64,000 nucleotides of DNA from Halalkalicoccus jeotgali B3 (GTDB lineage Archaea > Halobacteriota > Halobacteria > Halobacteriales > Halalkalicoccaceae): NCBI RefSeq assembly GCF_000196895.1, contig NC_014297.1:248001-312000 (forward strand), written 5' to 3'. Under the pieces are notes generated by a model that was given only the letters and a program-made list of their open reading frames with translations, did not search any database and was not told where the DNA came from. Both the position numbers and the translations under genes were made by a program. Below, piece by piece: positions 1 to 64,000 of the stretch; position 1 is the first letter of the stretch; each line of letters opens with the position of its first letter.

Positions 1-48
1 TTCGACCCGGTGGCAGACGAGGTGGCGATGGGCTACCTCGACGGTTAA
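1..48 (+). CDS. C-terminal tail of an unidentified protein (cut by window start)
   Basis: An open frame from base 1 reads FDPVADEVAMGYLDG and stops at TAA. Only 15 residues are inside the window, so no family can be named. The acidic composition and high GC are consistent with a real haloarchaeal gene end. The next gene starts 24 bases downstream on the same strand, so the two may be co-transcribed. Confidence 0.5.
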   Translation, partial: FDPVADEVAMGYLDG

Positions 49-72
49 GCTCCTCTGTCCCCTACTGGAGGT

Positions 73-360
73 ATGCCAGATACGAAACGTGGCCGCGAGC
101 GGAGCGGACGGGGAAAGCGCTACCAGACCCGGATCCGCGACATCGAGCAGGAACTCGCGGCCCTCCGGGAGGGCGAACCGACCCTCTCGGAGACGCCGCT
201 TGTCGCGACCTACACGAGCGAGGACGGGCAGGACCTCGATCGCGTCGAGTGCTACGGGTTCGAGGAGCTGGTCTACGGTGTCGCGCTCTACGACGCGGCG
301 GGCGAGCAGGTCGCCTACGTCCCTCACGACGCCATCGTCGCGATCGAACCCGCCGACTGA
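73..360 (+). CDS. Small acidic hypothetical protein, 95 aa
   Basis: The ATG start lies 24 bases after the preceding stop. Residues 1-22 are basic (KRGRERSGRGKRYQ) and could contact nucleic acid. A short helix with a coiled-coil look (about 20-35) follows, then an acidic beta-rich C-terminal part ending in EPAD. The abrupt switch from an Arg-rich head to an acidic body is the only distinctive trait. I do not recognise a named family and assign no function. It lies immediately upstream of the nitrate assimilation genes but probably belongs with the gene before it. Confidence 0.7.
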   Translation: MPDTKRGRERSGRGKRYQTRIRDIEQELAALREGEPTLSETPLVATYTSEDGQDLDRVECYGFEELVYGVALYDAAGEQVAYVPHDAIVAIEPAD

Positions 361-370
361 GACCACGACC

Positions 371-378
371 GTTATAGG
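371..378 (+). promoter_or_regulatory. Candidate TATA box for the nasA transcript
   Basis: GTTATAGG lies 23-30 bases upstream of the ATG at 401. That is the spacing expected of an archaeal TATA box feeding a leaderless transcript starting at the short ORF in front of nasA. It is the best match in the 144-base gap; an alternative, weaker AT-rich stretch lies at about 468-480. Confidence 0.4.
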
Positions 379-400
379 GCGTTCTAGGACACGCCTACCC

Positions 401-508
401 ATGAAGGAGTACTTTTTTCAGCCGATCGTCCGCTACAGACCGATAGGAACGATGAACGCTCACAAGATAAGAGTAAAATTGGACGATCCGTCCACGATAG
501 ACCGATGA
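401..508 (+). CDS. Possible 35-aa upstream ORF coupled to nasA
   Basis: An ATG at 401 opens a 35-codon frame beginning MKEYFFQPIVRYRP and ending DDPSTIDR. Its stop overlaps the nasA start as ATGA (505-508). A TATA-like element sits about 26 bases before the ATG, so this would be the first frame on a leaderless mRNA. The peptide is unusually basic and aromatic for this genome, which argues either for a leader peptide or for non-coding 5' sequence. No homologue is recognised; the call rests on position and stop/start overlap only. Confidence 0.3.
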   Translation: MKEYFFQPIVRYRPIGTMNAHKIRVKLDDPSTIDR

Positions 509-2574
509 GCGAGCCCATCCCGACGACCTGTATGCGGTGTGCGGTCGGCTGTGGACACCTCCAACACGGTGCGGACCGGGGCTACGGGCTGGCGGGAATC
601 AGCGGCGATCCGGCTCACCCGACCAACGGGGGGCTGGCCTGTGGACGCGGCCTGCGAGAGACCGCCGAACCCGACGGTGAGTGGCTCACCCGGCCGCTCG
701 TCAGGAAGGAGGGCGAACTGGTCCCCACGAGCTGGGATACGGCCCTCGGAATCGCCACGGACCGACTCGCCGCGGCCCGGGCGCGCGACCCCGACCGAGT
801 CGCGGTGCTGGGAAGCGGCCAGCAGACCAACGAGGCGGCCTACCTGTTGGGAAAACTCGCCCGCGGGGCGCTCGGCACCCGCAACTACGACGCCAACACC
901 ACCCTGTGTATGGCCAGCGCCGTCACCGCCTACTACGACGCCTTCGGCAGCGACGCCCCGCCGCCGACGTACGACGACATCCCCGAGGCCGACGTCCACC
1001 TGCTCTGGGGGGCCAACCCTGCCGTGGCCCACCCCGTGCTCTTTCGGTGGCTCAGAAACACTGAGAGCGAACTGATCGTCGTCGACCCCGTCGAAAGCGA
1101 GAGCGCGGATCACGCCGACGTCCACGTCGCGCCCGAACCGGGCACCGACCTCGCGCTCGCGCGTGCCGTGTTGGCCCGTCTGATCGAGACCGACCGGATC
1201 GACCGGGCGTTCGTCGCCGAGCACACCGAGGGATTCGAGGATCTCGCCGCCGGACTGGCGACGACCCGCGAGGCCGCCGCGAACGCCGGCGTCTCGCTCG
1301 ATTCGATCGAGACGCTCGCGGCGGCATTCGAGAAGCGAACCCTCGTCTACTGGGGGATGGGCGTCAACCAGAGCACCCAGGGGACCGCGACGACAGGCGC
1401 GCTGATCGACTGCTGTCTCGCCTCGGGCAACCTGGGCGAGGGTTCGGGGCCGTTCTCGCTGACGGGGCAGGCCAACTCGATGGGGACGCGGGTCTGCTCC
1501 GCGAAGGGGACCTGGCCCGGCCACCGCGACTTTTCCGATCCCGACCATCGCGGGGCCGTCGCCGAGGCGTGGACCGTCCCCGTCGAGCGCCTGCCCGCCG
1601 ATCCGGGGCCGGGACCCGTCGGGATCGGGCAGGCGATGGCCGACGGGGACGTAGAGGTGTGTTATACGGTCGCGACGAACCCGGTCGCCGGGCTTCCCGA
1701 CGCGGCGCGTGCCCGCGAGGCCTTCGAGGACACCTTCCTCGTCGCTCAGGACGCCTTCGAGACCGAGACCACCCGGCTGGCCGACGTGGTTCTCCCGGCG
1801 GCGACGTGGGGCGAATCGGAGGGGACGACGACCAACATGGAGCGGACGGTCTCGCGGGTGCGTGCCGCGACCGACCTCCCGAGCGGGGTCAGATCCGACC
1901 TGGACGTCATCGGCGCGATCGGACGTGAACTCGCCCCCCGGAGCTTCGAGCGCCCGCCGCTCGACCCCGAACGGGTCTTCGAGGAACTCGCCGCGCTCAC
2001 CCGCGGGACGCCCGCCGACCTCTCGGGGATCAGCTACGCGCGGCTCGAGGCGGAACTCGCGGTCCGCTGGCCCGCGCCCGACGCGACGAGCGACGGCGGC
2101 TACCGGTACCGTACCGACGAAGGCTGGCGTTTCGAGACGATCTCGGGCAAGGCTCGCTTCTCGACGGGCACTCGTGGAAAAGTTCCCGAACCCACCGACG
2201 AAGAGTACCCGCTGACGCTGACCACGGCCCGAAAGGCCGACGAGTACAACACCGGGGTGCGGACGCGGAACGGGTCGCCCGAACCGCCGGTCGCCCGCCT
2301 CCACCCCGACACCCTGCGGGACGCCGCCGAGCGCGTTCGCGACGGGCTCCTCGACGTCCGCTCGCGACGCGGGACGGTCACCGCACGCGTCGAGGCCGAC
2401 GACCGCATCCCGCTAGGGATGGTCTGGCTGCCGATCCACCACCCGGCGGTCAACGAACTCACACTCCCCGAGACCGATCCACGCTCGGACGAACCGAACT
2501 ACAAGCAGTGTGCGGTCGGGTTGCTCGCACCCACGGAGTCACCAGAACGCCCGGCCGTCGCCCGCGGCGACTAA
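505..2574 (+). CDS. nasA: Assimilatory nitrate reductase, catalytic molybdopterin subunit
   Basis: This 689-residue protein belongs to the molybdopterin oxidoreductase (DMSO reductase) superfamily and should reduce nitrate to nitrite in the cytoplasm. Cysteines C9, C12, C16 and C46 (CMRCAVGC, then GGLACGRG) form the N-terminal [4Fe-4S] site. The central Mo-bis-MGD domain follows, with NYDANTTLCMASAV and WGANPAVAHP, then a C-terminal dinucleotide-binding domain with TTARKADEYNTG and NYKQCAVG. There is no Tat signal and the length fits assimilatory NasA, which distinguishes it from periplasmic NarG-type enzymes. It starts inside the stop codon of a short upstream ORF. The electron donor is probably ferredoxin, since no NADH-binding domain is present. 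narK and nirA lie next door. Confidence 0.9.
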   Translation: MSEPIPTTCMRCAVGCGHLQHGADRGYGLAGISGDPAHPTNGGLACGRGLRETAEPDGEWLTRPLVRKEGELVPTSWDTALGIATDRLAAARARDPDRVAVLGSGQQTNEAAYLLGKLARGALGTRNYDANTTLCMASAVTAYYDAFGSDAPPPTYDDIPEADVHLLWGANPAVAHPVLFRWLRNTESELIVVDPVESESADHADVHVAPEPGTDLALARAVLARLIETDRIDRAFVAEHTEGFEDLAAGLATTREAAANAGVSLDSIETLAAAFEKRTLVYWGMGVNQSTQGTATTGALIDCCLASGNLGEGSGPFSLTGQANSMGTRVCSAKGTWPGHRDFSDPDHRGAVAEAWTVPVERLPADPGPGPVGIGQAMADGDVEVCYTVATNPVAGLPDAARAREAFEDTFLVAQDAFETETTRLADVVLPAATWGESEGTTTNMERTVSRVRAATDLPSGVRSDLDVIGAIGRELAPRSFERPPLDPERVFEELAALTRGTPADLSGISYARLEAELAVRWPAPDATSDGGYRYRTDEGWRFETISGKARFSTGTRGKVPEPTDEEYPLTLTTARKADEYNTGVRTRNGSPEPPVARLHPDTLRDAAERVRDGLLDVRSRRGTVTARVEADDRIPLGMVWLPIHHPAVNELTLPETDPRSDEPNYKQCAVGLLAPTESPERPAVARGD

Positions 2575-2702
2575 AACCCGAGGCCACGGGCGCACGCGCG
2601 CATCCGGTCGCTCGACACTCCCGCCGCCCGGGCCGCCTGTTCTAACGTGAGGGTTCCACATCCGTACAGGGTTGCCGCCGATACTTGCGATTTCGTCGCC
2701 AT
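2571..2702 (-). CDS. 43-aa HTH-like small protein, convergent with nasA
   Basis: A 43-codon frame starts MATKSQVSAATLYGCG and continues LTLEQAARAAGVSSDRM, ending GLGF. The second half looks like the recognition part of a helix-turn-helix (LTLEQAARAAGVS). Very short HTH-like proteins of this layout recur in haloarchaea and are annotated only as domains of unknown function. Its last four bases overlap the nasA stop, so the two messages are antisense at their 3' ends. It lies between nasA and narK and is a candidate regulator or antisense partner of the cluster. That role is inference; the match is from memory of the fold pattern. Confidence 0.6.
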   Translation of the reverse strand: MATKSQVSAATLYGCGTLTLEQAARAAGVSSDRMRACARGLGF

Positions 2703-2902
2703 ACACTCCGTATACTATCCGTGTATGTAAAGTTATCGTGGTACTAAGTCACGGTATCTCCGACGATCCATAGCCGAGAGAAACGACCGTCCAGATCTCA
2801 CGCCACAGATTCGAATTCGCCCAAAACGGTCTCCGATCGCGTTCTGTCGATCGCCGCGGCGCGCTCACGGGGCCAGCCACGACGGGCATCGTCATCCGCC
2901 TT

Positions 2903-4225
2903 TCAGTCGTCGCCGCTGACGGTCGAAGTGGCGCCTGTATCCGGCTTTTCGACGAACCAGCCACCCGTGGTCGCCCGCTCGGCGACGTGGGGTTGGAACA
3001 CCCACGCACACAGCGCCAGAATGGGAAGCATCGTCGCGGCGACGACGACGTATCCCAGGTGGAGGTTCGGCAGAAACGCCGCCGAGAACACGAGCGGGTA
3101 GATCGAGCCGCCCGAGGAGCCGATCCCGCCGACGATTCCGGTGACGGTGCCCGAACTGTTGGGGAACATCGCGGGGACCTGTGCGAAGATCGCCCCCTCG
3201 GCGAAGGCACAGCCCAGTCCGACGAGGAAGCCGGCCGCCACGGCGGCGTAGATGTTGCCCGTCAGGCCGGCCCCGGTCATCCCGACCATCGCCACCGTGA
3301 CGAACACCAGCGTCGAGAAGGTCCACTGCTCGCGGTAGCGCCCCGCGAACCACGGCAGGAGTTCGATCTCCCTGCGCGCGACGACGTCGCTGACGTAGCC
3401 GCCGATCGGCCGCAACAGTCCCGCCGCGACCGAGAACGTCGCCGCGAACGTCGCCGCGATCACGATGTCGCTCTGACCGAACGCCTCGCGGTAGTAGGTG
3501 CCCAGCCAGCCGTTCATCGCGAGTTCGAGCCCGAAGGTCATGACGTAGGCGGCCGCGAGGACCACCGCCCCGTAGCGCGTCGCGATGTAGAGCCACTGGT
3601 CTACGCTGGTGCCCTCCCTGGTCGCCTGTCGCTTGGCCTCGCTTTTGGCCGCGTCGCCGACGAGGTAGTAGACGATCCCGACGCCGATCGCCAACACCCC
3701 GGTGTAGAAGAACGCGGCCCGCCAGTTCGTCGAGAACAGCGGTCCGGCGTAGTTCTCGCCGAAGACCCGCGGGAGCGTGAAGTACGCGCCAAGCCCCGCC
3801 CCGGCGTTGCCGATCCCGGCAAAGATTCCCTCTGCGGTGCCGAGGTTCTCCTCCTCGAACCACTCGGCGACGTGCTGGATGCCGATGACGAAGGTGATCC
3901 CCGCCAGCGATGCGACGATCCGCGAGGCGGTAAACACCTCGTAGGTCTGGGCGAACGCGCTGACGATCGAGAACGTCCCAACGAGCACCATCGTACAGCC
4001 GGCCGTCACGGGCGCGCCGAATCGGTCGGTGAGCGGCCCGATGACGATCCGTCCCAGCGGCACAGCGATGACCGCCGCACTCGAAACGATCCCGAGTTGG
4101 GCCACCGAGAGGCCGAACTCCGCCGCGATCCCGCCGGTAAAGGGGGCAAAGGAGAACCAGATCACGAACCCGAGGTTGAACATGACCGTCGCGAGGAGCA
4201 GATTCTTCCACTTCCCGTCGATCAC
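2903..4225 (-). CDS. narK: Nitrate/nitrite transporter, MFS family
   Basis: This 440-residue major facilitator protein has about 12 membrane segments. The start [24 protein letters not shown] is typical of NarK/NasA-type nitrate porters, and glycine-rich nitrate-signature-like stretches occur at [17 protein letters not shown] and [20 protein letters not shown]. The start is GTG at 4225, forced by an in-frame stop three codons upstream. A 19-codon ORF (4222-4281) overlaps that GTG as GTGA. It is divergent from nirA across about 500 bases and convergent with nasA, and should import nitrate for assimilation. Confidence 0.9.
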
Positions 4226-4281
4226 TCCGGGTCACCCCCCGAACCGCCGATAGCAGTCGAATTTTGTTTACGATCATCCAT
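4222..4281 (-). CDS. Possible 19-aa upstream ORF coupled to narK
   Basis: The frame encodes [19 protein letters not shown]. Its TGA overlaps the narK GTG (GTGA, 4222-4225), the classic arrangement for translational coupling. It is polar, with no hydrophobic segment. It is reported mainly because nasA and nirA are preceded by short ORFs in the same arrangement. It may equally be untranslated leader; no homologue is recognised. Confidence 0.25.
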
Positions 4282-4420
4282 ACATTCGCGTATTTCCACT
4301 GTACACATGGTAAATCTCGACCGAATCTGCCCGAGTCTCCGTAATAACCTCTTCGGTGATAGTGTTAATAAACGGGGGATCACACGAGACGGAACCCGGT
4401 GATGGGGGATGTCTCGTAGG

Positions 4421-4559
4421 ACGTATAAGGTCGGACGTGGCGGAATACGACAGCGCTTTCCGATATATCTCACTAATGCATCGAGAAATAGAAATTACTG
4501 GTATTATCGAGCTGAAAGTCTTTGATTCAGAGAATCTTTCCGGATAGTACCTTATACGT
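4421..4559. repeat. Widely spaced 11-bp inverted repeat between narK and nirA
   Basis: ACGTATAAGGT at 4421-4431 is the exact reverse complement of ACCTTATACGT at 4549-4559. Each arm contains a TATA-like core, so the arms could be mirror-image promoter elements or operator half-sites for the two divergent genes. The match is read directly from the sequence; the function is inference. Confidence 0.6.
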
Positions 4560-4565
4560 GCTAAT

Positions 4566-4577
4566 CCACGTACGTGG
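4566..4577. promoter_or_regulatory. Perfect 12-bp palindrome, candidate operator
   Basis: CCACGTACGTGG is a perfect palindrome lying 7 bases after the right arm of the inverted repeat and about 150 bases upstream of nirA. Palindromes of this size are typical binding sites for dimeric regulators. Which regulator binds is unknown. Confidence 0.45.
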
Positions 4578-4686
4578 GATGGGGGACCTCATAGAGGTCT
4601 AGCGAAGTGACTGGATTGTCTAGTGGATAGCGTTATTAGTCCGATCCAAACAGTATTCGACGTGAGAGTCCTTCAAGGTGGTCTAC

Positions 4687-4740
4687 ATGGTCAAACTATC
4701 GGACATTCATCCAACTGAGGTGGGCGGTCGTGGCGCCTGA
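4687..4740 (+). CDS. Possible 17-aa upstream ORF overlapping the nirA start
   Basis: ATG at 4687 opens MVKLSDIHPTEVGGRGA, whose stop (4738-4740) lies inside the first codons of nirA. A Shine-Dalgarno-like AAGGTGG sits about 7 bases before this ATG, and another (GAGGTGGG, about 4717-4724) inside it precedes the nirA GTG. The two ribosome-binding sites and the overlap suggest coupled translation. The peptide has no recognised relative. Confidence 0.35.
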   Translation: MVKLSDIHPTEVGGRGA

Positions 4741-6478
4741 GATCGAACAGTGGAAAGACGACTGTTACGGCGAGGAGCTGCGCGGGAAGATCCTCGAGTT
4801 CGCGGCGGGCGGCTGGGAGACGATCCCCGAGGGGGAACGCAAGAAGTGGTTCTCGCTGTTCAAACACTGGGGGGTCTTCCACCAGCGCGACGGCCAGGAG
4901 AGCTACTTCATGCTGCGCCTGCAGAACGCCGGCGGCGTGTTGCGCCCCGGCCAGTTGCGCGCGATCGGCGAGGTCGCCCGCGACTACGCGACCGGCCCCG
5001 CCGAGAACCCCGAGTTCGGCAACGGCTTTCTCGACCTGACGACCCGCCAGTCGGTCCAGCTGCACTGGATCAAGCTCGAGGACGTCCCCGCGATCTGGGA
5101 GAAACTCGAATCGGTTGGCGTCTCCTCCCGATCGTCGGGGGGCGACTCGATGCGCAACATGGCCGGCTGCCCGGTCGCCGGGCTCGACGCCGAGGAATTC
5201 ATCGACTCGCGGGACCTGCTCGAACGGCTGAATACCGACCTGCGCGAGGACGATACTCTCGCAAACCTCCCTCGGAAGTTCAACGTCTCGGTGACGGGCT
5301 GTCGGGAGGGCTGTGCCCAGGACTCGATCAACGACATCGGGCTCGAACCCGCCGAGAAAGGCAGAACGAAAGGCTACAACGTCCGGGTCGGCGGCGGTCT
5401 CGGAGGGAGACAGCCCCGGGAAGCCCGCTCGCTCGACGTGTTCGTCACGCCCGAGGAGGCCTACGACGTGGTGCGAGGTTTCGTCGAACTGTATCAGGAA
5501 CGCGGCCAGCGCGAGAACCGCCAGAAGTCCCGCTCGCGCTTTTTCGTCGACGACTGGGGCGTCGAGGAGATCCGTGCGACCCTCCAAGCGGAGTACGTCG
5601 AGTTCGCGCTCCGGACCGCGGGCGCGGACCTCCGCGAGGAGTACACCTATAACGCCGGGACCTGTCGCGGCGGCGACCACGTCGGCGTCCACGAGCAGAA
5701 AAACGGCGAGTACTACGTGGGTCTGAGCGTCCCGGTCGGTCGCCTGCGCGCGAAGGAGGCCATCGCGATCGCGAACTGCGCGAGCGAGTACGGAAGCGGG
5801 GAGGTACGCCTGAGCCGCCGGCAGAATCCCCTGATCATGGACGTTCCCGAGGCCGATCTCGACCCGTTGCTCTCCGAACCGGTACTGGAGACCCACACGC
5901 CCGAGCCCCACCCGTTCCAGCGCGGGTCGATCGCCTGTACGGGCACCGAGTTCTGCCCGCTGGCGCTGACCGAGACGAAAGCCCGTTTGGCGCGAACGAT
6001 CCGCTGGCTGCGCGAGAACTGCGACCTCCCTGACGACGTCGAGGACATTCATATTCACTACTCGGGCTGTACGGCCGACTGTGGGCAGGCGCTCACCGCC
6101 GACATCGGTCTGCAGGGCATGCGCGCACGCAAGAACGGCGAGATGGTCGAGGCGCTGGATATCGGCGTCGGCGGCGGAATCGGGGAAAACCCCTCGTTCA
6201 TCGAGTGGATCCACCAGCGCGTCCCCGCCGACGAGGCACCGATGGTGATCAAGAAACTCGTCGAGGCCTACGGCGCCCACCGCTCTCCGGGCCAGTCCTT
6301 TCGCGAGTGGGTCGAAAACACAGGCGTCGAGAGCCTCGTCGAACTCGCCGAACCCGAGGAGAGTTCCTACGAGGACCCGTGGATGGACGACGCGAAGGGG
6401 TCGTGGTACCCCTTTGCGGAAGGCGAGAGCCCCGCCCCGACGGCCGCCGACGGCACCCCGATCTCCGCTGACGACTGA
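4730..6478 (+). CDS. nirA: Ferredoxin-dependent nitrite (or sulfite) reductase
   Basis: This 582-residue siroheme/[4Fe-4S] reductase should reduce nitrite to ammonium with six electrons from ferredoxin. The cluster-binding cysteines are C403, C409 (CTGTEFC), C447 and C451 (SGCTADC), the hallmark of this family. Two ferrodoxin-like halves are visible (NPEFGNGFLDLTTRQSVQLHW early, YGSGEVRLSRRQNPLIMD later). The length and the shared control region with narK favour nitrite over sulfite. Start is GTG at 4730 behind GAGGTGGG. The C-terminal 50 residues are an acidic tail. Confidence 0.9.
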   Translation: MAPEIEQWKDDCYGEELRGKILEFAAGGWETIPEGERKKWFSLFKHWGVFHQRDGQESYFMLRLQNAGGVLRPGQLRAIGEVARDYATGPAENPEFGNGFLDLTTRQSVQLHWIKLEDVPAIWEKLESVGVSSRSSGGDSMRNMAGCPVAGLDAEEFIDSRDLLERLNTDLREDDTLANLPRKFNVSVTGCREGCAQDSINDIGLEPAEKGRTKGYNVRVGGGLGGRQPREARSLDVFVTPEEAYDVVRGFVELYQERGQRENRQKSRSRFFVDDWGVEEIRATLQAEYVEFALRTAGADLREEYTYNAGTCRGGDHVGVHEQKNGEYYVGLSVPVGRLRAKEAIAIANCASEYGSGEVRLSRRQNPLIMDVPEADLDPLLSEPVLETHTPEPHPFQRGSIACTGTEFCPLALTETKARLARTIRWLRENCDLPDDVEDIHIHYSGCTADCGQALTADIGLQGMRARKNGEMVEALDIGVGGGIGENPSFIEWIHQRVPADEAPMVIKKLVEAYGAHRSPGQSFREWVENTGVESLVELAEPEESSYEDPWMDDAKGSWYPFAEGESPAPTAADGTPISADD

Positions 6479-6578
6479 CCGCCTGCCGGATCGACACCGG
6501 CAAGGTCCTCCCCGCCCAACGCGCCCCATGAGCGACGCATCGTCGACCACCCCTTTTTCGCCCGAGCGCTGATCGAGC

Positions 6579-7076
6579 GTGCCACAGCCACGCCACCGCT
6601 CCGGGGACGACAGACTGGGTTTCGAGGAGACGACCAACTACCTCACGAGCGCGCTCTCGAAGTTCGTCCCGAACTGGCTGGCCAGGCGCGCGGTGAGCGT
6701 CTCCGTCGAGACCCCGAGAGACCGGTATCGACGGGGCGAACCCGTCGAGATCGTCGTCGAGTTCCGCAATCGCCTCCCGCTGCCGATCACGGTTCCCACC
6801 GTCGAGCGGCGGCTCTGGGAGTGGCGCGTCGACGGCGTACTGGAGGCGACCGAGGAACCCCGGTACGTGGATCGCTCGCCCAACACCTTCGCGTTTCGCG
6901 GCGGCGAGAGAAAGCGGGTCGTCCAGCACTGGAACGGCCACTTCCGGCGTGCGGAGGGAATCGACGGCCTGCACGCCTCCAAACCCGCCACGCCGGGCGA
7001 ACACACCATCAGCGTCTCGCTGACGACGACCGACGGCGACGGCCCCGGGGACGCGACGACGATTACCGTCGAGTAG
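6579..7076 (+). CDS. BsuPI-like beta-sandwich protein, 165 aa
   Basis: A GTG start gives a 165-residue protein without a signal peptide or membrane segment. From about residue 45 it has an immunoglobulin-like strand pattern: VSVSVETPRDRYRRGEPVEIVVEFRNRLPLPITV, then RRLWEWRVDGV, then an ending PGEHTISVSLTTTDG. This resembles the intracellular proteinase-inhibitor (BsuPI) domain and conserved haloarchaeal proteins of unknown function. It lies between nirA and the convergent peptide transporter, about 100 bases after nirA. The role is unknown. Confidence 0.7.
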   Translation: MPQPRHRSGDDRLGFEETTNYLTSALSKFVPNWLARRAVSVSVETPRDRYRRGEPVEIVVEFRNRLPLPITVPTVERRLWEWRVDGVLEATEEPRYVDRSPNTFAFRGGERKRVVQHWNGHFRRAEGIDGLHASKPATPGEHTISVSLTTTDGDGPGDATTITVE

Positions 7077-7110
7077 CGATCGTCCCGACTCTCGCGAGAG
7101 TCGAGACGAC

Positions 7111-8484
7111 TCAGTCGTCCGAGACGGCTGCCTCGGACTCCGATCCGGGCTCGACCCCGGACGCGTTCGCTCCCGGTTCGACGGGCTCGCCGGTCTCCGG
7201 ATCTAACCGGACGCCGTCCTCGCGGTGGCGGTGGCAGGCCGCGTAGTGAGTGCCGGTGCCGTACTCCGGGCTGATCTCGTAGGCGGGGACCTCCCGCGCG
7301 CAGACGCTCTTCTCGGCGAATTCCGCGACCAGCAACTGCGCGGCCCCGTCCCACTCCTCGCGTTCTATGTGGTCGAGTGCCGTCTCGATTATCTCGCCCG
7401 GTTCGCCGGCGGGTACTCCCTCGAAGAAACGCCGGCGGAGCTTTTCGGGGTCGTCCGTCTCCGTCGTGCGGCGGTCGACCGCGCGCATGAACGCCCGGGT
7501 TTCTTCCCACTCCCGGTCCGCGAGGTCGTACTCGTCGGGCGCGATGAGTTCGGGACAGCGCGTGCGAAAGCGACAGCCCGAGGGCGGGTCGATCGGGCTC
7601 GGCACGTCGCCCTCGAGCACGCCGCGTTCGCCCCTCGCACGCGGATCCGGCACCGGGATCGATTCGAGCAGCGCCCGCGTGTAGGGGTGTTGGGGGTTCT
7701 CGTAGAGTTCCTCCTTGTCCGAGAGTTCGACCAGCTGCCCGAGATACATCACCGCGACGCGATCGGATATGTGACGAATTACAGAAAGGTCGTGGGCGAT
7801 AAAGAGGTAGGTCAGATCGAACTCCTCCTGGAGTTCGCGCATCGTGTTCAAGACCTGCGCCTGGATGGAGACGTCGAGCGCGCTCACCGGCTCGTCACAG
7901 ACGATGAAATCCGGGTTGACCGACAACGCACGCGCGAGGTTGACCCGCTGGCGCTGGCCCCCCGAAAAGGCGTGGGGATAGCGGTTGTAGTGTTGAGGGT
8001 CGAGCCCGACCTTTGCCAGTAGTTCCTTCGCGCGGGCCTCGCGACCCTCGTCGTCGAGCATGTCGTGGGCTTCCATTGGCTCTTCGACGACCTGGCCGAC
8101 CTTCATCCGCGGATCGAGCGAGGACTGGGGGTCCTGGAAGATGAGTTGCATCTCGCGGCGTTTCTTCCGGAGCGTCTCGCCGCCCATCGCGGTCAGCTCC
8201 TCGCCCTTGAAGTAGACGGTGCCGTCCGTGGGTTTGATGAGCTGGAGGATGTTGCGCGCGAGGGTGGACTTCCCACAGCCCGACTCACCGACCAGCCCTA
8301 GCGTCTCGCCTTTCTTGATGTCGAAGGAGACGTTCTCGACGGCTCGGACCCGTTCGGGCTCGTGGATCACCGGCGGGAAGGCACCCTCGGGATTACGCTT
8401 GAACCCGCCGAACAGCCCCTCGTCGTTCGAGAAGTGTTTCGTCAGCCCTTCGACGCGCACCAGCGGCTCCTCGGCGTCGTTCAT
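7111..8484 (-). CDS. dppF: Peptide ABC transporter ATPase (DppF/OppF type)
   Basis: This 457-residue ATPase powers peptide import. Visible elements are Walker [10 protein letters not shown], the signature [14 protein letters not shown], Walker [13 protein letters not shown] and the C-terminal oligopeptide-transporter tail with a cysteine pair (CRFRTRCP) and a later CAREVP...CHRHRE. A haloarchaeal-style acidic insert separates these cysteines. The ATG at 8484 is preferred because it overlaps the end of the upstream ATPase as ATGA. It is the last gene of a five-gene transport unit. Confidence 0.9.
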
Positions 8485-9623
8485 CGGCTCCCCTCCCCCG
8501 TGAGACCGACTTCGAACCCGCCGGTCGCCTCGTTTTCGAGCGGTTCGCTCCCTTCGTAGCCCACGTCGAAGGCGTCGTGTTTCACGCAGGCCGCGCGGTG
8601 GACGCGCCCGCGCTCGCCGTCCTCGCCGACGGTCCGGAGGTCGGGATGGACACGCCGGCAGACCTCGCGGGCCTCCGGACATCGCGGGTGGAACCGACAG
8701 CCCGACGGCGGATTGATCGCCTCGGGCATCACCCCACGGATGGGGTTTAACTCCCCGGTCGTCTCGTCGGGTCGGGGCATCGAGGCCAGAAGTGCCTCGG
8801 TGTAGGGATGGGCGGTGTCGTAAAACAGCTCGTCGACGTCGGCCTGCTCGATGATCTCGCCCAGGTACATCACGTTGACCCGGTCACAGATCTCGGCGAC
8901 GACGCCCATGTCGTGGGTCACCCAGACGAAGGCGGTGTCGTATTTTGCCTGGAGTTCCTCGACCAGATCGAGGATCTGGCCCTCGACGGTGACGTCGAGC
9001 GCGGTCGTCGGCTCGTCGGCGATGATTAGGCTGGGTTCACAGGCCAGCGCCATCGCGATCAGCACGCGCTGGCGCATCCCGCCCGAGAACTGGTGGGGGT
9101 ACTGCTCGTAGCGCTTCTCGGGTTCGGGGATACCGACCTCCCGGAGCATCTCGACCGCTTCGGCTTTGGCCGCCTCGTCCGAGAGCTCGCGGTTGAGCTC
9201 GATGAACTCCCGGATCTGCGAGCCGACGGTGAAGACCGGGTTGAGACTCTCCATGGGGTCCTGGAAGATGATTGCGATCTCGCGACCGCGAACCTGCGTT
9301 CGCATCTCCTCCTCGGAGAGCATCCCCTCGCGGGGAACGAGTTCGGGGGGCTCGCCGGACTCGCTGTCGTCGGTTTCCTCGTAGCCGATGAGGGTCTCGC
9401 CCTTGAACGTCACCTCGCCGTCGACGATGACGCCGGGGCTGTCGACCAGCCGCATGATGCTCATGGCGGCGACGCTCTTTCCGGCACCCGATTCTCCGAC
9501 CAGTCCGACGAGCTCGCCCTCGTACACCTCGAAGGAGATGCCGTCGACGGCCCGGACGGTTCCGTCCTCGGTGAAGAACTGGGTCTTCAGGTTCTCTACT
9601 TTCAGTAGTGGTTCCTCGCTCAT
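8481..9623 (-). CDS. dppD: Peptide ABC transporter ATPase (DppD/OppD type)
   Basis: This 380-residue partner of the other ATPase shows Walker [10 protein letters not shown], signature [15 protein letters not shown], Walker [13 protein letters not shown] and the switch histidine in VWVTHDMG. The C-terminal peptide-transporter domain has [14 protein letters not shown]. An acidic insert of about 25 residues ([19 protein letters not shown]) separates strands early in the nucleotide-binding domain. It overlaps dppF by 4 bases and starts 2 bases after dppC, so the genes are one operon. Confidence 0.9.
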
Positions 9624-9625
9624 TG

Positions 9626-10615
9626 TCAGTTGTTGATCCGCGGGTCGAGTGCGTCTTGCAGCCCGTCACCGAGGAGGTTGAACGCGACCACGGTGACGAG
9701 GATGGCGATGCCCGGCCAGATGCTGAAGGTCGGCGCCGGCAACATGTAGTTTCGCGAGGCCGCCAGCATCTGACCCCACGACGGGGTCGGTGGCTGTGCG
9801 CCGAAACCCAGGAACGACAGCCCGGCGACGATGAGGATGCTCACCCCGACCTGCAGGGTGGCCTGGACCAACACCGGCGCGAAGCTATTGGGGATAATGT
9901 GGCGAATGATGATGTTCCTGTCTTTTACCCCGGCGGCCTTGGCCGCCTCGATGTATTCTTCCTCGCGGATCGAAACGACCCGCGAGCGGATCAGCCGGTT
10001 GAACACCGGGATCGAGGCGATCCCGACCCCGATCATCGCGTACGTGATGTCTCGGCCGAACGCCGACATGAACGCGATGACCAATACGAGAAACGGGATG
10101 GCGTAGATGGTGTCGGTGATCCGCTGGAGGACGTCGTCGACCCAGCCCCCGTAGTAGCCCGAGACCGCACCGACGAGGGTGCCTCCGACCAGCCCGATCG
10201 CCGTCGCCATGAACCCGACGGTCATCGCGATCCGGGTCCCGTAGATCAGCCGCGTGAAGATGTCACGACCGCGGTGGTCGGTTCCAAGCGGGTACTCCCA
10301 GGTGCCAGCGCCGAGCCCGTTTTCCATCCCGACCGGCGGCAACAGCGTGTTGATCACCTCGGGATCACGCTCGGGGTGATGGAAGAACGGGACCGACTTC
10401 GCGATCGCGTAATCGAGCAGGTAGTAATCGACGCTGACGACGGCCGCGACGGCCGTGATGAACGCGATGATGTAAAAGCCCATCCGGGCCGTCGAGTCGC
10501 GTTTGACCTGTTTGAGCGTATACGACAGGCCGACGCGGGCTTCGACCTCGTCGACGCCGCCCTCGGAGGGTTCCTCTGTGAACTCCTCTTCGCTCTGCGT
10601 TTCGTGTACTGCCAT
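9626..10615 (-). CDS. dppC: Peptide ABC transporter permease (DppC type)
   Basis: A 329-residue membrane protein with an acidic cytoplasmic N-terminus of about 35 residues, one segment, then five more. The permease EAA motif is EAAKAAGVKDRNIIIRHIIPN, which docks to the ATPases. The periplasmic-side entry PLGTDHRGRDIFTRLIYGTRI is the DppC/OppC signature. It shares one base with dppB (ATG inside the stop), indicating strict co-translation. Confidence 0.9.
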   Translation of the reverse strand: MAVHETQSEEEFTEEPSEGGVDEVEARVGLSYTLKQVKRDSTARMGFYIIAFITAVAAVVSVDYYLLDYAIAKSVPFFHHPERDPEVINTLLPPVGMENGLGAGTWEYPLGTDHRGRDIFTRLIYGTRIAMTVGFMATAIGLVGGTLVGAVSGYYGGWVDDVLQRITDTIYAIPFLVLVIAFMSAFGRDITYAMIGVGIASIPVFNRLIRSRVVSIREEEYIEAAKAAGVKDRNIIIRHIIPNSFAPVLVQATLQVGVSILIVAGLSFLGFGAQPPTPSWGQMLAASRNYMLPAPTFSIWPGIAILVTVVAFNLLGDGLQDALDPRINN

Positions 10616-11610
10616 TATTTCTCACCGTAGGTGACCCGCGGGTCGATGTACGCATACGAGATGTCCGTGATGATGACGCCGACGAGATACAGCGCCCCGA
10701 GCATGAACGTCGTGCCCATCACCAGCGGGTAGTCCTGGTTGTTGATCGCCTGGATGACCAGCCGGCCCATCCCGTTGATCTCGAAGACGGTCTCGATCAG
10801 CACCGCCCCGCCAAGGGCCGTGCTCAGTCCGAGCCCGACGATAGTGATCACCGGGAGCTGTGCGGGCTTGAACGCGTGTTTCCAGACCACGCCGCGCTCG
10901 TCGACGCCGTAGGCGCGCGCGAGTTTGACGTACTCGTTTTGCAGCGAGTCGACCATCGAGGAGCGCTCGATGCGGGTGATCGAGGCCATCTGCAGCGTTC
11001 CGAGCGCGACCATCGGCATTACAAGTCGCTTGAGCGACTCGACGACGACATCGAGCTGAGTCACCGCCCCCCGGACGTTCGCGGGGTCGGCCCACGGGAG
11101 GAACAGCCCCGTCGCGGGCAACAGTCCCAGCTGGAACGAAAACAGGATGATCAACAGCAGCCCGATCCAAAAGGAGGGCGTCGAGACGCCGATCAGCGCG
11201 ACGATCCGCGAGACGTGATCGACCGGCTCGTTGCGCCGCTTTGCGGAGATCACGCCCAGCGGGATCGCCGTCAGCAGCGCGAACCCGAACGCCGAGAAGA
11301 CCAGATACGCCGTCACCGGCAGGCGCTCGATGATCTTCGTCAACACGGGCACGTCGTAGTAGATGCTGTGGCCCAGATCGCCCTGTGCGACGCCCGCTAA
11401 GTAGCTGAAGTACCGTTCGTGGAGCGGTTGATTCAGTCCGTAACGGGCCTGTACCTGTTCGACCATCTCCGCGCTCGGGGTCGGCCCGAGCATGATGCTC
11501 ACCGGATCGCCCGGGATCGCATTGGTGAGAAAGAAGGTGATCGTCACGATTCCGATGAGCACGGGGATCGCCTGCAGGCACCGCCACGCCGTGTATCGAA
11601 GGAGTCCCAT
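10615..11610 (-). CDS. dppB: Peptide ABC transporter permease (DppB type)
   Basis: A 331-residue permease with six predicted segments. It begins with the family N-terminus RCLQAIPVLIGIVTITFFLTNAIPGDP and has the loop LARAYGVDERGVVWKHAFKPA as its EAA motif. AT-rich sequence at 11625-11636 on this strand is a possible TATA box, so permeases and ATPases may be transcribed apart from the binding protein, which lies 118 bases upstream. Confidence 0.9.
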   Translation of the reverse strand: MGLLRYTAWRCLQAIPVLIGIVTITFFLTNAIPGDPVSIMLGPTPSAEMVEQVQARYGLNQPLHERYFSYLAGVAQGDLGHSIYYDVPVLTKIIERLPVTAYLVFSAFGFALLTAIPLGVISAKRRNEPVDHVSRIVALIGVSTPSFWIGLLLIILFSFQLGLLPATGLFLPWADPANVRGAVTQLDVVVESLKRLVMPMVALGTLQMASITRIERSSMVDSLQNEYVKLARAYGVDERGVVWKHAFKPAQLPVITIVGLGLSTALGGAVLIETVFEINGMGRLVIQAINNQDYPLVMGTTFMLGALYLVGVIITDISYAYIDPRVTYGEK

Positions 11611-11624
11611 GAAGTTGTTCTGTT

Positions 11625-11636
11625 GATATTTTTATG
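11625..11636 (-). promoter_or_regulatory. Candidate TATA box for dppBCDF
   Basis: On the minus strand the stretch reads CATAAAAATATC, ending 15 bases before the dppB start. It would allow expression of the permease-ATPase genes independent of the more abundantly needed binding protein. Spacing is slightly short for a leaderless start. Confidence 0.35.
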
Positions 11637-11727
11637 ATCGTTCGCTCGCTATGAGTTCGATTCAACCCAGCCACGGTTATAACCGCGTCGATCCGAAAAC
11701 GAATGTCTCCGAATTGTGACCGTTCGT

Positions 11728-13341
11728 CTACTCGACTGACGTCGTCGCGAACGACTCCGCAAGCGGTAGCGTCCCCGAATCGGGGTGGGTCTGGTAGCCC
11801 GAGACGTAATCCTTGAACGCATACCCGTTGATCAGGTTGTACGCGGGCAGGTGGACCCGGTCTTCCAGGAGCGTCGTCGTCGACTCGATGTAGAGCTGTC
11901 GTCGCTCCTCCCGGTCGGTCGACTGGCGTGCGTCTACGATCTGCTGGTCGACCTCGTCGTTGCGGTAGAAGGTCCCCTGGGTGACGCCCTCGTTCTCCTG
12001 GGCGAACATGTAGTAGGTAAACGCCTCGGGGTCGGGTGAACCCGACCAGCCCAGCGCGTACAGGTTGTAGTCGTCCTCGGCCCCCGAGAGGTACGCGTCA
12101 GTGAAGGCCCCCCAGTCGAGACGTTGGACCTCGACGTTCTCGAAGCCGGCCTCCTGCAGGCCGTTGCCGACGCCGACGCCGATCTGCTCGCGCATGTCGT
12201 CCGGCGGGACGATGATCCGCCAGTTGTAGTCCATCGAGACACCGGCTTCCTCGAAGAGCTGCTGGGCCTGCTCGATGTCCCGGTCGTGGGGGATCTCGGA
12301 CCACTGGTCGGTCGGGAAGTCCCACCCCTCGGAGATGGACTCGGGGAAGGGGCTGTACTGGCGTACGCCTGCGGGTTCGACGTAGTTGCCGACCTCCTGG
12401 TCGAGCGAGACGCAGTAATCGACCGCCTCGCGCACCAGCGGGTCCGAGGTCGGTCCCTCCCCGCAGTTAAAGGCGAGATAGAAGTAGCCGATTCCGGGTG
12501 TCTCGTCGATGGTCACGCTGTCCATCCCCTCGACCTGGTCGTACAGCTGCGGCGGGATGGTCTCGATGACGTCGTTCTCGCCGGTTTCGAGGGTCGTCAC
12601 GCGGGTGGACTGTTCCTCGACGCCGCTGAACTCGACGAGATCCAGCTCGGCACCGTTCTCGCCCCAGTAGTCGTCGTAACTCTCGATGCGGACGTACTCG
12701 CCTTCTTGCCACTCGGAGAACTGGAAGGGGCCCGAGCCGATCGGGTTCTCGTGGTTGAACGCGTCGGGGTCCTCCTCACGGACGGCCTGCGGGACGACCT
12801 CCCGGATCAGCGTGTAGTCGAACGCGCCGTAAGGGTAAGACAGATCGAACTGGACGGTCTGCTCGTCGATGGCTTCGGCGGAGTCGATCATGTCGACCTC
12901 GCCGGCGTTTTCGGTCTCCTCCTCGAGGGGTGCGACGTAGGAGTAGACGGCGTCCTCGGCGGTCACGGGGTCGCCGTTGTGGAACGTCGCGTCCCCGTTG
13001 AGTTCGACGATGTATCGCTGGCCGTCGTTCTCGATTTCGGGCTCACCGGCCGCGAGTGCGGGCTCGATCCCGGTCGCGTCCTCGTTGTACGTGTACAGTC
13101 CTTCGAAGATCTGGCCGACGACCTGCTGGGAGGGGACGTCGTTGAGGACGATCGGGTCGAAATCGAGCGCGCCCTTTACCTGCGCGAAGTAGAGCTCGCC
13201 CGAGGTGCCGCCGCCACCGCCCGAATCGCCGTTGTTGCCGCCGCCTGCACAACCGGCCAGGCCGACGGCGCCGGCTGCGCCGACGTACTTCAGAAGGCTC
13301 CGACGATCGAGAGTGTCGTTGGGTCGAATAGTGTCTTTCAT
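11728..13341 (-). CDS. dppA: Peptide-binding lipoprotein of the ABC transporter
   Basis: This 537-residue extracellular solute-binding protein (family 5) delivers peptides to DppBC. The N-terminus has a twin arginine (R13-R14), a hydrophobic stretch and the lipobox LAGC with C31, so it is exported by Tat and lipid-anchored. A glycine/serine/asparagine linker follows. The mature part contains the family elements FDPIVLNDVPSQQVVGQIFEGL, ATFHNGDPVTAEDAVYSY and YWGENGAELD. The actual ligand could be peptides, nickel or another small solute; family 5 alone does not decide. It is upstream of and in line with dppBCDF. Confidence 0.9.
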   Translation of the reverse strand: MKDTIRPNDTLDRRSLLKYVGAAGAVGLAGCAGGGNNGDSGGGGGTSGELYFAQVKGALDFDPIVLNDVPSQQVVGQIFEGLYTYNEDATGIEPALAAGEPEIENDGQRYIVELNGDATFHNGDPVTAEDAVYSYVAPLEEETENAGEVDMIDSAEAIDEQTVQFDLSYPYGAFDYTLIREVVPQAVREEDPDAFNHENPIGSGPFQFSEWQEGEYVRIESYDDYWGENGAELDLVEFSGVEEQSTRVTTLETGENDVIETIPPQLYDQVEGMDSVTIDETPGIGYFYLAFNCGEGPTSDPLVREAVDYCVSLDQEVGNYVEPAGVRQYSPFPESISEGWDFPTDQWSEIPHDRDIEQAQQLFEEAGVSMDYNWRIIVPPDDMREQIGVGVGNGLQEAGFENVEVQRLDWGAFTDAYLSGAEDDYNLYALGWSGSPDPEAFTYYMFAQENEGVTQGTFYRNDEVDQQIVDARQSTDREERRQLYIESTTTLLEDRVHLPAYNLINGYAFKDYVSGYQTHPDSGTLPLAESFATTSVE

Positions 13342-13740
13342 GAGTCGTGTTCTACCGCGATACTCCCAATTTCAGATAGTTGAATAAAAACTTGTCGAAA
13401 GGATGGTCACCTCTTCCCGATAAAAACGATAGATATTGCAAAATACTTCGGAAAAATTTTCTGAAATAGTTTATTTTCCTCTATAGTGGGAGAACCATAT
13501 TTATAGCTATTAATAAGGTTGAAATCCGAGCAGTCCGATCTCGTCCTTCCGGGGTCCGATTCCCGGCACGCGCAAGTGCTATCCGTCTTCGAATCCGGCC
13601 ACGATCGTGCAACATCGGTGATACGTCTGCGAAAACGTCTATTAACGGACTGTTCTTCTCATGACAGCAGATCGACGCCGGGGACCCCATTGACACCCGG
13701 GCGAACGAGGTGTTTAGGCGACGCGGCCCGAACCGCATCC
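13342..13740. other. Intergenic region between dppA and the zinc-protein gene
   Basis: The 400 bases hold no gene I can support. The dppA-proximal half is AT-rich, with TTTTTATT on the minus strand (about 13383-13390) as the likely dppA TATA box and further AT-rich clusters near 13440-13520, including the palindromic AAAATTTT core near 13455. The other half is GC-rich and leads to a GTG start at 13741. Confidence 0.5.
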
Positions 13741-13944
13741 GTGACACCCTGTGACTGCTGTGGCGAGGACGTCCACGTCGCGGGCGGCATCGCCGATATC
13801 TGGTCCTTTTCCCAGGAGCCGACCGGCGGGATGATCCTCGAGTTCGAGGACGGCACCGAACACTTCCTCTGTTATGGTTGTATCGAGCGCCTGCCCGACG
13901 ATCCCGAGGCGGCGGACGTCGCCGCGCTCTCGGAAAGCCGCTAG
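13741..13944 (+). CDS. Small zinc-finger-like protein, 67 aa
   Basis: Starting at GTG 13741 the protein opens MTPCDCCGEDVHVAGGI and later has HFLCYGCIERLP. The CxCC and CxxC pairs make a probable zinc site. The middle (ILEFEDGTEHFLC) resembles small conserved haloarchaeal zinc proteins of unknown function. Longer upstream starts only add arginine/serine-rich sequence typical of non-coding frames. It lies 31 bases before the helicase gene and may be co-transcribed with it. Confidence 0.65.
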   Translation: MTPCDCCGEDVHVAGGIADIWSFSQEPTGGMILEFEDGTEHFLCYGCIERLPDDPEAADVAALSESR

Positions 13945-13975
13945 CTTTAGGGCCGTCCCGCCCCCGTCTTCGAGG

Positions 13976-15721
13976 GTGCAGCCCGCCCGCATCGAGAGCG
14001 AGTTCCCCGCACCCTCCCACCGGGGCAACCAGCGCGAGGCCCTCCGCGAGATCCGCGGGGCCTTCGAGGCCGGCAACGACGTCGTGTTGGTTCGTGCGCC
14101 CACCGGCAGCGGCAAGTCCCTGCTGGCCCGCGCGATCTGTGGGGCCGCGAGGACCCCCGAGGAGGCCGAACCGAGCCAGGCTACTGGCGCGTACTACACC
14201 ACTCCGCAAGTCTCGCAACTCGACGACGTGGCCACCGAACCGTTGCTGTCGGACCTCCAGGTCATCCGCGGGAAGGGAAACTACACCTGCATCCTGCCGG
14301 GCGAGGAGACCACGCCGGTCGACCGCGCGCCCTGCGCGCGCGAGCGGGGCTACGACTGTGCGGTGAGACATCGCTGTCCGTACTTCTCCGATAGGGCGAT
14401 CGCCTCCAATCGGACGATCGCGGCGATGACGCTCGCCTATTTCATGCAGACCGCCGGCTCGGAGGTCTTTCGCACGCGGGACGTCTGTGTGATCGACGAG
14501 GCTCACGGTCTCGCCGACTGGGCCGAGATGTACGCGACCATCGACCTCGGGCCCCGAACCGTGCCCATGTGGACGGACCTCTCGGTCCCCGAGGTGGAGT
14601 CGGTCTCGCGTGCGGCGCGCTACGCCGACTCGCTCGCCCAAACGTGCACCCGCCGCAAGGACGAGTTGCTCGTCCCGGAACAACTCACGCCCGAGGAGGC
14701 CGCAGAACGCGACCGCCTGCAGGAGTTGATCGCGGACCTCGAGTGGTTCGTCAGGGACCATCGGGACCCCGAGAGCCCGACGACGTGGGCGGTCGATCAG
14801 GCCGAGGATCGCTTGCTGTCGATCAAGCCGATGAACCCCGAGCGCTACCTCTCGCATACGGTCTGGGAGCGGGCGAACCGCTTTGCCCTGCTCTCGGCGA
14901 CCATTCTGGACAAGGCGGCGTTCTGTCGGGGCGTCGGTCTCGACCCCGACCGGGTCGCGCTGGTCGACGTCGGCCACACCTTTCCCGTCGAGAACCGACC
15001 CCTGTTCGACGTCACGCAGGGGCGGATGACCTACGACGAACGCGAGGAGACGATCCCCGAGATCGCCCGGGTACTCGTTCGGATCATGGCAAAACACCGT
15101 GACGAGAAGGGCCTCGTCCACGCCCACTCCTATGCGATTCAGGAGCGCCTCGCCTCGCTGCTCGCCGACTTCGGCGTTGGCGACCGGGTGCGAACCCACG
15201 ATCGGGAGGACCGCGACGCCGCCCTCGAGGCGTGGAAGGAAAGCGAGGGCGCGGACGTGTTTCTGGCGGTGAAGATGGAGGAGGCACTCGATCTGGTGGG
15301 TGATCTGGCGCGCTGGCAGGTGCTCTCTAAGGCTCCCTACCTGAACACACGCGACTCGCGGGTAGCCCACCGCCTCGAACGGGGCCAGTGGGCGTGGTAC
15401 CACCGGGCGGCGCTTCGGACCGTGATTCAGGCCTGTGGGCGGGTCGTTCGCTCGCCCGAGGACTACGGGGCGACGTATCTGGCGGATTCGAGCCTGCTCG
15501 ACCTCTTCGAGCGCACGCGGGGGGAGATGCCGCCGTGGTTCGCGGAGCAGGTCGAGCGAACGAGTTCGCCCGATCTACCACCCTTCGAGGCGAGTACGGG
15601 TTCGGGGACCGGATCGCCCGCCCCGGGGACCGACCGGGGGACGACTCGAACCCCGAGCGGGTCGACGTCGTCCGCGGAGCGCTCGAACCACCCGCTGAGC
15701 GACGTGTGGGGCGACGGCTAG
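13976..15721 (+). CDS. XPD/Rad3-like superfamily 2 DNA helicase
   Basis: A 581-residue helicase with Walker A APTGSGKS, DEAH box VIDEAHGL and helicase motif VI IQACGRVVRSPEDYG. Between motifs I and II four cysteines (NYTCIL, APCARERGYDCAVRHRCPYFSDR) form the [4Fe-4S] domain characteristic of XPD, FancJ and DinG relatives. The family unwinds 5'-to-3' in repair; the exact substrate here is unknown. GTG at 13976 is chosen because the helicase homology starts at FPAPSHRGNQREAL just after it. A serine/threonine-rich tail of about 50 residues follows the last motif. Confidence 0.85.
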   Translation: MQPARIESEFPAPSHRGNQREALREIRGAFEAGNDVVLVRAPTGSGKSLLARAICGAARTPEEAEPSQATGAYYTTPQVSQLDDVATEPLLSDLQVIRGKGNYTCILPGEETTPVDRAPCARERGYDCAVRHRCPYFSDRAIASNRTIAAMTLAYFMQTAGSEVFRTRDVCVIDEAHGLADWAEMYATIDLGPRTVPMWTDLSVPEVESVSRAARYADSLAQTCTRRKDELLVPEQLTPEEAAERDRLQELIADLEWFVRDHRDPESPTTWAVDQAEDRLLSIKPMNPERYLSHTVWERANRFALLSATILDKAAFCRGVGLDPDRVALVDVGHTFPVENRPLFDVTQGRMTYDEREETIPEIARVLVRIMAKHRDEKGLVHAHSYAIQERLASLLADFGVGDRVRTHDREDRDAALEAWKESEGADVFLAVKMEEALDLVGDLARWQVLSKAPYLNTRDSRVAHRLERGQWAWYHRAALRTVIQACGRVVRSPEDYGATYLADSSLLDLFERTRGEMPPWFAEQVERTSSPDLPPFEASTGSGTGSPAPGTDRGTTRTPSGSTSSAERSNHPLSDVWGDG

Positions 15722-15798
15722 ATCAGCGCGAGGCTCCCGACCATCGAGCCGACCAGCAGGACTACGAGAACGAGCGCGACCACCTGTTGTCTGTCCAT
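15718..15798 (-). CDS. 26-aa single-pass membrane peptide
   Basis: The frame encodes MDRQQVVALVLVVLLVGSMV followed by GSLALI: a short charged head and one hydrophobic segment. Tiny membrane proteins beginning with this kind of basic/glutamine head are widespread in haloarchaea but uncharacterised. It starts 25 bases after taw2 on the same strand, so it is probably the last gene of the nmd3-taw2 unit. Its stop overlaps the convergent helicase stop. Confidence 0.55.
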   Translation of the reverse strand: MDRQQVVALVLVVLLVGSMVGSLALI

Positions 15799-15823
15799 AT
15801 CCCCACCCAACCGTTCGACGCAA

Positions 15824-16840
15824 TTAATCGCTCCGGCCGACCCGCGCGTCCACCACGACGTGTGCGACACCCGCGCTGTGGCTCTTTACTCGACGTCTGT
15901 CGAGAATTTCGACCGTCCGTCCGGCGCTCGTGGCCGCGTTTCGGAGCCGCGAGACGGGTCGTTCTGGCAGTTCGGCCTCGGGCGTCGCCTCGTGCATGTG
16001 GAGGACGCCGTCATCGCGCAGCGCGTCGAGCGCGCGATCCAGATAGTCGTGGGCCTCGTAGTAGCCCATCACCACGCGATCGACCCCCGTAACTTCGACG
16101 TCCCGGCAGTCCGCCCGGTAGGCGTCGATTCGCTCCTCGACGCCATTCAGCACGGCGTTCTCGAGCAGGTACCGAAAGGCGACCGGGTTTCGCTCGATGG
16201 CGCTCACGTGCGCGCCGGCCCGCGCCATCGGCAGCGTGAAGTAGCCGATTCCGGCGAACATGTCCAGCACGCGCTCGCCCTCCTCGACGACTTCGCCCAT
16301 CCGCGTGCGCTCTCGCTTGTTGCCCGGCGAGAACATCACCTTCGAGAGGTCGAGCGCGTACTCCGTCCCGTGTTCGGTGTGGACCGTTTCGGTGTCGCCC
16401 GCGCCCGCGACCACCCGAACCGCGGGCTCGCGGTGCGCGCCGGTGATTCCCTCCCGGGCGAGGACGGTATCGGCGCCGCCGTGCAGTTCCAGTAGCGCCT
16501 CGCCGACTTCCCCTTCGCGGGGACAGCCCTCGAAACGTGTGAGGATCACGCTCCCGATGACGGTCCACGAGTTGGGGGCGCGTTCGATCTCCGCGTCACT
16601 CCAGTCGCGCGCGGCCAGCAGGTCCGCTAGTCCGGGCGCGCGCGCGTCTGGGTCGGGCTGGCGGATCACCGCACGCACCTCGGTGTCCGTCGGACGACGG
16701 GTCACCGGCAGCGCAAGCGCCCCCTTGCCCGCCTCGCGGACCCTTCGAGTGTCGTCGTAGACTCCCTCCGCGCGCAGTGCCGCGATCGTCCGCTCGCCGT
16801 CGGGTTTCGGGACGATCGCCGCAAGCGGGTCGTCGCTCAT
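15824..16840 (-). CDS. taw2: tRNA(Phe) wyosine-pathway aminocarboxypropyltransferase (Taw2/TYW2)
   Basis: A 338-residue Rossmann-fold enzyme of the Trm5/TYW2 group. The SAM site is VLDMFAGIGYFTLPMA, preceded by FSPGNKRERTRMG. The catalytic-loop motif reads DRVVMGYYEAHDY and is followed by GVLHMHEATPE and SAGVAHVVVDARV. Trm5 methyltransferases have an NLP motif here, while archaeal Taw2 has MGY followed by HYHxTxPE, so transfer of the 3-amino-3-carboxypropyl group in wyosine formation at G37 is the better call. It overlaps nmd3 by four bases. Confidence 0.8.
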   Translation of the reverse strand: MSDDPLAAIVPKPDGERTIAALRAEGVYDDTRRVREAGKGALALPVTRRPTDTEVRAVIRQPDPDARAPGLADLLAARDWSDAEIERAPNSWTVIGSVILTRFEGCPREGEVGEALLELHGGADTVLAREGITGAHREPAVRVVAGAGDTETVHTEHGTEYALDLSKVMFSPGNKRERTRMGEVVEEGERVLDMFAGIGYFTLPMARAGAHVSAIERNPVAFRYLLENAVLNGVEERIDAYRADCRDVEVTGVDRVVMGYYEAHDYLDRALDALRDDGVLHMHEATPEAELPERPVSRLRNAATSAGRTVEILDRRRVKSHSAGVAHVVVDARVGRSD

Positions 16841-17952
16841 TCCGGTCCGTCCTCGGGGACGGCGTACAGGCCGGCGCGGCTCTTCAGGACGGGGACGGTC
16901 CCCGATTCGACGTCGAGGAAGTCGGGTCGCGGGATGGTTTTGGACTCGTAGGTCTCGGGGTCGAGCACCTGGACCGCCCGTTCGTCCTCGACGCTCACGA
17001 GCGTGGTCTGCTGGGCGTTCTCGATCCGCCCGAGTCGGCGGGCGTCGGGCGAATCTCCCTCCTCGAAACTCGACTCGTAGCGCTCGCCGGTCGCGAGCCG
17101 GCGACCCTTGACGGTGCCCCGGGCGCTGCGGACGAGTACCGGTCCCTCCCCGTCCTCGGGGTCGATGATATCCCCCCTGGTAAACGGTGGCAGGCGGACC
17201 GCGTAGGTCACCCGGTAGACCTCGTTGCCGTCCTCGTCCTCGGTGACGAGCGTCTCCGAATCGCTAAAGCCTCCGCCGAAGCGGTTCACGAGGCGCTGGG
17301 AGATCTTCTTGCCGATGTTGGTCGTCGAGACCTTCACGTCGACGCCGTCCGCGGTGTCGTCGATCTCGGTGACGAAGGCGTTTCGGTCCCCGGTGGCCTC
17401 CATCTCCTCGACCACGGCGTGGGAGATCTCCTTTGTGGCTTCGCGCTCCTCGCTCGTGGGCGTCCGGTCGGTCGCACGCAACTGGACGACACTCGCGTAG
17501 TAGCTACCCGCGATCCGCCCACAGCGTGTGCAGGTCTCCCGCGAGATCGTTACCGGGACCACGACCTCCTCCTCGATCGCCTCGCCACGGACCACACCGG
17601 TGAACAGACAGTGCATTCGGATCGTGTTCTGATCGACCTGTTCGGGTTCGACCTGCCAGGCTACGCTCTCGGCGTCGAGGTGTACACCTAGGGAGTCGCT
17701 CACGGCGTCGATCGCCACGTCGGTGTAGTCCTCGGCGCCGACGTCGACCCAGCGGTTTCCGCGATGGACGGCTCCACACTGCGCACAGACCCGCACGGTC
17801 AGTCTCTCCGGTGCGGAAACGAGTTCGAAGTCCTCGAAGTAACAGGCATCACAGAGTCCCGTCTCGGCGGCGGCGGGCGCGCCGGGCAAGTCCGGACGCT
17901 CGCCGCCCTCGACGGGGTCGCCACAGCGAGGACAGAAGGCCGATCGGCTCAT
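16837..17952 (-). CDS. nmd3: NMD3 family ribosome-associated protein
   Basis: A 371-residue archaeal homologue of NMD3, the large-subunit export/quality factor of eukaryotes. The N-terminus has zinc-binding pairs FCPRCGDP, GLCDACYF, VCAQCGAVH and TCTRCGRIAG. After these come the central beta-rich NMD3 domain (DVKVSTTNIGKKISQRLVNRFG) and a C-terminal OB/SH3-like part (RGDIIDPEDGEGPVLVRSA). The archaeal function is probably in large-subunit maturation. The last four bases overlap taw2, a pairing of ribosome and tRNA modification functions. Confidence 0.85.
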   Translation of the reverse strand: MSRSAFCPRCGDPVEGGERPDLPGAPAAAETGLCDACYFEDFELVSAPERLTVRVCAQCGAVHRGNRWVDVGAEDYTDVAIDAVSDSLGVHLDAESVAWQVEPEQVDQNTIRMHCLFTGVVRGEAIEEEVVVPVTISRETCTRCGRIAGSYYASVVQLRATDRTPTSEEREATKEISHAVVEEMEATGDRNAFVTEIDDTADGVDVKVSTTNIGKKISQRLVNRFGGGFSDSETLVTEDEDGNEVYRVTYAVRLPPFTRGDIIDPEDGEGPVLVRSARGTVKGRRLATGERYESSFEEGDSPDARRLGRIENAQQTTLVSVEDERAVQVLDPETYESKTIPRPDFLDVESGTVPVLKSRAGLYAVPEDGPE

Positions 17953-18001
17953 ACCCGATCTACCCGATCCGGTCGGTTAAGCGTCGCGCTACTCGATCGA
18001 T

Positions 18002-18900
18002 TCAGACGAACTCGCCCTCGCTTTCGGATCTCGTCGGGTCCTCGTCGAACTTCTCGGCGACGGTCTCTAGGGTCGTGAACTCCACGCCGTCGTGGCCCTT
18101 CATGTATTCGATGAACCCCTCCAAAAGCGGGATCATCTGTGGGCGACCGTGGACGTCGGGGTGGATGGTGAGCGTGTAGACGCCAGCGCCGCGGCGCTCG
18201 TAGAGGTAGTCGAAGTGGGCCTCGTAGAGCTCCTCGTAGATCATCTTCGGGCTTGTATAGCCGTTGTTGTAGTTGGGCTGTTTCATAAAGAGCATCGGCG
18301 GGACGTCGTCGCGATACCACGAGATGGGGATCTCGACGACGTCGGTTTGCTGGCCGTACTCGTAGGGGTGCATCCACGTCTCGGCGGGTTTGTCGTAGTC
18401 GATCGACTCCCAGCTGTCGCCGATACGCATGTACAGCGGCTCGAAGTCGCTCTCCATCAGGCTGCTGTCGTAGCGAAAGCCGTACTCCTCGACGAGTTCG
18501 GGCGTGTTCTCGCTGTACTCCCACCAGCTCGCGCGGTGGCCGACCGGCTTCTCGCCGGTGAGGTCCTCGACGAGACCGATCGACTTCGCGAGGATGGTCT
18601 CTTCCTGCTCGCGCGTGAGGTCGGTCGGGTTCTCGTGGGTGTAGCCGTGGACGCCGATCTCGTGACCGGCGTCCGCCACCGCACCGATCTCCTCCTCGAA
18701 GGTCTCGATGGTGTGGCCCGGGACGTACCACGAGGTGTCGATCCCGGCGTTCTCGAAGACCTGCAACATGCGCGGGATGCCCTCATTCCCGGCGAGCAAC
18801 CCCGGGTGAGGTCAGAGGGCGAGTCGTGGGCGCTGTAGGTGCCCAGCCATCCCGCGACGCAATCCACGTCGATCCCGATCGCGACGTCTATGTCTCCCAT
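18002..18900 (-). pseudogene. Polysaccharide deacetylase with a frameshift
   Basis: The gene begins MGDIDVAIGIDVDCVAGWLG at 18900 and continues in another frame from about 18799 (LLAGNEGIPRMLQVFENAG) to 18002. One missing base in the C4 run at 18800-18803 (plus strand) breaks it; adding one G on the coding strand restores TRGLLAGNEG. The NodB-type carbohydrate esterase fold shows the early Asp pair (DVDC) and the metal histidines in HGYTHEN. Without the 5' part the catalytic Asp is lost. Relatives act on peptidoglycan or small N-acyl/carbamoyl substrates. It could be a true pseudogene, a phase-variable tract or a sequencing error. Confidence 0.75.
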
Positions 18901-19010
18901 TGTGATCCTCCGTTCGGGGCGTCGACGCACAGTCACATAGTAGTACCCGCACGATCTCGCCCCGAGGCAATCTCAACACTTTAACTGTCCGAGACCGTAC
19001 GAATAGGTAC

Positions 19011-19889
19011 ATGGAGTGGAAAACGGACTGGGGGCTTCGCGGGCGCATGGCTTTTACCATGTTCCTGCTCTTTGCCCTCTACTTGGTGTTCGCTGCGGTC
19101 GTCGCCGCCTACCTCGGCGGCGGAGCGATCACGATGCTGGTGTTCATGGGTGGCTTCTCGCTGGTACAGTACTTCTTTAGCGACAAGCTCACCCTCTGGA
19201 GCATGGGGGCCCACGAGGTCAGCGAGGACGAATACCCCCAGCTACACGATGCGGTAACTCGCCTCTCGCGGCAGGCCGACCTGCCCAAACCGACCGTCGC
19301 GGTCACGGACTCGCGGGTTCCGAACGCGTTTGCGACCGGGCGCAACCAGAAGAACGCCGTCGTCTGCGTGACGACCGGAATCATGGACACGCTCGACGGG
19401 GAGGAACTCGAAGGCGTCCTTGCTCACGAACTCGCCCACATCAAGAACCGCGATATGATGGTGATGACGGTCGCTTCCTTCCTCTCGACGCTCGCCTTCA
19501 TTGTCGTCCGGTGGGGCTGGCTGTTCAGCGGCGGGGGCGACAGTAGGAACCAGGCGCCCGTCTGGGTGGCGATCGTCGTCTCGCTTCTGGTGTGGGTAAT
19601 CAGCTTCCTGCTGATCCGCGCGCTCTCGCGCTATCGCGAGTACACCGCCGACCGCGGGGCGGCCATGATCACGGGCAAGCCCTCGGCGCTGGCCTCGGCG
19701 CTGATGAAAATCTCTGGGCGCATGGACCGGGTGCCGAAGGAGGACCTGCGCGAGGAGGCCGAGATGAACGCGTTTTTCATCATCCCGATCAACAAGGGTT
19801 TCGTCGGCCGGATCGCGAGCACGCACCCGCCGACCGAAAAGCGCATCGAGCGACTGCGCGATCTCGAACGCGAACTCGCGACCGCCTGA
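19011..19889 (+). CDS. htpX: HtpX-type membrane zinc metalloprotease
   Basis: A 292-residue M48B protease with two N-terminal and two central membrane segments. The zinc site is HELAHIKNRD (about residues 139-148), with the third ligand in YREYTADRGAAM. It degrades damaged or misfolded membrane proteins in stress. A TTTAA element about 30 bases upstream of the ATG could be the promoter. The next gene, a PspAB-like protein, follows after 48 bases, a pairing seen elsewhere in membrane stress systems. Confidence 0.9.
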   Translation: MEWKTDWGLRGRMAFTMFLLFALYLVFAAVVAAYLGGGAITMLVFMGGFSLVQYFFSDKLTLWSMGAHEVSEDEYPQLHDAVTRLSRQADLPKPTVAVTDSRVPNAFATGRNQKNAVVCVTTGIMDTLDGEELEGVLAHELAHIKNRDMMVMTVASFLSTLAFIVVRWGWLFSGGGDSRNQAPVWVAIVVSLLVWVISFLLIRALSRYREYTADRGAAMITGKPSALASALMKISGRMDRVPKEDLREEAEMNAFFIIPINKGFVGRIASTHPPTEKRIERLRDLERELATA

Positions 19890-19937
19890 TCGACCACGGA
19901 CCTCAACGCCTTTACTTTTGGTATCCCATCGTTCGAT

Positions 19938-20543
19938 ATGGGTATCATGGACACCATCCGCGCCGTCTTCGGCAACAGCGCGGAACACGACGCCACCCGC
20001 GAGGCCGACCCCGAGGACCTCTTCGGGATGAGCACGGCCTACATCACCATGGAGGCCGATCTCGACTACCCGAACGAGGGTACCGCGGCGCTCTGTTTCT
20101 CCAGTGTCGACAGCACGGACTTCGAGGACACCCTCATGGAGGTGCGGGACATCCTCGAGGCCGGCGAGGCCGAGACCGGGACGACGGCCTCGATCCGCAT
20201 GGACCAGCAGGGCTATCACTGGGTCGTCCTCGCGGACTCGGACCCCGAGGATCTCGTTACGAGTATCCACTTCGCCGCGGATACGTTCATCGAGCGGGGC
20301 TACGGCTCGCGGCTGCTTGCGGCGCTGTTCACTTTCGAAAACGGCTCGCGATACGTCTACTGGGTCTACTCCTTCCGACGGGGTGCGTACTATCCCTTCG
20401 CGCCCATCCGCGGGCGCGAGCGCGACCAGTCCGTCGAGTTCAAACTCCAGAGCGTTCTGGACGGGGAACTCGGCGTCGAGGACGATACGGACTACTGGTA
20501 CCCGCTGTGGCCCGACTCTCCCGAGAAGCATCCCTGGGACTAA
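19938..20543 (+). CDS. pspAB: PspA-associated protein PspAB-like
   Basis: A 201-residue soluble acidic protein beginning MGIMDTIRAVFGNSAEHDA and containing DLFGMSTAYITMEADL, IRMDQQGYHWVVLAD, RYVYWVYSFRRGAYYPFAP and a proline/tryptophan end. This fits the PspAB family found with phage-shock-type membrane stress genes, often beside HtpX. Biochemical function is not known. The location directly after htpX supports co-regulation in envelope stress. Confidence 0.75.
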   Translation: MGIMDTIRAVFGNSAEHDATREADPEDLFGMSTAYITMEADLDYPNEGTAALCFSSVDSTDFEDTLMEVRDILEAGEAETGTTASIRMDQQGYHWVVLADSDPEDLVTSIHFAADTFIERGYGSRLLAALFTFENGSRYVYWVYSFRRGAYYPFAPIRGRERDQSVEFKLQSVLDGELGVEDDTDYWYPLWPDSPEKHPWD

Positions 20544-20597
20544 TCCTCGTTTTTGAACGTTCGTCTCCGAGTGTGCCGTATCCGATTCCCCTCCCGC

Positions 20598-20615
20598 GCT
20601 TTCACTTCCACCCTC
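20598..20615 (+). repeat. Copy of the CTTTCAyTTyCACC intergenic motif
   Basis: GCTTTCACTTCCACCCTCC lies between pspAB and radA. Closely matching stretches occur at 28431-28445 and 54121-54137, always outside genes. It may be a remnant or module of a dispersed haloarchaeal intergenic repeat. Confidence 0.4.
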
Positions 20616-20627
20616 CTGTTAACGAGC

Positions 20628-20635
20628 GTTTATAC
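20628..20635 (+). promoter_or_regulatory. TATA box of radA
   Basis: GTTTATAC is centred about 27 bases before the radA ATG, the standard archaeal TATA position for a leaderless message. It is the clearest promoter match in this part of the window. Confidence 0.6.
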
Positions 20636-20658
20636 GGGTATAGGCACAAGGTGGGAGT

Positions 20659-21693
20659 ATGGCAGCAGACTCAGACCTCGAAGACCTCCCCGGCGTCGGT
20701 CCCGCGACCGCCGAGAAACTCCTCGATAACGGCTACGACACCTATACGAGCCTCGCGGTCGCCAGCCCCGCCGAGCTATCGAACACGGCCGACGTCGGCG
20801 AGTCGAGCGCCGGCGACATCATTCGGGCCGCCCGGAATGCCGCCGACGTCGGCGGGTTCGAGACCGGGTCGACGGTGCTCGAACGGCGCGAACGGATCGG
20901 CAAGCTCTCCTGGCAGATCCCCGAGGTCGACGAGATGCTCGGCGGCGGCGTCGAGACCCAGTCGATCACCGAGGTCTACGGCGAGTTCGGTGCCGGCAAG
21001 TCCCAGGTCACTCATCAGCTCGCGGTCAACGTCCAGCTCCCTCGCGAACAGGGCGGCCTCGAAGGCAGCGCGATCTTCATCGACTCGGAAGACACCTTCC
21101 GCCCCGAGCGGATCGACGACATGGTCCGCGGGCTCGAGGATGACGTCATCGCCGCGACCCTCGAGCACCGCGAGATCGAGGGCGGGCCCAACGACGAGGC
21201 CGCACTCGACGTGCTCGTCGAGGACGTCCTCGATAAGATCCACGTCGCGAAGGCGTTCAACTCGAACCACCAGATGCTGCTGGCCGAGAAGGCGAAGGAA
21301 CTCGCCGGCGAGAGCGAGGACACCGAGTGGCCAGTTCGACTGGTCTGTGTCGACTCGCTGACCGCGCACTTCCGCGCGGAGTACGTGGGCCGTGGCCAGC
21401 TCGCAGAACGCCAGCAGAAGCTCAACAAACACCTCCACGACCTCTCGCGGATCGCCGACCTCTACAACACCGCGATCCTCGTGACCAACCAGGTCGCCTC
21501 GAACCCCGATTCGTTCTTCGGCGACCCGACCCAGCCCATTGGTGGCAATATCCTCGGTCACAAGTCCACCTTCCGGATGTACCTCCGCAAGTCGAAGGGC
21601 AACAAGCGGATCGTCCGCCTCGTGGACGCGCCGAACCTCGCCGACGGCGAGTCGGTTATGCGCGTCGAGGGTGCGGGTCTGAAGCCCGAGTAA
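20659..21693 (+). CDS. radA: DNA repair and recombination protein RadA
   Basis: A 344-residue RecA/Rad51-family recombinase that forms filaments on single-stranded DNA and drives strand exchange. An N-terminal helix-hairpin-helix region ([40 protein letters not shown]) precedes the ATPase core with Walker [10 protein letters not shown] (about residue 110), LRPER-like TFRPERI and Walker [12 protein letters not shown]. The L2 loop is [21 protein letters not shown]. The length and all motifs are typical, with no intein. Confidence 0.95.
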
Positions 21694-21739
21694 TCCGAGC
21701 GCCCGACGGGTTTGTCCGTCACCGGCGCCTTCGGCTCGT

Positions 21740-22057
21740 ATGGGTCACGAGATAACCTTAGAATGGCCGGGCGATCGGGTCGAGACGTTTTCCGTCGAGC
21801 GAAACGAGACGATCCTCGAAGCCGCGGCTCGCGTCGGGATCCGTCTGCCGTACGACTGTCGCAGCGGCACCTGTGCGGAGTGTGTCGGACAAGTCCTCGA
21901 AGGGAGTATCGAACACCGCAGGATGCCCCGGGCGCTCGAAGAGTCGGACAGAAGAGAGGGATACGCGCTCCTGTGTATCGCGGTGCCGCGCGAGGACTGT
22001 CGCATTCGAACGGGATCGCGACTCAAGGCCGAACTCGGGTCGAGCCCGTGGGGTTAA
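21740..22057 (+). CDS. Plant-type [2Fe-2S] ferredoxin
   Basis: A 105-residue ferredoxin with the cluster motif CRSGTCAEC and a fourth cysteine in LLCIAVP. The core before it (ETILEAAARVGIRLPYDC) is standard. It lacks the long acidic N-terminal domain of the main halophilic ferredoxin and is more basic than its neighbours, so it is probably a specialised electron carrier, for instance for a reductase or desaturase. It is convergent with sufU and overlaps its end by four bases. Confidence 0.85.
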   Translation: MGHEITLEWPGDRVETFSVERNETILEAAARVGIRLPYDCRSGTCAECVGQVLEGSIEHRRMPRALEESDRREGYALLCIAVPREDCRIRTGSRLKAELGSSPWG

Positions 22058-22473
22058 TCCTCGGTCGTCGTTTTATCGAGGTCCTTTTGTCCTTGGTGAA
22101 TCTCCGCGCCGTCCTGTACCACTTTCTCGGCGAGGACGGCACACTTGATGCGCATCGGGCTGATCTCGATTCCGAGCATCTCGGTGATGTCGTCGCGATC
22201 CATCTCGGCCAGTTCCTCTAGATTCATCCCCGGTAGCTTCTGGGTCAGCAGGCTCGCGCTGGCCTGACTGATCGCACAGCCGTCGCCAGAGAAGGCGACG
22301 TACTCGATGGTTTCGCCGTCGTCTTCGAGGTTGACGTCGACCCTGATCTCGTCGCCACACATCGGGTTCTCGCCGACGTGTGAGAAGGTGGGGTCCTCGA
22401 GCTCGCCGTAGTTCCGGGGGTTCTTGTAGTGATCGAGGATCTGCTCGCGATACATATCCGATCCCATGCTCAT
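22054..22473 (-). CDS. sufU: SufU/IscU-type Fe-S scaffold or sulfur-transfer protein
   Basis: A 139-residue protein with three conserved cysteines: NPMCGDE, GDGCAISQAS and MRIKCAVLA. The N-terminus MYREQILDHYKNPRNYG is a family signature. Its long linker between the second and third cysteine and the SufU-like sequence favour a role receiving sulfur from SufS rather than being a classical IscU scaffold. The start is taken at MSMGSDMYR (22473). sufS lies two genes away on the same strand. Confidence 0.9.
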   Translation of the reverse strand: MSMGSDMYREQILDHYKNPRNYGELEDPTFSHVGENPMCGDEIRVDVNLEDDGETIEYVAFSGDGCAISQASASLLTQKLPGMNLEELAEMDRDDITEMLGIEISPMRIKCAVLAEKVVQDGAEIHQGQKDLDKTTTED

Positions 22474-22518
22474 AGTGCGATCGAGTACGGGAGTGGCCGG
22501 CAAAAGGGTTCCGCAGGG

Positions 22519-23721
22519 CTATCTGAGCGCGTAGACGCTCCCGTCGGTGCTGCCGACGTACAGCGCCCCGTCGACCACCGCCGGCGAGGAGAACGTCACC
22601 GGGCCGATCGACAGGCTCCACTGGTTGGTCCCCTCGGCGGCGTCGAGCGCGTAGACGCTGCCCTCGCGGTTGGCGACGTAGACCCGCTCGCCCGCGACCG
22701 TCGGCGAGGACCAGACCTCCCCGCCGGTCTGGAATCGCCACAGCTGTTCGCCCGATTCGGCATCGAACGCGTAGACGTTGCCGTCGCGGTTGGCGGCGTA
22801 GACGGTTCCGCCGACGACCGCCGGCCCCGAACCGGTCCAATCACCCGTTTCGACTCGCCATCGCTGTTCGCCCGAGGCGGCGTCCAGCGCGTAGAACCCG
22901 CCACCCCTGTCGCCGACGAAGACGGTCCCCTCGGAGACGGCGGACGGTCCCTCGAACTCCCCCGCCCCCTCGACGGTCCATAGCTCCTCGCCGGTCGCGG
23001 CGTCGAGCGCGTAGAAGACGCCGTCGAAACTCCCGACGAAGACCGACCCACCGTCTACTGCGGGACTCGCGACGACCTCCGCGCCGGTCCCGGCCCGCCA
23101 CTCGTCGCCGCCGAGCGCGTAGACGTTGCCGTCGTCACAGCCGATGTATAGCGTGCCGTCGACGATCGCCGGCGACGAGCCCACGTCGTCGTCCGTCTCG
23201 AAGCGCTCGGCCTCCGTGCCGTCCTCAAGTGCGAGTGCGTGAACCCCGTCCTCGAACCCGCCGACGTAGGCGAACTCGTCCTCGATCCCGACCGACGAGA
23301 AGACGTTCCCGCCCGCGTCGAACGTCCAGACCTCCTCGCCGGAGTCCGTTCCGAGTGCGTACAGCGTGTCGTCGTAGCTGCCGACGTAGACCACGCCCTC
23401 GAAGACGGTCGGCGAGGCGTAGATCGCTCCGCCAGTCTCGACCGTCCAGGCGACCGCGGGATCGTCGGGACCGCTCGCGTCGGACAGCGCGCCCGTGTTC
23501 GCGACGTCGGCGCGGTAGGTCGGCCACCCCGTCGGGGACGAAGCGTTTCCGTCGTCGTCCCCGCCCCCGTCGAGCGTGTCCTCGCCACTCGACGACCCGT
23601 TCGATCCGTTCGACCCGTTCGGGTCCGACCCGCCCGTATCGGTACAGCCGGCGATCCCGTAGAGCGCGCCGGCCCCGAGCGCCGAGAGCACTCGCCGCCG
23701 CCCCGGGTTCGTCCCGTCCAT
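22519..23721 (-). CDS. PQQ-like beta-propeller lipoprotein
   Basis: A 400-residue exported protein. It starts MDGTNPGRRRVLSALGAG and has a lipobox ending in C26, so it is a Tat lipoprotein. A Gly/Ser/Asn linker leads to about eight repeats of the type YALDAATGEELW...ASPTVFEGVVYVGS, which fold as a beta-propeller. Similar proteins occur as outer-face scaffolds or PQQ-dehydrogenase-like proteins; no dehydrogenase residues are evident here, so the function is open. It is located between sufU and the highly charged exported protein gene. Confidence 0.85.
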   Translation of the reverse strand: MDGTNPGRRRVLSALGAGALYGIAGCTDTGGSDPNGSNGSNGSSSGEDTLDGGGDDDGNASSPTGWPTYRADVANTGALSDASGPDDPAVAWTVETGGAIYASPTVFEGVVYVGSYDDTLYALGTDSGEEVWTFDAGGNVFSSVGIEDEFAYVGGFEDGVHALALEDGTEAERFETDDDVGSSPAIVDGTLYIGCDDGNVYALGGDEWRAGTGAEVVASPAVDGGSVFVGSFDGVFYALDAATGEELWTVEGAGEFEGPSAVSEGTVFVGDRGGGFYALDAASGEQRWRVETGDWTGSGPAVVGGTVYAANRDGNVYAFDAESGEQLWRFQTGGEVWSSPTVAGERVYVANREGSVYALDAAEGTNQWSLSIGPVTFSSPAVVDGALYVGSTDGSVYALR

Positions 23722-24144
23722 GGGCACCCCATCACGGCGGGCGGACCTGAGCGTTTCGATCAGCCGGCAGAACGACAAAAAGTGTACACTACTTCCGTCG
23801 ACCGGGACGTATCCTTACTTCACAGCGGCGATGATCGGTGCACGATGGCGATACATCATGGACAACACCTCGTGCTTCCGCCCGTTCTTTCGGCCTCGTC
23901 GGGTACGCTGACCCACTTTCTCGATTTCGACCGACACTATCGATCTTCCATCTCCCGTCCCCATTGGGGCCTCACTCCCCGTAGCCACTATCTCCGTCGC
24001 TCGCCGAATCAGTCATCGGTTCGTCAATACTGTCTTTCATCCATAATCAATATATACATATTTTGAAATATATATCTTTAGTCATATCAGATAGATTTAT
24101 CTCTCATCCGACAGTCGTTCCAATCGCTCCGGGGGGAGCAACAG
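23722..24144. other. AT-rich intergenic region before the charged exported protein
   Basis: About 420 bases without a convincing gene. GC-rich at first, it becomes very AT-rich at 24040-24100, with runs such as CAATATATACATATTTTG and AAATATATATC that form an imperfect dyad. TTTAT at about 24095 is 48 bases before the next ATG. This looks like a strong promoter/operator region. Confidence 0.5.
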
Positions 24145-24846
24145 ATGACAGACGAGAGTGACTCACACGACGGCCAGCGAACGCGACGAACCGTGCTGAA
24201 AGCAACCGGACTGGCGGCGACCGGTCTGGTCGGGTTCTCCGGCGTCGGTGCGGCCCACGGGGGCCACGACGACGATGACAAGGAGCGGAAAGACCCGTAC
24301 TTCCGGGGTTTCCGACACGGCTATCACGGCGAGAAAAAGCGAAAACGCCACGGTAAAGGCTACCACGACGGATACGACTTCGGGACGAAGAAACGCCGCC
24401 GACACAAACACTACGACCTGAACCTCGAAGCGTACTACGACGGGTTCCGAGCCGGGTACTTCGACAAGAAAAAACACACCAAGAACACGGGCTACCGGGA
24501 GGGATACGAACACGGCAAGAGGAAAGCCAAGAAGCACCGGAAGAACGGTGGGAAAAAGCGCCGTGGCGGTCGGAACGATCACGACGGGAAACGGAAGGGT
24601 CGTGACAAGGACGACCATGATCACGATCACGACCGGAAGCGAAAGGATCGGGACAAGGACGATCACCACCACGACCACGACGATGACGACCGCAAACGCC
24701 GTCGCAGGGACGACGACGATGACGACGACGGAAAGCGAAAACGTCGCCGTCGAAAGGACCGCGACCGTGACCACGATCACGACGATGACGACGACAGGAA
24801 GCGAAAACGCCGCGACCGGGAACGGGACGGGAAAAAGGACGACTAA
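24145..24846 (+). CDS. Exported His/Lys/Arg/Asp-rich low-complexity protein
   Basis: A 233-residue protein with a Tat signal (R14-R15, hydrophobic core, cleavage near GAAHGG). The mature N-terminal half repeats glycine-aromatic units: YFRGFRHGYHGE, GYHDGYDFG, YYDGFRAGYFD, GYREGYEHGKR. The second half is almost entirely Lys, Arg, Asp, His and Gly in alternating blocks (for example DRKRKDRDKDDHHHDHDDDD). Such a lysine/arginine load is very unusual for an extracellular haloarchaeal protein. Metal or polyanion binding is conceivable. No family is recognised. Confidence 0.75.
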   Translation: MTDESDSHDGQRTRRTVLKATGLAATGLVGFSGVGAAHGGHDDDDKERKDPYFRGFRHGYHGEKKRKRHGKGYHDGYDFGTKKRRRHKHYDLNLEAYYDGFRAGYFDKKKHTKNTGYREGYEHGKRKAKKHRKNGGKKRRGGRNDHDGKRKGRDKDDHDHDHDRKRKDRDKDDHHHDHDDDDRKRRRRDDDDDDDGKRKRRRRKDRDRDHDHDDDDDRKRKRRDRERDGKKDD

Positions 24847-24877
24847 CTCGATCGTCCCGACGGTTACCGCCTGAGCG

Positions 24878-24895
24878 CCCGCCACCGATGGCGGG
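24878..24895. terminator. Hairpin between convergent genes
   Basis: CCCGCCA and TGGCGGG form a perfect 7-bp stem with a 4-base loop (CCGA). It lies between the charged-protein gene and the convergent sufS end. No T-run follows, so terminator function is uncertain; archaeal termination usually depends on T-tracts. Confidence 0.35.
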
Positions 24896-24951
24896 TTCCC
24901 CGTCGAGAACCGAACTCGGGAGACCCCTTCTGGCGACGGTATCCCGGTCGA

Positions 24952-26199
24952 TCAGGCGAACAACTGCCGCGCGTCGTCGACCGCCTCGACCAGTCGATCG
25001 ATCTCCTCGCGGGTGTTGTAGATGTAGAAGGAGGCCCGTGCGGAGGCCGCAGTACCGAGAACGTCGTGCAGCGGCTGGGTGCAGTGATCGCCCGCCCGGA
25101 TCGCCACCGCGTGATCGTTCATGATCGAGGCCAGATCGTGGGCGTGAACGCCGTTGAGGTTGAAGCCGACGAGTCCGCCGCGGTTTTCGGCCTTTTGGGG
25201 CCCGTAGATCTCGATGTCGTCGAATTCCGTGAGGCGCTCTAAGGCGTACTCCGTCACCCATTCCTCGTGGGCCTGAACCCGCTCCATGCCGATCCCCTCC
25301 AAGTACTCGACCGCGCGTTCGAGTGCGATCCCCTGGGCGATCAGGGGGGTGCCCGCCTCGTACTTCCAAGGCAGGTCGTTCCACTTCGCGCCCTCGAAGG
25401 TGACTTTCTTGATCATGTCGCCGCCATAGAGGAACGGCTCCATCTCCTCTAAGATCGCCTTCTTGCCGTAGAGACAGCCGATACCCGTGGGACCGGCCAT
25501 CTTGTGACCCGAAAAGGCGTAGAAATCCGCGTCGATCGCCTCGACGTCGACGGGGCGGTTCGGAACGGCTTGCGCGCCGTCGACGAAGATGAGCGCGTCC
25601 TGTTCGTGGGCGAGGTCGGCGAGTTCCTCGACGGGGTTGATCGTCCCGAGGGCGTTCGAGACGTGGACGACCGAGACCATCCGGGTGTCCGGGCCGATCA
25701 GATCGCGGGCGTGGTCCATGTCGAGTTCGCCCTCCTCGGTGATCCCGATGTAGCGCACCGTCGCGCCGGTCCTCTTTGCGATCTGCTGCCAGGTGACGAG
25801 CGAGGCGTGGTGTTCCATCTCCGTGAGGACGACCTCGTCGCCCTCGCCCAACTCGTTCAGCCCCCACGCGTAAGCGACGAGGTTCTCGGCTTCGGTGGTG
25901 TTTTTCGTAAATACCATCTCCTCGCGCCCGCCCGAGGCGCCGACGAAGTTCGCGAGCGTGTCGTGGGCCTCCTCGTAAGCGATCGAAGCCTCCTGGCTCA
26001 AGTGGTGGATCCCGCGGTGGACGTTCGCGTTCGTTTCCCGGTAGTAGTCGCCGATCGCGTCGATCACTTGGTTCGGCGTCTGTGTGGTGGCGGCGTTGTC
26101 GAGGTAGACCAACTGGTTGCTGTCGAACTCCCGTTCGAGGATCGGGAAGTCCTCCCGGACGCGCTCGACGTCGAGCGGCGCGGATTCCTGAATGCCCAT
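24952..26199 (-). CDS. sufS: Cysteine desulfurase SufS
   Basis: A 415-residue PLP enzyme that takes sulfur from cysteine for Fe-S cluster assembly. It starts LDVERVREDFPILEREFDSNQLVYLDNAATTQTP, typical of group II desulfurases. The PLP lysine is in FSGHKMAGPTGIGCLYGKK, and the catalytic-cysteine loop near the C-terminus appears as GDHCTQPLHD followed by SARASFYIYNTREEIDRL. It is in line with sufU but separated by the propeller gene and an opposing gene, so the Suf genes are dispersed here. Confidence 0.9.
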   Translation of the reverse strand: MGIQESAPLDVERVREDFPILEREFDSNQLVYLDNAATTQTPNQVIDAIGDYYRETNANVHRGIHHLSQEASIAYEEAHDTLANFVGASGGREEMVFTKNTTEAENLVAYAWGLNELGEGDEVVLTEMEHHASLVTWQQIAKRTGATVRYIGITEEGELDMDHARDLIGPDTRMVSVVHVSNALGTINPVEELADLAHEQDALIFVDGAQAVPNRPVDVEAIDADFYAFSGHKMAGPTGIGCLYGKKAILEEMEPFLYGGDMIKKVTFEGAKWNDLPWKYEAGTPLIAQGIALERAVEYLEGIGMERVQAHEEWVTEYALERLTEFDDIEIYGPQKAENRGGLVGFNLNGVHAHDLASIMNDHAVAIRAGDHCTQPLHDVLGTAASARASFYIYNTREEIDRLVEAVDDARQLFA

Positions 26200-26348
26200 T
26201 GATAGCCGAAAGGGGTTCGAGAAAGAACATTCCTTCGGTCCACACGGGGTGACGTAACCGGATCCGGTTCACGCATCCGTCAACGACGATCTCCCCTCTA
26301 TGAGATAAGTTTCCATACCATTACTATCCTTCCGGTGTAGGAGGGTAC

Positions 26349-27323
26349 ATGGCTTCGTTCGCGAACCGGCCACTCGGCTCCGCACCAACCGGGAACTCCC
26401 CGGATCCGCTCGACATCCCTTGGATCGACATCCACCAGCACACCCAGTCGCTGACGTGGAACGACAGGGAGAAATTCGACCTCAGCGGCGCTCGCGCGGC
26501 CGTGATGATCGCCGCGGGCTACTACTGGGCACCCTATCGCCCCGTCTCCGCCGACGACGTCCGCTTTCTCTGGGACGACGCCCTCCGGCGGGCGGCGTGT
26601 TTCGACCATCGCCATTTCTACGACCAGTACGTCGCCGTCGGCGTCCACACCTGGGCCGGCGTCGACGGAGCGGCGGAACTGCTCGCGGCCCTCCCCGAGT
26701 ACTGCGAAGACGAACGGGTCGTCGCTATCGGCGAGACGGGCATCGAATCGACCCACCACACCGCCGCCTGGGGGCTCGACGACCAGCGCGACGTCGTGCG
26801 CGAGCAGATGCATATCGCCCGCGAGACGGGCCTCCCGATTCTCGTTCACACCCCCGGATCGAGCAAGGGCGGCTTACCCGCCCAGTACAGCCACAGCTAC
26901 GAGGAGGCCAACGACAGTTTCACCGAACCGCTGCTCGATCCCGAGAACGCGAAACGAGAAGCAGTAGAAATCGACCTCGAACTCGCGGCGGAGGCGGGCC
27001 TTCCCGACGAACAGGTGGTGATCGATCACGCGAGCCCGGCGGTCGTCCCGCTCGTCATGGAAACCACCGACTGCTATCTGAGCTTCAGTATCAGTGCGCC
27101 GTGGCTGCGTGGCTTTGATCCGGCCGACGTCGCCAGCGCAATCGAGGAGTACGGTGCCGACAGGATCGTCCTCGATACGGACCTCATCGGCGCGATGGAA
27201 CACGACGTCTTCGCGATGAAACGGACGATCATGGACCTCTGTCGCCTCGGCGTCGATCGCGAAGTGATCCGGACGGTCGTCTACGAGAATCCCGCGAGGC
27301 TCCTGTCGCTCGACACCGAGTGA
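26349..27323 (+). CDS. TatD-like metal-dependent hydrolase
   Basis: A 324-residue TIM-barrel hydrolase. Metal ligands are in IDIHQHTQ, AIGETGIES, ILVHTPG and VVIDHAS, followed by IVLDTDL. The order matches the TatD/EboC-like group of predicted metal-dependent hydrolases. The family includes DNases, but archaeal members of this subgroup have no proven substrate. It is divergent from sufS over 149 bases containing AT-rich promoter-like sequence. Confidence 0.8.
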   Translation: MASFANRPLGSAPTGNSPDPLDIPWIDIHQHTQSLTWNDREKFDLSGARAAVMIAAGYYWAPYRPVSADDVRFLWDDALRRAACFDHRHFYDQYVAVGVHTWAGVDGAAELLAALPEYCEDERVVAIGETGIESTHHTAAWGLDDQRDVVREQMHIARETGLPILVHTPGSSKGGLPAQYSHSYEEANDSFTEPLLDPENAKREAVEIDLELAAEAGLPDEQVVIDHASPAVVPLVMETTDCYLSFSISAPWLRGFDPADVASAIEEYGADRIVLDTDLIGAMEHDVFAMKRTIMDLCRLGVDREVIRTVVYENPARLLSLDTE

Positions 27324-27614
27324 TCACATCCGCAGGAACTGCGCGTGGGGCGTGCCGTCGATCTCTAGTACGTTTGCCTCCTCGACGTGACCCTCCTCGA
27401 TCGCGAGCGAGACCGCCCGCTCGCCGACGAGGTTCGCCACGCTCGCACGCGCGAGCGTCGTCGCGACCTCCGCCGTCTCGGCTTCCTCGCCACCGTAGAA
27501 CTCCTCGCTGACGGTGATCGAGACCTCGCCGTTCTCGAACGTCTCCCCAAGGACATCGCGATCACAGACGGACACCAGCAGGCCCTTGGGGGTCTCGCGC
27601 TCGGTGAGGATCAT
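27324..27614 (-). CDS. DUF424 family protein, 96 aa
   Basis: The protein runs MILTERETPKGLLVSVCDRD through ERAVSLAIEEGHVEEANVL to GTPHAQFLRM, the pattern of the conserved archaeal DUF424 family. The family is small, cytoplasmic and of unknown function, often located near translation or RNA genes. The start at 27614 is preferred over a longer arginine-rich extension that is a frame artefact. It begins two bases after the TPR gene ends, so the two are co-transcribed. Confidence 0.8.
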   Translation of the reverse strand: MILTERETPKGLLVSVCDRDVLGETFENGEVSITVSEEFYGGEEAETAEVATTLARASVANLVGERAVSLAIEEGHVEEANVLEIDGTPHAQFLRM

Positions 27615-27616
27615 CG

Positions 27617-28354
27617 CTATCGCTCCATCAGCTGTTCTTCGGTTTCGGCGCGCAGTTCCTCGGCCTCCTCCGCGAGGTCCTCTGCGCGTTCGTCCTCGCC
27701 CAGTTCTTCGTGGGCGCGGGCCTTCTCCGCGAGTAAGTCCGCGTTCCTGAGTCCCAGCCGCATCGCGTTGTCGAAGCAGTCGACCGCCTCCTCGGCCAAC
27801 CCGCGTTCGAGCAGGAAGAAGCCGCGGTTGTACCACGCCTGCGGGAAGCGGTTGTCGATCTCGACGGCGCGTTCGGCGTGTTCGAGCGCCTGCTCGGTTT
27901 TACCGGTCTCCCAGAGCGCGTACGCGAGGTTGGTCTCGGCGACCGCGGCGTGTTCCGAGCGTTCTGCGATCGCCAGCGCCTCCCGGTAGGCGCCGATCGC
28001 CTCGTCGTACTCCCCGAGTTCGGCGTGGGCGACGCCCTTGTTCGCCCAGGCCTCCTGGGACTGAAGCGACCCGTCCTCAGCGAAGCGGGCGGCGCGCTCG
28101 AAGGTTTCGGTCGCCTGCTCGTGGCGGTTGATCTCCATATACGAGAGGCCGACCTCGATCAGCGACTCGACGTCGATGTCTTCGCGCGAAACGTTGTGTT
28201 CGTCGAGCAAGTCCGTCAGTACACGCGAGTCGACGGGGTCGACCTTCTCGGGATCGACCCGGAGTTCGGGCGGGTCGAGGTCGAACTCGTCGTAGGCCTC
28301 GCCGAACCCCTGGCCCTCCGAAAAGCGGTGGTCGCGGTCCTCTGAATCGGTCAT
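27617..28354 (-). CDS. TPR repeat protein, 245 aa
   Basis: After an acidic N-terminal 60 residues the protein has about five tetratricopeptide repeats, for example AWANKGVAHAELGEYDEAIGAYREAL, TNLAYALWETGKTEQALEHAERAVEID and AWYNRGFFLLERGLAEEAVDCF. It ends in a charged coiled-coil-like helix. TPR proteins scaffold protein-protein contacts; the partner is unknown. The ATG at 28354 is taken because the upstream extension is arginine-rich shadow sequence. It shares an operon with the DUF424 gene. Confidence 0.8.
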   Translation of the reverse strand: MTDSEDRDHRFSEGQGFGEAYDEFDLDPPELRVDPEKVDPVDSRVLTDLLDEHNVSREDIDVESLIEVGLSYMEINRHEQATETFERAARFAEDGSLQSQEAWANKGVAHAELGEYDEAIGAYREALAIAERSEHAAVAETNLAYALWETGKTEQALEHAERAVEIDNRFPQAWYNRGFFLLERGLAEEAVDCFDNAMRLGLRNADLLAEKARAHEELGEDERAEDLAEEAEELRAETEEQLMER

Positions 28355-28613
28355 GGTCGCGGTAGGCGAGGGTGCGGGGTAAGGCTTACGTCGAAAGCCC
28401 TCGGCGCGTACTGGCGTACGCGCCTCGCCCTTTTCATTTCCACCAGGACGCATCACAGCCGCCCGACCGGGCGGCTGCTCTCGGGGACGCCAGCCCTCCC
28501 CCGCCCTTCTCGTGCGGGCGGCACTCCTGCCGCTCGCACTCGTACCGGCCGCCACACTGCGACAACACCGCCCGCACCCACACCGATTAGCCGATCCGGA
28601 CCGAACCCTCGCT
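28355..28613. other. Divergent spacer with repeat-like element
   Basis: The spacer between the TPR gene and thpR contains CCTTTTCATTTCCACC (28429-28444), a strong hairpin (28457-28476) and CAGCCCTCCCCCGCC (about 28489-28503). The combination resembles a dispersed intergenic element; a shortened counterpart is found at 54121-54168. No small gene is supported. Confidence 0.45.
28457..28476. repeat. Strong 9-bp hairpin inside the repeat-like element
   Basis: AGCCGCCCG and CGGGCGGCT pair perfectly with only two bases between them. It is embedded between the CTTTTCATTTCCACC motif and CAGCCCTCCC, which suggests a REP-like extragenic palindrome rather than a terminator. Confidence 0.5.
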
Positions 28614-29177
28614 ATGCGCCTGTTCGTCAGCATCGACCTTCCCGGGAGGTTCGCCGAGCGAATCGCGGCCCTTCAAGAGGAACTCTCGACGGCGGAGGGG
28701 ATCCGCCCCACCGACCCCACTCAGACCCACGTCACGATGAAGTTCCTCGGCGAGGTCGACGAGGACCGCATCCCCGAACTCGGGGCGGCCCTCGAAAAGG
28801 CTATCGCCGAGGCCGACGTCTCGCCCTTCGAGGCCGAATACGGCGGGCTCGGAGTCTTTCCCTCCCTCGAGTACATCAGCGTCGTCTGGCTCGGGGTCCG
28901 CGAGGGGAGCGAGGAAATGGGCCGGCTCCACGAGGCCGTCGAACGCGAGACGACGGCGCTGGGGTTCGATCCGGCGGAGCACGACTTCACCCCCCACGCG
29001 ACCCTCGCGCGAATGGATCACGCGGGCGGGAAGGAACTGGTTCAGCGACTCGTCCGCGAGCGCGACCCGACAGTTGGCCGAACGACGGTTCGAGCGCTTC
29101 GACTGACCGAGAGCGAACTCGGCCCTGACGGGCCCGCCTACTCGACGCTCCGTTCGTATCCGCTCGACTCGGAGTAG
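28614..29177 (+). CDS. thpR: RNA 2',3'-cyclic phosphodiesterase (LigT/ThpR)
   Basis: A 187-residue 2H phosphoesterase. The two catalytic HxT/S motifs are THVTMKFLGEV and TPHATLARM, spaced as usual in LigT/ThpR. It hydrolyses 2',3'-cyclic phosphate ends of RNA and historically was called 2'-5' RNA ligase. In an archaeon with intron-containing tRNAs, such as the tRNA-Arg in this window, cyclic-phosphate chemistry is relevant to splicing, but a direct role is inference. Start ATG 28614 at MRLFVSIDLPG. Confidence 0.9.
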   Translation: MRLFVSIDLPGRFAERIAALQEELSTAEGIRPTDPTQTHVTMKFLGEVDEDRIPELGAALEKAIAEADVSPFEAEYGGLGVFPSLEYISVVWLGVREGSEEMGRLHEAVERETTALGFDPAEHDFTPHATLARMDHAGGKELVQRLVRERDPTVGRTTVRALRLTESELGPDGPAYSTLRSYPLDSE

Positions 29178-29241
29178 TCACTTACCCGGGAGTCGGTCGC
29201 TCTGTCACCATCCAGTAACTATAAAATTTATTATACTTTAG

Positions 29242-29550
29242 ATGCTACACGTCTGTATGGTTCGATGCAACCGCTGTAATGGGTACGTTTCGCGCGACTA
29301 CGCCCGTGTGTTCGGTGACAACGAGGATTGCGTGCGTTCCTGTCCGGAGTGTCAGGCGGGCTGGGACGACGGGTCCGAGACCGAGGAGACCGATTCCGAA
29401 CGGAACCTGACCTTTAGAATGAGCGAGTTCGAAACCGAGACCGACTCGGACGCGGAGGGCACGCGAGCGCCCGCCGAATCCACCTCGGAGACGGCTGAGG
29501 GCGCCTCGCGGTTCGGCCGCGTCGGTCGGGCGGTCTCGGGCCTGTTCTGA
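29242..29550 (+). CDS. Zinc-ribbon small protein, 102 aa
   Basis: The first 35 residues hold two cysteine pairs ([17 protein letters not shown] and [10 protein letters not shown]) that make a zinc ribbon. The rest is a very acidic, low-complexity tail. A second start at 29257 (MVRCNRC) would remove five residues and fits family N-termini better. Proteins of this form are common in haloarchaea without known function. AT-rich sequence just upstream provides a promoter. It stands before the ribosomal protein operon. Confidence 0.7.
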
Positions 29551-29571
29551 AAAGGACAGGATTTTATGCGC

Positions 29572-29577
29572 CGACGG
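29572..29577 (+). promoter_or_regulatory. Candidate TATA box of the eL39 operon
   Basis: TTTTAT within AGGATTTTATGCG lies 17-22 bases before the eL39 ATG. The spacing is slightly short for a leaderless message but this is the only AT-rich element between the two genes. Confidence 0.35.
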
Positions 29578-29593
29578 GGTACTGGCGGGTACT

Positions 29594-29746
29594 ATGGGCA
29601 AGAAATCGAAGGCGAAGAAAAAACGCCTGGGGAAACTCGACCGCCAGAACTCGCGGATTCCCGCGTGGGTGATGCTCAAGACCGACCGCGACGTAACGCG
29701 AAACCCCAAGCGGCGCAACTGGCGCCGTAGCGACACCGACGAATAA
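29594..29746 (+). CDS. rpl39e: Ribosomal protein eL39
   Basis: A 50-residue, highly basic protein: [20 protein letters not shown], then [10 protein letters not shown], then [14 protein letters not shown]. The W and the RRNWRR signature are diagnostic of eL39, which lines the peptide exit tunnel of archaeal and eukaryotic ribosomes. The stop overlaps the eL31 start (TAATG), so translation is coupled. Confidence 0.95.
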
Positions 29747-30024
29747 TGAGCGCGAGCGACTTCGAGGAACGCGTGGTAACGGTCCCGCTGCGGGACGCGA
29801 AAGCGCAGGCCAGCCACGAGCGCGCCGACAAAGCAATGTCGATCGTCCGCGGGCACCTCGCGAAGCACTTTTCGGTCGACGAGGACGCCGTGCGACTGGA
29901 CCCCTCGATCAACGAGGCGGTCTGGGAACGGGGCCGTCGAAAGCCCCCGAGCAAGCTGCGCGTGCGGGCGGCTCGCTTCACCGAGGAGGGCGAGGCGCTC
30001 GTCGAGGCCGAACTCGCTCGATAG
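29746..30024 (+). CDS. rpl31e: Ribosomal protein eL31
   Basis: A 92-residue archaeal/eukaryotic large-subunit protein near the tunnel exit. [26 protein letters not shown] and [13 protein letters not shown] are family patterns. The start overlaps the eL39 stop and the end overlaps the aIF6 GTG start, a tightly coupled operon. Confidence 0.95.
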
Positions 30025-30689
30025 TGCTTCGCACCGCCTTTTTCGGCTCGTCGTCTGTCGGTGTCTTCGCTCGAGCAACCGACGACGCACTCCTCGTGCG
30101 AAACGACGTCGAAGACGACCTGCGCGAGGAGTTGGAGGACGAACTCGACGTCCCCTCGCTCCCGACGACCATCGGCGGTTCCTCTACCGTTGGCGCGCTC
30201 TCGGTCGGTAACGAGAACGGCCTGCTGGTCAGCAGTCGGATCACCGAGACCGAACGCGAGGCGATCGGGACGGTTACGGACCTGCCGATCACCGAGCTAC
30301 CGGGGCGGATCAACGCCGCCGGTAACGTCGTACTCGCGAACGACAGCGGCGCGTACGTCCACCCGGACCTCTCTCGAGAGGCCGTTCGCGCGGTTGAAGA
30401 CGGGCTCGGCGTTCCGGTCGAACGGGGCGAACTGGCCGGCCTCAGGACCGTCGGAACCGCGGCGGTCGCGACCAACGACGGCGTACTCTGTCATCCGAAG
30501 GCCACCGACGGCGAACTCGACTTCCTCGAGGAGCACCTCGGCGTTTACGCCGATATCGGGACGATCAACTACGGCGCTCCCCTGGTGGGGGCGGGACTGG
30601 TCGCAAACGAGTTCGGTTACGTCGCGGGCAAGGACACCACGGGACCGGAGCTTGGGCGGATCGAGGACGCGCTTGGCTATCTCGACTAG
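30024..30689 (+). CDS. tif6: Translation initiation factor aIF6
   Basis: A 221-residue pentein-fold factor that binds the large subunit and prevents premature subunit joining. The repeated core is seen in [58 protein letters not shown] and [17 protein letters not shown]. The start is GTG at 30024 overlapping the eL31 stop. The gene normally after it in haloarchaea, ribosomal LX/eL20, is not found in the 70 bases before prefoldin. Confidence 0.95.
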
Positions 30690-30759
30690 GAAGATACTTC
30701 CGACTCGCGGGCCCAGTTGTGGGCATGACGTTCGTTTCTCTCGATACGGTGATCGCGCG

Positions 30760-31221
30760 ATGAGCATGGGCGGCGCAAGCCCCGAACTGCAGGAGCTCTC
30801 CCAGCAGCTCCAGGAGCTCGACTCCCAACAGGACGCCTTGGAGGGCGAGGTCGACGAGCTGCAGAACGAGCAGGCCGAGATCACGGAGGCCGTCTCGGCG
30901 CTCGAATCGCTCGAAACCGGCGCGACGGTGCAGGTCCCGGTCGGCGGGGGCGCGTACGTCCGTGCGACCGTCGACGACATCGACGAAGTCGTCGTCGACG
31001 TCGGTGGCGGCTTTGCGGCCGAGCAGGAACGCGACGACGCGACCGAGACCCTCCAGACCAAGCGGAACACGCTCTCCGAACAGATCGACGAACTCGAGGC
31101 CGAGATCGACGAACTGGAATCGGAGATCGACGAGGTCGAACAGCGCGCCCAGCAGGTCCAACAGCAGGCCCAACAACAGGCGATGCAGCAGATGCAGCAA
31201 CAACAGAACGACGAGCAGTAA
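30760..31221 (+). CDS. pfdA: Prefoldin subunit alpha
   Basis: A 153-residue chaperone subunit with two long coiled coils flanking a beta hairpin core (GATVQVPVGGGAYVRATVDD, VVVDVGGGFAAEQ). It ends in a glutamine-rich tail. It forms the hexamer that passes unfolded proteins to the thermosome. The start at 30760 overlaps the stop of a 12-codon ORF (30725-30763); a second ATG is at 30766. ftsY begins four bases after its stop. Confidence 0.9.
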   Translation: MSMGGASPELQELSQQLQELDSQQDALEGEVDELQNEQAEITEAVSALESLETGATVQVPVGGGAYVRATVDDIDEVVVDVGGGFAAEQERDDATETLQTKRNTLSEQIDELEAEIDELESEIDEVEQRAQQVQQQAQQQAMQQMQQQQNDEQ

Positions 31222-31224
31222 GCC

Positions 31225-32418
31225 ATGTTCGACGGCCTGAAAGAGAAGCTCGGGCGCTTTCGCGACGACGTCGAGGAGGAAGCCGAGGAGGCGGACGACG
31301 AGGCGCCCGAACCGACCGGCGCGGACGGGACGGCCGAACCCGCCGAACCTGCGGATCACGACGAACCGCTCGGAGAAGCGGAGCCGTCCGCCGAACCGGC
31401 CCAGAGCCCGACACCCGATTCCCCGCCGGAACCGGCCGGCTCCGGCGAGCCGCTCGAACCCGAGGCTCCCGTCGAGACGTCGGATGAGCCGGATGTGGAG
31501 TCGACGGGCGACGAGCGGGCGTCGGACTCTGGCGGCGGGTTCATGCACCGCGCGAAGTCGCTCGCGACCGGCCAGATCGTCGTCGACCCCGAGGTCATCG
31601 AAGGGCCCTTGGACGATCTCGAGTTCGCGTTGCTCGAAAGCGACGTCGAGTTCACGGTCGCCCAGGAGATCGTCGCCAACCTCCGGGACGAACTCGAGAA
31701 CGCGACCCGCGGGATGACCCAGACCGTCGAGGAACGGGTCGATCAGGCCCTGCGGGAGGCACTTCTGGAGGTAATCAGCGTCGGCCAGTTCGACTTCGAC
31801 GAGCGGATCGCGGCGGCCGAGAAACCCGTCACTCTCATCTTCACCGGCGTCAACGGCGTCGGCAAGACCACCTCGATCGCGAAGCTCTCGCAGTACCTCG
31901 AAGAGCGGGGCTACTCAACGGTGCTCGCAAACGGCGACACCTATCGTGCGGGCGCGAACGAGCAGATCCGCGAGCACGCACGGAACCTCGATACGAAACT
32001 CATCTCTCACGAACAGGGTGGGGACCCGGCGGCGGTCATCTACGACGCCGTCGAGTACGCACAGGCCCACGGGATCGACGTGGTGCTTGGCGATACTGCG
32101 GGTCGGCTCCACACGAACGAGGGACTGATGGACCAACTCGAGAAGATCGACCGCGTCGTCGGGCCCGACATGACGCTGTTTACCGACGAGGCCGTCGCCG
32201 GTCAGGACGCCGTCCAGCGCGCCAAGAAGTTCAACGACGCCGCCGAGATCGACGGCGCGATCCTCACGAAGGCAGACGCCGACGCCAACGGCGGGGCGGC
32301 GATCTCGATCGCGTACGTCACCGGCAAGCCGATCCTCTTTCTCGGCACCGGACAGGGCTACGACGACATCGAGCGGTTCGATCCCGACTGGCTCGTCGAT
32401 CAACTCCTGGGCGCGTGA
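31225..32418 (+). CDS. ftsY: Signal recognition particle receptor FtsY
   Basis: A 397-residue SRP GTPase. The first 100 residues are an acidic, proline-rich domain that replaces a membrane anchor in archaea. The N domain precedes the G domain with GVNGVGKTTSIAKL, DTYRAGANEQ, LGDTAGR, TKADADANGG and FLGTGQGYDDIERF. It pairs with Srp54 (5.4 kb downstream) to deliver ribosomes to the membrane. It is the last gene of the eL39 operon. Confidence 0.95.
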   Translation: MFDGLKEKLGRFRDDVEEEAEEADDEAPEPTGADGTAEPAEPADHDEPLGEAEPSAEPAQSPTPDSPPEPAGSGEPLEPEAPVETSDEPDVESTGDERASDSGGGFMHRAKSLATGQIVVDPEVIEGPLDDLEFALLESDVEFTVAQEIVANLRDELENATRGMTQTVEERVDQALREALLEVISVGQFDFDERIAAAEKPVTLIFTGVNGVGKTTSIAKLSQYLEERGYSTVLANGDTYRAGANEQIREHARNLDTKLISHEQGGDPAAVIYDAVEYAQAHGIDVVLGDTAGRLHTNEGLMDQLEKIDRVVGPDMTLFTDEAVAGQDAVQRAKKFNDAAEIDGAILTKADADANGGAAISIAYVTGKPILFLGTGQGYDDIERFDPDWLVDQLLGA

Positions 32419-32496
32419 TGAAGCCCGTCCTGCCCGAGCGATCGGACCCGCAGCACCGCATGAAACTCATTTCCGATAGCCGATGACCGACCGCTA

Positions 32497-34023
32497 ATGG
32501 CCGAGGAGGACCCCTTTCGGAAGCTCTTTACCGGCGGGAGCATCGTCTTCGTCGGCGAGATGTTCGGGCTCGGGCTCTCGTTTCTCTCCACGCTCGTCAT
32601 CGGCCGGCTGCTCGGTCCCGGCGGGTACGGCGCGATCGCACTGGGATCGGCGGCGCTGGCGACCGTCTCGACGCTCGTTCTCTTGGGGATGCACACCGGT
32701 GTCGGGCGATTTCTGCCCCGATACGACGATCCGGAACGCCGTCGTGGCGTCCTCGTCTCGGCGTTCCAGCTCGTCTTGCCGCTGTCGATCCTCTCGGGGG
32801 CTGGCCTGATCCTGCTCGCGGAGCCCATCGCGACACGGGCCTTCGGCGATCCGAACGTCGCGCCGGTCCTGCGGGTGTTCGGGCTGGCGATGCCGTTCGC
32901 CTCGGTCGAGAAACTCGCCGTCGGCGGGATTCAGGGGGTCAAACGGACGTTTCCCAAGGTGCTCGTCGAGAACGTTACCGCCCACCTCACTAGACTCGTT
33001 CTCGCGGTGGTGCTTCTGTGGGCGGGGTTCGACGCCGCGGGCGTCGCGTGGGCGTACGTCCTCGGTCACGCCGGTGCGGCCGGACTCGGAACGTACTACC
33101 TGTATCGCTACACGCCGCTGTTCTCGCGGATCGGTGCGACCTCGATGCACCGCGAACTGCTCGCCTTCTCTGCGCCGCTGATCGTCTCGGCGATCATGGT
33201 GAAGATCCTCGCCGACATCGATACCTTCCTGCTCGGGTATTTCGTCTCGACGGCCGACGTCGGCGTCTACAACGTGCTCTATCCGCTTGCGACGATGCTG
33301 ACGATCGTGCTCGCCTCCTTCGGTTTCCTGTTCGTGCCGGTTCTCTCGGAGCTACACGCCGAGGGTGACGTCGGGGAGATGGCCCACATGTACCGGCTGG
33401 TCACGAAGTGGATCTTCGTGGCTTCGCTTCCGATCTTTCTCGTCATCGGGCTGTTCTCCGAGCTGTTGATCCGCTATACGTACGGATCGCAGTATACGGA
33501 GGGGGCGCTCGCGCTCTCGGTGCTCGCGGTCGGGTTTTTCGTTCACGCGATCGTCGGCCCGAACTACAAGACACTGACCGCGATGGGCCACACCCGCCTC
33601 ATCATGTTCGACAACATCGGAGCGGCGGGACTCAACGTCGCCCTCAACGTCCTGTTGATCCCCCGCTACTCGTATCTCGGCGCGGCCGTCGCGACCGTTA
33701 TCGCCTATTTCTCGCTCAACGTGGCGTACTCGACCCAGCTGTACACCCGGACCGGGATCCATCCCTTCGACGAGTCGCTGTCGAAAGCGGCGATCGCCGC
33801 GCTCGTACCCATCGGCGCGATCTACCTCGTCACCGCCTCGCTCGTGACGATCACGCTTCCGGTTTCCCTCGTGCTCTTCGGGCTCTTTCTGGCGATCCAC
33901 GCCGTCGTCACCCTCCGGTTCGGCGGCATCGATCGCGAGGAGGTCCTGCTCGTGCTCGATCTGGAGGACCGTCTCGGTGTGGATCTCGGTCCGGCCAAGG
34001 CGGTCGCGAAACGCCTTCTGTGA
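32497..34023 (+). CDS. Polysaccharide flippase-like membrane protein (MOP superfamily)
   Basis: A 508-residue protein with about 14 membrane segments. The N-terminal GGSIVFVGEMFGLGLSFLSTLVIGRLLGPGGYGAIAL is typical of Wzx/RfbX-type flippases that move lipid-linked saccharides across the membrane. The middle HRELLAFSAPLIVSAIMVKI and the LIPRYSYLGAAVATVIAY segment match the family. It is 78 bases after ftsY and followed by an exported beta-helix protein and a GT-C-like protein, suggesting a surface glycan function. Confidence 0.85.
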   Translation: MAEEDPFRKLFTGGSIVFVGEMFGLGLSFLSTLVIGRLLGPGGYGAIALGSAALATVSTLVLLGMHTGVGRFLPRYDDPERRRGVLVSAFQLVLPLSILSGAGLILLAEPIATRAFGDPNVAPVLRVFGLAMPFASVEKLAVGGIQGVKRTFPKVLVENVTAHLTRLVLAVVLLWAGFDAAGVAWAYVLGHAGAAGLGTYYLYRYTPLFSRIGATSMHRELLAFSAPLIVSAIMVKILADIDTFLLGYFVSTADVGVYNVLYPLATMLTIVLASFGFLFVPVLSELHAEGDVGEMAHMYRLVTKWIFVASLPIFLVIGLFSELLIRYTYGSQYTEGALALSVLAVGFFVHAIVGPNYKTLTAMGHTRLIMFDNIGAAGLNVALNVLLIPRYSYLGAAVATVIAYFSLNVAYSTQLYTRTGIHPFDESLSKAAIAALVPIGAIYLVTASLVTITLPVSLVLFGLFLAIHAVVTLRFGGIDREEVLLVLDLEDRLGVDLGPAKAVAKRLL

Positions 34024-34194
34024 CGGCCGCGGCGCCACGGTCGATCACGCGGCTACCCGATCGCTTGACGGAGGCGCCCCTCCGCGCTGGCCTCTGTTGC
34101 TCCGCTGGTCACGGACGGATGAGTTCCGGTCGGTCGACGCCTTATTTTTCCATATTTAATACATAAAACTTATTATTAATCTATATACTTCGAA

Positions 34195-34206
34195 GTTATA
34201 AATATC
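34195..34206 (+). promoter_or_regulatory. TATA box of the beta-helix gene
   Basis: GTTATAAATATC is centred about 26 bases before the ATG at 34225, ideal for a leaderless message. It ends a markedly AT-rich stretch (34140-34206) that contrasts with the surrounding GC-rich DNA. Confidence 0.6.
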
Positions 34207-34224
34207 GGACGTAACGATGGATCG

Positions 34225-35592
34225 ATGGATCGTCGGGCCTATCTCACGCTCGGACTCGCCGCCGCCGCGGGCGCGGTCGGCGTGGGGTCGTCTCCAGTCA
34301 TGGCCAGCGAGGATCCGGCACCGAGCGGGGAAGCAGTCGGCGGCGGCGAGGGCTACGAGCGGACGGTCTCGCCAGCCGACGCGGACGCCGTCGTCTCGAC
34401 GCGCGAGGAGTTGCTCTCGGCGCTCGACGGCGGTGCAGGGCGGACGATCTACGTCGCCGACGACGCGACGATCGACCTGAGCGCCCGCCGGATCACGATC
34501 CCCGGCGACGTGACCCTCGCGAGCGGACGGGGGACTGACGGCTCGCCGGGTGCGCTGATCACCGCCGACGAGCGCGCCTCGCGGCTCTTCCAGGTCTACG
34601 AGGAGGGCGTGCGGATCACGGGGCTGCGCTTTCGTGGCCATCACGTCGGTTACTACGACCCCTCGGGGGGCGCCTGGAGCAACGACTCGCTGGCGCTGCG
34701 TGCGTACGCCGACTGCGAGATCGACAACTGCGAGCTCTACGGCTGGACCCACGCGGCGATCGGCGTCGGCCGTCACGGCTCGGACCCGCTCGACAGCGCG
34801 GCCCACGTCCATCACTGCTCGATCCACGACAACATGATGGCCGGACTCGGCTACGGCGTCGTCGTCTACCGGGGCGACCCGCTTATCGAGCACAACTACT
34901 TCGACGGGAACCGACACAGCATCGCGGGCGGCGGCGGTCCCGGCTGCAGCTACGAGGCCCGCCACAACCTTCAGGGACCGAACAGCCTGATCTTCGGCTT
35001 CGAGATGCACAGCCCCGGCGGCGACCGGATCGACGTCCATCACAACACGTTCGAACTCGTCGAGAACCGGGGCGGAAGCACCACCGCGGCGGTCGCCGTC
35101 CGCGGGACGCCTGCGTCGGGCGCTCGGGTAGTCGACAACTGGTTTCACAACTCCACCGATCCCGGCTCCGATCGCCTCGCGGACGGTTCGCCGGTCGTCC
35201 AGTACGACAACGACGCCGGCGGCGACGGGTGGGACGAGGTCACGCTCTCGGGCAACCACTTCGGACGCGACGAGCCACCTGTGGACGTCGGCCATCCCCG
35301 CGAGACGGCCGACGTCGCCGACACCGACGCGGCGGACAACACCAGCGTTCTGACGGTCGCCGGTCGGGGCTCGACGGCCCAGTACGCGTTCGAGGTCTCG
35401 GGCGAGGTCGAGAAATCGACCGCCTACGGCGCGACGATCAACTCCTACGATTCGATCACTGGTTCGCGCGTGACGGGCCGGACGACGAACGAACCCGACT
35501 CGTTCGCGATCGCGGGCGAGATCACGGACTTCGAGGCCAGCGTGCCGGTTGACGTCGCCATCGACGGCGAGACCGTCGATTTGGCTCCCTGA
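34225..35592 (+). CDS. Exported right-handed beta-helix protein
   Basis: A 455-residue protein with a Tat-type signal (MDRRAYLTLGLAAAAG, cleavage near VMA-SED). The body has repeated beta-helix rungs with the pattern (C/V)EIDNCELYGWTHAAIGV, VHHCSIHDNMMAGLGYGVVVY, LIEHNYFDGNRHSI and IDVHHNTFELVENRGG. This is the pectate-lyase-like fold of enzymes that bind or cleave acidic polysaccharides. No complete catalytic set is obvious, so it could be a lyase, epimerase or structural protein. A beta-sandwich-like domain may end the protein. Confidence 0.8.
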   Translation: MDRRAYLTLGLAAAAGAVGVGSSPVMASEDPAPSGEAVGGGEGYERTVSPADADAVVSTREELLSALDGGAGRTIYVADDATIDLSARRITIPGDVTLASGRGTDGSPGALITADERASRLFQVYEEGVRITGLRFRGHHVGYYDPSGGAWSNDSLALRAYADCEIDNCELYGWTHAAIGVGRHGSDPLDSAAHVHHCSIHDNMMAGLGYGVVVYRGDPLIEHNYFDGNRHSIAGGGGPGCSYEARHNLQGPNSLIFGFEMHSPGGDRIDVHHNTFELVENRGGSTTAAVAVRGTPASGARVVDNWFHNSTDPGSDRLADGSPVVQYDNDAGGDGWDEVTLSGNHFGRDEPPVDVGHPRETADVADTDAADNTSVLTVAGRGSTAQYAFEVSGEVEKSTAYGATINSYDSITGSRVTGRTTNEPDSFAIAGEITDFEASVPVDVAIDGETVDLAP

Positions 35593-35864
35593 GTCGCGCT
35601 CGTTCACACCCATTGATACTTAATCCGTCTTTCACGAAAACCAGTTGAGACTTAATGTGTATCTATCAGCCGTTTCGGTCGCTCTCTCCGTCGGATAGGG
35701 ATTGCGGACTGTGGTCGATGGACTGTCGTGTGATTGTGTAACCCGAGACGCTATTAGACCGACCATAATAAAGCGACCATGGGTCCGAGGGGCGAGCGAT
35801 GCGAGGGAGGGGACGGAGTCAGCGGTGCGGTTCGGGCCCACTGTTCACGGGGGATCGCTCGTAG
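35593..35864. other. Intergenic region with a spaced direct repeat
   Basis: The 272 bases contain TTGATACTTAAT (35613-35624) and TTGAGACTTAAT (35645-35656), identical at 11 of 12 positions and 32 bases apart, then a GC-rich leader. The repeats may be TATA or operator elements for the downstream membrane protein gene. No gene is supported here. Confidence 0.4.
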
Positions 35865-37787
35865 ATGCATCTCTCGATGGGCGAACGCCGGATCAGCTTC
35901 GGCACCCTTGGGGCGGTCGCGGGACTCCTGTTGGCGGGGCTGTTGATCCCGCTCAACCTCTATCTCTCCCACATGCTGGTACGGACCGTCCCGCCGGTGC
36001 TGGCGGTCGCGTGTCTGCTCTATCTGGTAGCGACGCGGACCCCGTCGGCCGAGCGCACCCCCACACTGTCCCGGGGAGCCGCCCACGCCCTGCCGGGGGT
36101 CGTCTTCCTCGGCACGGCCGGGCTGATCGCCCTCTCGATGCTGACCGGTGGGCGCGGCCCCGCGTTCTACGCGATCACGATCGCGCTTTCGGTGATCGTC
36201 TTCCTCCAGATCGCGCTCGTTCCGGAGCGTAACCTCTCGATCGGCCTGTTGTTGGGGCAGGTCCTCGCGCTGGGGTTCGTCGTGCGCTTTGCCGGGTTGC
36301 TCGGGTCGGCGGGCTACGTCGGGATCGACGTCTGGGTCCACATGCCCCAGTACGTCGGCGGGATCCTCGAAACCGGATCGCTCGAGGGCATGGGTCGGAC
36401 CAAGTACACCGCCGCGCCGCTGTATCACCTCACGGTCGCCGCAACGACGATCCTGACCGGCCTCTCGCCGCGCCTCGCGCTGTTCGGCTCGGTCGGGATC
36501 GCCATGGCCCTCGCGAGCCTCCTGGTGTACCTGACCGCCGTCCGGTTTACGACGCCCCGATGGGCGGTCTTTGCCACCGCGGCCTACTCGATCAGCGATT
36601 TCGTCGTCGTCTGGTCGATCCACCTGATCCCGACGAGCCTCGGGCTGATCGTGTTTCTGGCCGTTCTGTTGCTGTTCGTCCGGATCCAGCAACACGGGCC
36701 CCGTCCCGGCGAAGTCGCGTTGCTCATCGGGTTCATGTTCGCGATGGCGTTGACCCACCAGGTGTCGGCGTTCATCATGCTCGTGTTGTTCGGCGCCGGT
36801 TCGGCCGCACAGATCCTCCTGAACGCCGGGCGACTCCGCCGATGGCTGCTCTCGGACCGGGAGACCTCGATCCGCGTCCACAGCGTTCACGGCTACTCGG
36901 CGTTCGCACTCGGCCTGCTCATGCTCGTCTGGAGCATGACTCCCTGGGGGAACCGAACGTTCACCGAGGCGGTCGTCGTGGTGCTCTGGGGATCGATCGA
37001 GGGCAGCGGGCTGTTCGACCGCGGCGAGGCCGGCAGTGCCGCCGCCGCCGGGGGTCAACCGGGTTCGTTCGTCGGCGAGACGCTCATCCCGCTGATCGAC
37101 CACACCGGCTTTCTCCTCTTCCTGTTCGGGACCGTGATCGGCAGCCTCTACCTCCTGGGGCGCGAGCGAACGAGCCAGTCGGGACTCACGCTCATCGTCG
37201 CCGCCGTGATCATGATGGTGTTCACGCTCGTCCCGCCGATGTTCGGGTTGCGTAACTTCCTGCCCGGGCGGTGGTTCGCCTTTCTCTATGCGGTGATGGC
37301 GGTCCTGACCGCCGTCGGCTTCGACCGCCTGCGCCGGGACTGTTCGCCGCAGGTGCTCGCGGCGGTCGTGCTCGTCTTCGCGCTCACCTTCTCGGGAGGG
37401 ATGGTACTCGCAAGCGACGCGACACAGGACGCCCCCACGTTCCCCGAGGAGAGCGTCCGATACGGCTACTCGCCCGCGGAGGCGAGCGCGATGGACACGC
37501 TCATCGAAACGACCGAGAGCGACGTAAACAACCCCATCTACAGCGACAGTCCCTACATCAGTGTCCTCAACCGCTACGGCGGCGAGGAACGCTTTGGGAC
37601 GGCCACCGTCGACGGCGAGCCACCCGACCACGGGACCGTCGTCTATCGGGACTACCAGCGCGAGGGCGCGCCACGCTTCGAGACCGACGACGGGCGAAAC
37701 CACATCCGCCAGACGAACGTCCAGGAGATGTGTGGGACCCGCTCGATCGGCTACGACAACGGCGACGTCACTCTCTGTGAGCGCTGA
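35865..37787 (+). CDS. GT-C-like integral membrane protein, 640 aa
   Basis: About 12-13 membrane segments are followed by a soluble C-terminal domain of about 110 residues. In the first long outer loop the motif GYVGIDVWVHMPQY (D155, W157, H159) recalls the aspartate/histidine loop of GT-C glycosyltransferases such as AglB/STT3. Other conserved stretches are SIHLIPTSLGLIVF, LTHQVSAFIMLVLFGAG, MFGLRNFLPGRWFAF and the end CGTRSIGYDNGDVTLC. A clear paralogue sits at 62362-64000. Transfer of sugars from a polyprenyl carrier is inference. Confidence 0.7.
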   Translation: MHLSMGERRISFGTLGAVAGLLLAGLLIPLNLYLSHMLVRTVPPVLAVACLLYLVATRTPSAERTPTLSRGAAHALPGVVFLGTAGLIALSMLTGGRGPAFYAITIALSVIVFLQIALVPERNLSIGLLLGQVLALGFVVRFAGLLGSAGYVGIDVWVHMPQYVGGILETGSLEGMGRTKYTAAPLYHLTVAATTILTGLSPRLALFGSVGIAMALASLLVYLTAVRFTTPRWAVFATAAYSISDFVVVWSIHLIPTSLGLIVFLAVLLLFVRIQQHGPRPGEVALLIGFMFAMALTHQVSAFIMLVLFGAGSAAQILLNAGRLRRWLLSDRETSIRVHSVHGYSAFALGLLMLVWSMTPWGNRTFTEAVVVVLWGSIEGSGLFDRGEAGSAAAAGGQPGSFVGETLIPLIDHTGFLLFLFGTVIGSLYLLGRERTSQSGLTLIVAAVIMMVFTLVPPMFGLRNFLPGRWFAFLYAVMAVLTAVGFDRLRRDCSPQVLAAVVLVFALTFSGGMVLASDATQDAPTFPEESVRYGYSPAEASAMDTLIETTESDVNNPIYSDSPYISVLNRYGGEERFGTATVDGEPPDHGTVVYRDYQREGAPRFETDDGRNHIRQTNVQEMCGTRSIGYDNGDVTLCER

Positions 37788-37837
37788 CTGACCGAACGGA
37801 CAAACTCTTTAGCGCCTCGGCCGTCTACTCGTGGTAA

Positions 37838-39226
37838 ATGGTACTCGACGATCTCGGAACTTCCCTCAGGGGGACCTTGGAGGAGCTCCGCGGGAAGTCA
37901 CGGCTCACCGAAGAGGACGTGCAGGCGGTCGTCAAGGAGATCCAGCGCTCGCTTCTCCAGGCCGACGTCGACGTCTCGCTGGTGATGGAACTCTCCGATT
38001 CGATCAAGACCCGCGCACTCGAAGAGGAACCGCCGGGCGGGACGACCGCACGCGATCATGTCCTGCGGATCGTCTACGAGGAGCTGGTCGCGCTCGTGGG
38101 CGACTCGACGGAGCTGCCCCTCGAAGAACAGACGATCATGCTTGCGGGCCTGCAGGGGTCGGGGAAGACGACCACGGCCGCGAAGATGGCGTGGTGGTTC
38201 TCGAAGAAGGGGCTTCGTCCTGCCGTGATCCAGACCGACACCTTCCGGCCGGGTGCGTACGACCAGGCAAAACAGATGTGCGAACGCGCCGAGGTCGAGT
38301 TCTACGGAGATCCCGACGCCGAGGACCCCGTCGAGATCGCCCGCCGGGGGATGGAAGAGACCGCCGACGCCGACGTCCACATCGTCGACACGGCGGGTCG
38401 ACACGCCCTAGAGGACGAACTGATCAAGGAGATCGAGGCGATCGGCGAGGCGGTCGAGCCCGACCGCTCGTTGCTGGTGCTCGACGCCGCGATCGGGCAG
38501 GGTGCGAAAGAACAGGCCCGCCGTTTCGAGGAGTCGATCGGGATCCAGGGGGTGGCGATCACGAAACTCGACGGGACCGCGAAGGGTGGCGGGGCCCTGA
38601 CCGCGGTCAATGAGACCGACTCGACGATCGCCTTCCTCGGGACCGGCGAGGAGGTAGACGACATCGAGCGCTTCGAACCAAACGGCTTCATCTCCCGACT
38701 GTTGGGGATGGGCGACCTGAAACAGCTCACCGAACGCGTCGAGCGCGCGATGGCAGAAACCCAGGAAGAAGAGGAGGACTGGGACCCCGAGGACCTGCTG
38801 TCCGGGACCTTCACGCTCCACGACATGCGAAAGCAGATGAACGCGATGAACCGCATGGGCCCGCTGGATCAGATCATGGACATGATCCCCGGACTCGGCG
38901 GCGGGCTCATGGACCAGTTGCCCGACGACGCGATGGACGTCACTCAAGACCGGCTGCGCCGATTCGAGTTCGTCATGGACTCGATGACCGACGCGGAGCT
39001 AGAACACCCACGAGCGATCGGTCAGAGCCAGATCGAGCGCATCGCGCGCGGTTCGGGCACCGACGAGGAGACCGTCAGGGAGCTGCTCCAGCAACACAAG
39101 ATGATGGAACGAACGCTGAAACAGTTCCAGGGGATGGGCCAGGGCAACATGGACATGGAGCGCATGATGAAACAGATGGAAAATCAGGGCGGCGGCGGTG
39201 GCGGCGGCATGGGCGGGCTGTTCTGA
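37838..39226 (+). CDS. srp54: Signal recognition particle protein Srp54
   Basis: A 462-residue SRP GTPase binding 7S RNA and signal peptides. The N domain begins [19 protein letters not shown]. The G domain has [45 protein letters not shown] and [14 protein letters not shown]. The methionine-rich M domain ([20 protein letters not shown] to MERMMKQM) ends in a glycine tract and MGGLF. It works with FtsY in this window. Confidence 0.95.
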
Positions 39227-39263
39227 GACGGGCCGACGTCGCCGGGCCGTCCCGCTCCGCCCG

Positions 39264-39677
39264 CTACCCGTCCGGTTCGACCGGCCGGCCGTCCTCCGTC
39301 GGCGGCGCGATGTGGTCGATGTAGGCCTCGACGCCGGGATCGTCCACGCGGACTTCGACGTCGATCTCCCCCAACTCGCTCTCCTCGCCGACCGCGAAGT
39401 TCACGACGCTTTGGAAGGCCGCCTGTTTCTTCAGCGAAAACGAGAAGTACTGTCCCGATTGGCGGGCGAAGAACTCGTTGCGGGCGGTGTCGAGGATCTC
39501 CTGGCGGTGCAACAGTTCCGAAAAGTGATCCAGCGAGTGGGTCGTCCCGATGACCTCCCCCTCTTTTGTTTCGAGTTCGACGTTCGGAAACAGGTTCCCC
39601 ACGGCGTCTTTGACCCTGTCGGTGACTTCGGTGTCACGGACCGGCACCCGAACGGTGGCCTCGACCCGGTAGATCAT
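39264..39677 (-). CDS. UPF0201 family RNA-binding-like protein
   Basis: A 137-residue protein MIYRVEATVRVPVRDTEVTD...LFPNVELETKEGEVIG, with the conserved RQEILDTARNEFFARQ and FSLKKQAAFQSVVNFAV. This matches the archaeal UPF0201 (COG1325) family, structurally related to ribosomal protein L5-like RNA-binding folds. Function is unknown. It overlaps the UPF0200 kinase-like gene by four bases, a pairing that is common in archaea. Confidence 0.8.
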   Translation of the reverse strand: MIYRVEATVRVPVRDTEVTDRVKDAVGNLFPNVELETKEGEVIGTTHSLDHFSELLHRQEILDTARNEFFARQSGQYFSFSLKKQAAFQSVVNFAVGEESELGEIDVEVRVDDPGVEAYIDHIAPPTEDGRPVEPDG

Positions 39678-40216
39678 CGTCGTGCCTCCGAGAGCAGTTC
39701 GTCGATCCGTTCGCGAAACGCCGCGAGCGAGCCGGTGTTCTCGATGGTCACGTCCGCGCGCGCCATCGCCTCGCCCATCCCGAAGCCCAGTTCCCGCTCG
39801 TCGCGGGTTTCCAGCGGTTCGGTCTCGGGGTTGTCCCGGCCGCGCACGTCGAGGCGTTCCTCGCGGAGTTCGAAGGGCGCCTCGACCGCGATCAGGGTGA
39901 AGGCCTCGCCGAAGGCCTCCTCGAAGCGTTCTGCCTCCGCGCCCGAGCGAAGCCCGTCGACGAGAACGACCCTGCTCCCTTCGAGGCGCTCCTCGATCAG
40001 CGGCAAGGAACGCTCGGCGATCGCCAGCGGGCCGTCCTCCTCGCGCAGCGCCGTCGCGACCTCGCCGTGATGGTCCGCGGGGTCGAGCCCCCGCTCGCGA
40101 CACTCCCGGCGGATGACGTCGCCCATCGTGACGACGGGAATGTCTTCCTCGCGGGCGACGGCGGCGGCCTCGCCCTTCCCGCTGCCCGGCAGGCCGACGG
40201 TTCCGATGACTCGCAT
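39674..40216 (-). CDS. UPF0200 P-loop kinase-like protein
   Basis: A 180-residue AAA/adenylate-kinase-like protein with P-loop GTVGLPGSGKGEAA and later VVTMGDVIRRE and VLVDGLRSGAEAERF. This is the archaeal UPF0200 family, resembling dephospho-CoA or nucleoside kinases, with no proven substrate. The start at 40216 (MRVIGTVGLPG) is preferred; the longer frame upstream is not protein-like. Confidence 0.8.
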   Translation of the reverse strand: MRVIGTVGLPGSGKGEAAAVAREEDIPVVTMGDVIRRECRERGLDPADHHGEVATALREEDGPLAIAERSLPLIEERLEGSRVVLVDGLRSGAEAERFEEAFGEAFTLIAVEAPFELREERLDVRGRDNPETEPLETRDERELGFGMGEAMARADVTIENTGSLAAFRERIDELLSEARR

Positions 40217-40382
40217 TCGGCGGCGATAGACGCGGTCGGCGGTTAAGCCTGTCCTTCGCACCGTTCTACGGTTCGACTGTTCCCTCGTCGCAAAAGCGAC
40301 ATTCAAAACGCCTCGCTCCCGTCGGTCGCCGACGGTTCCGATCCCGTTAGCTTTTCAACTCGGCCCGCAAACGAGGTTTCGA

Positions 40383-40486
40383 GGGCACGTAGCTCAGTCC
40401 GGATAGAGCGTCGGACTTCTATCCTCGGTGCGCCAGCGCCGGGGGAAGACATCCGACGGTCGTGGGTTCGAATCCCATCGTGCCCG
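40383..40486 (+). tRNA. tRNA-Arg (TCT) with a 29-nt intron
   Basis: Acceptor GGGCACG pairs with CGTGCCC, discriminator G. D-stem GCTC/GAGC, anticodon stem TCGGA/TCCGA, T-arm GTGGG-TTCGAAT-CCCAT. The loop C-T-TCT-A is interrupted after position 37 by an intron at 40422-40450. The exon-intron junction forms a textbook bulge-helix-bulge: central helix CTTC (40416-40419) with GAAG (40445-40448), bulges TAT and ACA, with cuts two bases into each bulge. The intron's own stem is CCTCGG/CCGGGG. Confidence 0.9.
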
Positions 40487-40570
40487 TTCGCTCCTTTCAG
40501 TCGCTTACGGGCGCTCCATAACGCCACTCGATTCGCTCGCGGCGATCCCATCGTGCCCGCTCGCTCCTTC
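40472..40570 (+). repeat. Duplicated 3' end of tRNA-Arg
   Basis: The tRNA 3' end and flank (ATCCCATCGTGCCCG, then TTCGCTCCTT, from 40472) recur from 40546 as ATCCCATCGTGCCCG then CTCGCTCCTT, one mismatch in 25. Such direct repeats of tRNA 3' ends are what tRNA-targeted integrases leave as att sites; here only about 50 bases separate them. Confidence 0.6.
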
Positions 40571-40699
40571 CGATTTCTCGTGGCCATTCTTGAGCCTCCT
40601 CGCTTCGCTCATGCGATTTCACGATAGCCAGAACCGTTCTGTTAGAGTGAAACACATACGTCATATGCCTCTACAGTTACTGCTGACGTGGTTGCGGCC

Positions 40700-40888
40700 A
40701 TGATCGCAACTCGGCTACGGCGGGTCGTCGGTGTCGCGCTTGCCCTTTTCGCGCTTGTGGGGCTGTTCACGTTGTACTCGCGGATCGTGTTCCTGACGTT
40801 CCGGAGTATTTCGGCCGGCGTTGCCTTCCTCGGCGGTCTTGTTCTCGTGACAATCACCGTCGTTGTCGGGCGTCGGCTATTCTGGTGA
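40700..40888 (+). CDS. Small membrane protein, 62 aa
   Basis: Two hydrophobic segments ([19 protein letters not shown] and [19 protein letters not shown]) follow a basic start [12 protein letters not shown] four codons upstream is an alternative. Its third-codon positions are less GC-rich than the neighbours. It lies 89 bases before pyrE on the same strand, just after the tRNA repeat. The family is not recognised. Confidence 0.5.
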
Positions 40889-40976
40889 GACGCCGGTGTC
40901 GGGACACATCATGCACCCGCTGTCGACGGCAGTTTCGGACCGCACCCCTTTTGATCCGTCCCGCGAGACTCCGACC

Positions 40977-41495
40977 ATGGCCGATACGGACCTCATCGCG
41001 GCACTGCGCGAGGCTGACGCCGTCCAGTACGGCGAGTTCGAACTCTCCCACGGCGGGACGAGTGACTACTACGTCGATAAGTACCGCTTCGAGACCCACC
41101 CACGCTGTCTCTCGTTGATCGCGACGGCCTTCGCCGAGCGGATCGACGAGCCGAAACTCGCGGGCGTTGCCCTCGGGGCCGTTCCTCTGGTAGCGGTCAC
41201 GAGCGTCGAGACCGACCTCCCGTACGTCATCGCGCGCAAGCAACAGAAGGAGTACGGCACCGCCAACCTGATCGAGGGCGTTCTCGAGGAGGGCGAGGAG
41301 GTGCTCGTCCTCGAGGACATCGCAACGACCGGGCAAAGCGCCGTCGACGCCGCCCAGGCGCTCCGGGAGGCCGGTGCCCGCGTTGAGCGCGTGCTGGTCG
41401 TGGTCGACCGCGAGGAGGGCGCCCGCGAGCTGCTCGCCGACCACGACCTCGAACTCGACGCGCTGCTCACGGCGAGCGAACTGCTCGACCGGTAG
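40977..41495 (+). CDS. pyrE: Orotate phosphoribosyltransferase
   Basis: A 172-residue enzyme that joins orotate to PRPP in pyrimidine synthesis. The PRPP site is [13 protein letters not shown], and [20 protein letters not shown] and [13 protein letters not shown] are family markers. The upstream in-frame extension is GC-rich leader; ATG 40977 gives the usual length. The next gene encodes a regulator with a related phosphoribosyltransferase domain. Confidence 0.95.
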
Positions 41496-41568
41496 TATCC
41501 GCCTCCGTGCCTGTTTTTTCCCGAAGCCGATTCGGACTGTTCAAGTTCGTGTAGATCACCGTTCGAGT

Positions 41569-42282
41569 ATGAACAGAGCCGAAAAGGCCGCCCTCCAGTT
41601 GCAGGCGGTCTCGGTGCTCGGAATGCTGAAAGAGACTCGGACCTACGACGAACTCGCCGATCTGACGGGCCTGCCCGCGGGCGACCTCAACCGGTACGTC
41701 AACGGCCACGTCCTACCCGGGACCGAGCGCGCCCGCGAGGTGATCGAGGGCGTCGGCTACGAGACGCTCGCGGCGGAACTCGACGCGCGAATCGAACTCG
41801 ACGGCGAGGGCTACGTCGACAACTCGGGAATCGTCTTCGACCAGCCCTTTCTCGACCTGCTCGCCCCGGTCGTCGCCGAGTCCTTCGGGTTCGACCGGCC
41901 GGACGTCGTGCTGACGGCCGCGACCGACGGGATCACGCTCGCCGCAGCGATGGCACGATACTTCGACGCGCGGTGTGCCTACGCCAAGAAGTCCAAGGAG
42001 ACGGCCGTCGAGGAGTTCATCGAGGCCCGCGACCGGCTGGACTCGGGGATCGAACTCACCTACTACCTGCCGACCTCGGTGCTGTCGGCGGGCGACACCG
42101 TACTGGTGGTCGACGACCTGATCCGCTCGGGCGAGACCCAGGAACTCCTGCTCGATATCGCCGCCGAGTCCGACGCCCGCGTCGGCGGGGTGTTCGCGCT
42201 GATCGCCGCCGGCGAGGAGGGGATCGACCGCGCCGAAGCGAAGACCGACGCGCCCGTCGGTGCCCTCTCGCAACTCGACTGA
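41569..42282 (+). CDS. gfcR: GfcR-type transcriptional regulator with PRTase domain
   Basis: A 237-residue protein. The first 60 residues contain a helix-turn-helix (TYDELADLTGLPAGDLNRYVNG), and the rest is a PyrE-like domain with PRPP loop VLVVDDLIRSGET and YAKKSKETAVEEF. Homologues in haloarchaea, named GfcR, control sugar catabolism; others are annotated as PyrE-like. The position between pyrE and a purine permease suggests sensing of PRPP or nucleobases for this local unit, which is inference. Confidence 0.85.
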   Translation: MNRAEKAALQLQAVSVLGMLKETRTYDELADLTGLPAGDLNRYVNGHVLPGTERAREVIEGVGYETLAAELDARIELDGEGYVDNSGIVFDQPFLDLLAPVVAESFGFDRPDVVLTAATDGITLAAAMARYFDARCAYAKKSKETAVEEFIEARDRLDSGIELTYYLPTSVLSAGDTVLVVDDLIRSGETQELLLDIAAESDARVGGVFALIAAGEEGIDRAEAKTDAPVGALSQLD

Positions 42283-42334
42283 CCGTTCCCTATCCGTATC
42301 GATGCATACCTCCCGCGAATACGGACGAAAATAC

Positions 42335-42340
42335 TTAAAT
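42335..42340 (+). promoter_or_regulatory. TATA box of the purine permease gene
   Basis: TTAAAT in AATACTTAAATAATG is 32-37 bases before the ATG at 42372, and too close to the alternative ATG at 42342. This supports the downstream start. Confidence 0.45.
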
Positions 42341-42371
42341 AATGCCTTCGCGCTATGCTCACTCGTGTATC

Positions 42372-43751
42372 ATGGGGACTGGTGAACGCCTGCGTTCGTA
42401 CTTCGCCGTCGAGCGGGAGGGAAGCGACCTCAGGACCGAGGCCATCGCGGGGATCACGACCTTTCTGGCCATGTCGTACATCATTCTGGTCAACCCGGTG
42501 ATCCTCGCCGAGGCGATCGCGATCGAGGGCTACTCGACGGTGGACGTCCAGCAGATGATCGCCATCGCGACGATCCTTTCGGCCTTCGTCGCGACGCTCG
42601 TGATGGCCGTCTACGCCCGTCGCCCGTTCGCGCTCGCACCCGGGATGGGGCTCAACGCCTTTTTCGCCTTCACCGTCGTCCTCGGGCTCGGGATCCCATG
42701 GCAGACCGCGCTGGCGGCGGTGTTCGTCGAGGGGCTGATTTTCATCGCCATCACCGCCGTCGGCGCGCGAAAGTACGTCATCGAACTGTTCCCCGAACCC
42801 GTGAAGTTCTCGGTCGGGGCCGGGATCGGGATCTTCCTGCTGTTCATCGGCCTCCAGGAGATGCAACTGGTCGTCGCGGACGAATCGACGCTCGTGGCCC
42901 TGGGCGATATCGCCGCCAGTCCCGTCGCCGGGTTGGGTGTCCTCGGCCTCGCGGTCACGTTCGTCCTCTGGGCGCGCGGGATCAAGGGGGCGATCGTCAT
43001 CGGGATCGTCGCCACTACGCTCTTTGGATGGGCGCTCACGTTCGCGGGCGTCTTCGAGCGGGGCGTCGTCACCCCCGAGACGCTCGCGAGCCCCCAGTAC
43101 GACATTACGCCGCTGGCGGGTGCGTTTCTCGACGGGCTAGGGAACGTCGATCCGCTGACCTTCGTGCTGGTCGTGTTCACCTTTTTCTTCGTCGATTTCT
43201 TCGACACCGCCGGGACGCTGATCGGTGTCTCACAGTTCGGCGGCTTCCTCGACGAGGAGGGCGACCTCCCGGAGATCGAGAAACCCCTGATGGCCGACGC
43301 GATCGGTACGACGGTGGGTGCGATGCTGGGCACCTCGACGGTGACGACCTACATCGAGTCCTCGACCGGCGTCGAGGAGGGCGGACGGACCGGGCTGACG
43401 GCGCTGGTCGTCGCCGGGCTCTTTTTGATCGCGCTGGTCGCGGTCCCGCTGATCGCTGCGATCCCCGCTTACGCCTCCTACATCGCCCTCGTCGTCGTCG
43501 GGATCATCATGCTCCAGGGCGTCCTCGACGTCGACTGGAACGACCCCGCGTGGGCGGTCTCCGGGGGCCTTACCATCACGGTGATGCCTCTTACCTACTC
43601 GATCGCAAACGGGCTGGCGGCGGGGATCGTCGCCTACCCGGTTATCAAAAGCGCCGTCGGGGACGCCGAGGAGGTGCGCCCCGGCCAGTGGCTCCTCGCG
43701 GCGGCGCTCGTGGGGTACTTCTACGTCCAGACCAGCGGGATGTTGCTCTGA
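42372..43751 (+). CDS. NCS2 family nucleobase permease (AzgA-like)
   Basis: A 459-residue transporter with about 12-14 segments. It begins MGTGERLRSYFAVEREGSDLRTEAIAGITTFLAMSYIILVNP, typical of AzgA-type adenine/guanine/hypoxanthine importers. Substrate residues lie in FVDFFDTAGTLIGVS and MLGTSTVTTYIESSTGVEEGGRTGLTA. It most likely imports purines with protons. Downstream of gfcR and pyrE, it fits a nucleobase salvage cluster. Confidence 0.85.
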   Translation: MGTGERLRSYFAVEREGSDLRTEAIAGITTFLAMSYIILVNPVILAEAIAIEGYSTVDVQQMIAIATILSAFVATLVMAVYARRPFALAPGMGLNAFFAFTVVLGLGIPWQTALAAVFVEGLIFIAITAVGARKYVIELFPEPVKFSVGAGIGIFLLFIGLQEMQLVVADESTLVALGDIAASPVAGLGVLGLAVTFVLWARGIKGAIVIGIVATTLFGWALTFAGVFERGVVTPETLASPQYDITPLAGAFLDGLGNVDPLTFVLVVFTFFFVDFFDTAGTLIGVSQFGGFLDEEGDLPEIEKPLMADAIGTTVGAMLGTSTVTTYIESSTGVEEGGRTGLTALVVAGLFLIALVAVPLIAAIPAYASYIALVVVGIIMLQGVLDVDWNDPAWAVSGGLTITVMPLTYSIANGLAAGIVAYPVIKSAVGDAEEVRPGQWLLAAALVGYFYVQTSGMLL

Positions 43752-43789
43752 TCCGGTCGCTTTTGAGTGAGGCCCGTCTAGAGGAACCG

Positions 43790-44044
43790 ATGGCACCGAT
43801 AGAGTTCTACGCGCTCGATGGCTGTCCGTTCTGTGCGAAAGTCGAAAGCAAACTCGACGAACTCGGCGTCGAGTACACCACCCACTCAGTTCCGTCGAGT
43901 CACGCCGAACGAACCGACGTCGAGGAGATCAGCGGCCAGACCGAGGTCCCGATGATCATCGACCCCGACCACGGCGTCGAGGGGATGCATGAGAGCGACG
44001 ACATCGTCGAGTACCTCGAAGAGACCTACGGCTCGGCGGCCTAA
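43790..44044 (+). CDS. Glutaredoxin-like protein, 84 aa
   Basis: The thioredoxin-fold protein has the redox motif DGCPFCAK near the N-terminus, the cis-proline stretch TEVPMIIDPDHG and MHESDDIVEYLEETYG as the final helix. It probably reduces disulfides using gamma-glutamylcysteine, the major thiol in haloarchaea, though this partner is from general knowledge. It follows the permease by 38 bases. Confidence 0.85.
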   Translation: MAPIEFYALDGCPFCAKVESKLDELGVEYTTHSVPSSHAERTDVEEISGQTEVPMIIDPDHGVEGMHESDDIVEYLEETYGSAA

Positions 44045-44075
44045 TCGAGCTTCGATCACGGGAACGACCGGCAGG

Positions 44076-45050
44076 TCAGGCGTGCTCCTCGGGGGGTGTG
44101 GTGCGCTCGCGGATCAGGTCCCTGAGCTCCTCGCCGTCGCGGGCCGATTCGGCCTCCTCACGCTCGACGATCGCGGTCCCCTCGATTTCCTCCCGGGGTG
44201 CCTTATCGACGAAGTAGACCGAGCGGGTGAGCGTCACCTTTCCGAGCGAGCCCATGATCCGGGCGCGTTTCTCGGCGGTCTTCGTAAAGGCGGAGTTGCC
44301 GGTGAGAAGGCTCTCCTCCTTGCCCTTACCCGTGTCCTCGCCGACGGCCTTGAACGGCGCGCGCGTCGTCGGGTGGACGTCGAAGCCCGCCCGGGTGAGC
44401 ACTGCGGTGATCCCCTCGTCTTCGGGTTCGACGTCGGGGTCCTCGGGAGTGGGGTCGGCATCCCGAACCTCCTCTGCACCGTCGAGTACGTCGACGGGGC
44501 TCGTAAGGGGTGCCTCGAAGAGGTCCTCCAGGGCCATCGCCACCTCGATGGAGGCGTTCATGCCGTCCTCGTACTTCGAGACCGTCCGTCGGGAGACGCC
44601 CAGTTCGGTGGCCAGTTGGCCCAGACTCCAGCCGCGTTTCTCGCGCTCGTCGGCCAGAACGTCGCTGTCGATGCTGACGTACAGCCCGCCGGGGGCGGCA
44701 TAGATAAGCGGCGGCACGTTCTCGACGAACAGGTCCATCGCCGTATCGGGGCTGAACACCGGTACGCCGTGTCGGAAGTAGACCACGCCCGGTTTCAGTT
44801 CCTCGTCGCGAGTACGCAGTCCGATCACGAAGGGGGTAGCGTTCAGGTAGCTCCCCAGTCGGCGCATCTCCGCGCCGGTCGCGCCGTCGAAGCCGTCGAC
44901 GTTACCCAGTATCTTCACGAGGATCAGGTCCTCGCCCCGCCGGGCGGCGATGTCGAAGCTCTTCGGGCGAATGGCACACCGGTCGCTCACCGCAAAGCCC
45001 GCGTCGGTGAGCATCGCGGTCACGTTCCCGACCAGTGCTGACCGAGACAT
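44076..45050 (-). CDS. HTH transcriptional regulator (COG1395 type)
   Basis: A 324-residue archaeal regulator. The N-terminal 120 residues resemble a nuclease-like sensor domain ([23 protein letters not shown]). The Xre-type helix-turn-helix follows ([32 protein letters not shown]), then an acidic linker and a C-terminal domain with similar sensor-like sequence. The regulon is unknown. Possible autoregulation is suggested by two TATA-like boxes close to its start. Confidence 0.85.
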
Positions 45051-45052
45051 AT

Positions 45053-45081
45053 TCCTATATAAGTCATTCGACCCATATATG
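45053..45081 (-). promoter_or_regulatory. Two TATA-like elements before the HTH regulator
   Basis: On the minus strand CATATATG (45074-45081) lies 24-31 bases before the ATG, ideal for a leaderless start. A second box CTTATATAG (about 45054-45062) lies between it and the ATG, where it could be an operator. The arrangement is unusual and may reflect autoregulation. Confidence 0.45.
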
Positions 45082-45189
45082 TGTTGTGACAGTGCAGCAT
45101 CCCGTTTTCCACTTCTCCACCGCCCGTTCCGTCGATATATATCACCCCGAGACGAAAGCCGTTAGCCGATCCGGCGGGTAGACGCAACG

Positions 45190-46455
45190 ATGACCGTCGT
45201 CGGACTCGACGATACCGACTCGCGGGCGCGCGGGATGTGTACGACGTACCTCACGAGCGTGATTGGCGACGCGCTCGTCGCGGAGGGTGCGACCGTCGAG
45301 AAACGCCTGTTGGTCCGGCTCAACCCCGCAATAGAGCACAAGACGCGGGGTAACGCCGCCCTCGCCGTCCACACCGACTGCGACCCCGAAGCCGCCTTCG
45401 AGGTCGCCCGCGAGGCGATCGAGGACCTGAGCGTGACCGACGACCCGGACACCCAGCCGGGGCTCGTGGTCGCGCCCGGCGACCCCGGATCGGTCCCGGA
45501 TTCGGTTGCCGAGTTCGCTCGACGGGCGGTCCGGGATCGCCTCTCGCTCGCGGAGACGCTCGCGCTCGCTGATACCGCGAACTACGTACAGGAGGGCTGG
45601 TCCGGCGGGCGGGGGCGGATCGGCGCGCTCGCGGCGGTCGGGGCGGGGCGAGCCTTTTCGGAGTGGACCCACGAACTGATCGCGTATCGCGAGCGCGAAC
45701 GATGGGGCTCACCGAGGGAAGTCGACCCTGATTCCGTTTTCGAGGCCGCCGAGAGCGGGTATCCCGGCGTCTGGGACACGGTCGATCAGGTGACCGGCGA
45801 TGCGGTCTGTGTTCCACACACACCCGGTCCGGTCCTCTACGGGATCCGGGGGGACAACCCCGATGCGGTTCGGCGGGTCGCCGGGGGCATCGAAAGCGAA
45901 CCGGTCGCGAGCAGTGCGCTCTTCACCACGAATCAGGGCACCGACGCCCACTTGCGGGACGGAACGGTCGGCTCGGTTCGGGAGCGCCGAGCTTACCGGG
46001 TCAATGGGAAAGTCTCACGTGCACCCGAAACGAGGCGGGGCGGACACGTCTTTTTGGAGATCGGCGAGGGGGGCGACCGTCTGGGGTGTGTGGCGTTCGA
46101 GCCCACGAAACGGTTTCGCGACCGGGTGCGCGCGCTGCGGGCGGGCGATCGGATCACGGTCTGCGGGGAGGTTTCGGAGGGGACGCTAAAACTCGAGAAG
46201 TTCGCAGTGCGGAAACTGAACCGAACCGGGGACAGAAACCCACGGTGTCCTGATTGTGGGCGTACGATGGAAAGCGCCGGACGCGAGCAGGGCTATCGCT
46301 GTCGGGACTGTAAGACGAGCGCGGCCGAAAAGGAGCGAATCGAGATCGAGCGCGACCTCGAGATCGGTTGGTACGAGGTGCCGCCGACCGCACGGCGACA
46401 CGTCGCGAAACCGCTGATCCGGGGCGGGTTCGACGGACCGACCCACCCCGAGTAG
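45190..46455 (+). CDS. tiaS: tRNA(Ile2) agmatinylcytidine synthetase TiaS
   Basis: A 421-residue enzyme that attaches agmatine to C34 of tRNA-Ile(CAU) so that it reads AUA. The N-terminus MTVVGLDDTDSRARGMCTTYL is the catalytic signature. The central domain includes ANYVQEGWSGGRGRIGALAAVGAG. An OB-fold and a zinc ribbon (CPDCGRTM, CRDCKT) bind the tRNA. It is essential in most archaea. It is divergent from the HTH regulator. Confidence 0.95.
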   Translation: MTVVGLDDTDSRARGMCTTYLTSVIGDALVAEGATVEKRLLVRLNPAIEHKTRGNAALAVHTDCDPEAAFEVAREAIEDLSVTDDPDTQPGLVVAPGDPGSVPDSVAEFARRAVRDRLSLAETLALADTANYVQEGWSGGRGRIGALAAVGAGRAFSEWTHELIAYRERERWGSPREVDPDSVFEAAESGYPGVWDTVDQVTGDAVCVPHTPGPVLYGIRGDNPDAVRRVAGGIESEPVASSALFTTNQGTDAHLRDGTVGSVRERRAYRVNGKVSRAPETRRGGHVFLEIGEGGDRLGCVAFEPTKRFRDRVRALRAGDRITVCGEVSEGTLKLEKFAVRKLNRTGDRNPRCPDCGRTMESAGREQGYRCRDCKTSAAEKERIEIERDLEIGWYEVPPTARRHVAKPLIRGGFDGPTHPE

Positions 46456-46459
46456 TAGG

Positions 46460-46774
46460 CTACCAGTCGCCCGCTGCGCTCGCGGTTTCGGGTTCGGTCG
46501 GCGTCTCGTCGCTCCGGAGGACGAAGTAGGCAATGGGGACGACCAGCCCGATCGGAAACAGGAGAAACGACAGGCCGACGGCGATCGCCCAGACCGTCCC
46601 GTTGTTCTCGCGCTTGGCGGCGTCCTTGTAGACCCAGTACCCGGCGACGATCCCGATCACCACGGACACGAGCGTTATGACCAGCGAGATCATCATCAGC
46701 GTCTCCATGTCCACCGGGAAGTCCTCGGGGAGTTCCGATTGCATCAACACGAGCGCCGAAAGCAACTGCTCCAT
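46460..46774 (-). CDS. Three-segment membrane protein, 104 aa
   Basis: The protein has one helix near MMISLVITLVSVVIGIVAGYWVY and a second hydrophobic pair WAIAVGLSFLLFPIGLVVPIAYFVL, separated by the charged loop KDAAKRENN. The pattern YKDAAxR...NxxxW followed by a hydrophobic hairpin is common in small haloarchaeal/bacterial membrane proteins of unknown function. It is convergent with tiaS, five bases from its end. Confidence 0.7.
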   Translation of the reverse strand: MEQLLSALVLMQSELPEDFPVDMETLMMISLVITLVSVVIGIVAGYWVYKDAAKRENNGTVWAIAVGLSFLLFPIGLVVPIAYFVLRSDETPTEPETASAAGDW

Positions 46775-47010
46775 CTACCGTCCCCCGCTTGAGACGTCGA
46801 TTCGGTTCCCGATTCGCGTGCCACGATATTTCATTGCTACAAATTCAGAATAGAAATTATATACTATATTTCTTCTGCTACAATACGTGAAATTGACATC
46901 AATCTGGTGTGGAGCCGGATATTCATTTCATTATAGTGATAATATCATTGAACAACTGGTATCGGCAAGATATATGTATTTTGTTCGATAACGTCGGGCT
47001 GATCCAAACT
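46775..47010. other. AT-rich promoter region of the ABC-2 exporter
   Basis: This 236-base gap is very AT-rich from 46840 to 46990. GATATATG (about 46969-46976) is the most likely TATA box for the ABC ATPase. An in-frame upstream ATG at 46909 exists, but the extension (MEPDIHFIIVIISLNNWY) is unlike coding sequence here. Confidence 0.5.
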
Positions 47011-47925
47011 GTGACTGCTATCGAACTGACGGACGTAACGAAACGCTACGGCGACGAAACGGCGCTCTCGGGACTCGACCTCGGAGTGAAGGAGGGAGAG
47101 ATCTACGGGTTTCTCGGGCCCAACGGGGCGGGCAAATCGACGACGATCAACCTGATTCTGGACTTCGTTCGGCCCACCTCTGGCGAGGTCCGCGTCTTCG
47201 GTCACGACGCCCAGACTGAGGGCATGGCGATCCGTCGCCGGACGGGCATCCTGCCGGAGGGGTTCTCGCTGTACGATCGGCTGACCGGCCGCCAGCACCT
47301 CGAGTTCGCCACCGAATCGAAGGGGATCGACGCCGACGTTGACGCGTTGTTCGAACGGGTCGGGCTCGGTCCCGATGCGCCCGGCAAGAAGGTCGGGGGC
47401 TACTCGAAGGGGATGGCCCAACGCCTCGCGCTTGCGGCGGCGATCGCTGGCGAACCCGACCTCCTGATCCTCGACGAGCCCTCGACCGGCCTCGATCCGG
47501 CGGGCGCCCGCCAGATGCGCGACATCATCCGCGCCGAGCGCGACCGCGGGGCGACGATCTTCTTCTCCTCGCACATCCTCGAACAGGTGGACGCGGTCTG
47601 TGATCGGGTCGGCATCCTCCGCGACGGCCAACTCGTCGCCGAGGACACCGTCGAGGGGCTCCGGGATGCGACCACCGAGGAGACGACGCTGGTGGTCGAA
47701 CTCGATCACCTGCCCGAGGGCGCGACCGAGCAGGTCGCTGCCTTAGAGGGTGTCTCGAACGTCACCACGCGGGGAACCGTCGCGACCGTCACCTGCCGGG
47801 ACGACGTGAAATCGCGTGTCATCCGGGCCTTCGAGGAGGCCGGTGCGACCGTCGAGGACTTCGAGACCGAGGAGTCCTCGCTCGAGGACCTCTTTATCGA
47901 TTACACGACGGGGGCGACCGCATGA
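47011..47925 (+). CDS. ABC-2 type transporter ATPase
   Basis: A 304-residue ATPase starting at GTG 47011 (TAIELTDVTKRYGDETALSG). Walker A is GPNGAGKST, signature GYSKGMAQRLALAAA, Walker B LLILDEPSTGLD and the switch SSHILEQVD. A C-terminal regulatory domain follows. It overlaps the permease gene by four bases. Such exporters move drugs, lipids or polysaccharides; the cargo cannot be told. Confidence 0.9.
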   Translation: MTAIELTDVTKRYGDETALSGLDLGVKEGEIYGFLGPNGAGKSTTINLILDFVRPTSGEVRVFGHDAQTEGMAIRRRTGILPEGFSLYDRLTGRQHLEFATESKGIDADVDALFERVGLGPDAPGKKVGGYSKGMAQRLALAAAIAGEPDLLILDEPSTGLDPAGARQMRDIIRAERDRGATIFFSSHILEQVDAVCDRVGILRDGQLVAEDTVEGLRDATTEETTLVVELDHLPEGATEQVAALEGVSNVTTRGTVATVTCRDDVKSRVIRAFEEAGATVEDFETEESSLEDLFIDYTTGATA

Positions 47926-48779
47926 GCGCGATCGCCATCGCCAAAAAGGACTTTCAGGACGCCGTGCGCTCGCGCGGGCTGATCGCGCTGACGGTTATCT
48001 TCGTGCTGTTTACCGTCGCCGGCGCGTATATCGGCACACAGGTCGCGGGACTGCTCGGCGACGAGGCCGGCGATACGCTCGATCTGATCATCGGCCTCCA
48101 GACGCCTGCGAGCTTTCTGGTCCCGATCATCGCCCTGTTGATCGGCTACGGCGCCGTCGCCGGCGAGCGAGAGAGCGGCAGCCTGAAGTTCCTGCTTGGA
48201 CTGCCCCACACCCGCCAGGACGTCGTCCTGGGGAAAGTCCTCGGCCGAACGGGGGTCGTGGCGGTCTCGATCCTGATCGGCTTCATCGCCGGGATGATCG
48301 CCATCTTCGCGTTTACCGGTTCGTTCTCGCCCGTCGAGTACGCCATTTTCACCCTGCTGACGATCGCTTTGGGCTTCGTCTACGTCTGTATCGGCGTCGG
48401 CCTCTCCGCGATGACGAAATCGACCACCCGCGCAGCGGTCGGCGCGTTCGGGCTGCTCGCACTGTTCTGGATCCTCTGGAGCGTCCTCGCCCAGTTGCTG
48501 CTGTACCTCACCTCGGGGTCGGTCTTCCCCGAACCACCGATCCCCGGCTGGTACGTCGCGTTCCTCTCGTTGCCGCCGGGGCCGGCCTACGGCTCCGCAC
48601 TCGGGGCGATCCTCGACGAGGGTGGGCTGGCGGTCGCGAGCACCTACGAGGGCCAGGGTCTCGTCGAGGGTGGGATTCCGATCGTCGCCGAACCGTGGTT
48701 CGGGTTCGTGTTGCTTGCGGCGTGGGCGTTCGTCCCGCTGGCGCTCGGCTTGCTCCGGTTCGATCGCGTCGATCTCTAA
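47922..48779 (+). CDS. ABC-2 type permease
   Basis: A 285-residue protein with six membrane segments, beginning AIAKKDFQDAVRSRGLIALTVIFVLFTVAGAYIG and containing GAVAGERESGSLKFLLGLPHTRQDVVLGKVLGR, the ABC-2 permease signature. An outer loop of about 60 residues (FPEPPIPGWY to EGGIPIVAEPW) precedes the last segment. It forms an exporter with the upstream ATPase. Confidence 0.9.
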   Translation: MSAIAIAKKDFQDAVRSRGLIALTVIFVLFTVAGAYIGTQVAGLLGDEAGDTLDLIIGLQTPASFLVPIIALLIGYGAVAGERESGSLKFLLGLPHTRQDVVLGKVLGRTGVVAVSILIGFIAGMIAIFAFTGSFSPVEYAIFTLLTIALGFVYVCIGVGLSAMTKSTTRAAVGAFGLLALFWILWSVLAQLLLYLTSGSVFPEPPIPGWYVAFLSLPPGPAYGSALGAILDEGGLAVASTYEGQGLVEGGIPIVAEPWFGFVLLAAWAFVPLALGLLRFDRVDL

Positions 48780-48811
48780 GAACTATACCGCTTCCTCACC
48801 GACTTCCGTTC

Positions 48812-48991
48812 GTGAACCGCTCGGCTTTCTCCGCGGCGCTGGTGATCGGACTCGTCGGGGCCCTCGCCGCCTCGCGATTCGGCCCGACCGCCGCGTTTTC
48901 GCCGCTCGTCGCCGTTTTCGTCTGCTCCGTGGGTGCGCTCGCCGGCCTCTGGATCGTCTCCTATGCGCTCGCGCTCGACGCTCAGAGGTAG
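48812..48991 (+). CDS. Two-segment membrane protein, 59 aa
   Basis: Starting at GTG 48812: NRSAFSAALVIGLVGALAAS, then PLVAVFVCSVGALAGLWIVS. ACTATACC, about 25 bases upstream, would give a leaderless transcript. It is 32 bases after the ABC permease gene and overlaps the end of the convergent transporter by ten bases. No family recognised. Confidence 0.5.
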   Translation: MNRSAFSAALVIGLVGALAASRFGPTAAFSPLVAVFVCSVGALAGLWIVSYALALDAQR

Positions 48992-50217
48992 CCGACGATC
49001 GTCCCCGCGAGGTCCCGTGCGGTCAGGGCCGATCCGACGAACAGTACGCCCACGACCGCGAGGAAGAGGGCCCGCTCGACCCGCGAGGGGTCGAAGTAGC
49101 GGGTGACCGCGGCGTACAACGCGATCGCCGTGATCGGCAGTCCGATCACGCCGTTGACCGCGGGCATCGTGATCGCGAGCGTAACCGGTCGAAAGCCGGT
49201 AAAGGCCAGAAGCGGCAGCGCGAGCAGCACCGAGAGACAGATCAGCGCGTGGACGACCAGTCGGAAGGGGCGCTCGCCGAAGAACGGCCGGTGGCCGAAG
49301 GCCTGCGGGACCATAAAGCCCGCACCGAACAGCGTTCCGGTGGCGCTGGTAAAGGAGGCCCCGCCCGCGGCGATGACGAACACGTCGAGCGCCCACGGCC
49401 CGATCGCCGCCGCCAGCGGTTCGCCCGGGGCCGTCAGCGTCAGTCGCCCGTCCGGGATCGTCATCGCCGCGACGGCCATCACCGCGACGCTCAGCGCGAC
49501 GACCGCGAGCATCCCGAAGGTGTGATCGCGGCGGTACTTCCAGACCACGTCCCAGTCTTTCGTTCCCGACATGCTCGTCTGGATGAAGAAGTTCGGGTAG
49601 TACACCGTCGTGCCCAGCAGCGCGATCACCATCGTCAGGTACCCGAACTCCGAGACGAACGACGGGACGAAGCCGGTCGCGACCTCGCCCAACGGCAGGT
49701 CGAGCCCGAGGACGATCACGAGATACGACCCGAAGATCGCGAGCACGAGCGCCGCGACCACGCCCTCGATGCGGTTATAGAGACGCAACTCGACGAGCGC
49801 GATCCCGAGTGCCGCCATCAGGATCGTCCCGATATAGAGGTTCGAAAGCGGCGTCAGGTAGACGAATGCCGCGCCCGCGAGCGCGTAGTTCGCGACGCTC
49901 CAGAACTGCATGATGAAGGCGATACCGACCGCCAGTGGTTTCGCCGCGGTCTCGCCGATTCGCTCGCGGATGTAGACCATCAGCGGCCGGTCGGCCGCTG
50001 CCAGCCGTGCGGACATCTCGTGCATCGCGAGACCGGCAAGCAACGCCAGGGGCAACACCCACAGCAGTGCGAAGCCGAAGTCGCTACCGGCCTGCGAGAG
50101 GATGAACACCGATCCCGCGCCGAAGACGTTCGCCGCGAACAGCAACCCGAGTCCGTACCGGTTCACGAACCGCTTGGTCCCCGTCACCGATTGCTCGACG
50201 TAGTGTCTCGTACTCAT
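48982..50217 (-). CDS. Nramp-like metal ion transporter
   Basis: A 411-residue protein with about 11 segments. The first part NVFGAGSVFILSQAGSDFGFALLWVLPLALLAGLAMHEMSARLA parallels Nramp transporters. The helix-1 DPGN motif is absent (ANVFGAGS instead) and the helix-6 MPHN is replaced by SATGTLFGAGF, so classical Mn/Fe ligands are missing. It may therefore carry another ion such as magnesium or act differently. ATG 50217 gives a normal N-terminus. Confidence 0.65.
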   Translation of the reverse strand: MSTRHYVEQSVTGTKRFVNRYGLGLLFAANVFGAGSVFILSQAGSDFGFALLWVLPLALLAGLAMHEMSARLAAADRPLMVYIRERIGETAAKPLAVGIAFIMQFWSVANYALAGAAFVYLTPLSNLYIGTILMAALGIALVELRLYNRIEGVVAALVLAIFGSYLVIVLGLDLPLGEVATGFVPSFVSEFGYLTMVIALLGTTVYYPNFFIQTSMSGTKDWDVVWKYRRDHTFGMLAVVALSVAVMAVAAMTIPDGRLTLTAPGEPLAAAIGPWALDVFVIAAGGASFTSATGTLFGAGFMVPQAFGHRPFFGERPFRLVVHALICLSVLLALPLLAFTGFRPVTLAITMPAVNGVIGLPITAIALYAAVTRYFDPSRVERALFLAVVGVLFVGSALTARDLAGTIVGYL

Positions 50218-50290
50218 CGGAGCGTGCAGTGACGTATCCGAAAGTACATTGAAAAGGGTTGAGCTTGCGTGCGAACTGCTCACAGCCGCC

Positions 50291-51439
50291 TCAGCTCCAG
50301 ACTGCCTTCAGGCCGCTCCCGGTCAGGGGGACGACGACGTCGTCGCCGTCGTCGAGGACGCCCCGAGCGCGGTACTCCCGCAGGGCGGCCGGTGCAACCG
50401 CACACGTCGGCTCCGTGTAGAAGCCCGCTCGGTGGAGTCGGTCGAGTTCGCGTTCCGTTTGGGTCTCTCCGATCGCGATCGCATCCCCGTCTGTCTCGGC
50501 GATCGCCTCGCGAATCTCCGTTTCCCGAACAGGCTCGCGGATCCGGATCCCGTCGGCCAGGCCGTTTTCACCCCTGATTGTGCCGTGAATTGTGTCGGCG
50601 ATCGGGGCGTAGCCGACGGCCTGCGCGCCGAGCAACCTGGGCATGGAGTCGATCCAGTCCGCCTCGAAAAGCGCACGAAAGCCCCGGTAGACCCCAAGAA
50701 AGAGCGTTCCGTGACCTAACGGGAGGACGACGGCGTCGGGGACCTGCCAGTCCCGTTGGGCAGCGATCTCGAAGGCCGCTGTTTGGGTCCCGGCGAAGAA
50801 GGCGGGGTTCCACGCGTGGCTGGCGTACCAGCCCCCGCCAGCCTGTCGCGGGCTACGCCCGCGTTCCGTTCCGGCGGAACGTGTTTCTGTCCCCTCTACG
50901 GCGTCGATACACGCCTCGGTGACCGCCTCACGGTCGCCCTCGACCCGTATCACTTTCCCGCCCGCCCGCTCGATAGCGGCGACCTTCGAGGCCTTGACCG
51001 ACGCGGGGACGTAGATCTCGGCGTCGATGCCCGCGCGGGCGGCGTAGGTCGCGACTGCCGCGCCGGCGTTGCCCGAGGAGTCCTCCAGTACCCGCTCGAC
51101 ACCGAGTTCCGCCGCCCGCGAGAGGAGCGTCGTCGCACCCCTGTCCTTGAAACTCCCCGTCGGGAAGACGTACTCCAGTTTGAACGCCGCGTTCCACTCG
51201 GGTGCGGATACCAGCGGAGTGAACCCCTCGCCCAGCGTGATCTCTCGGGAGATGGGCATGAACTCCGAGAAGGCCCACAGCCCGCGGCGGGTATCGAGTT
51301 CGGAAAACGCCGGTGGCGGCCCCTCGGGAAGCGGTCGATCGGCGAGTTCGAGGGGGCCGCCACAGGAACAGCGCCACGGTTCGTCGACGCCGGCGGCATA
51401 GGTCCGCTCGCAGGCCGGACAGAACAGGTCGCTCGCCAT
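50291..51439 (-). CDS. Threonine-synthase-like PLP enzyme
   Basis: A 382-residue fold-type II enzyme. An N-terminal zinc-ribbon (LFCPACERTY, CSCGGPL) precedes the PLP site PTGSFKDRGATT with its lysine, then DSSGNAGAAVATYAARAG and the glycine-rich VLPLGHGTLFLGVY. The arrangement is that of threonine synthase, but haloarchaea carry several such paralogues of uncertain substrate. A stretch (ETRSAGTERGRSPRQAGGG) looks like a variable insert. It directly follows the desuccinylase-like gene (TGATG overlap). Confidence 0.75.
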   Translation of the reverse strand: MASDLFCPACERTYAAGVDEPWRCSCGGPLELADRPLPEGPPPAFSELDTRRGLWAFSEFMPISREITLGEGFTPLVSAPEWNAAFKLEYVFPTGSFKDRGATTLLSRAAELGVERVLEDSSGNAGAAVATYAARAGIDAEIYVPASVKASKVAAIERAGGKVIRVEGDREAVTEACIDAVEGTETRSAGTERGRSPRQAGGGWYASHAWNPAFFAGTQTAAFEIAAQRDWQVPDAVVLPLGHGTLFLGVYRGFRALFEADWIDSMPRLLGAQAVGYAPIADTIHGTIRGENGLADGIRIREPVRETEIREAIAETDGDAIAIGETQTERELDRLHRAGFYTEPTCAVAPAALREYRARGVLDDGDDVVVPLTGSGLKAVWS

Positions 51440-52395
51440 CAGTACGTGTCGATACCGGTCGCGACCGAGCAGACGTACTCGCCGGTCGCCACTTGTGGCA
51501 GCCGCCGGGAGCGCCAGAAGATCCCGTTTCCGTCCGCGCCCACCTCCGATTTGACCGTCCCGAAGACGTCCCGCACGGTAAAGACCGTCTCGCCCCGTGA
51601 GACTCGCTCGCCGAGTTCCTTCTCGAAGCGTACGAGGCCGCCCGACGGCGAGCCGTACTGGTCGAAATCGGTCGCGCGCGTCTGGGGTTCGGGGTCGACG
51701 TCGCCATCGAGAAACCCGTAGTATCGGAGTACGTTGAAGATCCCCTGGACGCCGTACTCGATGCTCTCTTCGTCCCAGCCGACACAGCCCCCGAGCTCGG
51801 GGTCGACCGTCGGGATGCCCTGGTCGGGGCCGACGCGGGCGAGCTGGCCCCCGGGGCCCTTCTGGTCGAGGACGTGCCCGCAGCCGAAGACCTTCGCGAG
51901 GGTGAGACACTTCTCGTGGAGCCGGTGGCGGGTGCCACAGCGCACCCGAACCTCGTTGAGCATCCGGCTGGTCGAGCCCTGATGCAGGTCGAGGATCATG
52001 TCCGCGTCCTGCGCGGCGTCGAACGTCGCCGCCGAGATCCGCTCTGAGGAGGTGCCCTCGCTGTCGCCCGGGTACGTCCGGTTCATCTTCGTGTCGTCGA
52101 TCGGATTGCGGTGCTTTGCGACCTGAAAGCCGTGGTAGTTGACGATCCCGACGACGAGTACCTGTCCCGCCAGTTCCGCGGGGTCGATCCGTGGGACGGC
52201 CCGCTGGACCACGCCGATCCCGTTGAGTTCGTCGCCGTCGCTTGCGGCCTGTATGTAGAGGGTCTTCCCGCTCCGTGCGCCGTTTATCACCGCGACCGGA
52301 AGCCCGAACTCGCCGCCATCGCGCGTCTCGCCGACCACCAGCCGCCCCGTGTCGAACTCGCCGGGGGCGGCCGTCGCCGTTCCGAGGCTCGTCAT
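51439..52395 (-). CDS. Succinylglutamate desuccinylase/aspartoacylase family protein
   Basis: A 318-residue zinc carboxypeptidase-like deacylase. The first metal motif is ASDGDELNG, where most relatives have HGDE, so the usual first histidine is Asp. The second part is ILDLHQGS, which supplies the later histidine ligand, and MNRTYPGD with the arginine. It could remove an acyl group from an amino acid. Its end overlaps the start of the PLP enzyme, so they probably act in one pathway. Confidence 0.8.
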   Translation of the reverse strand: MTSLGTATAAPGEFDTGRLVVGETRDGGEFGLPVAVINGARSGKTLYIQAASDGDELNGIGVVQRAVPRIDPAELAGQVLVVGIVNYHGFQVAKHRNPIDDTKMNRTYPGDSEGTSSERISAATFDAAQDADMILDLHQGSTSRMLNEVRVRCGTRHRLHEKCLTLAKVFGCGHVLDQKGPGGQLARVGPDQGIPTVDPELGGCVGWDEESIEYGVQGIFNVLRYYGFLDGDVDPEPQTRATDFDQYGSPSGGLVRFEKELGERVSRGETVFTVRDVFGTVKSEVGADGNGIFWRSRRLPQVATGEYVCSVATGIDTY

Positions 52396-52497
52396 TACTC
52401 CTATACCGCGGGGCCACGCTCTTTAGCCGTTCGATTACCCACCTCCTTGCCTCCGAGGACCGACGCGATTTTGCCCGCGGCGCCCGAACGGTCGGTC

Positions 52498-52779
52498 GTG
52501 ACCGAGGACCGACGAAAGCCATCGCTCGCCGGGCTGTTGCTCGCGTTGGGGGTTCGCCGGCACGTAACGGTCGGGCTCGCCGTCGGCATCGCCCTTGCGG
52601 CGCTGGCCTACGTCTACCGGATCCGGATCGTCGATCCCGCCCCCGGCGTCGAGAGCTCGCCGCTGTTGTTCGGCGTCCTCGCGGTGACGCTTGCGATCTC
52701 CACCGGGGCGCTCGTCGCGATCGTTCTGACGACCGTGGCCGCGATCCGGCGCGCGAGAGGTTCGACTGAGAAACGGTAA
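52498..52779 (+). CDS. Small two-segment membrane protein, 93 aa
   Basis: From GTG 52498: a cytoplasmic head with a basic stretch, helix VTVGLAVGIALAALAYVY, a short outer loop, then LLFGVLAVTLAISTGALVAIVLTTVAAI and a basic tail. Such proteins are common next to metabolic genes in haloarchaea and unnamed. It is 31 bases before citZ and may share its promoter region. Confidence 0.65.
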   Translation: MTEDRRKPSLAGLLLALGVRRHVTVGLAVGIALAALAYVYRIRIVDPAPGVESSPLLFGVLAVTLAISTGALVAIVLTTVAAIRRARGSTEKR

Positions 52780-52782
52780 TCC

Positions 52783-52790
52783 TTAACCGG
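52783..52790 (+). promoter_or_regulatory. Candidate promoter element of citZ
   Basis: CCTTAACC lies 21-28 bases before the citZ ATG, the spacing of an archaeal TATA-region for a leaderless mRNA, although only a weak match to the TATA consensus. Confidence 0.35.
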
Positions 52791-52810
52791 GATGGTCGTC
52801 AATCCCGGGT

Positions 52811-53947
52811 ATGGCCGACGATCTAAAAAAGGGACTCGAAGGCGTGCTGGTCGCCGAATCCTCGCTCAGCCACATCGACGGGGACGAGGGGACGCTCATC
52901 TATCGCGGCTACGCCATCGAGGATCTGGCCCGGGAGGCGAGTTACGAGGAGGTGCTCTATCTCCTCTGGTACGGCGAACTCCCGACGCACGACGAGCTCG
53001 ATTCGTTCACCGAGCGGATGGTCGCCGAACGCGCCGTCGACGAGGATGTTCTCGCCACCGCCGAAGCGCTCGCCACCGCGGACGCCGAACCGATGGCCGC
53101 GCTTCGGACGGTGGTTTCACAGCTCTCGGTCACCGATCCCGACGGCGAGACCGACCCCGAGGACCGCGAGGCCACCCTGGCGAAGAGCCGCCGGCTCACG
53201 GCGAAGATCCCCACCATCATCGCCGCGTTCGACCGCTATCGTGACGACGACGAGCCCGTCGAGCCCCGCGAGGACCTGAGCCACGCCGCGAACTTCCTCT
53301 ATATGCTCAACGGCGAGGAGCCCGACGAGATCGCCGAGGAAACCTTCGACGCAGCACTCGTCCTGCATGCGGACCACGGACTGAACGCTTCGACGTTCTC
53401 GGCGATGGTCACCGCGAGCACCCTCTCCGATGTCCACAGCGCGGTCACGAGCGCCATCGGCACGCTCAAAGGGGGGCTCCACGGCGGCGCGAACCAGAAC
53501 GTCATGGAGATGCTCAAGGAGGTCGACGACAGCGATAAGGACCCCGTCAAGTGGGCCCGCGATGCCCTCGATTCGGGTCGCCGGGTCGCCGGGTTCGGCC
53601 ACCGCGTCTACGAGGTCAAGGACCCCCGTGCGTACATTCTCGGGGAGTTCTCCGAATCGCTCGCGGAGGAGGCCGGCGAGATGAAATGGTACGACTACAG
53701 CGTCGCCATCGAGGAGTTCATGTCCGAGGAGAAGGGCATCGCCCCGAACGTGGACTTCTACTCGGCGACGACCTATTACCAGATGGGGATCCCGATCGAT
53801 CTGTTCACTCCGATCTTCGCCCTGTCGCGCGTCGGCGGCTGGACCGCTCACGTCACGGAGCAGTACGAGGACAACCGGATCATGCGCCCACGGGCGCGCT
53901 ACGTCGGCGACAAGAACCAGGAGTTCGTCCCGATCGACGAGCGCTGA
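52811..53947 (+). CDS. citZ: Citrate synthase
   Basis: A 378-residue enzyme condensing acetyl-CoA and oxaloacetate. The start LEGVLVAESSLSHIDGDEGTLIYRGYAIEDLA is typical of archaeal/Gram-positive synthases. Active-site parts are LHADHGLNASTFSA, GGLHGGANQNVMEML, GFGHRVYEVKDPRA and NVDFYSATTYYQMGIP. The size fits the two-domain dimeric form. It is followed by a degenerate tRNA. Confidence 0.95.
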   Translation: MADDLKKGLEGVLVAESSLSHIDGDEGTLIYRGYAIEDLAREASYEEVLYLLWYGELPTHDELDSFTERMVAERAVDEDVLATAEALATADAEPMAALRTVVSQLSVTDPDGETDPEDREATLAKSRRLTAKIPTIIAAFDRYRDDDEPVEPREDLSHAANFLYMLNGEEPDEIAEETFDAALVLHADHGLNASTFSAMVTASTLSDVHSAVTSAIGTLKGGLHGGANQNVMEMLKEVDDSDKDPVKWARDALDSGRRVAGFGHRVYEVKDPRAYILGEFSESLAEEAGEMKWYDYSVAIEEFMSEEKGIAPNVDFYSATTYYQMGIPIDLFTPIFALSRVGGWTAHVTEQYEDNRIMRPRARYVGDKNQEFVPIDER

Positions 53948-54007
53948 CCCGTCACGCGAGTCAGATTCACAACATTTATATCTACCTGTCGCATTTCTGT
54001 GAAGTGA

Positions 54008-54083
54008 GGGCACGTAACTCAGCCAGGACAGAGTACCGGATCTCGTATCCGGCCGTCGCGTGGTTCGAATCCCGTCGTGCCCG
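54008..54083 (+). pseudogene. Degenerate tRNA-Arg-like gene
   Basis: The acceptor GGGCACG/CGTGCCC and D-stem ACTC/GAGT are intact, and CCGGA/TCCGG forms the anticodon stem with loop TCTCGTA (anticodon would be TCG). Position 33 is C instead of the invariant T, position 37 is T, and three of five T-stem pairs are broken (CGTGG against CCCGT) although the T-loop TTCGAAT is kept. The sequence looks like a tRNA relic or an old integration scar. If functional it would need an unusual T arm. Confidence 0.6.
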
Positions 54084-54120
54084 CTCGCTGGCGCACATGC
54101 ACGACAGTTCCGTCCCATTC

Positions 54121-54168
54121 CTTTCATTTTCACCCTCACGAGTGGCTACGGGCAGCCTTCCCGCCGTG
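54121..54168 (+). repeat. Second repeat-like element copy
   Basis: CTTTCATTTTCACCCTC (54121-54137) is followed by GGCAGCCTTCCCGCC (about 54154-54168). The same order, with a longer centre, occurs at 28431-28503. Both are outside genes. It may be a shortened copy of a dispersed intergenic element. Confidence 0.4.
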
Positions 54169-54235
54169 GCCTGTCGGTGTATCTCACGCCCGATCCCATC
54201 GTAACCCGAAAGCCTTCGGCGTCCGAACTCCGGGC

Positions 54236-54622
54236 GTGAGACGAGTGTTCGTCTACGGAACGCTGACCGACCCCGAGCGCGTCGCTGAGTTGCTCGACCG
54301 CTACGACCTCGGCCCCGCAGCAACTCTCCATGGACTCCACCGAACCGAGGGTCGGTATCCGACGCTCGTCCCCGGCGGCAAATGTGAGGGTCGCCTGCTC
54401 GAAACGCACGAAATCGACCGTCTCGATGCCTATGAGGGCGTCGACTCTGGACTCTATACGCGCGTTTCGATCCCCGTTTCCGACGGCACGAACGCCGACT
54501 GTTACGTCGGCGATCCGGATCGGCTTGACGTGGACGCCGAGTGGCCCGGAACGGGATCGTTCGCGGAGCGCGTCCGGTCGTATCTCGCGGCGCACGAGGT
54601 CGAAATCGGCCACAAAGGATGA
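54236..54622 (+). CDS. Gamma-glutamylcyclotransferase-like protein
   Basis: A 128-residue GGCT/AIG2-fold protein. From GTG 54236: VRRVFVYGTLTDPERV, with the substrate-loop motif YGTL and the later acidic residue in LDAYEGVDSGLYTRV. Such enzymes cyclise gamma-glutamyl amines or peptides; since haloarchaea use gamma-glutamylcysteine, a link to thiol metabolism is possible but unproven. It lies alone between repeat-like sequence and ilvA. Confidence 0.8.
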   Translation: MRRVFVYGTLTDPERVAELLDRYDLGPAATLHGLHRTEGRYPTLVPGGKCEGRLLETHEIDRLDAYEGVDSGLYTRVSIPVSDGTNADCYVGDPDRLDVDAEWPGTGSFAERVRSYLAAHEVEIGHKG

Positions 54623-54689
54623 CACCCGTGCGCCACCCGTCTGACACCCCATCCACATCGGTTCAGTCCGGCGGTTTCACTTCCCATTC

Positions 54690-54766
54690 GGACGGATGGG
54701 TTTTATATAGTTAGAACCCTCCCGTAGAGGTGCACGTCACACGGTTCGTGCATTCCCCATCCGTCC
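54690..54766. repeat. Nested inverted repeats around a TATA-like box upstream of ilvA
   Basis: GGACGGATGGG (54690-54700) is the exact reverse complement of CCCATCCGTCC (54756-54766). Inside the 55-base spacer lie TTTTATATA (54701-54709) and a second stem TGCACG/CGTGCA (54731-54736 and 54747-54752). A T-run follows at 54772-54776. This may be a small-RNA gene or an attenuator-like leader. Confidence 0.5.
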
Positions 54767-54817
54767 CCTGATTTTTGTGGATAAACGGTTAACCACGCCT
54801 GCCGCATAGCCCCGGCT

Positions 54818-56029
54818 ATGCTCGACGTTCAGGACGTTTATGCGGCCCGCGAACGCGTCGCACGGACGGCGCGGCGCACTCCCCTGGAGTATTCACACAC
54901 CTTTTCGGAAATGACCGGCGCGTCGGTCCACCTCAAACTCGAGAACTTCCAGCGAACGGGATCGTTCAAGATCCGCGGGGCGACCAACCGCATCGCGACG
55001 CTCTCCGAACCCGAACGGGAGGCGGGTGTCGTCACCGCGAGTGCGGGTAATCACGCCCAGGGCGTCGCGCTCGCGGCCACCCGTGAGGGGGTCGACGCGA
55101 TCGTCGTCATGCCCGAACACGCCCCGATCTCGAAGCTCAAGGCCACGCGAAGCTACGGCGCGGAGGTCCTGCTTTACGGCGAGGACTACGACGCCGCTGC
55201 CGAACGCGCCCACGAGATCGAGCGCGAGCAGAACCGGACGTACGTTCACGCCTTCGACGACGAGGCGGTGATGGCCGGCCAAGGGACCATCGGCCTCGAA
55301 ATCGCGGAAGACTGCCCCGAAATCGATACCGCGATCGTCCCCATCGGCGGGGGCGGGCTCATCAGCGGGATCGCGACGGCGCTCAAGGCCCAAGAGCGGG
55401 AGATCCGGGTGATCGGTGTCCAGGCCGAGGGCGCGGCGACGATGGCCGACTCGCTCGCAAAGGGTTCGCTCCAGTACCGTGAGGCGGTCGATACGATCGC
55501 CGACGGGATCGCGGTCGGTCAGCCCGGCGAGCACACCTTCGAAGTGATCCGCGAGCGCGTCGACGAAGTGGTGACGGTGTCGGACTCGGAGATCGCCGTG
55601 GCGCTCGCGGCGTTGCTCGAACGCTCGAAAACGCTCGTCGAGGGGGCGGGGGCGGTCCCGCTTGCGGCCCTTCTCTCGAACGCCTTCGAGTACGACGAGG
55701 GCGAGACGATCGTCCCGGCGCTGTGTGGGGGTAACATCGACCTCAATACGCTGACGACGGTGATCATGCGCGGGCTGGTCGAGACGGGCCGGTATCTGAA
55801 GATCCGAACGGTGCTGAAGGACCGGCCCGGGGCACTGCGCCAACTGATCGACGTGATCGCCGAGAACCGCGCGAACATCTACGCGATCCAGCACGACCGG
55901 ACCTCCCGGGACATCGCGATGAACGCCGCCGAGGTGGTGATCGACCTCGAAACCCGGGGCCACGACCACGTCGAGGAGCTGCTTGCAGGAATGGGCGAGC
56001 ACGGGTACGAAGTCGAGGTCCTGGTGTAG
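54818..56029 (+). CDS. ilvA: Threonine ammonia-lyase
   Basis: A 403-residue PLP enzyme converting threonine to 2-oxobutanoate and ammonia. The PLP lysine is in ENFQRTGSFKIRGA and the glycine loop is IGGGGLISGIA. A single C-terminal ACT domain (LKDRPGALRQLIDVIAENRANIYAI) suggests allosteric control by amino acids. CGGTTAACC about 28 bases upstream could be the promoter. The gene pairs with ridA 31 bases later. Confidence 0.9.
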   Translation: MLDVQDVYAARERVARTARRTPLEYSHTFSEMTGASVHLKLENFQRTGSFKIRGATNRIATLSEPEREAGVVTASAGNHAQGVALAATREGVDAIVVMPEHAPISKLKATRSYGAEVLLYGEDYDAAAERAHEIEREQNRTYVHAFDDEAVMAGQGTIGLEIAEDCPEIDTAIVPIGGGGLISGIATALKAQEREIRVIGVQAEGAATMADSLAKGSLQYREAVDTIADGIAVGQPGEHTFEVIRERVDEVVTVSDSEIAVALAALLERSKTLVEGAGAVPLAALLSNAFEYDEGETIVPALCGGNIDLNTLTTVIMRGLVETGRYLKIRTVLKDRPGALRQLIDVIAENRANIYAIQHDRTSRDIAMNAAEVVIDLETRGHDHVEELLAGMGEHGYEVEVLV

Positions 56030-56060
56030 CTTTAAGAACGCCCCGTTCGAGGAATGGGGT

Positions 56061-56441
56061 ATGAAGCGGATCATCAGCACGTCGGATGCACCCGAGGCGA
56101 TCGGCGCGTACAGCCAAGCGACCGCCGCGGGAGACCTGCTCTTTAGCGCCGGGCAGATCGCGCTCACACCTGAGGGAGAGATGCTCGCCGACGAACCGGT
56201 CGCGGTCCAGACACGCCAGTGTCTCGAGAACATCAAGGCGATCCTCGAAAGCGAGGGCCTCTCGACCCAGCACGTCCTCAAGACGACGATCTATCTCGAC
56301 GACATCGCCGATTTCGAGGAGGCAAACGAGGCCTACGGCGAGTACTTCGCGGACAACCCGCCCGCCCGAAGCGCCTTCGAGGTCGGAGCGCTCCCGAAGG
56401 GGGCAGCCGTCGAGATCGAGGCCATCGCTACGACCGAGTGA
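56061..56441 (+). CDS. ridA: RidA family enamine/imine deaminase
   Basis: A 126-residue trimeric YjgF/RidA protein: AIGAYSQATAAGDLLFSAGQIAL, then NIKAILESEGLSTQHVLKTTIYL and NPPARSAFEVGALPKGAAVEIEAIA, including the conserved arginine and glutamate. It hydrolyses the reactive 2-aminocrotonate released by IlvA, making the ilvA-ridA pairing functionally sensible. The stop overlaps the next start by one base. Confidence 0.9.
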   Translation: MKRIISTSDAPEAIGAYSQATAAGDLLFSAGQIALTPEGEMLADEPVAVQTRQCLENIKAILESEGLSTQHVLKTTIYLDDIADFEEANEAYGEYFADNPPARSAFEVGALPKGAAVEIEAIATTE

Positions 56442-56647
56442 TGGACCCGCGGTTGAAGGCGAGCCTGCTGTGGGGTGCGATCGGGGCGCTGTCCTTTCTC
56501 GTCCTCGTTCAGGGCTACGAACTGCTCTCGGCCGAGCGCCTCTCCTTCTCGCTGAAATTCACGGTCGCGACGATCGTCGGGTTCGCGGCGGCCGGATCGA
56601 CGTATCTCGCCGAGCCGGTTCTGTTCGACGAGAACGGAAGGGTTTAA
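56441..56647 (+). CDS. Small two-segment membrane protein, 68 aa
   Basis: MDPRLKASLLWGAIGALSFL begins the first segment (continuing VLVQGYELL) and FTVATIVGFAAAGSTYLAEP forms the second. Short and conserved-looking, it has no known function. The ATG overlaps the ridA stop (TGATG), so it is translated from the same mRNA. Confidence 0.65.
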   Translation: MDPRLKASLLWGAIGALSFLVLVQGYELLSAERLSFSLKFTVATIVGFAAAGSTYLAEPVLFDENGRV

Positions 56648-56675
56648 ACGCCGACGGCGGGTACAGTCGGTGTCA

Positions 56676-56757
56676 GCCGGGATGGCCGAACGGTAAAGCG
56701 CACGCCTGGAAAGCGTGTTCCCGTATGGGATTCTGGGTTCAAATCCCAGTCCCGGCG
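56676..56757 (+). tRNA. tRNA-Ser (GGA)
   Basis: Acceptor GCCGGGA pairs with TCCCGGC, discriminator G. The anticodon stem is CACGC/GCGTG with loop CTGGAAA, anticodon GGA at 56708-56710. The long variable arm with CCC/GGG stem is diagnostic of serine. T-arm CTGGG-TTCAAAT-CCCAG. No intron. Confidence 0.95.
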
Positions 56758-56813
56758 TCTTTTCGAATTACCTGAACCGCCGGCGGTCGGACGGCAAACG
56801 GGTGGGTTCGGGC

Positions 56814-57023
56814 TCATCGGCTCTCCTCGATCGAGACGTACGACCCCCGCTGGGCCGCGATCCAGCGGTCCTCGGGCCGCCCCCGTGTCGCATCGAACGC
56901 GACGACCTCGTCGGGTTCGAACCGACCCTCTAGTCCGACGCTGGCGGGATCGAACGTATAGCGCAACGCAAACGTCGGCCAGTCTGCGACCGCCGATGCG
57001 CGTTCGGAATCGATCTCAGTCAT
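56814..57023 (-). CDS. Small acidic haloarchaeal protein, 69 aa
   Basis: MTEIDSERASAVADWPTFALRYTFD...EVVAFD...RPEDRWIAAQRGSYVSIEESR. The final DRWIxAxxGSYVxxEExR pattern is shared by many short haloarchaeal proteins of unknown function. It overlaps the end of the next small gene upstream by eight bases, so both lie in one message. Confidence 0.65.
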   Translation of the reverse strand: MTEIDSERASAVADWPTFALRYTFDPASVGLEGRFEPDEVVAFDATRGRPEDRWIAAQRGSYVSIEESR

Positions 57024-57183
57024 CGCCCCGCCCGCCGGGAAAGGACGTCTCGAGACGCCGCAGAAATTCGATGGATTCCTGCAGATCCACCATCTGTCCC
57101 GTCGTGATGTCGTGGGTGGTGGCTGCCTCCTCGAGGATGCGCCTCGATTCGGTGACTCGGTCCGGGAGCGACTTCGGACTCAT
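57016..57183 (-). CDS. Small helical hypothetical protein, 55 aa
   Basis: From ATG 57183: MSPKSLPDRVTESRRILEEA, then DITTGQMVDLQESIEFLRRL, ending FPGGRGDD. Two amphipathic helices are likely. A longer frame to 57237 adds an arginine-rich head that looks non-coding. It overlaps the 69-residue gene downstream; the pair may be a functional unit but nothing identifies it. Confidence 0.5.
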   Translation of the reverse strand: MSPKSLPDRVTESRRILEEAATTHDITTGQMVDLQESIEFLRRLETSFPGGRGDD

Positions 57184-57376
57184 CTTCGGTCCCCAGCGTC
57201 GAACGGAGCGTCGCCGGCGGTTTCGGACCGCCGACACGCGGTGGTTGTGTCCTGATTCATGACGTATCGATTCGTTTACTATCGAAAGTGTCTCCCGGAC
57301 GTATGTACTGTTCCTATGGGTTCTGTAACCGTCGGAATCACCGTCTAGTAACCTTCATATCTAGAAAATTGTATTC

Positions 57377-57400
57377 AATACATAATAAAGTATATGTATT
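57377..57400. promoter_or_regulatory. Perfect dyad before the sensor kinase gene
   Basis: AATACATA (57377-57384) and TATGTATT (57393-57400) are exact reverse complements with an 8-base AT-only-plus-one spacer. The dyad ends 33 bases before the ATG, so it overlaps the core promoter and would suit a repressor operator. Confidence 0.55.
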
Positions 57401-57433
57401 ATAGAGCGTAAATGAACGGATACGAGCCCTCCA

Positions 57434-60016
57434 ATGTCGCCAGTCAACGTCCTCTATCTCGGTCGCACGGCCGGTCCGCTCGAGCGACTGCTTTCGGCGA
57501 CGGGTCGGACCGAGCCGCCCGTATCGGTGTCGGCGGTCCCGACGCTCGATGCGGCGATTGCGCGGCTGGCGTCCCTGCAGGCGGACTGTCTCATCTGGGA
57601 TATCGACTGTGAATCCAATCCCGAGATCGAACGGCTGTTCTCGCTCGCGCCCGGTTTGACCGTCGTCGTTCGGGAACCTCGCTCGACGCCCGACTGTCTC
57701 GAGGCCTACGCCCCCACAATCGTCCGGGCCGACGACGATTCGCTAGTCGATGCGGTGCGTTCGACCCGATCTTCGGCGGAAAACTCGGACTCGCCACCCG
57801 AGGTCGCGATGTCCCTTCTCGATCGTTCGGCCGACCGAATAGCGCGGATCGACGGGGACGGAACCTATCGGTCGGTGAGCGACGGGTTGGCCGCCGCGCT
57901 CGACAGTTCCGCGGCGGCGCTCGTCGGAACGACGATCGCTGAGACGTCGATGATCGATCCCGAGGTGCTTATCGAACACGGACAGCGTGCGCTTCAGACC
58001 GGGGCGATCCAGCGCTACGTCGACGAGGACCATCAGTACGTCTTCGTCCCTATCGGCGACGACCAGTTCCAGCTCGTCGTACAGGACCCGCGATCGGAGA
58101 CGGTATCCGAACGCGTCGAACTCTCGAACGGGTTCATCGACACCGTTCTGGACCGGCTGTCGGACATCTTCTTCGTCTTCGACTTCGAGGGGACGTTCCT
58201 TCACTGGAACGACCGCCTCACGGAGGTGACTGGCTACTCCAACGACGAGATCGCGTCGATGTCGCCGATGGACTTCTTCGTTCAGGCCGACTACGAACGG
58301 GTGGACGCGGCGATGTCGGAGATCGTCGAGACCGGCGATGCGACCGCCGTCGTCCGCATCCGAACCCGCGGCGGGCGGTTGCTGCCTTACGAGTTCACGG
58401 GGTCGATGGTCGCCCGTGAGGACGGCTCGCCACAGTACATCTGCGGGATCGCCCGCGATATCTCCCAGCGCCGCCGCTCGGAGCGGGCGTTGCGCGAGCG
58501 CCAGCAGGCGCTGTCGAACCTCATCAAGAACCTGCCAGGGGTCGTCTATCGCTACCGCAACGAGACGGGCTTTCCCGTCGAATTCATGAGCGAGGGCTGT
58601 ACGGCTCTGACGGGCTACTCCCGCGAGCGCCTCGAATCCGGCGAGGTCTCCTGGACCGACGACGTGATCCACCCCGAGGATCGGGAGGAACTCCGGGCGG
58701 ACGTCCAGACGGCCCTCGCGGAGGACGAACAGTACCAGACGACCTACCGCATCCGCACCGCCGACGGGGAGATCCGCTGGGTCCGCGAGCAGGGCAGCGG
58801 CGTCGATGACCCGGACGGATCGGTCGAGTACCTCGACGGGTATCTCACCGAGGTCACGGACGTCGTCGAGATCGAGGAGGAACTCCGCCGCGAGAAGGCC
58901 TTCACCGAGAGCGCACTCGACGCCCAGCCCGACCTGTTTTACGTCTTTTCACCGACCGGCGAGATGCTCCGCTGGAACGACCGGTTCAACGAGGTCACGG
59001 GCTACTCCGACGCGGAGATCGAATCGATGCAACCCACCGACTTCGTCGCATCCGAGGACGTCCCGAACGTCCGCAACGCGATCGGTCGCGTCGCGACCGA
59101 CCACGAGACGGGATCGATCGAGGCGACGCTCGTGACCGAAGACGACCGTCACATCCCCTACGAGTTCACCGGCTCGGTGATCGAGGACGTCGGCGAGTCG
59201 GTCTATGACACCCGCGAGCACGACCTCTATCTCTGCGGGACCGGACGAAACATCTCACAGCGGATCACCGCCGAGCAGGAACTCGAGGCGGCGATCGAGG
59301 AACTCGAGCGCTCGAACGCCGAACTCGAGCGCTTCGCCTACGTCGCCTCTCACGACCTCAAAGAGCCCCTCCGAATGATCCGCAGCTACCTCGATCTGAT
59401 CCAGCGACGCTATGAGGGCTCGCTCGACGAGGACGCCGACGAGTTCATCACGTACGCCGTCGACGGGGCCGAGCGGATGCGGAGGATGATCGACGACCTC
59501 CTGACGTACTCCCGGATCGGGACCGACGATATCACCCTCCAGGCGGTCGATCCCAACGAGGTCATCGACCGCGTCCTCGACAGTATCCGGATCGCCATCG
59601 AGGAAGAAAACGCCGACGTCACCGTCGAGGACCTCCCGACAGTCGAGGGCGACGCCCAACAACTCGGTCAACTGTTCCAGAACCTCATTAGCAACGCCAT
59701 CGCTTACTCCGGGGAAGCCCCGCCGGAGATCCACGTCTCGGCGACCGAATACGACGACGGGTGGCAGTTTTCCGTCTCGGATAGCGGGGTCGGGATCGAC
59801 CCCGACCAGATCGACGAGGTGTTCGAGATCTTCTCGTCGGGGACTGTCTCCTCGAGTACCGGGATCGGGCTGGCCATCTGTAAGAAGATCGTCCAACAAC
59901 ACGGCGGCGAGATCTGGGTGGAGTCCGAACCCGGCACCGGTTCGACGTTTCATTTCACGATTTCGGATACCGACACCACGGACCCGAATCGAGCCTCCGA
60001 AATGCTTGATGTATGA
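57434..60016 (+). CDS. Multi-PAS sensor histidine kinase
   Basis: An 860-residue cytoplasmic kinase without membrane segments. Residues 1-115 look like a receiver-derived domain (LIWDID). Four PAS-like domains follow; the second and fourth are near-duplicates (WNDRLTEVTGYSNDEIASMSPMDF and WNDRFNEVTGYSDAEIESMQPTDF), each ending PYEFTGS. A coiled coil leads to the kinase with phospho-acceptor H640 in ASHDLKEPLRM, N-box NLISNAIAYSG and G-boxes DSGVGIDPDQI, GTVSSSTGIGLAI. No cognate regulator is adjacent. Confidence 0.9.
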   Translation: MSPVNVLYLGRTAGPLERLLSATGRTEPPVSVSAVPTLDAAIARLASLQADCLIWDIDCESNPEIERLFSLAPGLTVVVREPRSTPDCLEAYAPTIVRADDDSLVDAVRSTRSSAENSDSPPEVAMSLLDRSADRIARIDGDGTYRSVSDGLAAALDSSAAALVGTTIAETSMIDPEVLIEHGQRALQTGAIQRYVDEDHQYVFVPIGDDQFQLVVQDPRSETVSERVELSNGFIDTVLDRLSDIFFVFDFEGTFLHWNDRLTEVTGYSNDEIASMSPMDFFVQADYERVDAAMSEIVETGDATAVVRIRTRGGRLLPYEFTGSMVAREDGSPQYICGIARDISQRRRSERALRERQQALSNLIKNLPGVVYRYRNETGFPVEFMSEGCTALTGYSRERLESGEVSWTDDVIHPEDREELRADVQTALAEDEQYQTTYRIRTADGEIRWVREQGSGVDDPDGSVEYLDGYLTEVTDVVEIEEELRREKAFTESALDAQPDLFYVFSPTGEMLRWNDRFNEVTGYSDAEIESMQPTDFVASEDVPNVRNAIGRVATDHETGSIEATLVTEDDRHIPYEFTGSVIEDVGESVYDTREHDLYLCGTGRNISQRITAEQELEAAIEELERSNAELERFAYVASHDLKEPLRMIRSYLDLIQRRYEGSLDEDADEFITYAVDGAERMRRMIDDLLTYSRIGTDDITLQAVDPNEVIDRVLDSIRIAIEEENADVTVEDLPTVEGDAQQLGQLFQNLISNAIAYSGEAPPEIHVSATEYDDGWQFSVSDSGVGIDPDQIDEVFEIFSSGTVSSSTGIGLAICKKIVQQHGGEIWVESEPGTGSTFHFTISDTDTTDPNRASEMLDV

Positions 60017-60147
60017 GCCACCATCCGTTCTTGCTGTTCGAGACGCTTACTGTGGGATTAATAGGTAAAATGACCTAAAACCGATTCGGCGTAACGTCTC
60101 TCGCTCTCTTAATGATACCGTTATTTCCGAAACGTACTCGTCGATAG

Positions 60148-60183
60148 TGCGGTGTACGGCCCTCCTCGAGGGGATACACCGCA
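60148..60183. repeat. Long hairpin between the kinase and the PadR gene
   Basis: TGCGGTGTA (60148-60156) and TACACCGCA (60175-60183) pair perfectly, and the 18-base centre contains the palindrome CCTCGAGG (60164-60171). It could be a transcription terminator for the kinase gene, an attenuator or an operator. Confidence 0.55.
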
Positions 60184-60228
60184 ACCCCGTTTCCTAGGGA
60201 CGGTGTAATATCGTGAACCATCGGCCCA

Positions 60229-60236
60229 TTATATAC
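60229..60236 (+). promoter_or_regulatory. TATA box of the PadR-type regulator
   Basis: ATTATATA within CCATTATATACCCC is about 36-43 bases before the ATG. Close to the start lies an imperfect dyad ATACTCTACTCTGAGGTAT (about 60249-60267) that would suit autoregulation. Confidence 0.45.
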
Positions 60237-60271
60237 CCCTCGCTGTCATACTCTACTCTGAGGTATACTGA

Positions 60272-60586
60272 ATGCATGATTTAACAGGATTTCAGCGTGA
60301 TCTGCTCCTGGTGATCGCTGGCCTCGACGAACCGAAAGGACTGGACGTTAACGACGAACTAGAACGATACTACGGCACTGAGATCCGTCACGGGCGGTTG
60401 TATCCCAATCTCGACACGCTCGTGAACAAGGGCCTGGTCAAGAAGGGCAAACACGACCTCCGAACGAACAAGTACGTTCTGACCGACCGGGGCGAGCGAG
60501 AGATCGAAGCCCGCCTCAACTGGCAGCTCTCGTACATTCCTGGCGACATCAAGAGCCGACTCGAAGGGCTCCCGCAGACACAGTAA
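60272..60586 (+). CDS. PadR-like winged-helix regulator
   Basis: A 104-residue protein: DLTGFQRDLLLVIAGLDEP, then VNDELERYYGTEIRHGRLYPNLDTLVNKGLVKKGKHDLRTNKYVLTDRGERE, the PadR/phage-repressor-like winged helix found in many haloarchaea. It is basic at the recognition helix. It lacks a separate ligand domain. It stands between a kinase and the divergently oriented phosphatase-like gene, which it may control. Confidence 0.85.
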   Translation: MHDLTGFQRDLLLVIAGLDEPKGLDVNDELERYYGTEIRHGRLYPNLDTLVNKGLVKKGKHDLRTNKYVLTDRGEREIEARLNWQLSYIPGDIKSRLEGLPQTQ

Positions 60587-60633
60587 ACCGAACACGTCAT
60601 GCAGACAGTCTCCGCCGGTGCGATGGGGGGAGG

Positions 60634-62259
60634 CTACTCGAGATAGCCGAGGTCCGACAAACGGTCTTCTACCCGTTCGTCCTCGGTTTCGTCCGTCGAT
60701 GACCCCGCGTAGGCAGGATATTCGCTCGCTCCAACGTCTCCGACGACCGGTAGGGCCCGACCGTCCATCCGATCGCTGTAGGGTACGCCCATCGCCGAGC
60801 AGACCGTCGGCGCGACGTCGAACAGATGCGCGTCCGAGAGATCCCCGTCGATGTCGATACCCTCGCCCGCGGCGACGAACAGGCCGTCGAGTTTGTGGTT
60901 CCACGGCTCGGTCGGTGGTCCGAACAACTCGGTGCGGAGTTGGGCCGACAGGAACTGTTCGAAGTCGTTGGGGATCGTGAGAACGTCGACCGCGTTGTCG
61001 GTATAGGGGCCCCAGAAGTACTCCTCCCGTGGGACCACCTCGCCGAACACCGGATCGCCGTCCGGCGTGTCGATCCCCTGCAGGCGTTCGATGAGGTCTG
61101 CCCGAACGGTCTCGTATTCTTCGGGGGGGACGACGCCCTCGGGGTCACGTCCCGCGAGGTTGATCCGGACGCCCAATTCGGTGCGCGCGCGCATGTAGGC
61201 CCGCGATGCCGGGAAGTCGACCTGCTGTGAACCGGTCCGGGTCACGCCCGAAGGGGCGTACCGGCGCGCGAGCGAGCCGAGGCCGATTCGGTCGAGGACT
61301 CCGACTGCACGGGAGGGCGTGATTCCGATTTTCGCGGCCACCGCGGCGAGCCGCTCGATACGATCCGGCTCCCAGTTGGTCTCCTCGCTCCCCTCTCGGA
61401 GTTGATCGCGGATGGGGTTCCACGACGGCATCCCCTTTCCACCGGTCGTCGCCTCGACGTACCCTTCTCGACGGAGGTACTCGTTGATGCGAAACTCGTA
61501 GTTCTCGTAGGGCCCTATCCCGTGGTCGCTAGCGACGAACACCCGTTTCGGGTCACACTCCTCGAGGATGCGCCCGATCTCCTCGTCGGTCGCCTCGTAG
61601 ATCTGGCGGACTTTCGCCGAGTCGCCCTCGAACTCGTGGAAGACGGTGTCGGTCTTTTGGAACTGGACGAACCCGAAGTCCGGTTCGTACTCGCCGACGA
61701 GGTATCGAAACGCCTCCCCACGCATCCGTGCCAGCGTGCAGTACTCCTCCATCTTCTCGACGTCGCTGTACCGGTCGTCACCCCGCGAGTAGTTGGGATA
61801 GACCCGATACTCGCCGATCGCCTCGCGGATCTCTTCCAGAAGCCCCTTCGGCTGGGTGCTTGGGTTCTCGGGACCGATGAAGCCCGGTACGATCGCGCCG
61901 TCGATGTCGTCGGGCGGGGCAGTAACGGGGACGTTGACGATGACGCTAGACCGGTCGTGCTCGTCGAGGAGCCTCCAGAGGGCGTGTTCACGGACGTGGT
62001 TCGCGGTGACGACGCTCCAGTCGTAGCCCTCGAAGTCGATGAACCCGTAGACGCCGTGTTTGCCGGGGTTGACACCGGTGTACATCGAGGGCCACGCGCT
62101 CGGTGTCCAGGGAGGGATCTGCGATTCGAGGGGCGCGCTGACACCCTCCTCGATAAGCGATTCGAGGTGCGGTATACTATCGGTCTCCGAGAGTCGGTCG
62201 AAGACCGGCTGACAGGCGGCGTCGATCCCGATCAACAGCGTGTCCAGTCGGTCGCTCAT
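60634..62259 (-). CDS. Alkaline-phosphatase-superfamily phosphodiesterase
   Basis: A 541-residue metalloenzyme of the type I phosphodiesterase/nucleotide pyrophosphatase group. The nucleophile is T52 in PPWTPSAWPSMYTG, with LLIGIDAA before it (first metal Asp), and VFVASDHGIG and HLFDVAPTV as later metal motifs. There is no signal peptide, so it probably acts inside the cell. It could hydrolyse a phospho- or sulfo-saccharide or nucleotide sugar. It is 102 bases downstream of the GT-C-like gene on the same strand, suggesting a joint glycan function. Confidence 0.8.
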   Translation of the reverse strand: MSDRLDTLLIGIDAACQPVFDRLSETDSIPHLESLIEEGVSAPLESQIPPWTPSAWPSMYTGVNPGKHGVYGFIDFEGYDWSVVTANHVREHALWRLLDEHDRSSVIVNVPVTAPPDDIDGAIVPGFIGPENPSTQPKGLLEEIREAIGEYRVYPNYSRGDDRYSDVEKMEEYCTLARMRGEAFRYLVGEYEPDFGFVQFQKTDTVFHEFEGDSAKVRQIYEATDEEIGRILEECDPKRVFVASDHGIGPYENYEFRINEYLRREGYVEATTGGKGMPSWNPIRDQLREGSEETNWEPDRIERLAAVAAKIGITPSRAVGVLDRIGLGSLARRYAPSGVTRTGSQQVDFPASRAYMRARTELGVRINLAGRDPEGVVPPEEYETVRADLIERLQGIDTPDGDPVFGEVVPREEYFWGPYTDNAVDVLTIPNDFEQFLSAQLRTELFGPPTEPWNHKLDGLFVAAGEGIDIDGDLSDAHLFDVAPTVCSAMGVPYSDRMDGRALPVVGDVGASEYPAYAGSSTDETEDERVEDRLSDLGYLE

Positions 62260-62361
62260 CGTCGATCCGTACGTCCGGTGTAGTTCGGTTCGTCTGATCG
62301 GTCCATCGTCGTCGACGTATCGGGTGAGTTCATGATCAGTTTCGTCAGCGTGTAGTCGTCC

Positions 62362-64000
62362 TCAGGTGTCGGTTTCGCCGCCGCCGAGGTCGGTACCGGT
62401 GTTCGCATCGCTATCGACCTCCCACGTGGCAGTACACATCGTCACGTCGCCGTTGTCGTAAGCGTAGTGTCGCTCGGCACCGCAGAGTTCGTTCCTGCTC
62501 ATCTCGGGGGTTACGCTCCGATCGTTCTCGCTGACGAAGAACGATCCGCCGGTGGTCTGATAGTCGCGGTATATCAGCGTCTCGGTGTTCCGGAGCCCCT
62601 CGTCGGTGACGTTTGCTGCGACACTGGGTCCGGGTCCGGCCCGCGAGAACACGGTGTTGTACGGGTGGTCGGTGTTGTACGTCTCGTCCTCCGCGATCGG
62701 TCTGATGTCGCCGATCGTCTCGACGGCGTTCAGCTCGGGGGCGGTGTAACTGTATTTCGTCTGTGTTCCCTCGAATCGAGGGTTGTCGATCGTCCCGTCA
62801 GTCGCGGTAAACGCGACCATCGGGAACGCAAGCGCGAAGACGAGCAACACCACGAGGATGACCGGCGTAGTGAGGCGCCGGGCGAGATACGCGAGACCGA
62901 CCGCCGCCAGAAGCGCCATCGGCGCTGTGAGAAACGCGTACCACCGCTGGGGGATGAACGTCCGGATCCCGAACATCGGGAACCCGAAGATGAACACGAG
63001 CATGACGACGATCGACGCGCCACACATAACCGCTCCGTGGGAGATGTTTCGCCGTCTGAGCACGTAAAAGCAACCAACGACCGCGAAGACGAACACCAAG
63101 AGGAACACCGCGGCGTCGATGTACTGGACCGCCTGTTCAAGCACCGTCGGGGCGGACGCCGCCTGCGCCCCCCGATCGCTCGTAATGTCGCCGAGACCGG
63201 CCGATTCCTCGAGCGTGACCCGGAAGAAGCTGAACGTCGTCGCGAGGAACGTATCGCCGTTGTACGGTGTCAGCGACCACATGAACGTGATGAAACCCAA
63301 ATCAAACGCCAAGAGGCCGGTGAGGCTCACCGAGTCGCCGCTCCCATGGGTGTACCCCTGAAACCGGTTCGGCGGTGAGAGCAACTCGAATCGCAACAGG
63401 AGGTGTGCGAGCAACCCCGCTCCCGTCAACACGAGCATGATGAACGCCGATATCTGGTGGGTGAGAATGGTCGCGACGCTGAGGACGACGATCAGGACGA
63501 ACTCCCGCCCTCCCGGGTTGACGTCGAGTACCCGGACGAGCAGGTAGAACACCCCGAGAAAGAAGACGAGTCCGAGTCCCGTCGGGATCAGATGGATCGA
63601 CCATTCGACGGTGTGGGCCGACATCGCAAAGACCGCGACCGCGAACAGACTCCAGCGCGCCGAGACGAAGAGTCGAGTCGTGATATAGAGGAAGACCGAC
63701 GAGATCGCCATCCCGAAGCCGACTGAGAGGAACAGTCCGTTGCGAACCGAGACGTCCGCGAGGAGACTCGTCGCGACGACGGCGAGGTGAAACAGCGGTG
63801 CGGCGTAGTACTTGCCACCTTCGAGGATGTCGAGCGAGTTGGTTTCGGCGATCGTCACCGAATATGAGGCGACGTGGGACCAGACGTCGATCCCGGTGTA
63901 CCCCGGCGTCGTCAGCAGGGAGACGTACCGGATCGTGAAGGCGAACGCCACGATCTGGACCAACAGCAACCACGGTACGAAGTCACGTTCGCGCGTGAAG
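62362..64000 (-). CDS. GT-C-like integral membrane protein, second copy (partial)
   Basis: The frame stays open to the window edge, so the N-terminus is missing; 546 residues are visible. It is a paralogue of the 35865-37787 gene. GYTGIDVWSHVASY, SIHLIPTGLGLVFF, LTHQISAFIMLVLTGAG, MFGIRTFIPQRWYAF and the end CGAERHYAYDNGDVTMC all have counterparts there. The core has about ten segments plus a soluble C-terminal domain. The aspartate-containing outer loop suggests a GT-C glycosyltransferase. Confidence 0.7.
   Translation of the reverse strand, partial: FTRERDFVPWLLLVQIVAFAFTIRYVSLLTTPGYTGIDVWSHVASYSVTIAETNSLDILEGGKYYAAPLFHLAVVATSLLADVSVRNGLFLSVGFGMAISSVFLYITTRLFVSARWSLFAVAVFAMSAHTVEWSIHLIPTGLGLVFFLGVFYLLVRVLDVNPGGREFVLIVVLSVATILTHQISAFIMLVLTGAGLLAHLLLRFELLSPPNRFQGYTHGSGDSVSLTGLLAFDLGFITFMWSLTPYNGDTFLATTFSFFRVTLEESAGLGDITSDRGAQAASAPTVLEQAVQYIDAAVFLLVFVFAVVGCFYVLRRRNISHGAVMCGASIVVMLVFIFGFPMFGIRTFIPQRWYAFLTAPMALLAAVGLAYLARRLTTPVILVVLLVFALAFPMVAFTATDGTIDNPRFEGTQTKYSYTAPELNAVETIGDIRPIAEDETYNTDHPYNTVFSRAGPGPSVAANVTDEGLRNTETLIYRDYQTTGGSFFVSENDRSVTPEMSRNELCGAERHYAYDNGDVTMCTATWEVDSDANTGTDLGGGETDT

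Follow-up and report, generated by a model that had tools for sequence, protein, structure and literature searches.

Haloarchaeal proteins are nearly all acidic, above all those that are secreted. The locus described here encodes a predicted exported protein with a pI of 9.8, three quarters of its residues charged, which breaks this rule and raises the question of how such a protein is kept soluble, or is assembled, in brine. It lies within a window of 64,000 nucleotides (G000:C1:248001-312000), the whole stretch of DNA that was analysed, from a host genome (G000) of 3.70 Mb in seven contigs. The first-pass annotation described a Tat-exported protein composed of glycine-aromatic repeats and an extreme Lys/Arg/Asp/His tail, and the motifs that it quoted (GFRHGYHGE, GYHDGYDFG, GFRAGYFD and GYREGYEHG) are all found in the translation. 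The features of the locus are collected in Table 1.

Table 1. Features of the repeat-protein locus, in window coordinates; residue numbers refer to the full-length protein
Feature	Position	Strand	Basis
Gene for the Gly-aromatic repeat/KRDH-tail protein	24145..24846	+	ORF and translation; ortholog, paralogue, dN/dS
Predicted twin-arginine signal peptide, residues 1-37 (TRRTVLK... GVGAA), without lipobox Cys	24145..24255	+	Sequence; conservation
Repeat unit 1, residues 50-88	24292..24408	+	Match to profile A2, 67 bits, E 6.6e-18 (both window units were among the input sequences of this profile); unit alignment
Repeat unit 2, residues 95-132	24427..24540	+	Match to profile A2, 55 bits, E 4.8e-14 (same reservation); unit alignment
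Low-complexity K/R/D/H tail, residues 139-233 (95 aa)	24559..24843	+	Composition, charge blockiness, Tandem Repeats Finder
Short inverted repeat GCTCC-GGGG-GGAGC	24126..24139	+	Immediately 5' of the start codon; overlaps bases that are rich in purines and resemble a Shine-Dalgarno sequence
Tat lipoprotein with PQQ-type beta-propeller, divergent neighbour	22519..23720	-	PF13360, E 7.5e-76
sufS cysteine desulfurase, convergent neighbour	24952..26199	-	PF00266, E 8e-146

The reading frame runs from an ATG start to a TAA stop and specifies 233 residues, and its base composition at the three codon positions (0.70/0.38/0.73) agrees with that of coding sequence in the host genome. An ortholog occupies the same site, between the PQQ lipoprotein gene and sufS, in another genome of the genus (G001:C1:372658-373234), and the host genome itself carries a paralogue of 374 residues (G000:C1:500946-502070) with about four full repeat units, the same kind of Tat signal and a K/D/H/R tail. 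Comparison of the window gene with the G001 ortholog gave a dN/dS of 0.32 over the 124 codons of the signal and repeats (0.20 for the signal and first half-unit, 0.37 for the remaining repeats), with 0.15 for the neighbouring sufS; these ratios are rough because synonymous divergence is high (about one per site). Together, the comparisons indicate that the gene is real and coding, with its frame under purifying selection in ortholog and paralogue, and a spurious ORF is ruled out by the ortholog, the paralogue and the dN/dS. The loss of frame in close relatives that the first-pass annotation had named as the mark of such an artefact is limited to a single-base frameshift in one ortholog and one truncated copy.

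The frameshift arises from one extra A in an A7 run of the G001 ortholog (L012 ~6840-6850, G001:C1:372840), so that the gene reads as two frames; past this run, the repeats and tail are open as far as the natural end. The extra base may stem from a sequencing error or a recent loss, or the site may be prone to slippage. The truncated copy is found at the second-copy locus of a further genome (G002), where the neighbours retain ~91% DNA identity and some 980 bases are gone, including the promoter, the start, the signal and all of the repeats, with the tail still open. At the window locus, sufS and the PQQ gene adjoin in G002, G004 and G006, separated by a spacer of ~400 bases with no repeat gene. 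The family is thus patchy and dispensable within the genus. A small two-helix membrane ORF was observed between sufS and the PQQ gene in these same three genomes and also in G001 (L012 5921-6103).

The N-terminal signal (TRRTVLKATGLAATGLVGFSGVGAA) fits the pattern of Tat substrates, with a twin-arginine motif, a hydrophobic stretch and an A-x-A-like cleavage site, and constitutes the best-conserved part of the alignment of the window protein, the G001 ortholog and the paralogue. Export by this route, as first annotated, is therefore predicted by motif and conservation and is probable. The generic TAT models of Pfam and NCBIfam gave only sub-cut-off matches. Upstream of the start codon, the arrangement GCTC(C)...(G)GAGC of the inverted repeat is kept in the aligned leaders of the window gene and the G001 ortholog (L012 ~6637-6655) and, in part, of the paralogue (L015 ~6925-6945), and sites combining such an inverted repeat with an ATG number only four in the whole genome. 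It is a candidate regulatory element that could mask or present the ribosome site.

The repeat unit spans about 39 residues (consensus xxYFRGFxHGYHxEKKxKxxxxGYHDGYxxGKKK) and is present in two copies in the window protein, which align to each other with a score of 90 against a maximum of 72 in 2000 shuffles. Residues 50-138 contain six G[YF]xxG motifs, with 0.34 expected and none of 2000 shuffles reaching six, and the paralogue and ortholog behave similarly. Across all eight known units, Tyr or Phe directly follows the first glycine in 20 of 21 G-x3-G intervals, and both the Gly-Gly and the aromatic-aromatic distances show maxima at 4 and 8. The G-x3-G spacing to which the first-pass annotation drew attention is therefore real, in that it exceeds shuffled expectation, and is conserved across all relatives. 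An i, i+4, i+8 spacing of this kind, if helical, would place a stripe of glycines beside a stripe of aromatics. AlphaFold2 models built with the few available relatives had mean pLDDT values of 48 and 47, a very low confidence that leaves no usable model and supports neither helices nor disorder.

No significant match to the repeat unit was found in Pfam, NCBIfam, PHROGs or the sequences of the PDB. As searched, the unit is undescribed in these collections, and the protein founds a small family of its own. The window protein has the make-up by which this genus-specific family (profile A2, built on the repeat unit alone) is defined, namely a Tat signal, at least two units of ~39 residues and then a KRDH-rich tail.

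Two known groups of glycine-repeat proteins invite comparison. Yae1/Lto1 works on the insertion of Fe-S into Rli1, a cytosolic process. The deca-GX3 motif of Yae1-Lto1 comprises ten GX3 elements in a single block of 40 residues, in a protein with a cytosolic role (PMC4523923). The suggested kinship with this family did not hold: Yae1_N (PF09811) scored 7.7 bits for the whole protein and 9.8 bits for the repeat part against a cut-off of 27.5, and runs hold two to four spaced glycines rather than ten, the longest being G-x3-G-x3-G in the window protein and G-x3-G-x3-G-x3-G in the paralogue. The likeness is confined to glycine at every fourth residue, a predicted helix-packing pattern, and the export signal argues against a cytosolic role of that sort. 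In the glycine repeats of FliH, Tyr or Phe occupies more than 45% of the GxxxG x1 positions and helix contacts of aromatic on glycine have been proposed (PMC2674601). The x1 bias of the present family recalls this as a physical pattern without kinship; membership of FliH/YscL was rejected (NCBIfam FliH, E 4.7, 6.7 bits against a cut-off of 180), and the window protein differs in having no FliH domain, far fewer consecutive repeats and a predicted export signal, and is no secretion ATPase regulator.

The tail bears out the description of it as extreme, with 93% of its residues being K, R, D, E or H (40 K+R, 38 D+E and 10 H) and a net charge of +2. The first-pass annotation called the mature protein a balanced polyampholyte, which stands for the tail; charge balance does not extend to the complete mature protein (72 K+R versus 53 D+E, net +19, pI 9.83), owing to a strongly cationic repeat part that has +19 by itself. 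That the composition is exceptional for a haloarchaeal protein is confirmed, the full-length pI of 9.81 being the highest in the window, where 48 genes are predicted and most have a pI of 4-5. The paralogue has a mature net charge of -18, a pI of 6.1 and a neutral repeat part; the constant features of the family are therefore the Gly-aromatic unit and a dense mix of both charge signs with histidine, rather than a fixed net charge. Charges in the tail are blockier than in shuffled sequences, only one or two of 2000 shuffles reaching the observed value. Part of the tail DNA (24575-24682) is a 48-nt tandem repeat according to Tandem Repeats Finder, and tandem duplication with this period may explain some of the blockiness. 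The tail grows and shrinks by tandem duplication and, unlike the repeats, is not kept residue by residue between relatives.

Among 391 genomes of the class, the repeat-unit profile matched only the host genome and G001, and in another draw of 393 genomes of the phylum it matched the host genome alone, G001 being absent among the matches listed. Peptide-pattern scans, which find close relatives only and from which the nearest genomes were possibly left out, gave no match in 84,980 species' genomes or in viral contigs. On present evidence, the family appears to be limited to one genus. The full-family profile (A1) matched in 55 of the 391 genomes, but those inspected share only the Tat signal and were rejected as relatives.

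The first-pass annotation had proposed a search of other haloarchaea for the same composition and signal. In the genomes covered, no Gly-aromatic units were found outside the genus, and one unrelated Tat protein (L026, G339:C2:331263) carries a very long DHDRDKD-type tail. This protein shares the Tat signal and the long low-complexity DHKR tail, and differs in its separate folded-looking domain, in front of a mostly acidic DHD-type tail, and in the lack of Gly-aromatic units. Charged tails of this D/H/K kind may be more general among the proteins that haloarchaea export. A survey of the literature found no secreted histidine-rich or polyampholyte haloarchaeal proteins.

Each repeat gene is paired head-to-head with one that encodes a Tat lipoprotein propeller (window 22519-24846; L015 5017-8071), and the two propellers match different families, PQQ at the window copy and BNR/sortilin-like at the paralogue. 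The neighbours of the paralogue are of a surface type, comprising a sugar-nucleotide epimerase, lipoproteins with BNR-like repeats and other exported proteins. Beside the paralogue in two species, a Tat protein of ~217 residues without a Pfam match was noted (L015 8884-9537, L014 3849-4505), in which a DEDHHHKKGHGKGHGK linker accompanies a conserved domain that contains Cys. The sufS gene is kept in all ten of the family genomes.

We tentatively favour, with rather less than even confidence, the reading that one haloarchaeal genus exports through Tat a surface or matrix protein that is largely disordered and associates with itself, a function that we infer from sequence features. Outside the cell, the Tyr/Phe-Gly units would be the stickers, whether they stay disordered or form short helices packed through GxxxG, and near-saturated salt would promote their association. 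Through their surplus of positive charge, the repeats would attach to acidic partners such as S-layer glycans, exopolysaccharide or extracellular DNA, and the tail, with its blocks of Asp/His/Lys/Arg, would form a hydrated spacer bridging anions and divalent metals. The cells would thereby gain a cohesive or adhesive layer, which would be of use in certain niches and expendable elsewhere. The binding of metals, DNA or polyanions and the role in condensates that the first-pass annotation raised are likewise conceivable.

Consistent with such a surface or matrix role are the Tat motif, the coding status of the gene, the conservation of the repeats as against the unconserved tail sequence, the aromatic bias at x1 and the blocky charge. 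The setting of the paralogue among surface-type genes, and a genus-restricted, patchy spread with losses resembling that of fast-evolving surface proteins, also point this way. The paralogue counts against it, since its net charge and neutral repeat part mean that cationic repeats are no family constant. Electrostatic bridging is, moreover, strongly screened in molar salt. The very low confidence of the AlphaFold models speaks against it too, and the losses in relatives would equally fit a gene with little function. By analogy, without kinship, the FliH pattern and the histidine-rich proteins of squid beak lend some plausibility: the Gly/His/Tyr (GHGxY) repeats of the latter phase-separate through His/Tyr contacts, and the range over which they do so widens as salt rises (PMC6884462). 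These beak proteins are likewise secreted and rich in Gly/His/Tyr repeats, offering a plausible analogy for salt-favoured self-association; they are not homologous, and the window unit differs in being heavily K/R-charged and accompanied by a charged tail.

The main rival, which we consider rather unlikely, is a secreted metal-binding or metal-buffering protein, in which Asp/His runs (DDHDHDHD, HHHDHDDDD) and the Tyr/His-rich repeats would capture extracellular Zn, Ni, Cu or Fe in order to store, scavenge or detoxify them. Histidine is plentiful, with 21 residues alongside the 53 Asp/Glu in the 196 mature residues of the window protein, 30 in the G001 ortholog and 41 in the paralogue; similar D/H runs occur in another genome (G033) within a protein resembling what we take to be the nickel-insertion protein LarC; and the flanking suf genes handle iron-sulfur. 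However, cysteine is absent from the window protein and present just twice in the paralogue, no metal transporter or metal regulator is seen beside either copy, and the Suf genes are cytoplasmic, the paralogue not being near suf. The D/H runs are also common: DHDHDHD codon runs were found in 126 of 292 haloarchaeal genomes (the reversed pattern gave almost no matches), most of the readable carriers have no export signal, and in many species the run sits at the C-terminus of a conserved ATPase-like protein. D/H alternation was accordingly rejected as a family marker; it is not diagnostic by itself because it is widespread in haloarchaea and sits on unrelated proteins, cytoplasmic ones included.

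Next after metal binding, and unlikely in our estimation, comes a weakly functional, decaying genus-specific gene, expressed as a mostly neutral exported repeat protein whose tail would expand by replication slippage. The absence of the gene between sufS and the PQQ gene in three genomes, the A7-run frameshift in G001, the 5' deletion of the other copy in G002 and the tandem-repeat DNA in the tail would all suit such a history. It is opposed by the dN/dS, above all in the signal and first half-unit, and by the long intact frames of two copies in the host genome, the paralogue running through 374 codons uninterrupted by a stop. The G001 frameshift, being a single homopolymer indel, may be a sequencing error.

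We regard as improbable a helical scaffold, in which every unit would fold into a short GxxxG-helix hairpin that either dimerises or engages an exported partner such as the head-to-head propeller lipoprotein, in the manner of the FliH or Yae1-Lto1 glycine-repeat adaptors but extracellularly. Glycines at i, i+4 and i+8 with a FliH-type aromatic bias at x1 (PMC2674601), the divergent propeller gene beside both copies and a helical prediction for the better stretch of the AlphaFold model (residues 90-132 of the modelled part, pLDDT ~54-64) suggest such a scaffold. At most three to four spaced glycines occur in a row, however, there is no significant family match, propeller genes exist without a repeat gene and belong to two different families, and the models are not confident. 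A link to Fe-S assembly through the adjoining sufS was rejected as weak, with the paralogue located elsewhere and relatives keeping the sufS-PQQ pair without the gene. A viral, phage or plasmid origin was rejected too, no relative being found in virus, phage or plasmid records; the phage and plasmid searches returned nothing of note.

Returning to the surface or matrix protein, a more specific form of this reading, which we hold to be quite unlikely, is that in near-saturated brine the genus-specific exported protein might build a salt-stable coacervate or an adhesive coat by means of its Gly-aromatic GxxxG units and blocky charged tail. If this were true, it would represent a natural polyampholyte adhesive working under screened electrostatics, with a tail length tuned by tandem duplication. 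The two copies in one genome, together with the natural losses, provide a simple genetic test. Should self-assembly in 4 M salt prove true, the protein would offer a natural model for adhesives and condensates at extreme ionic strength.
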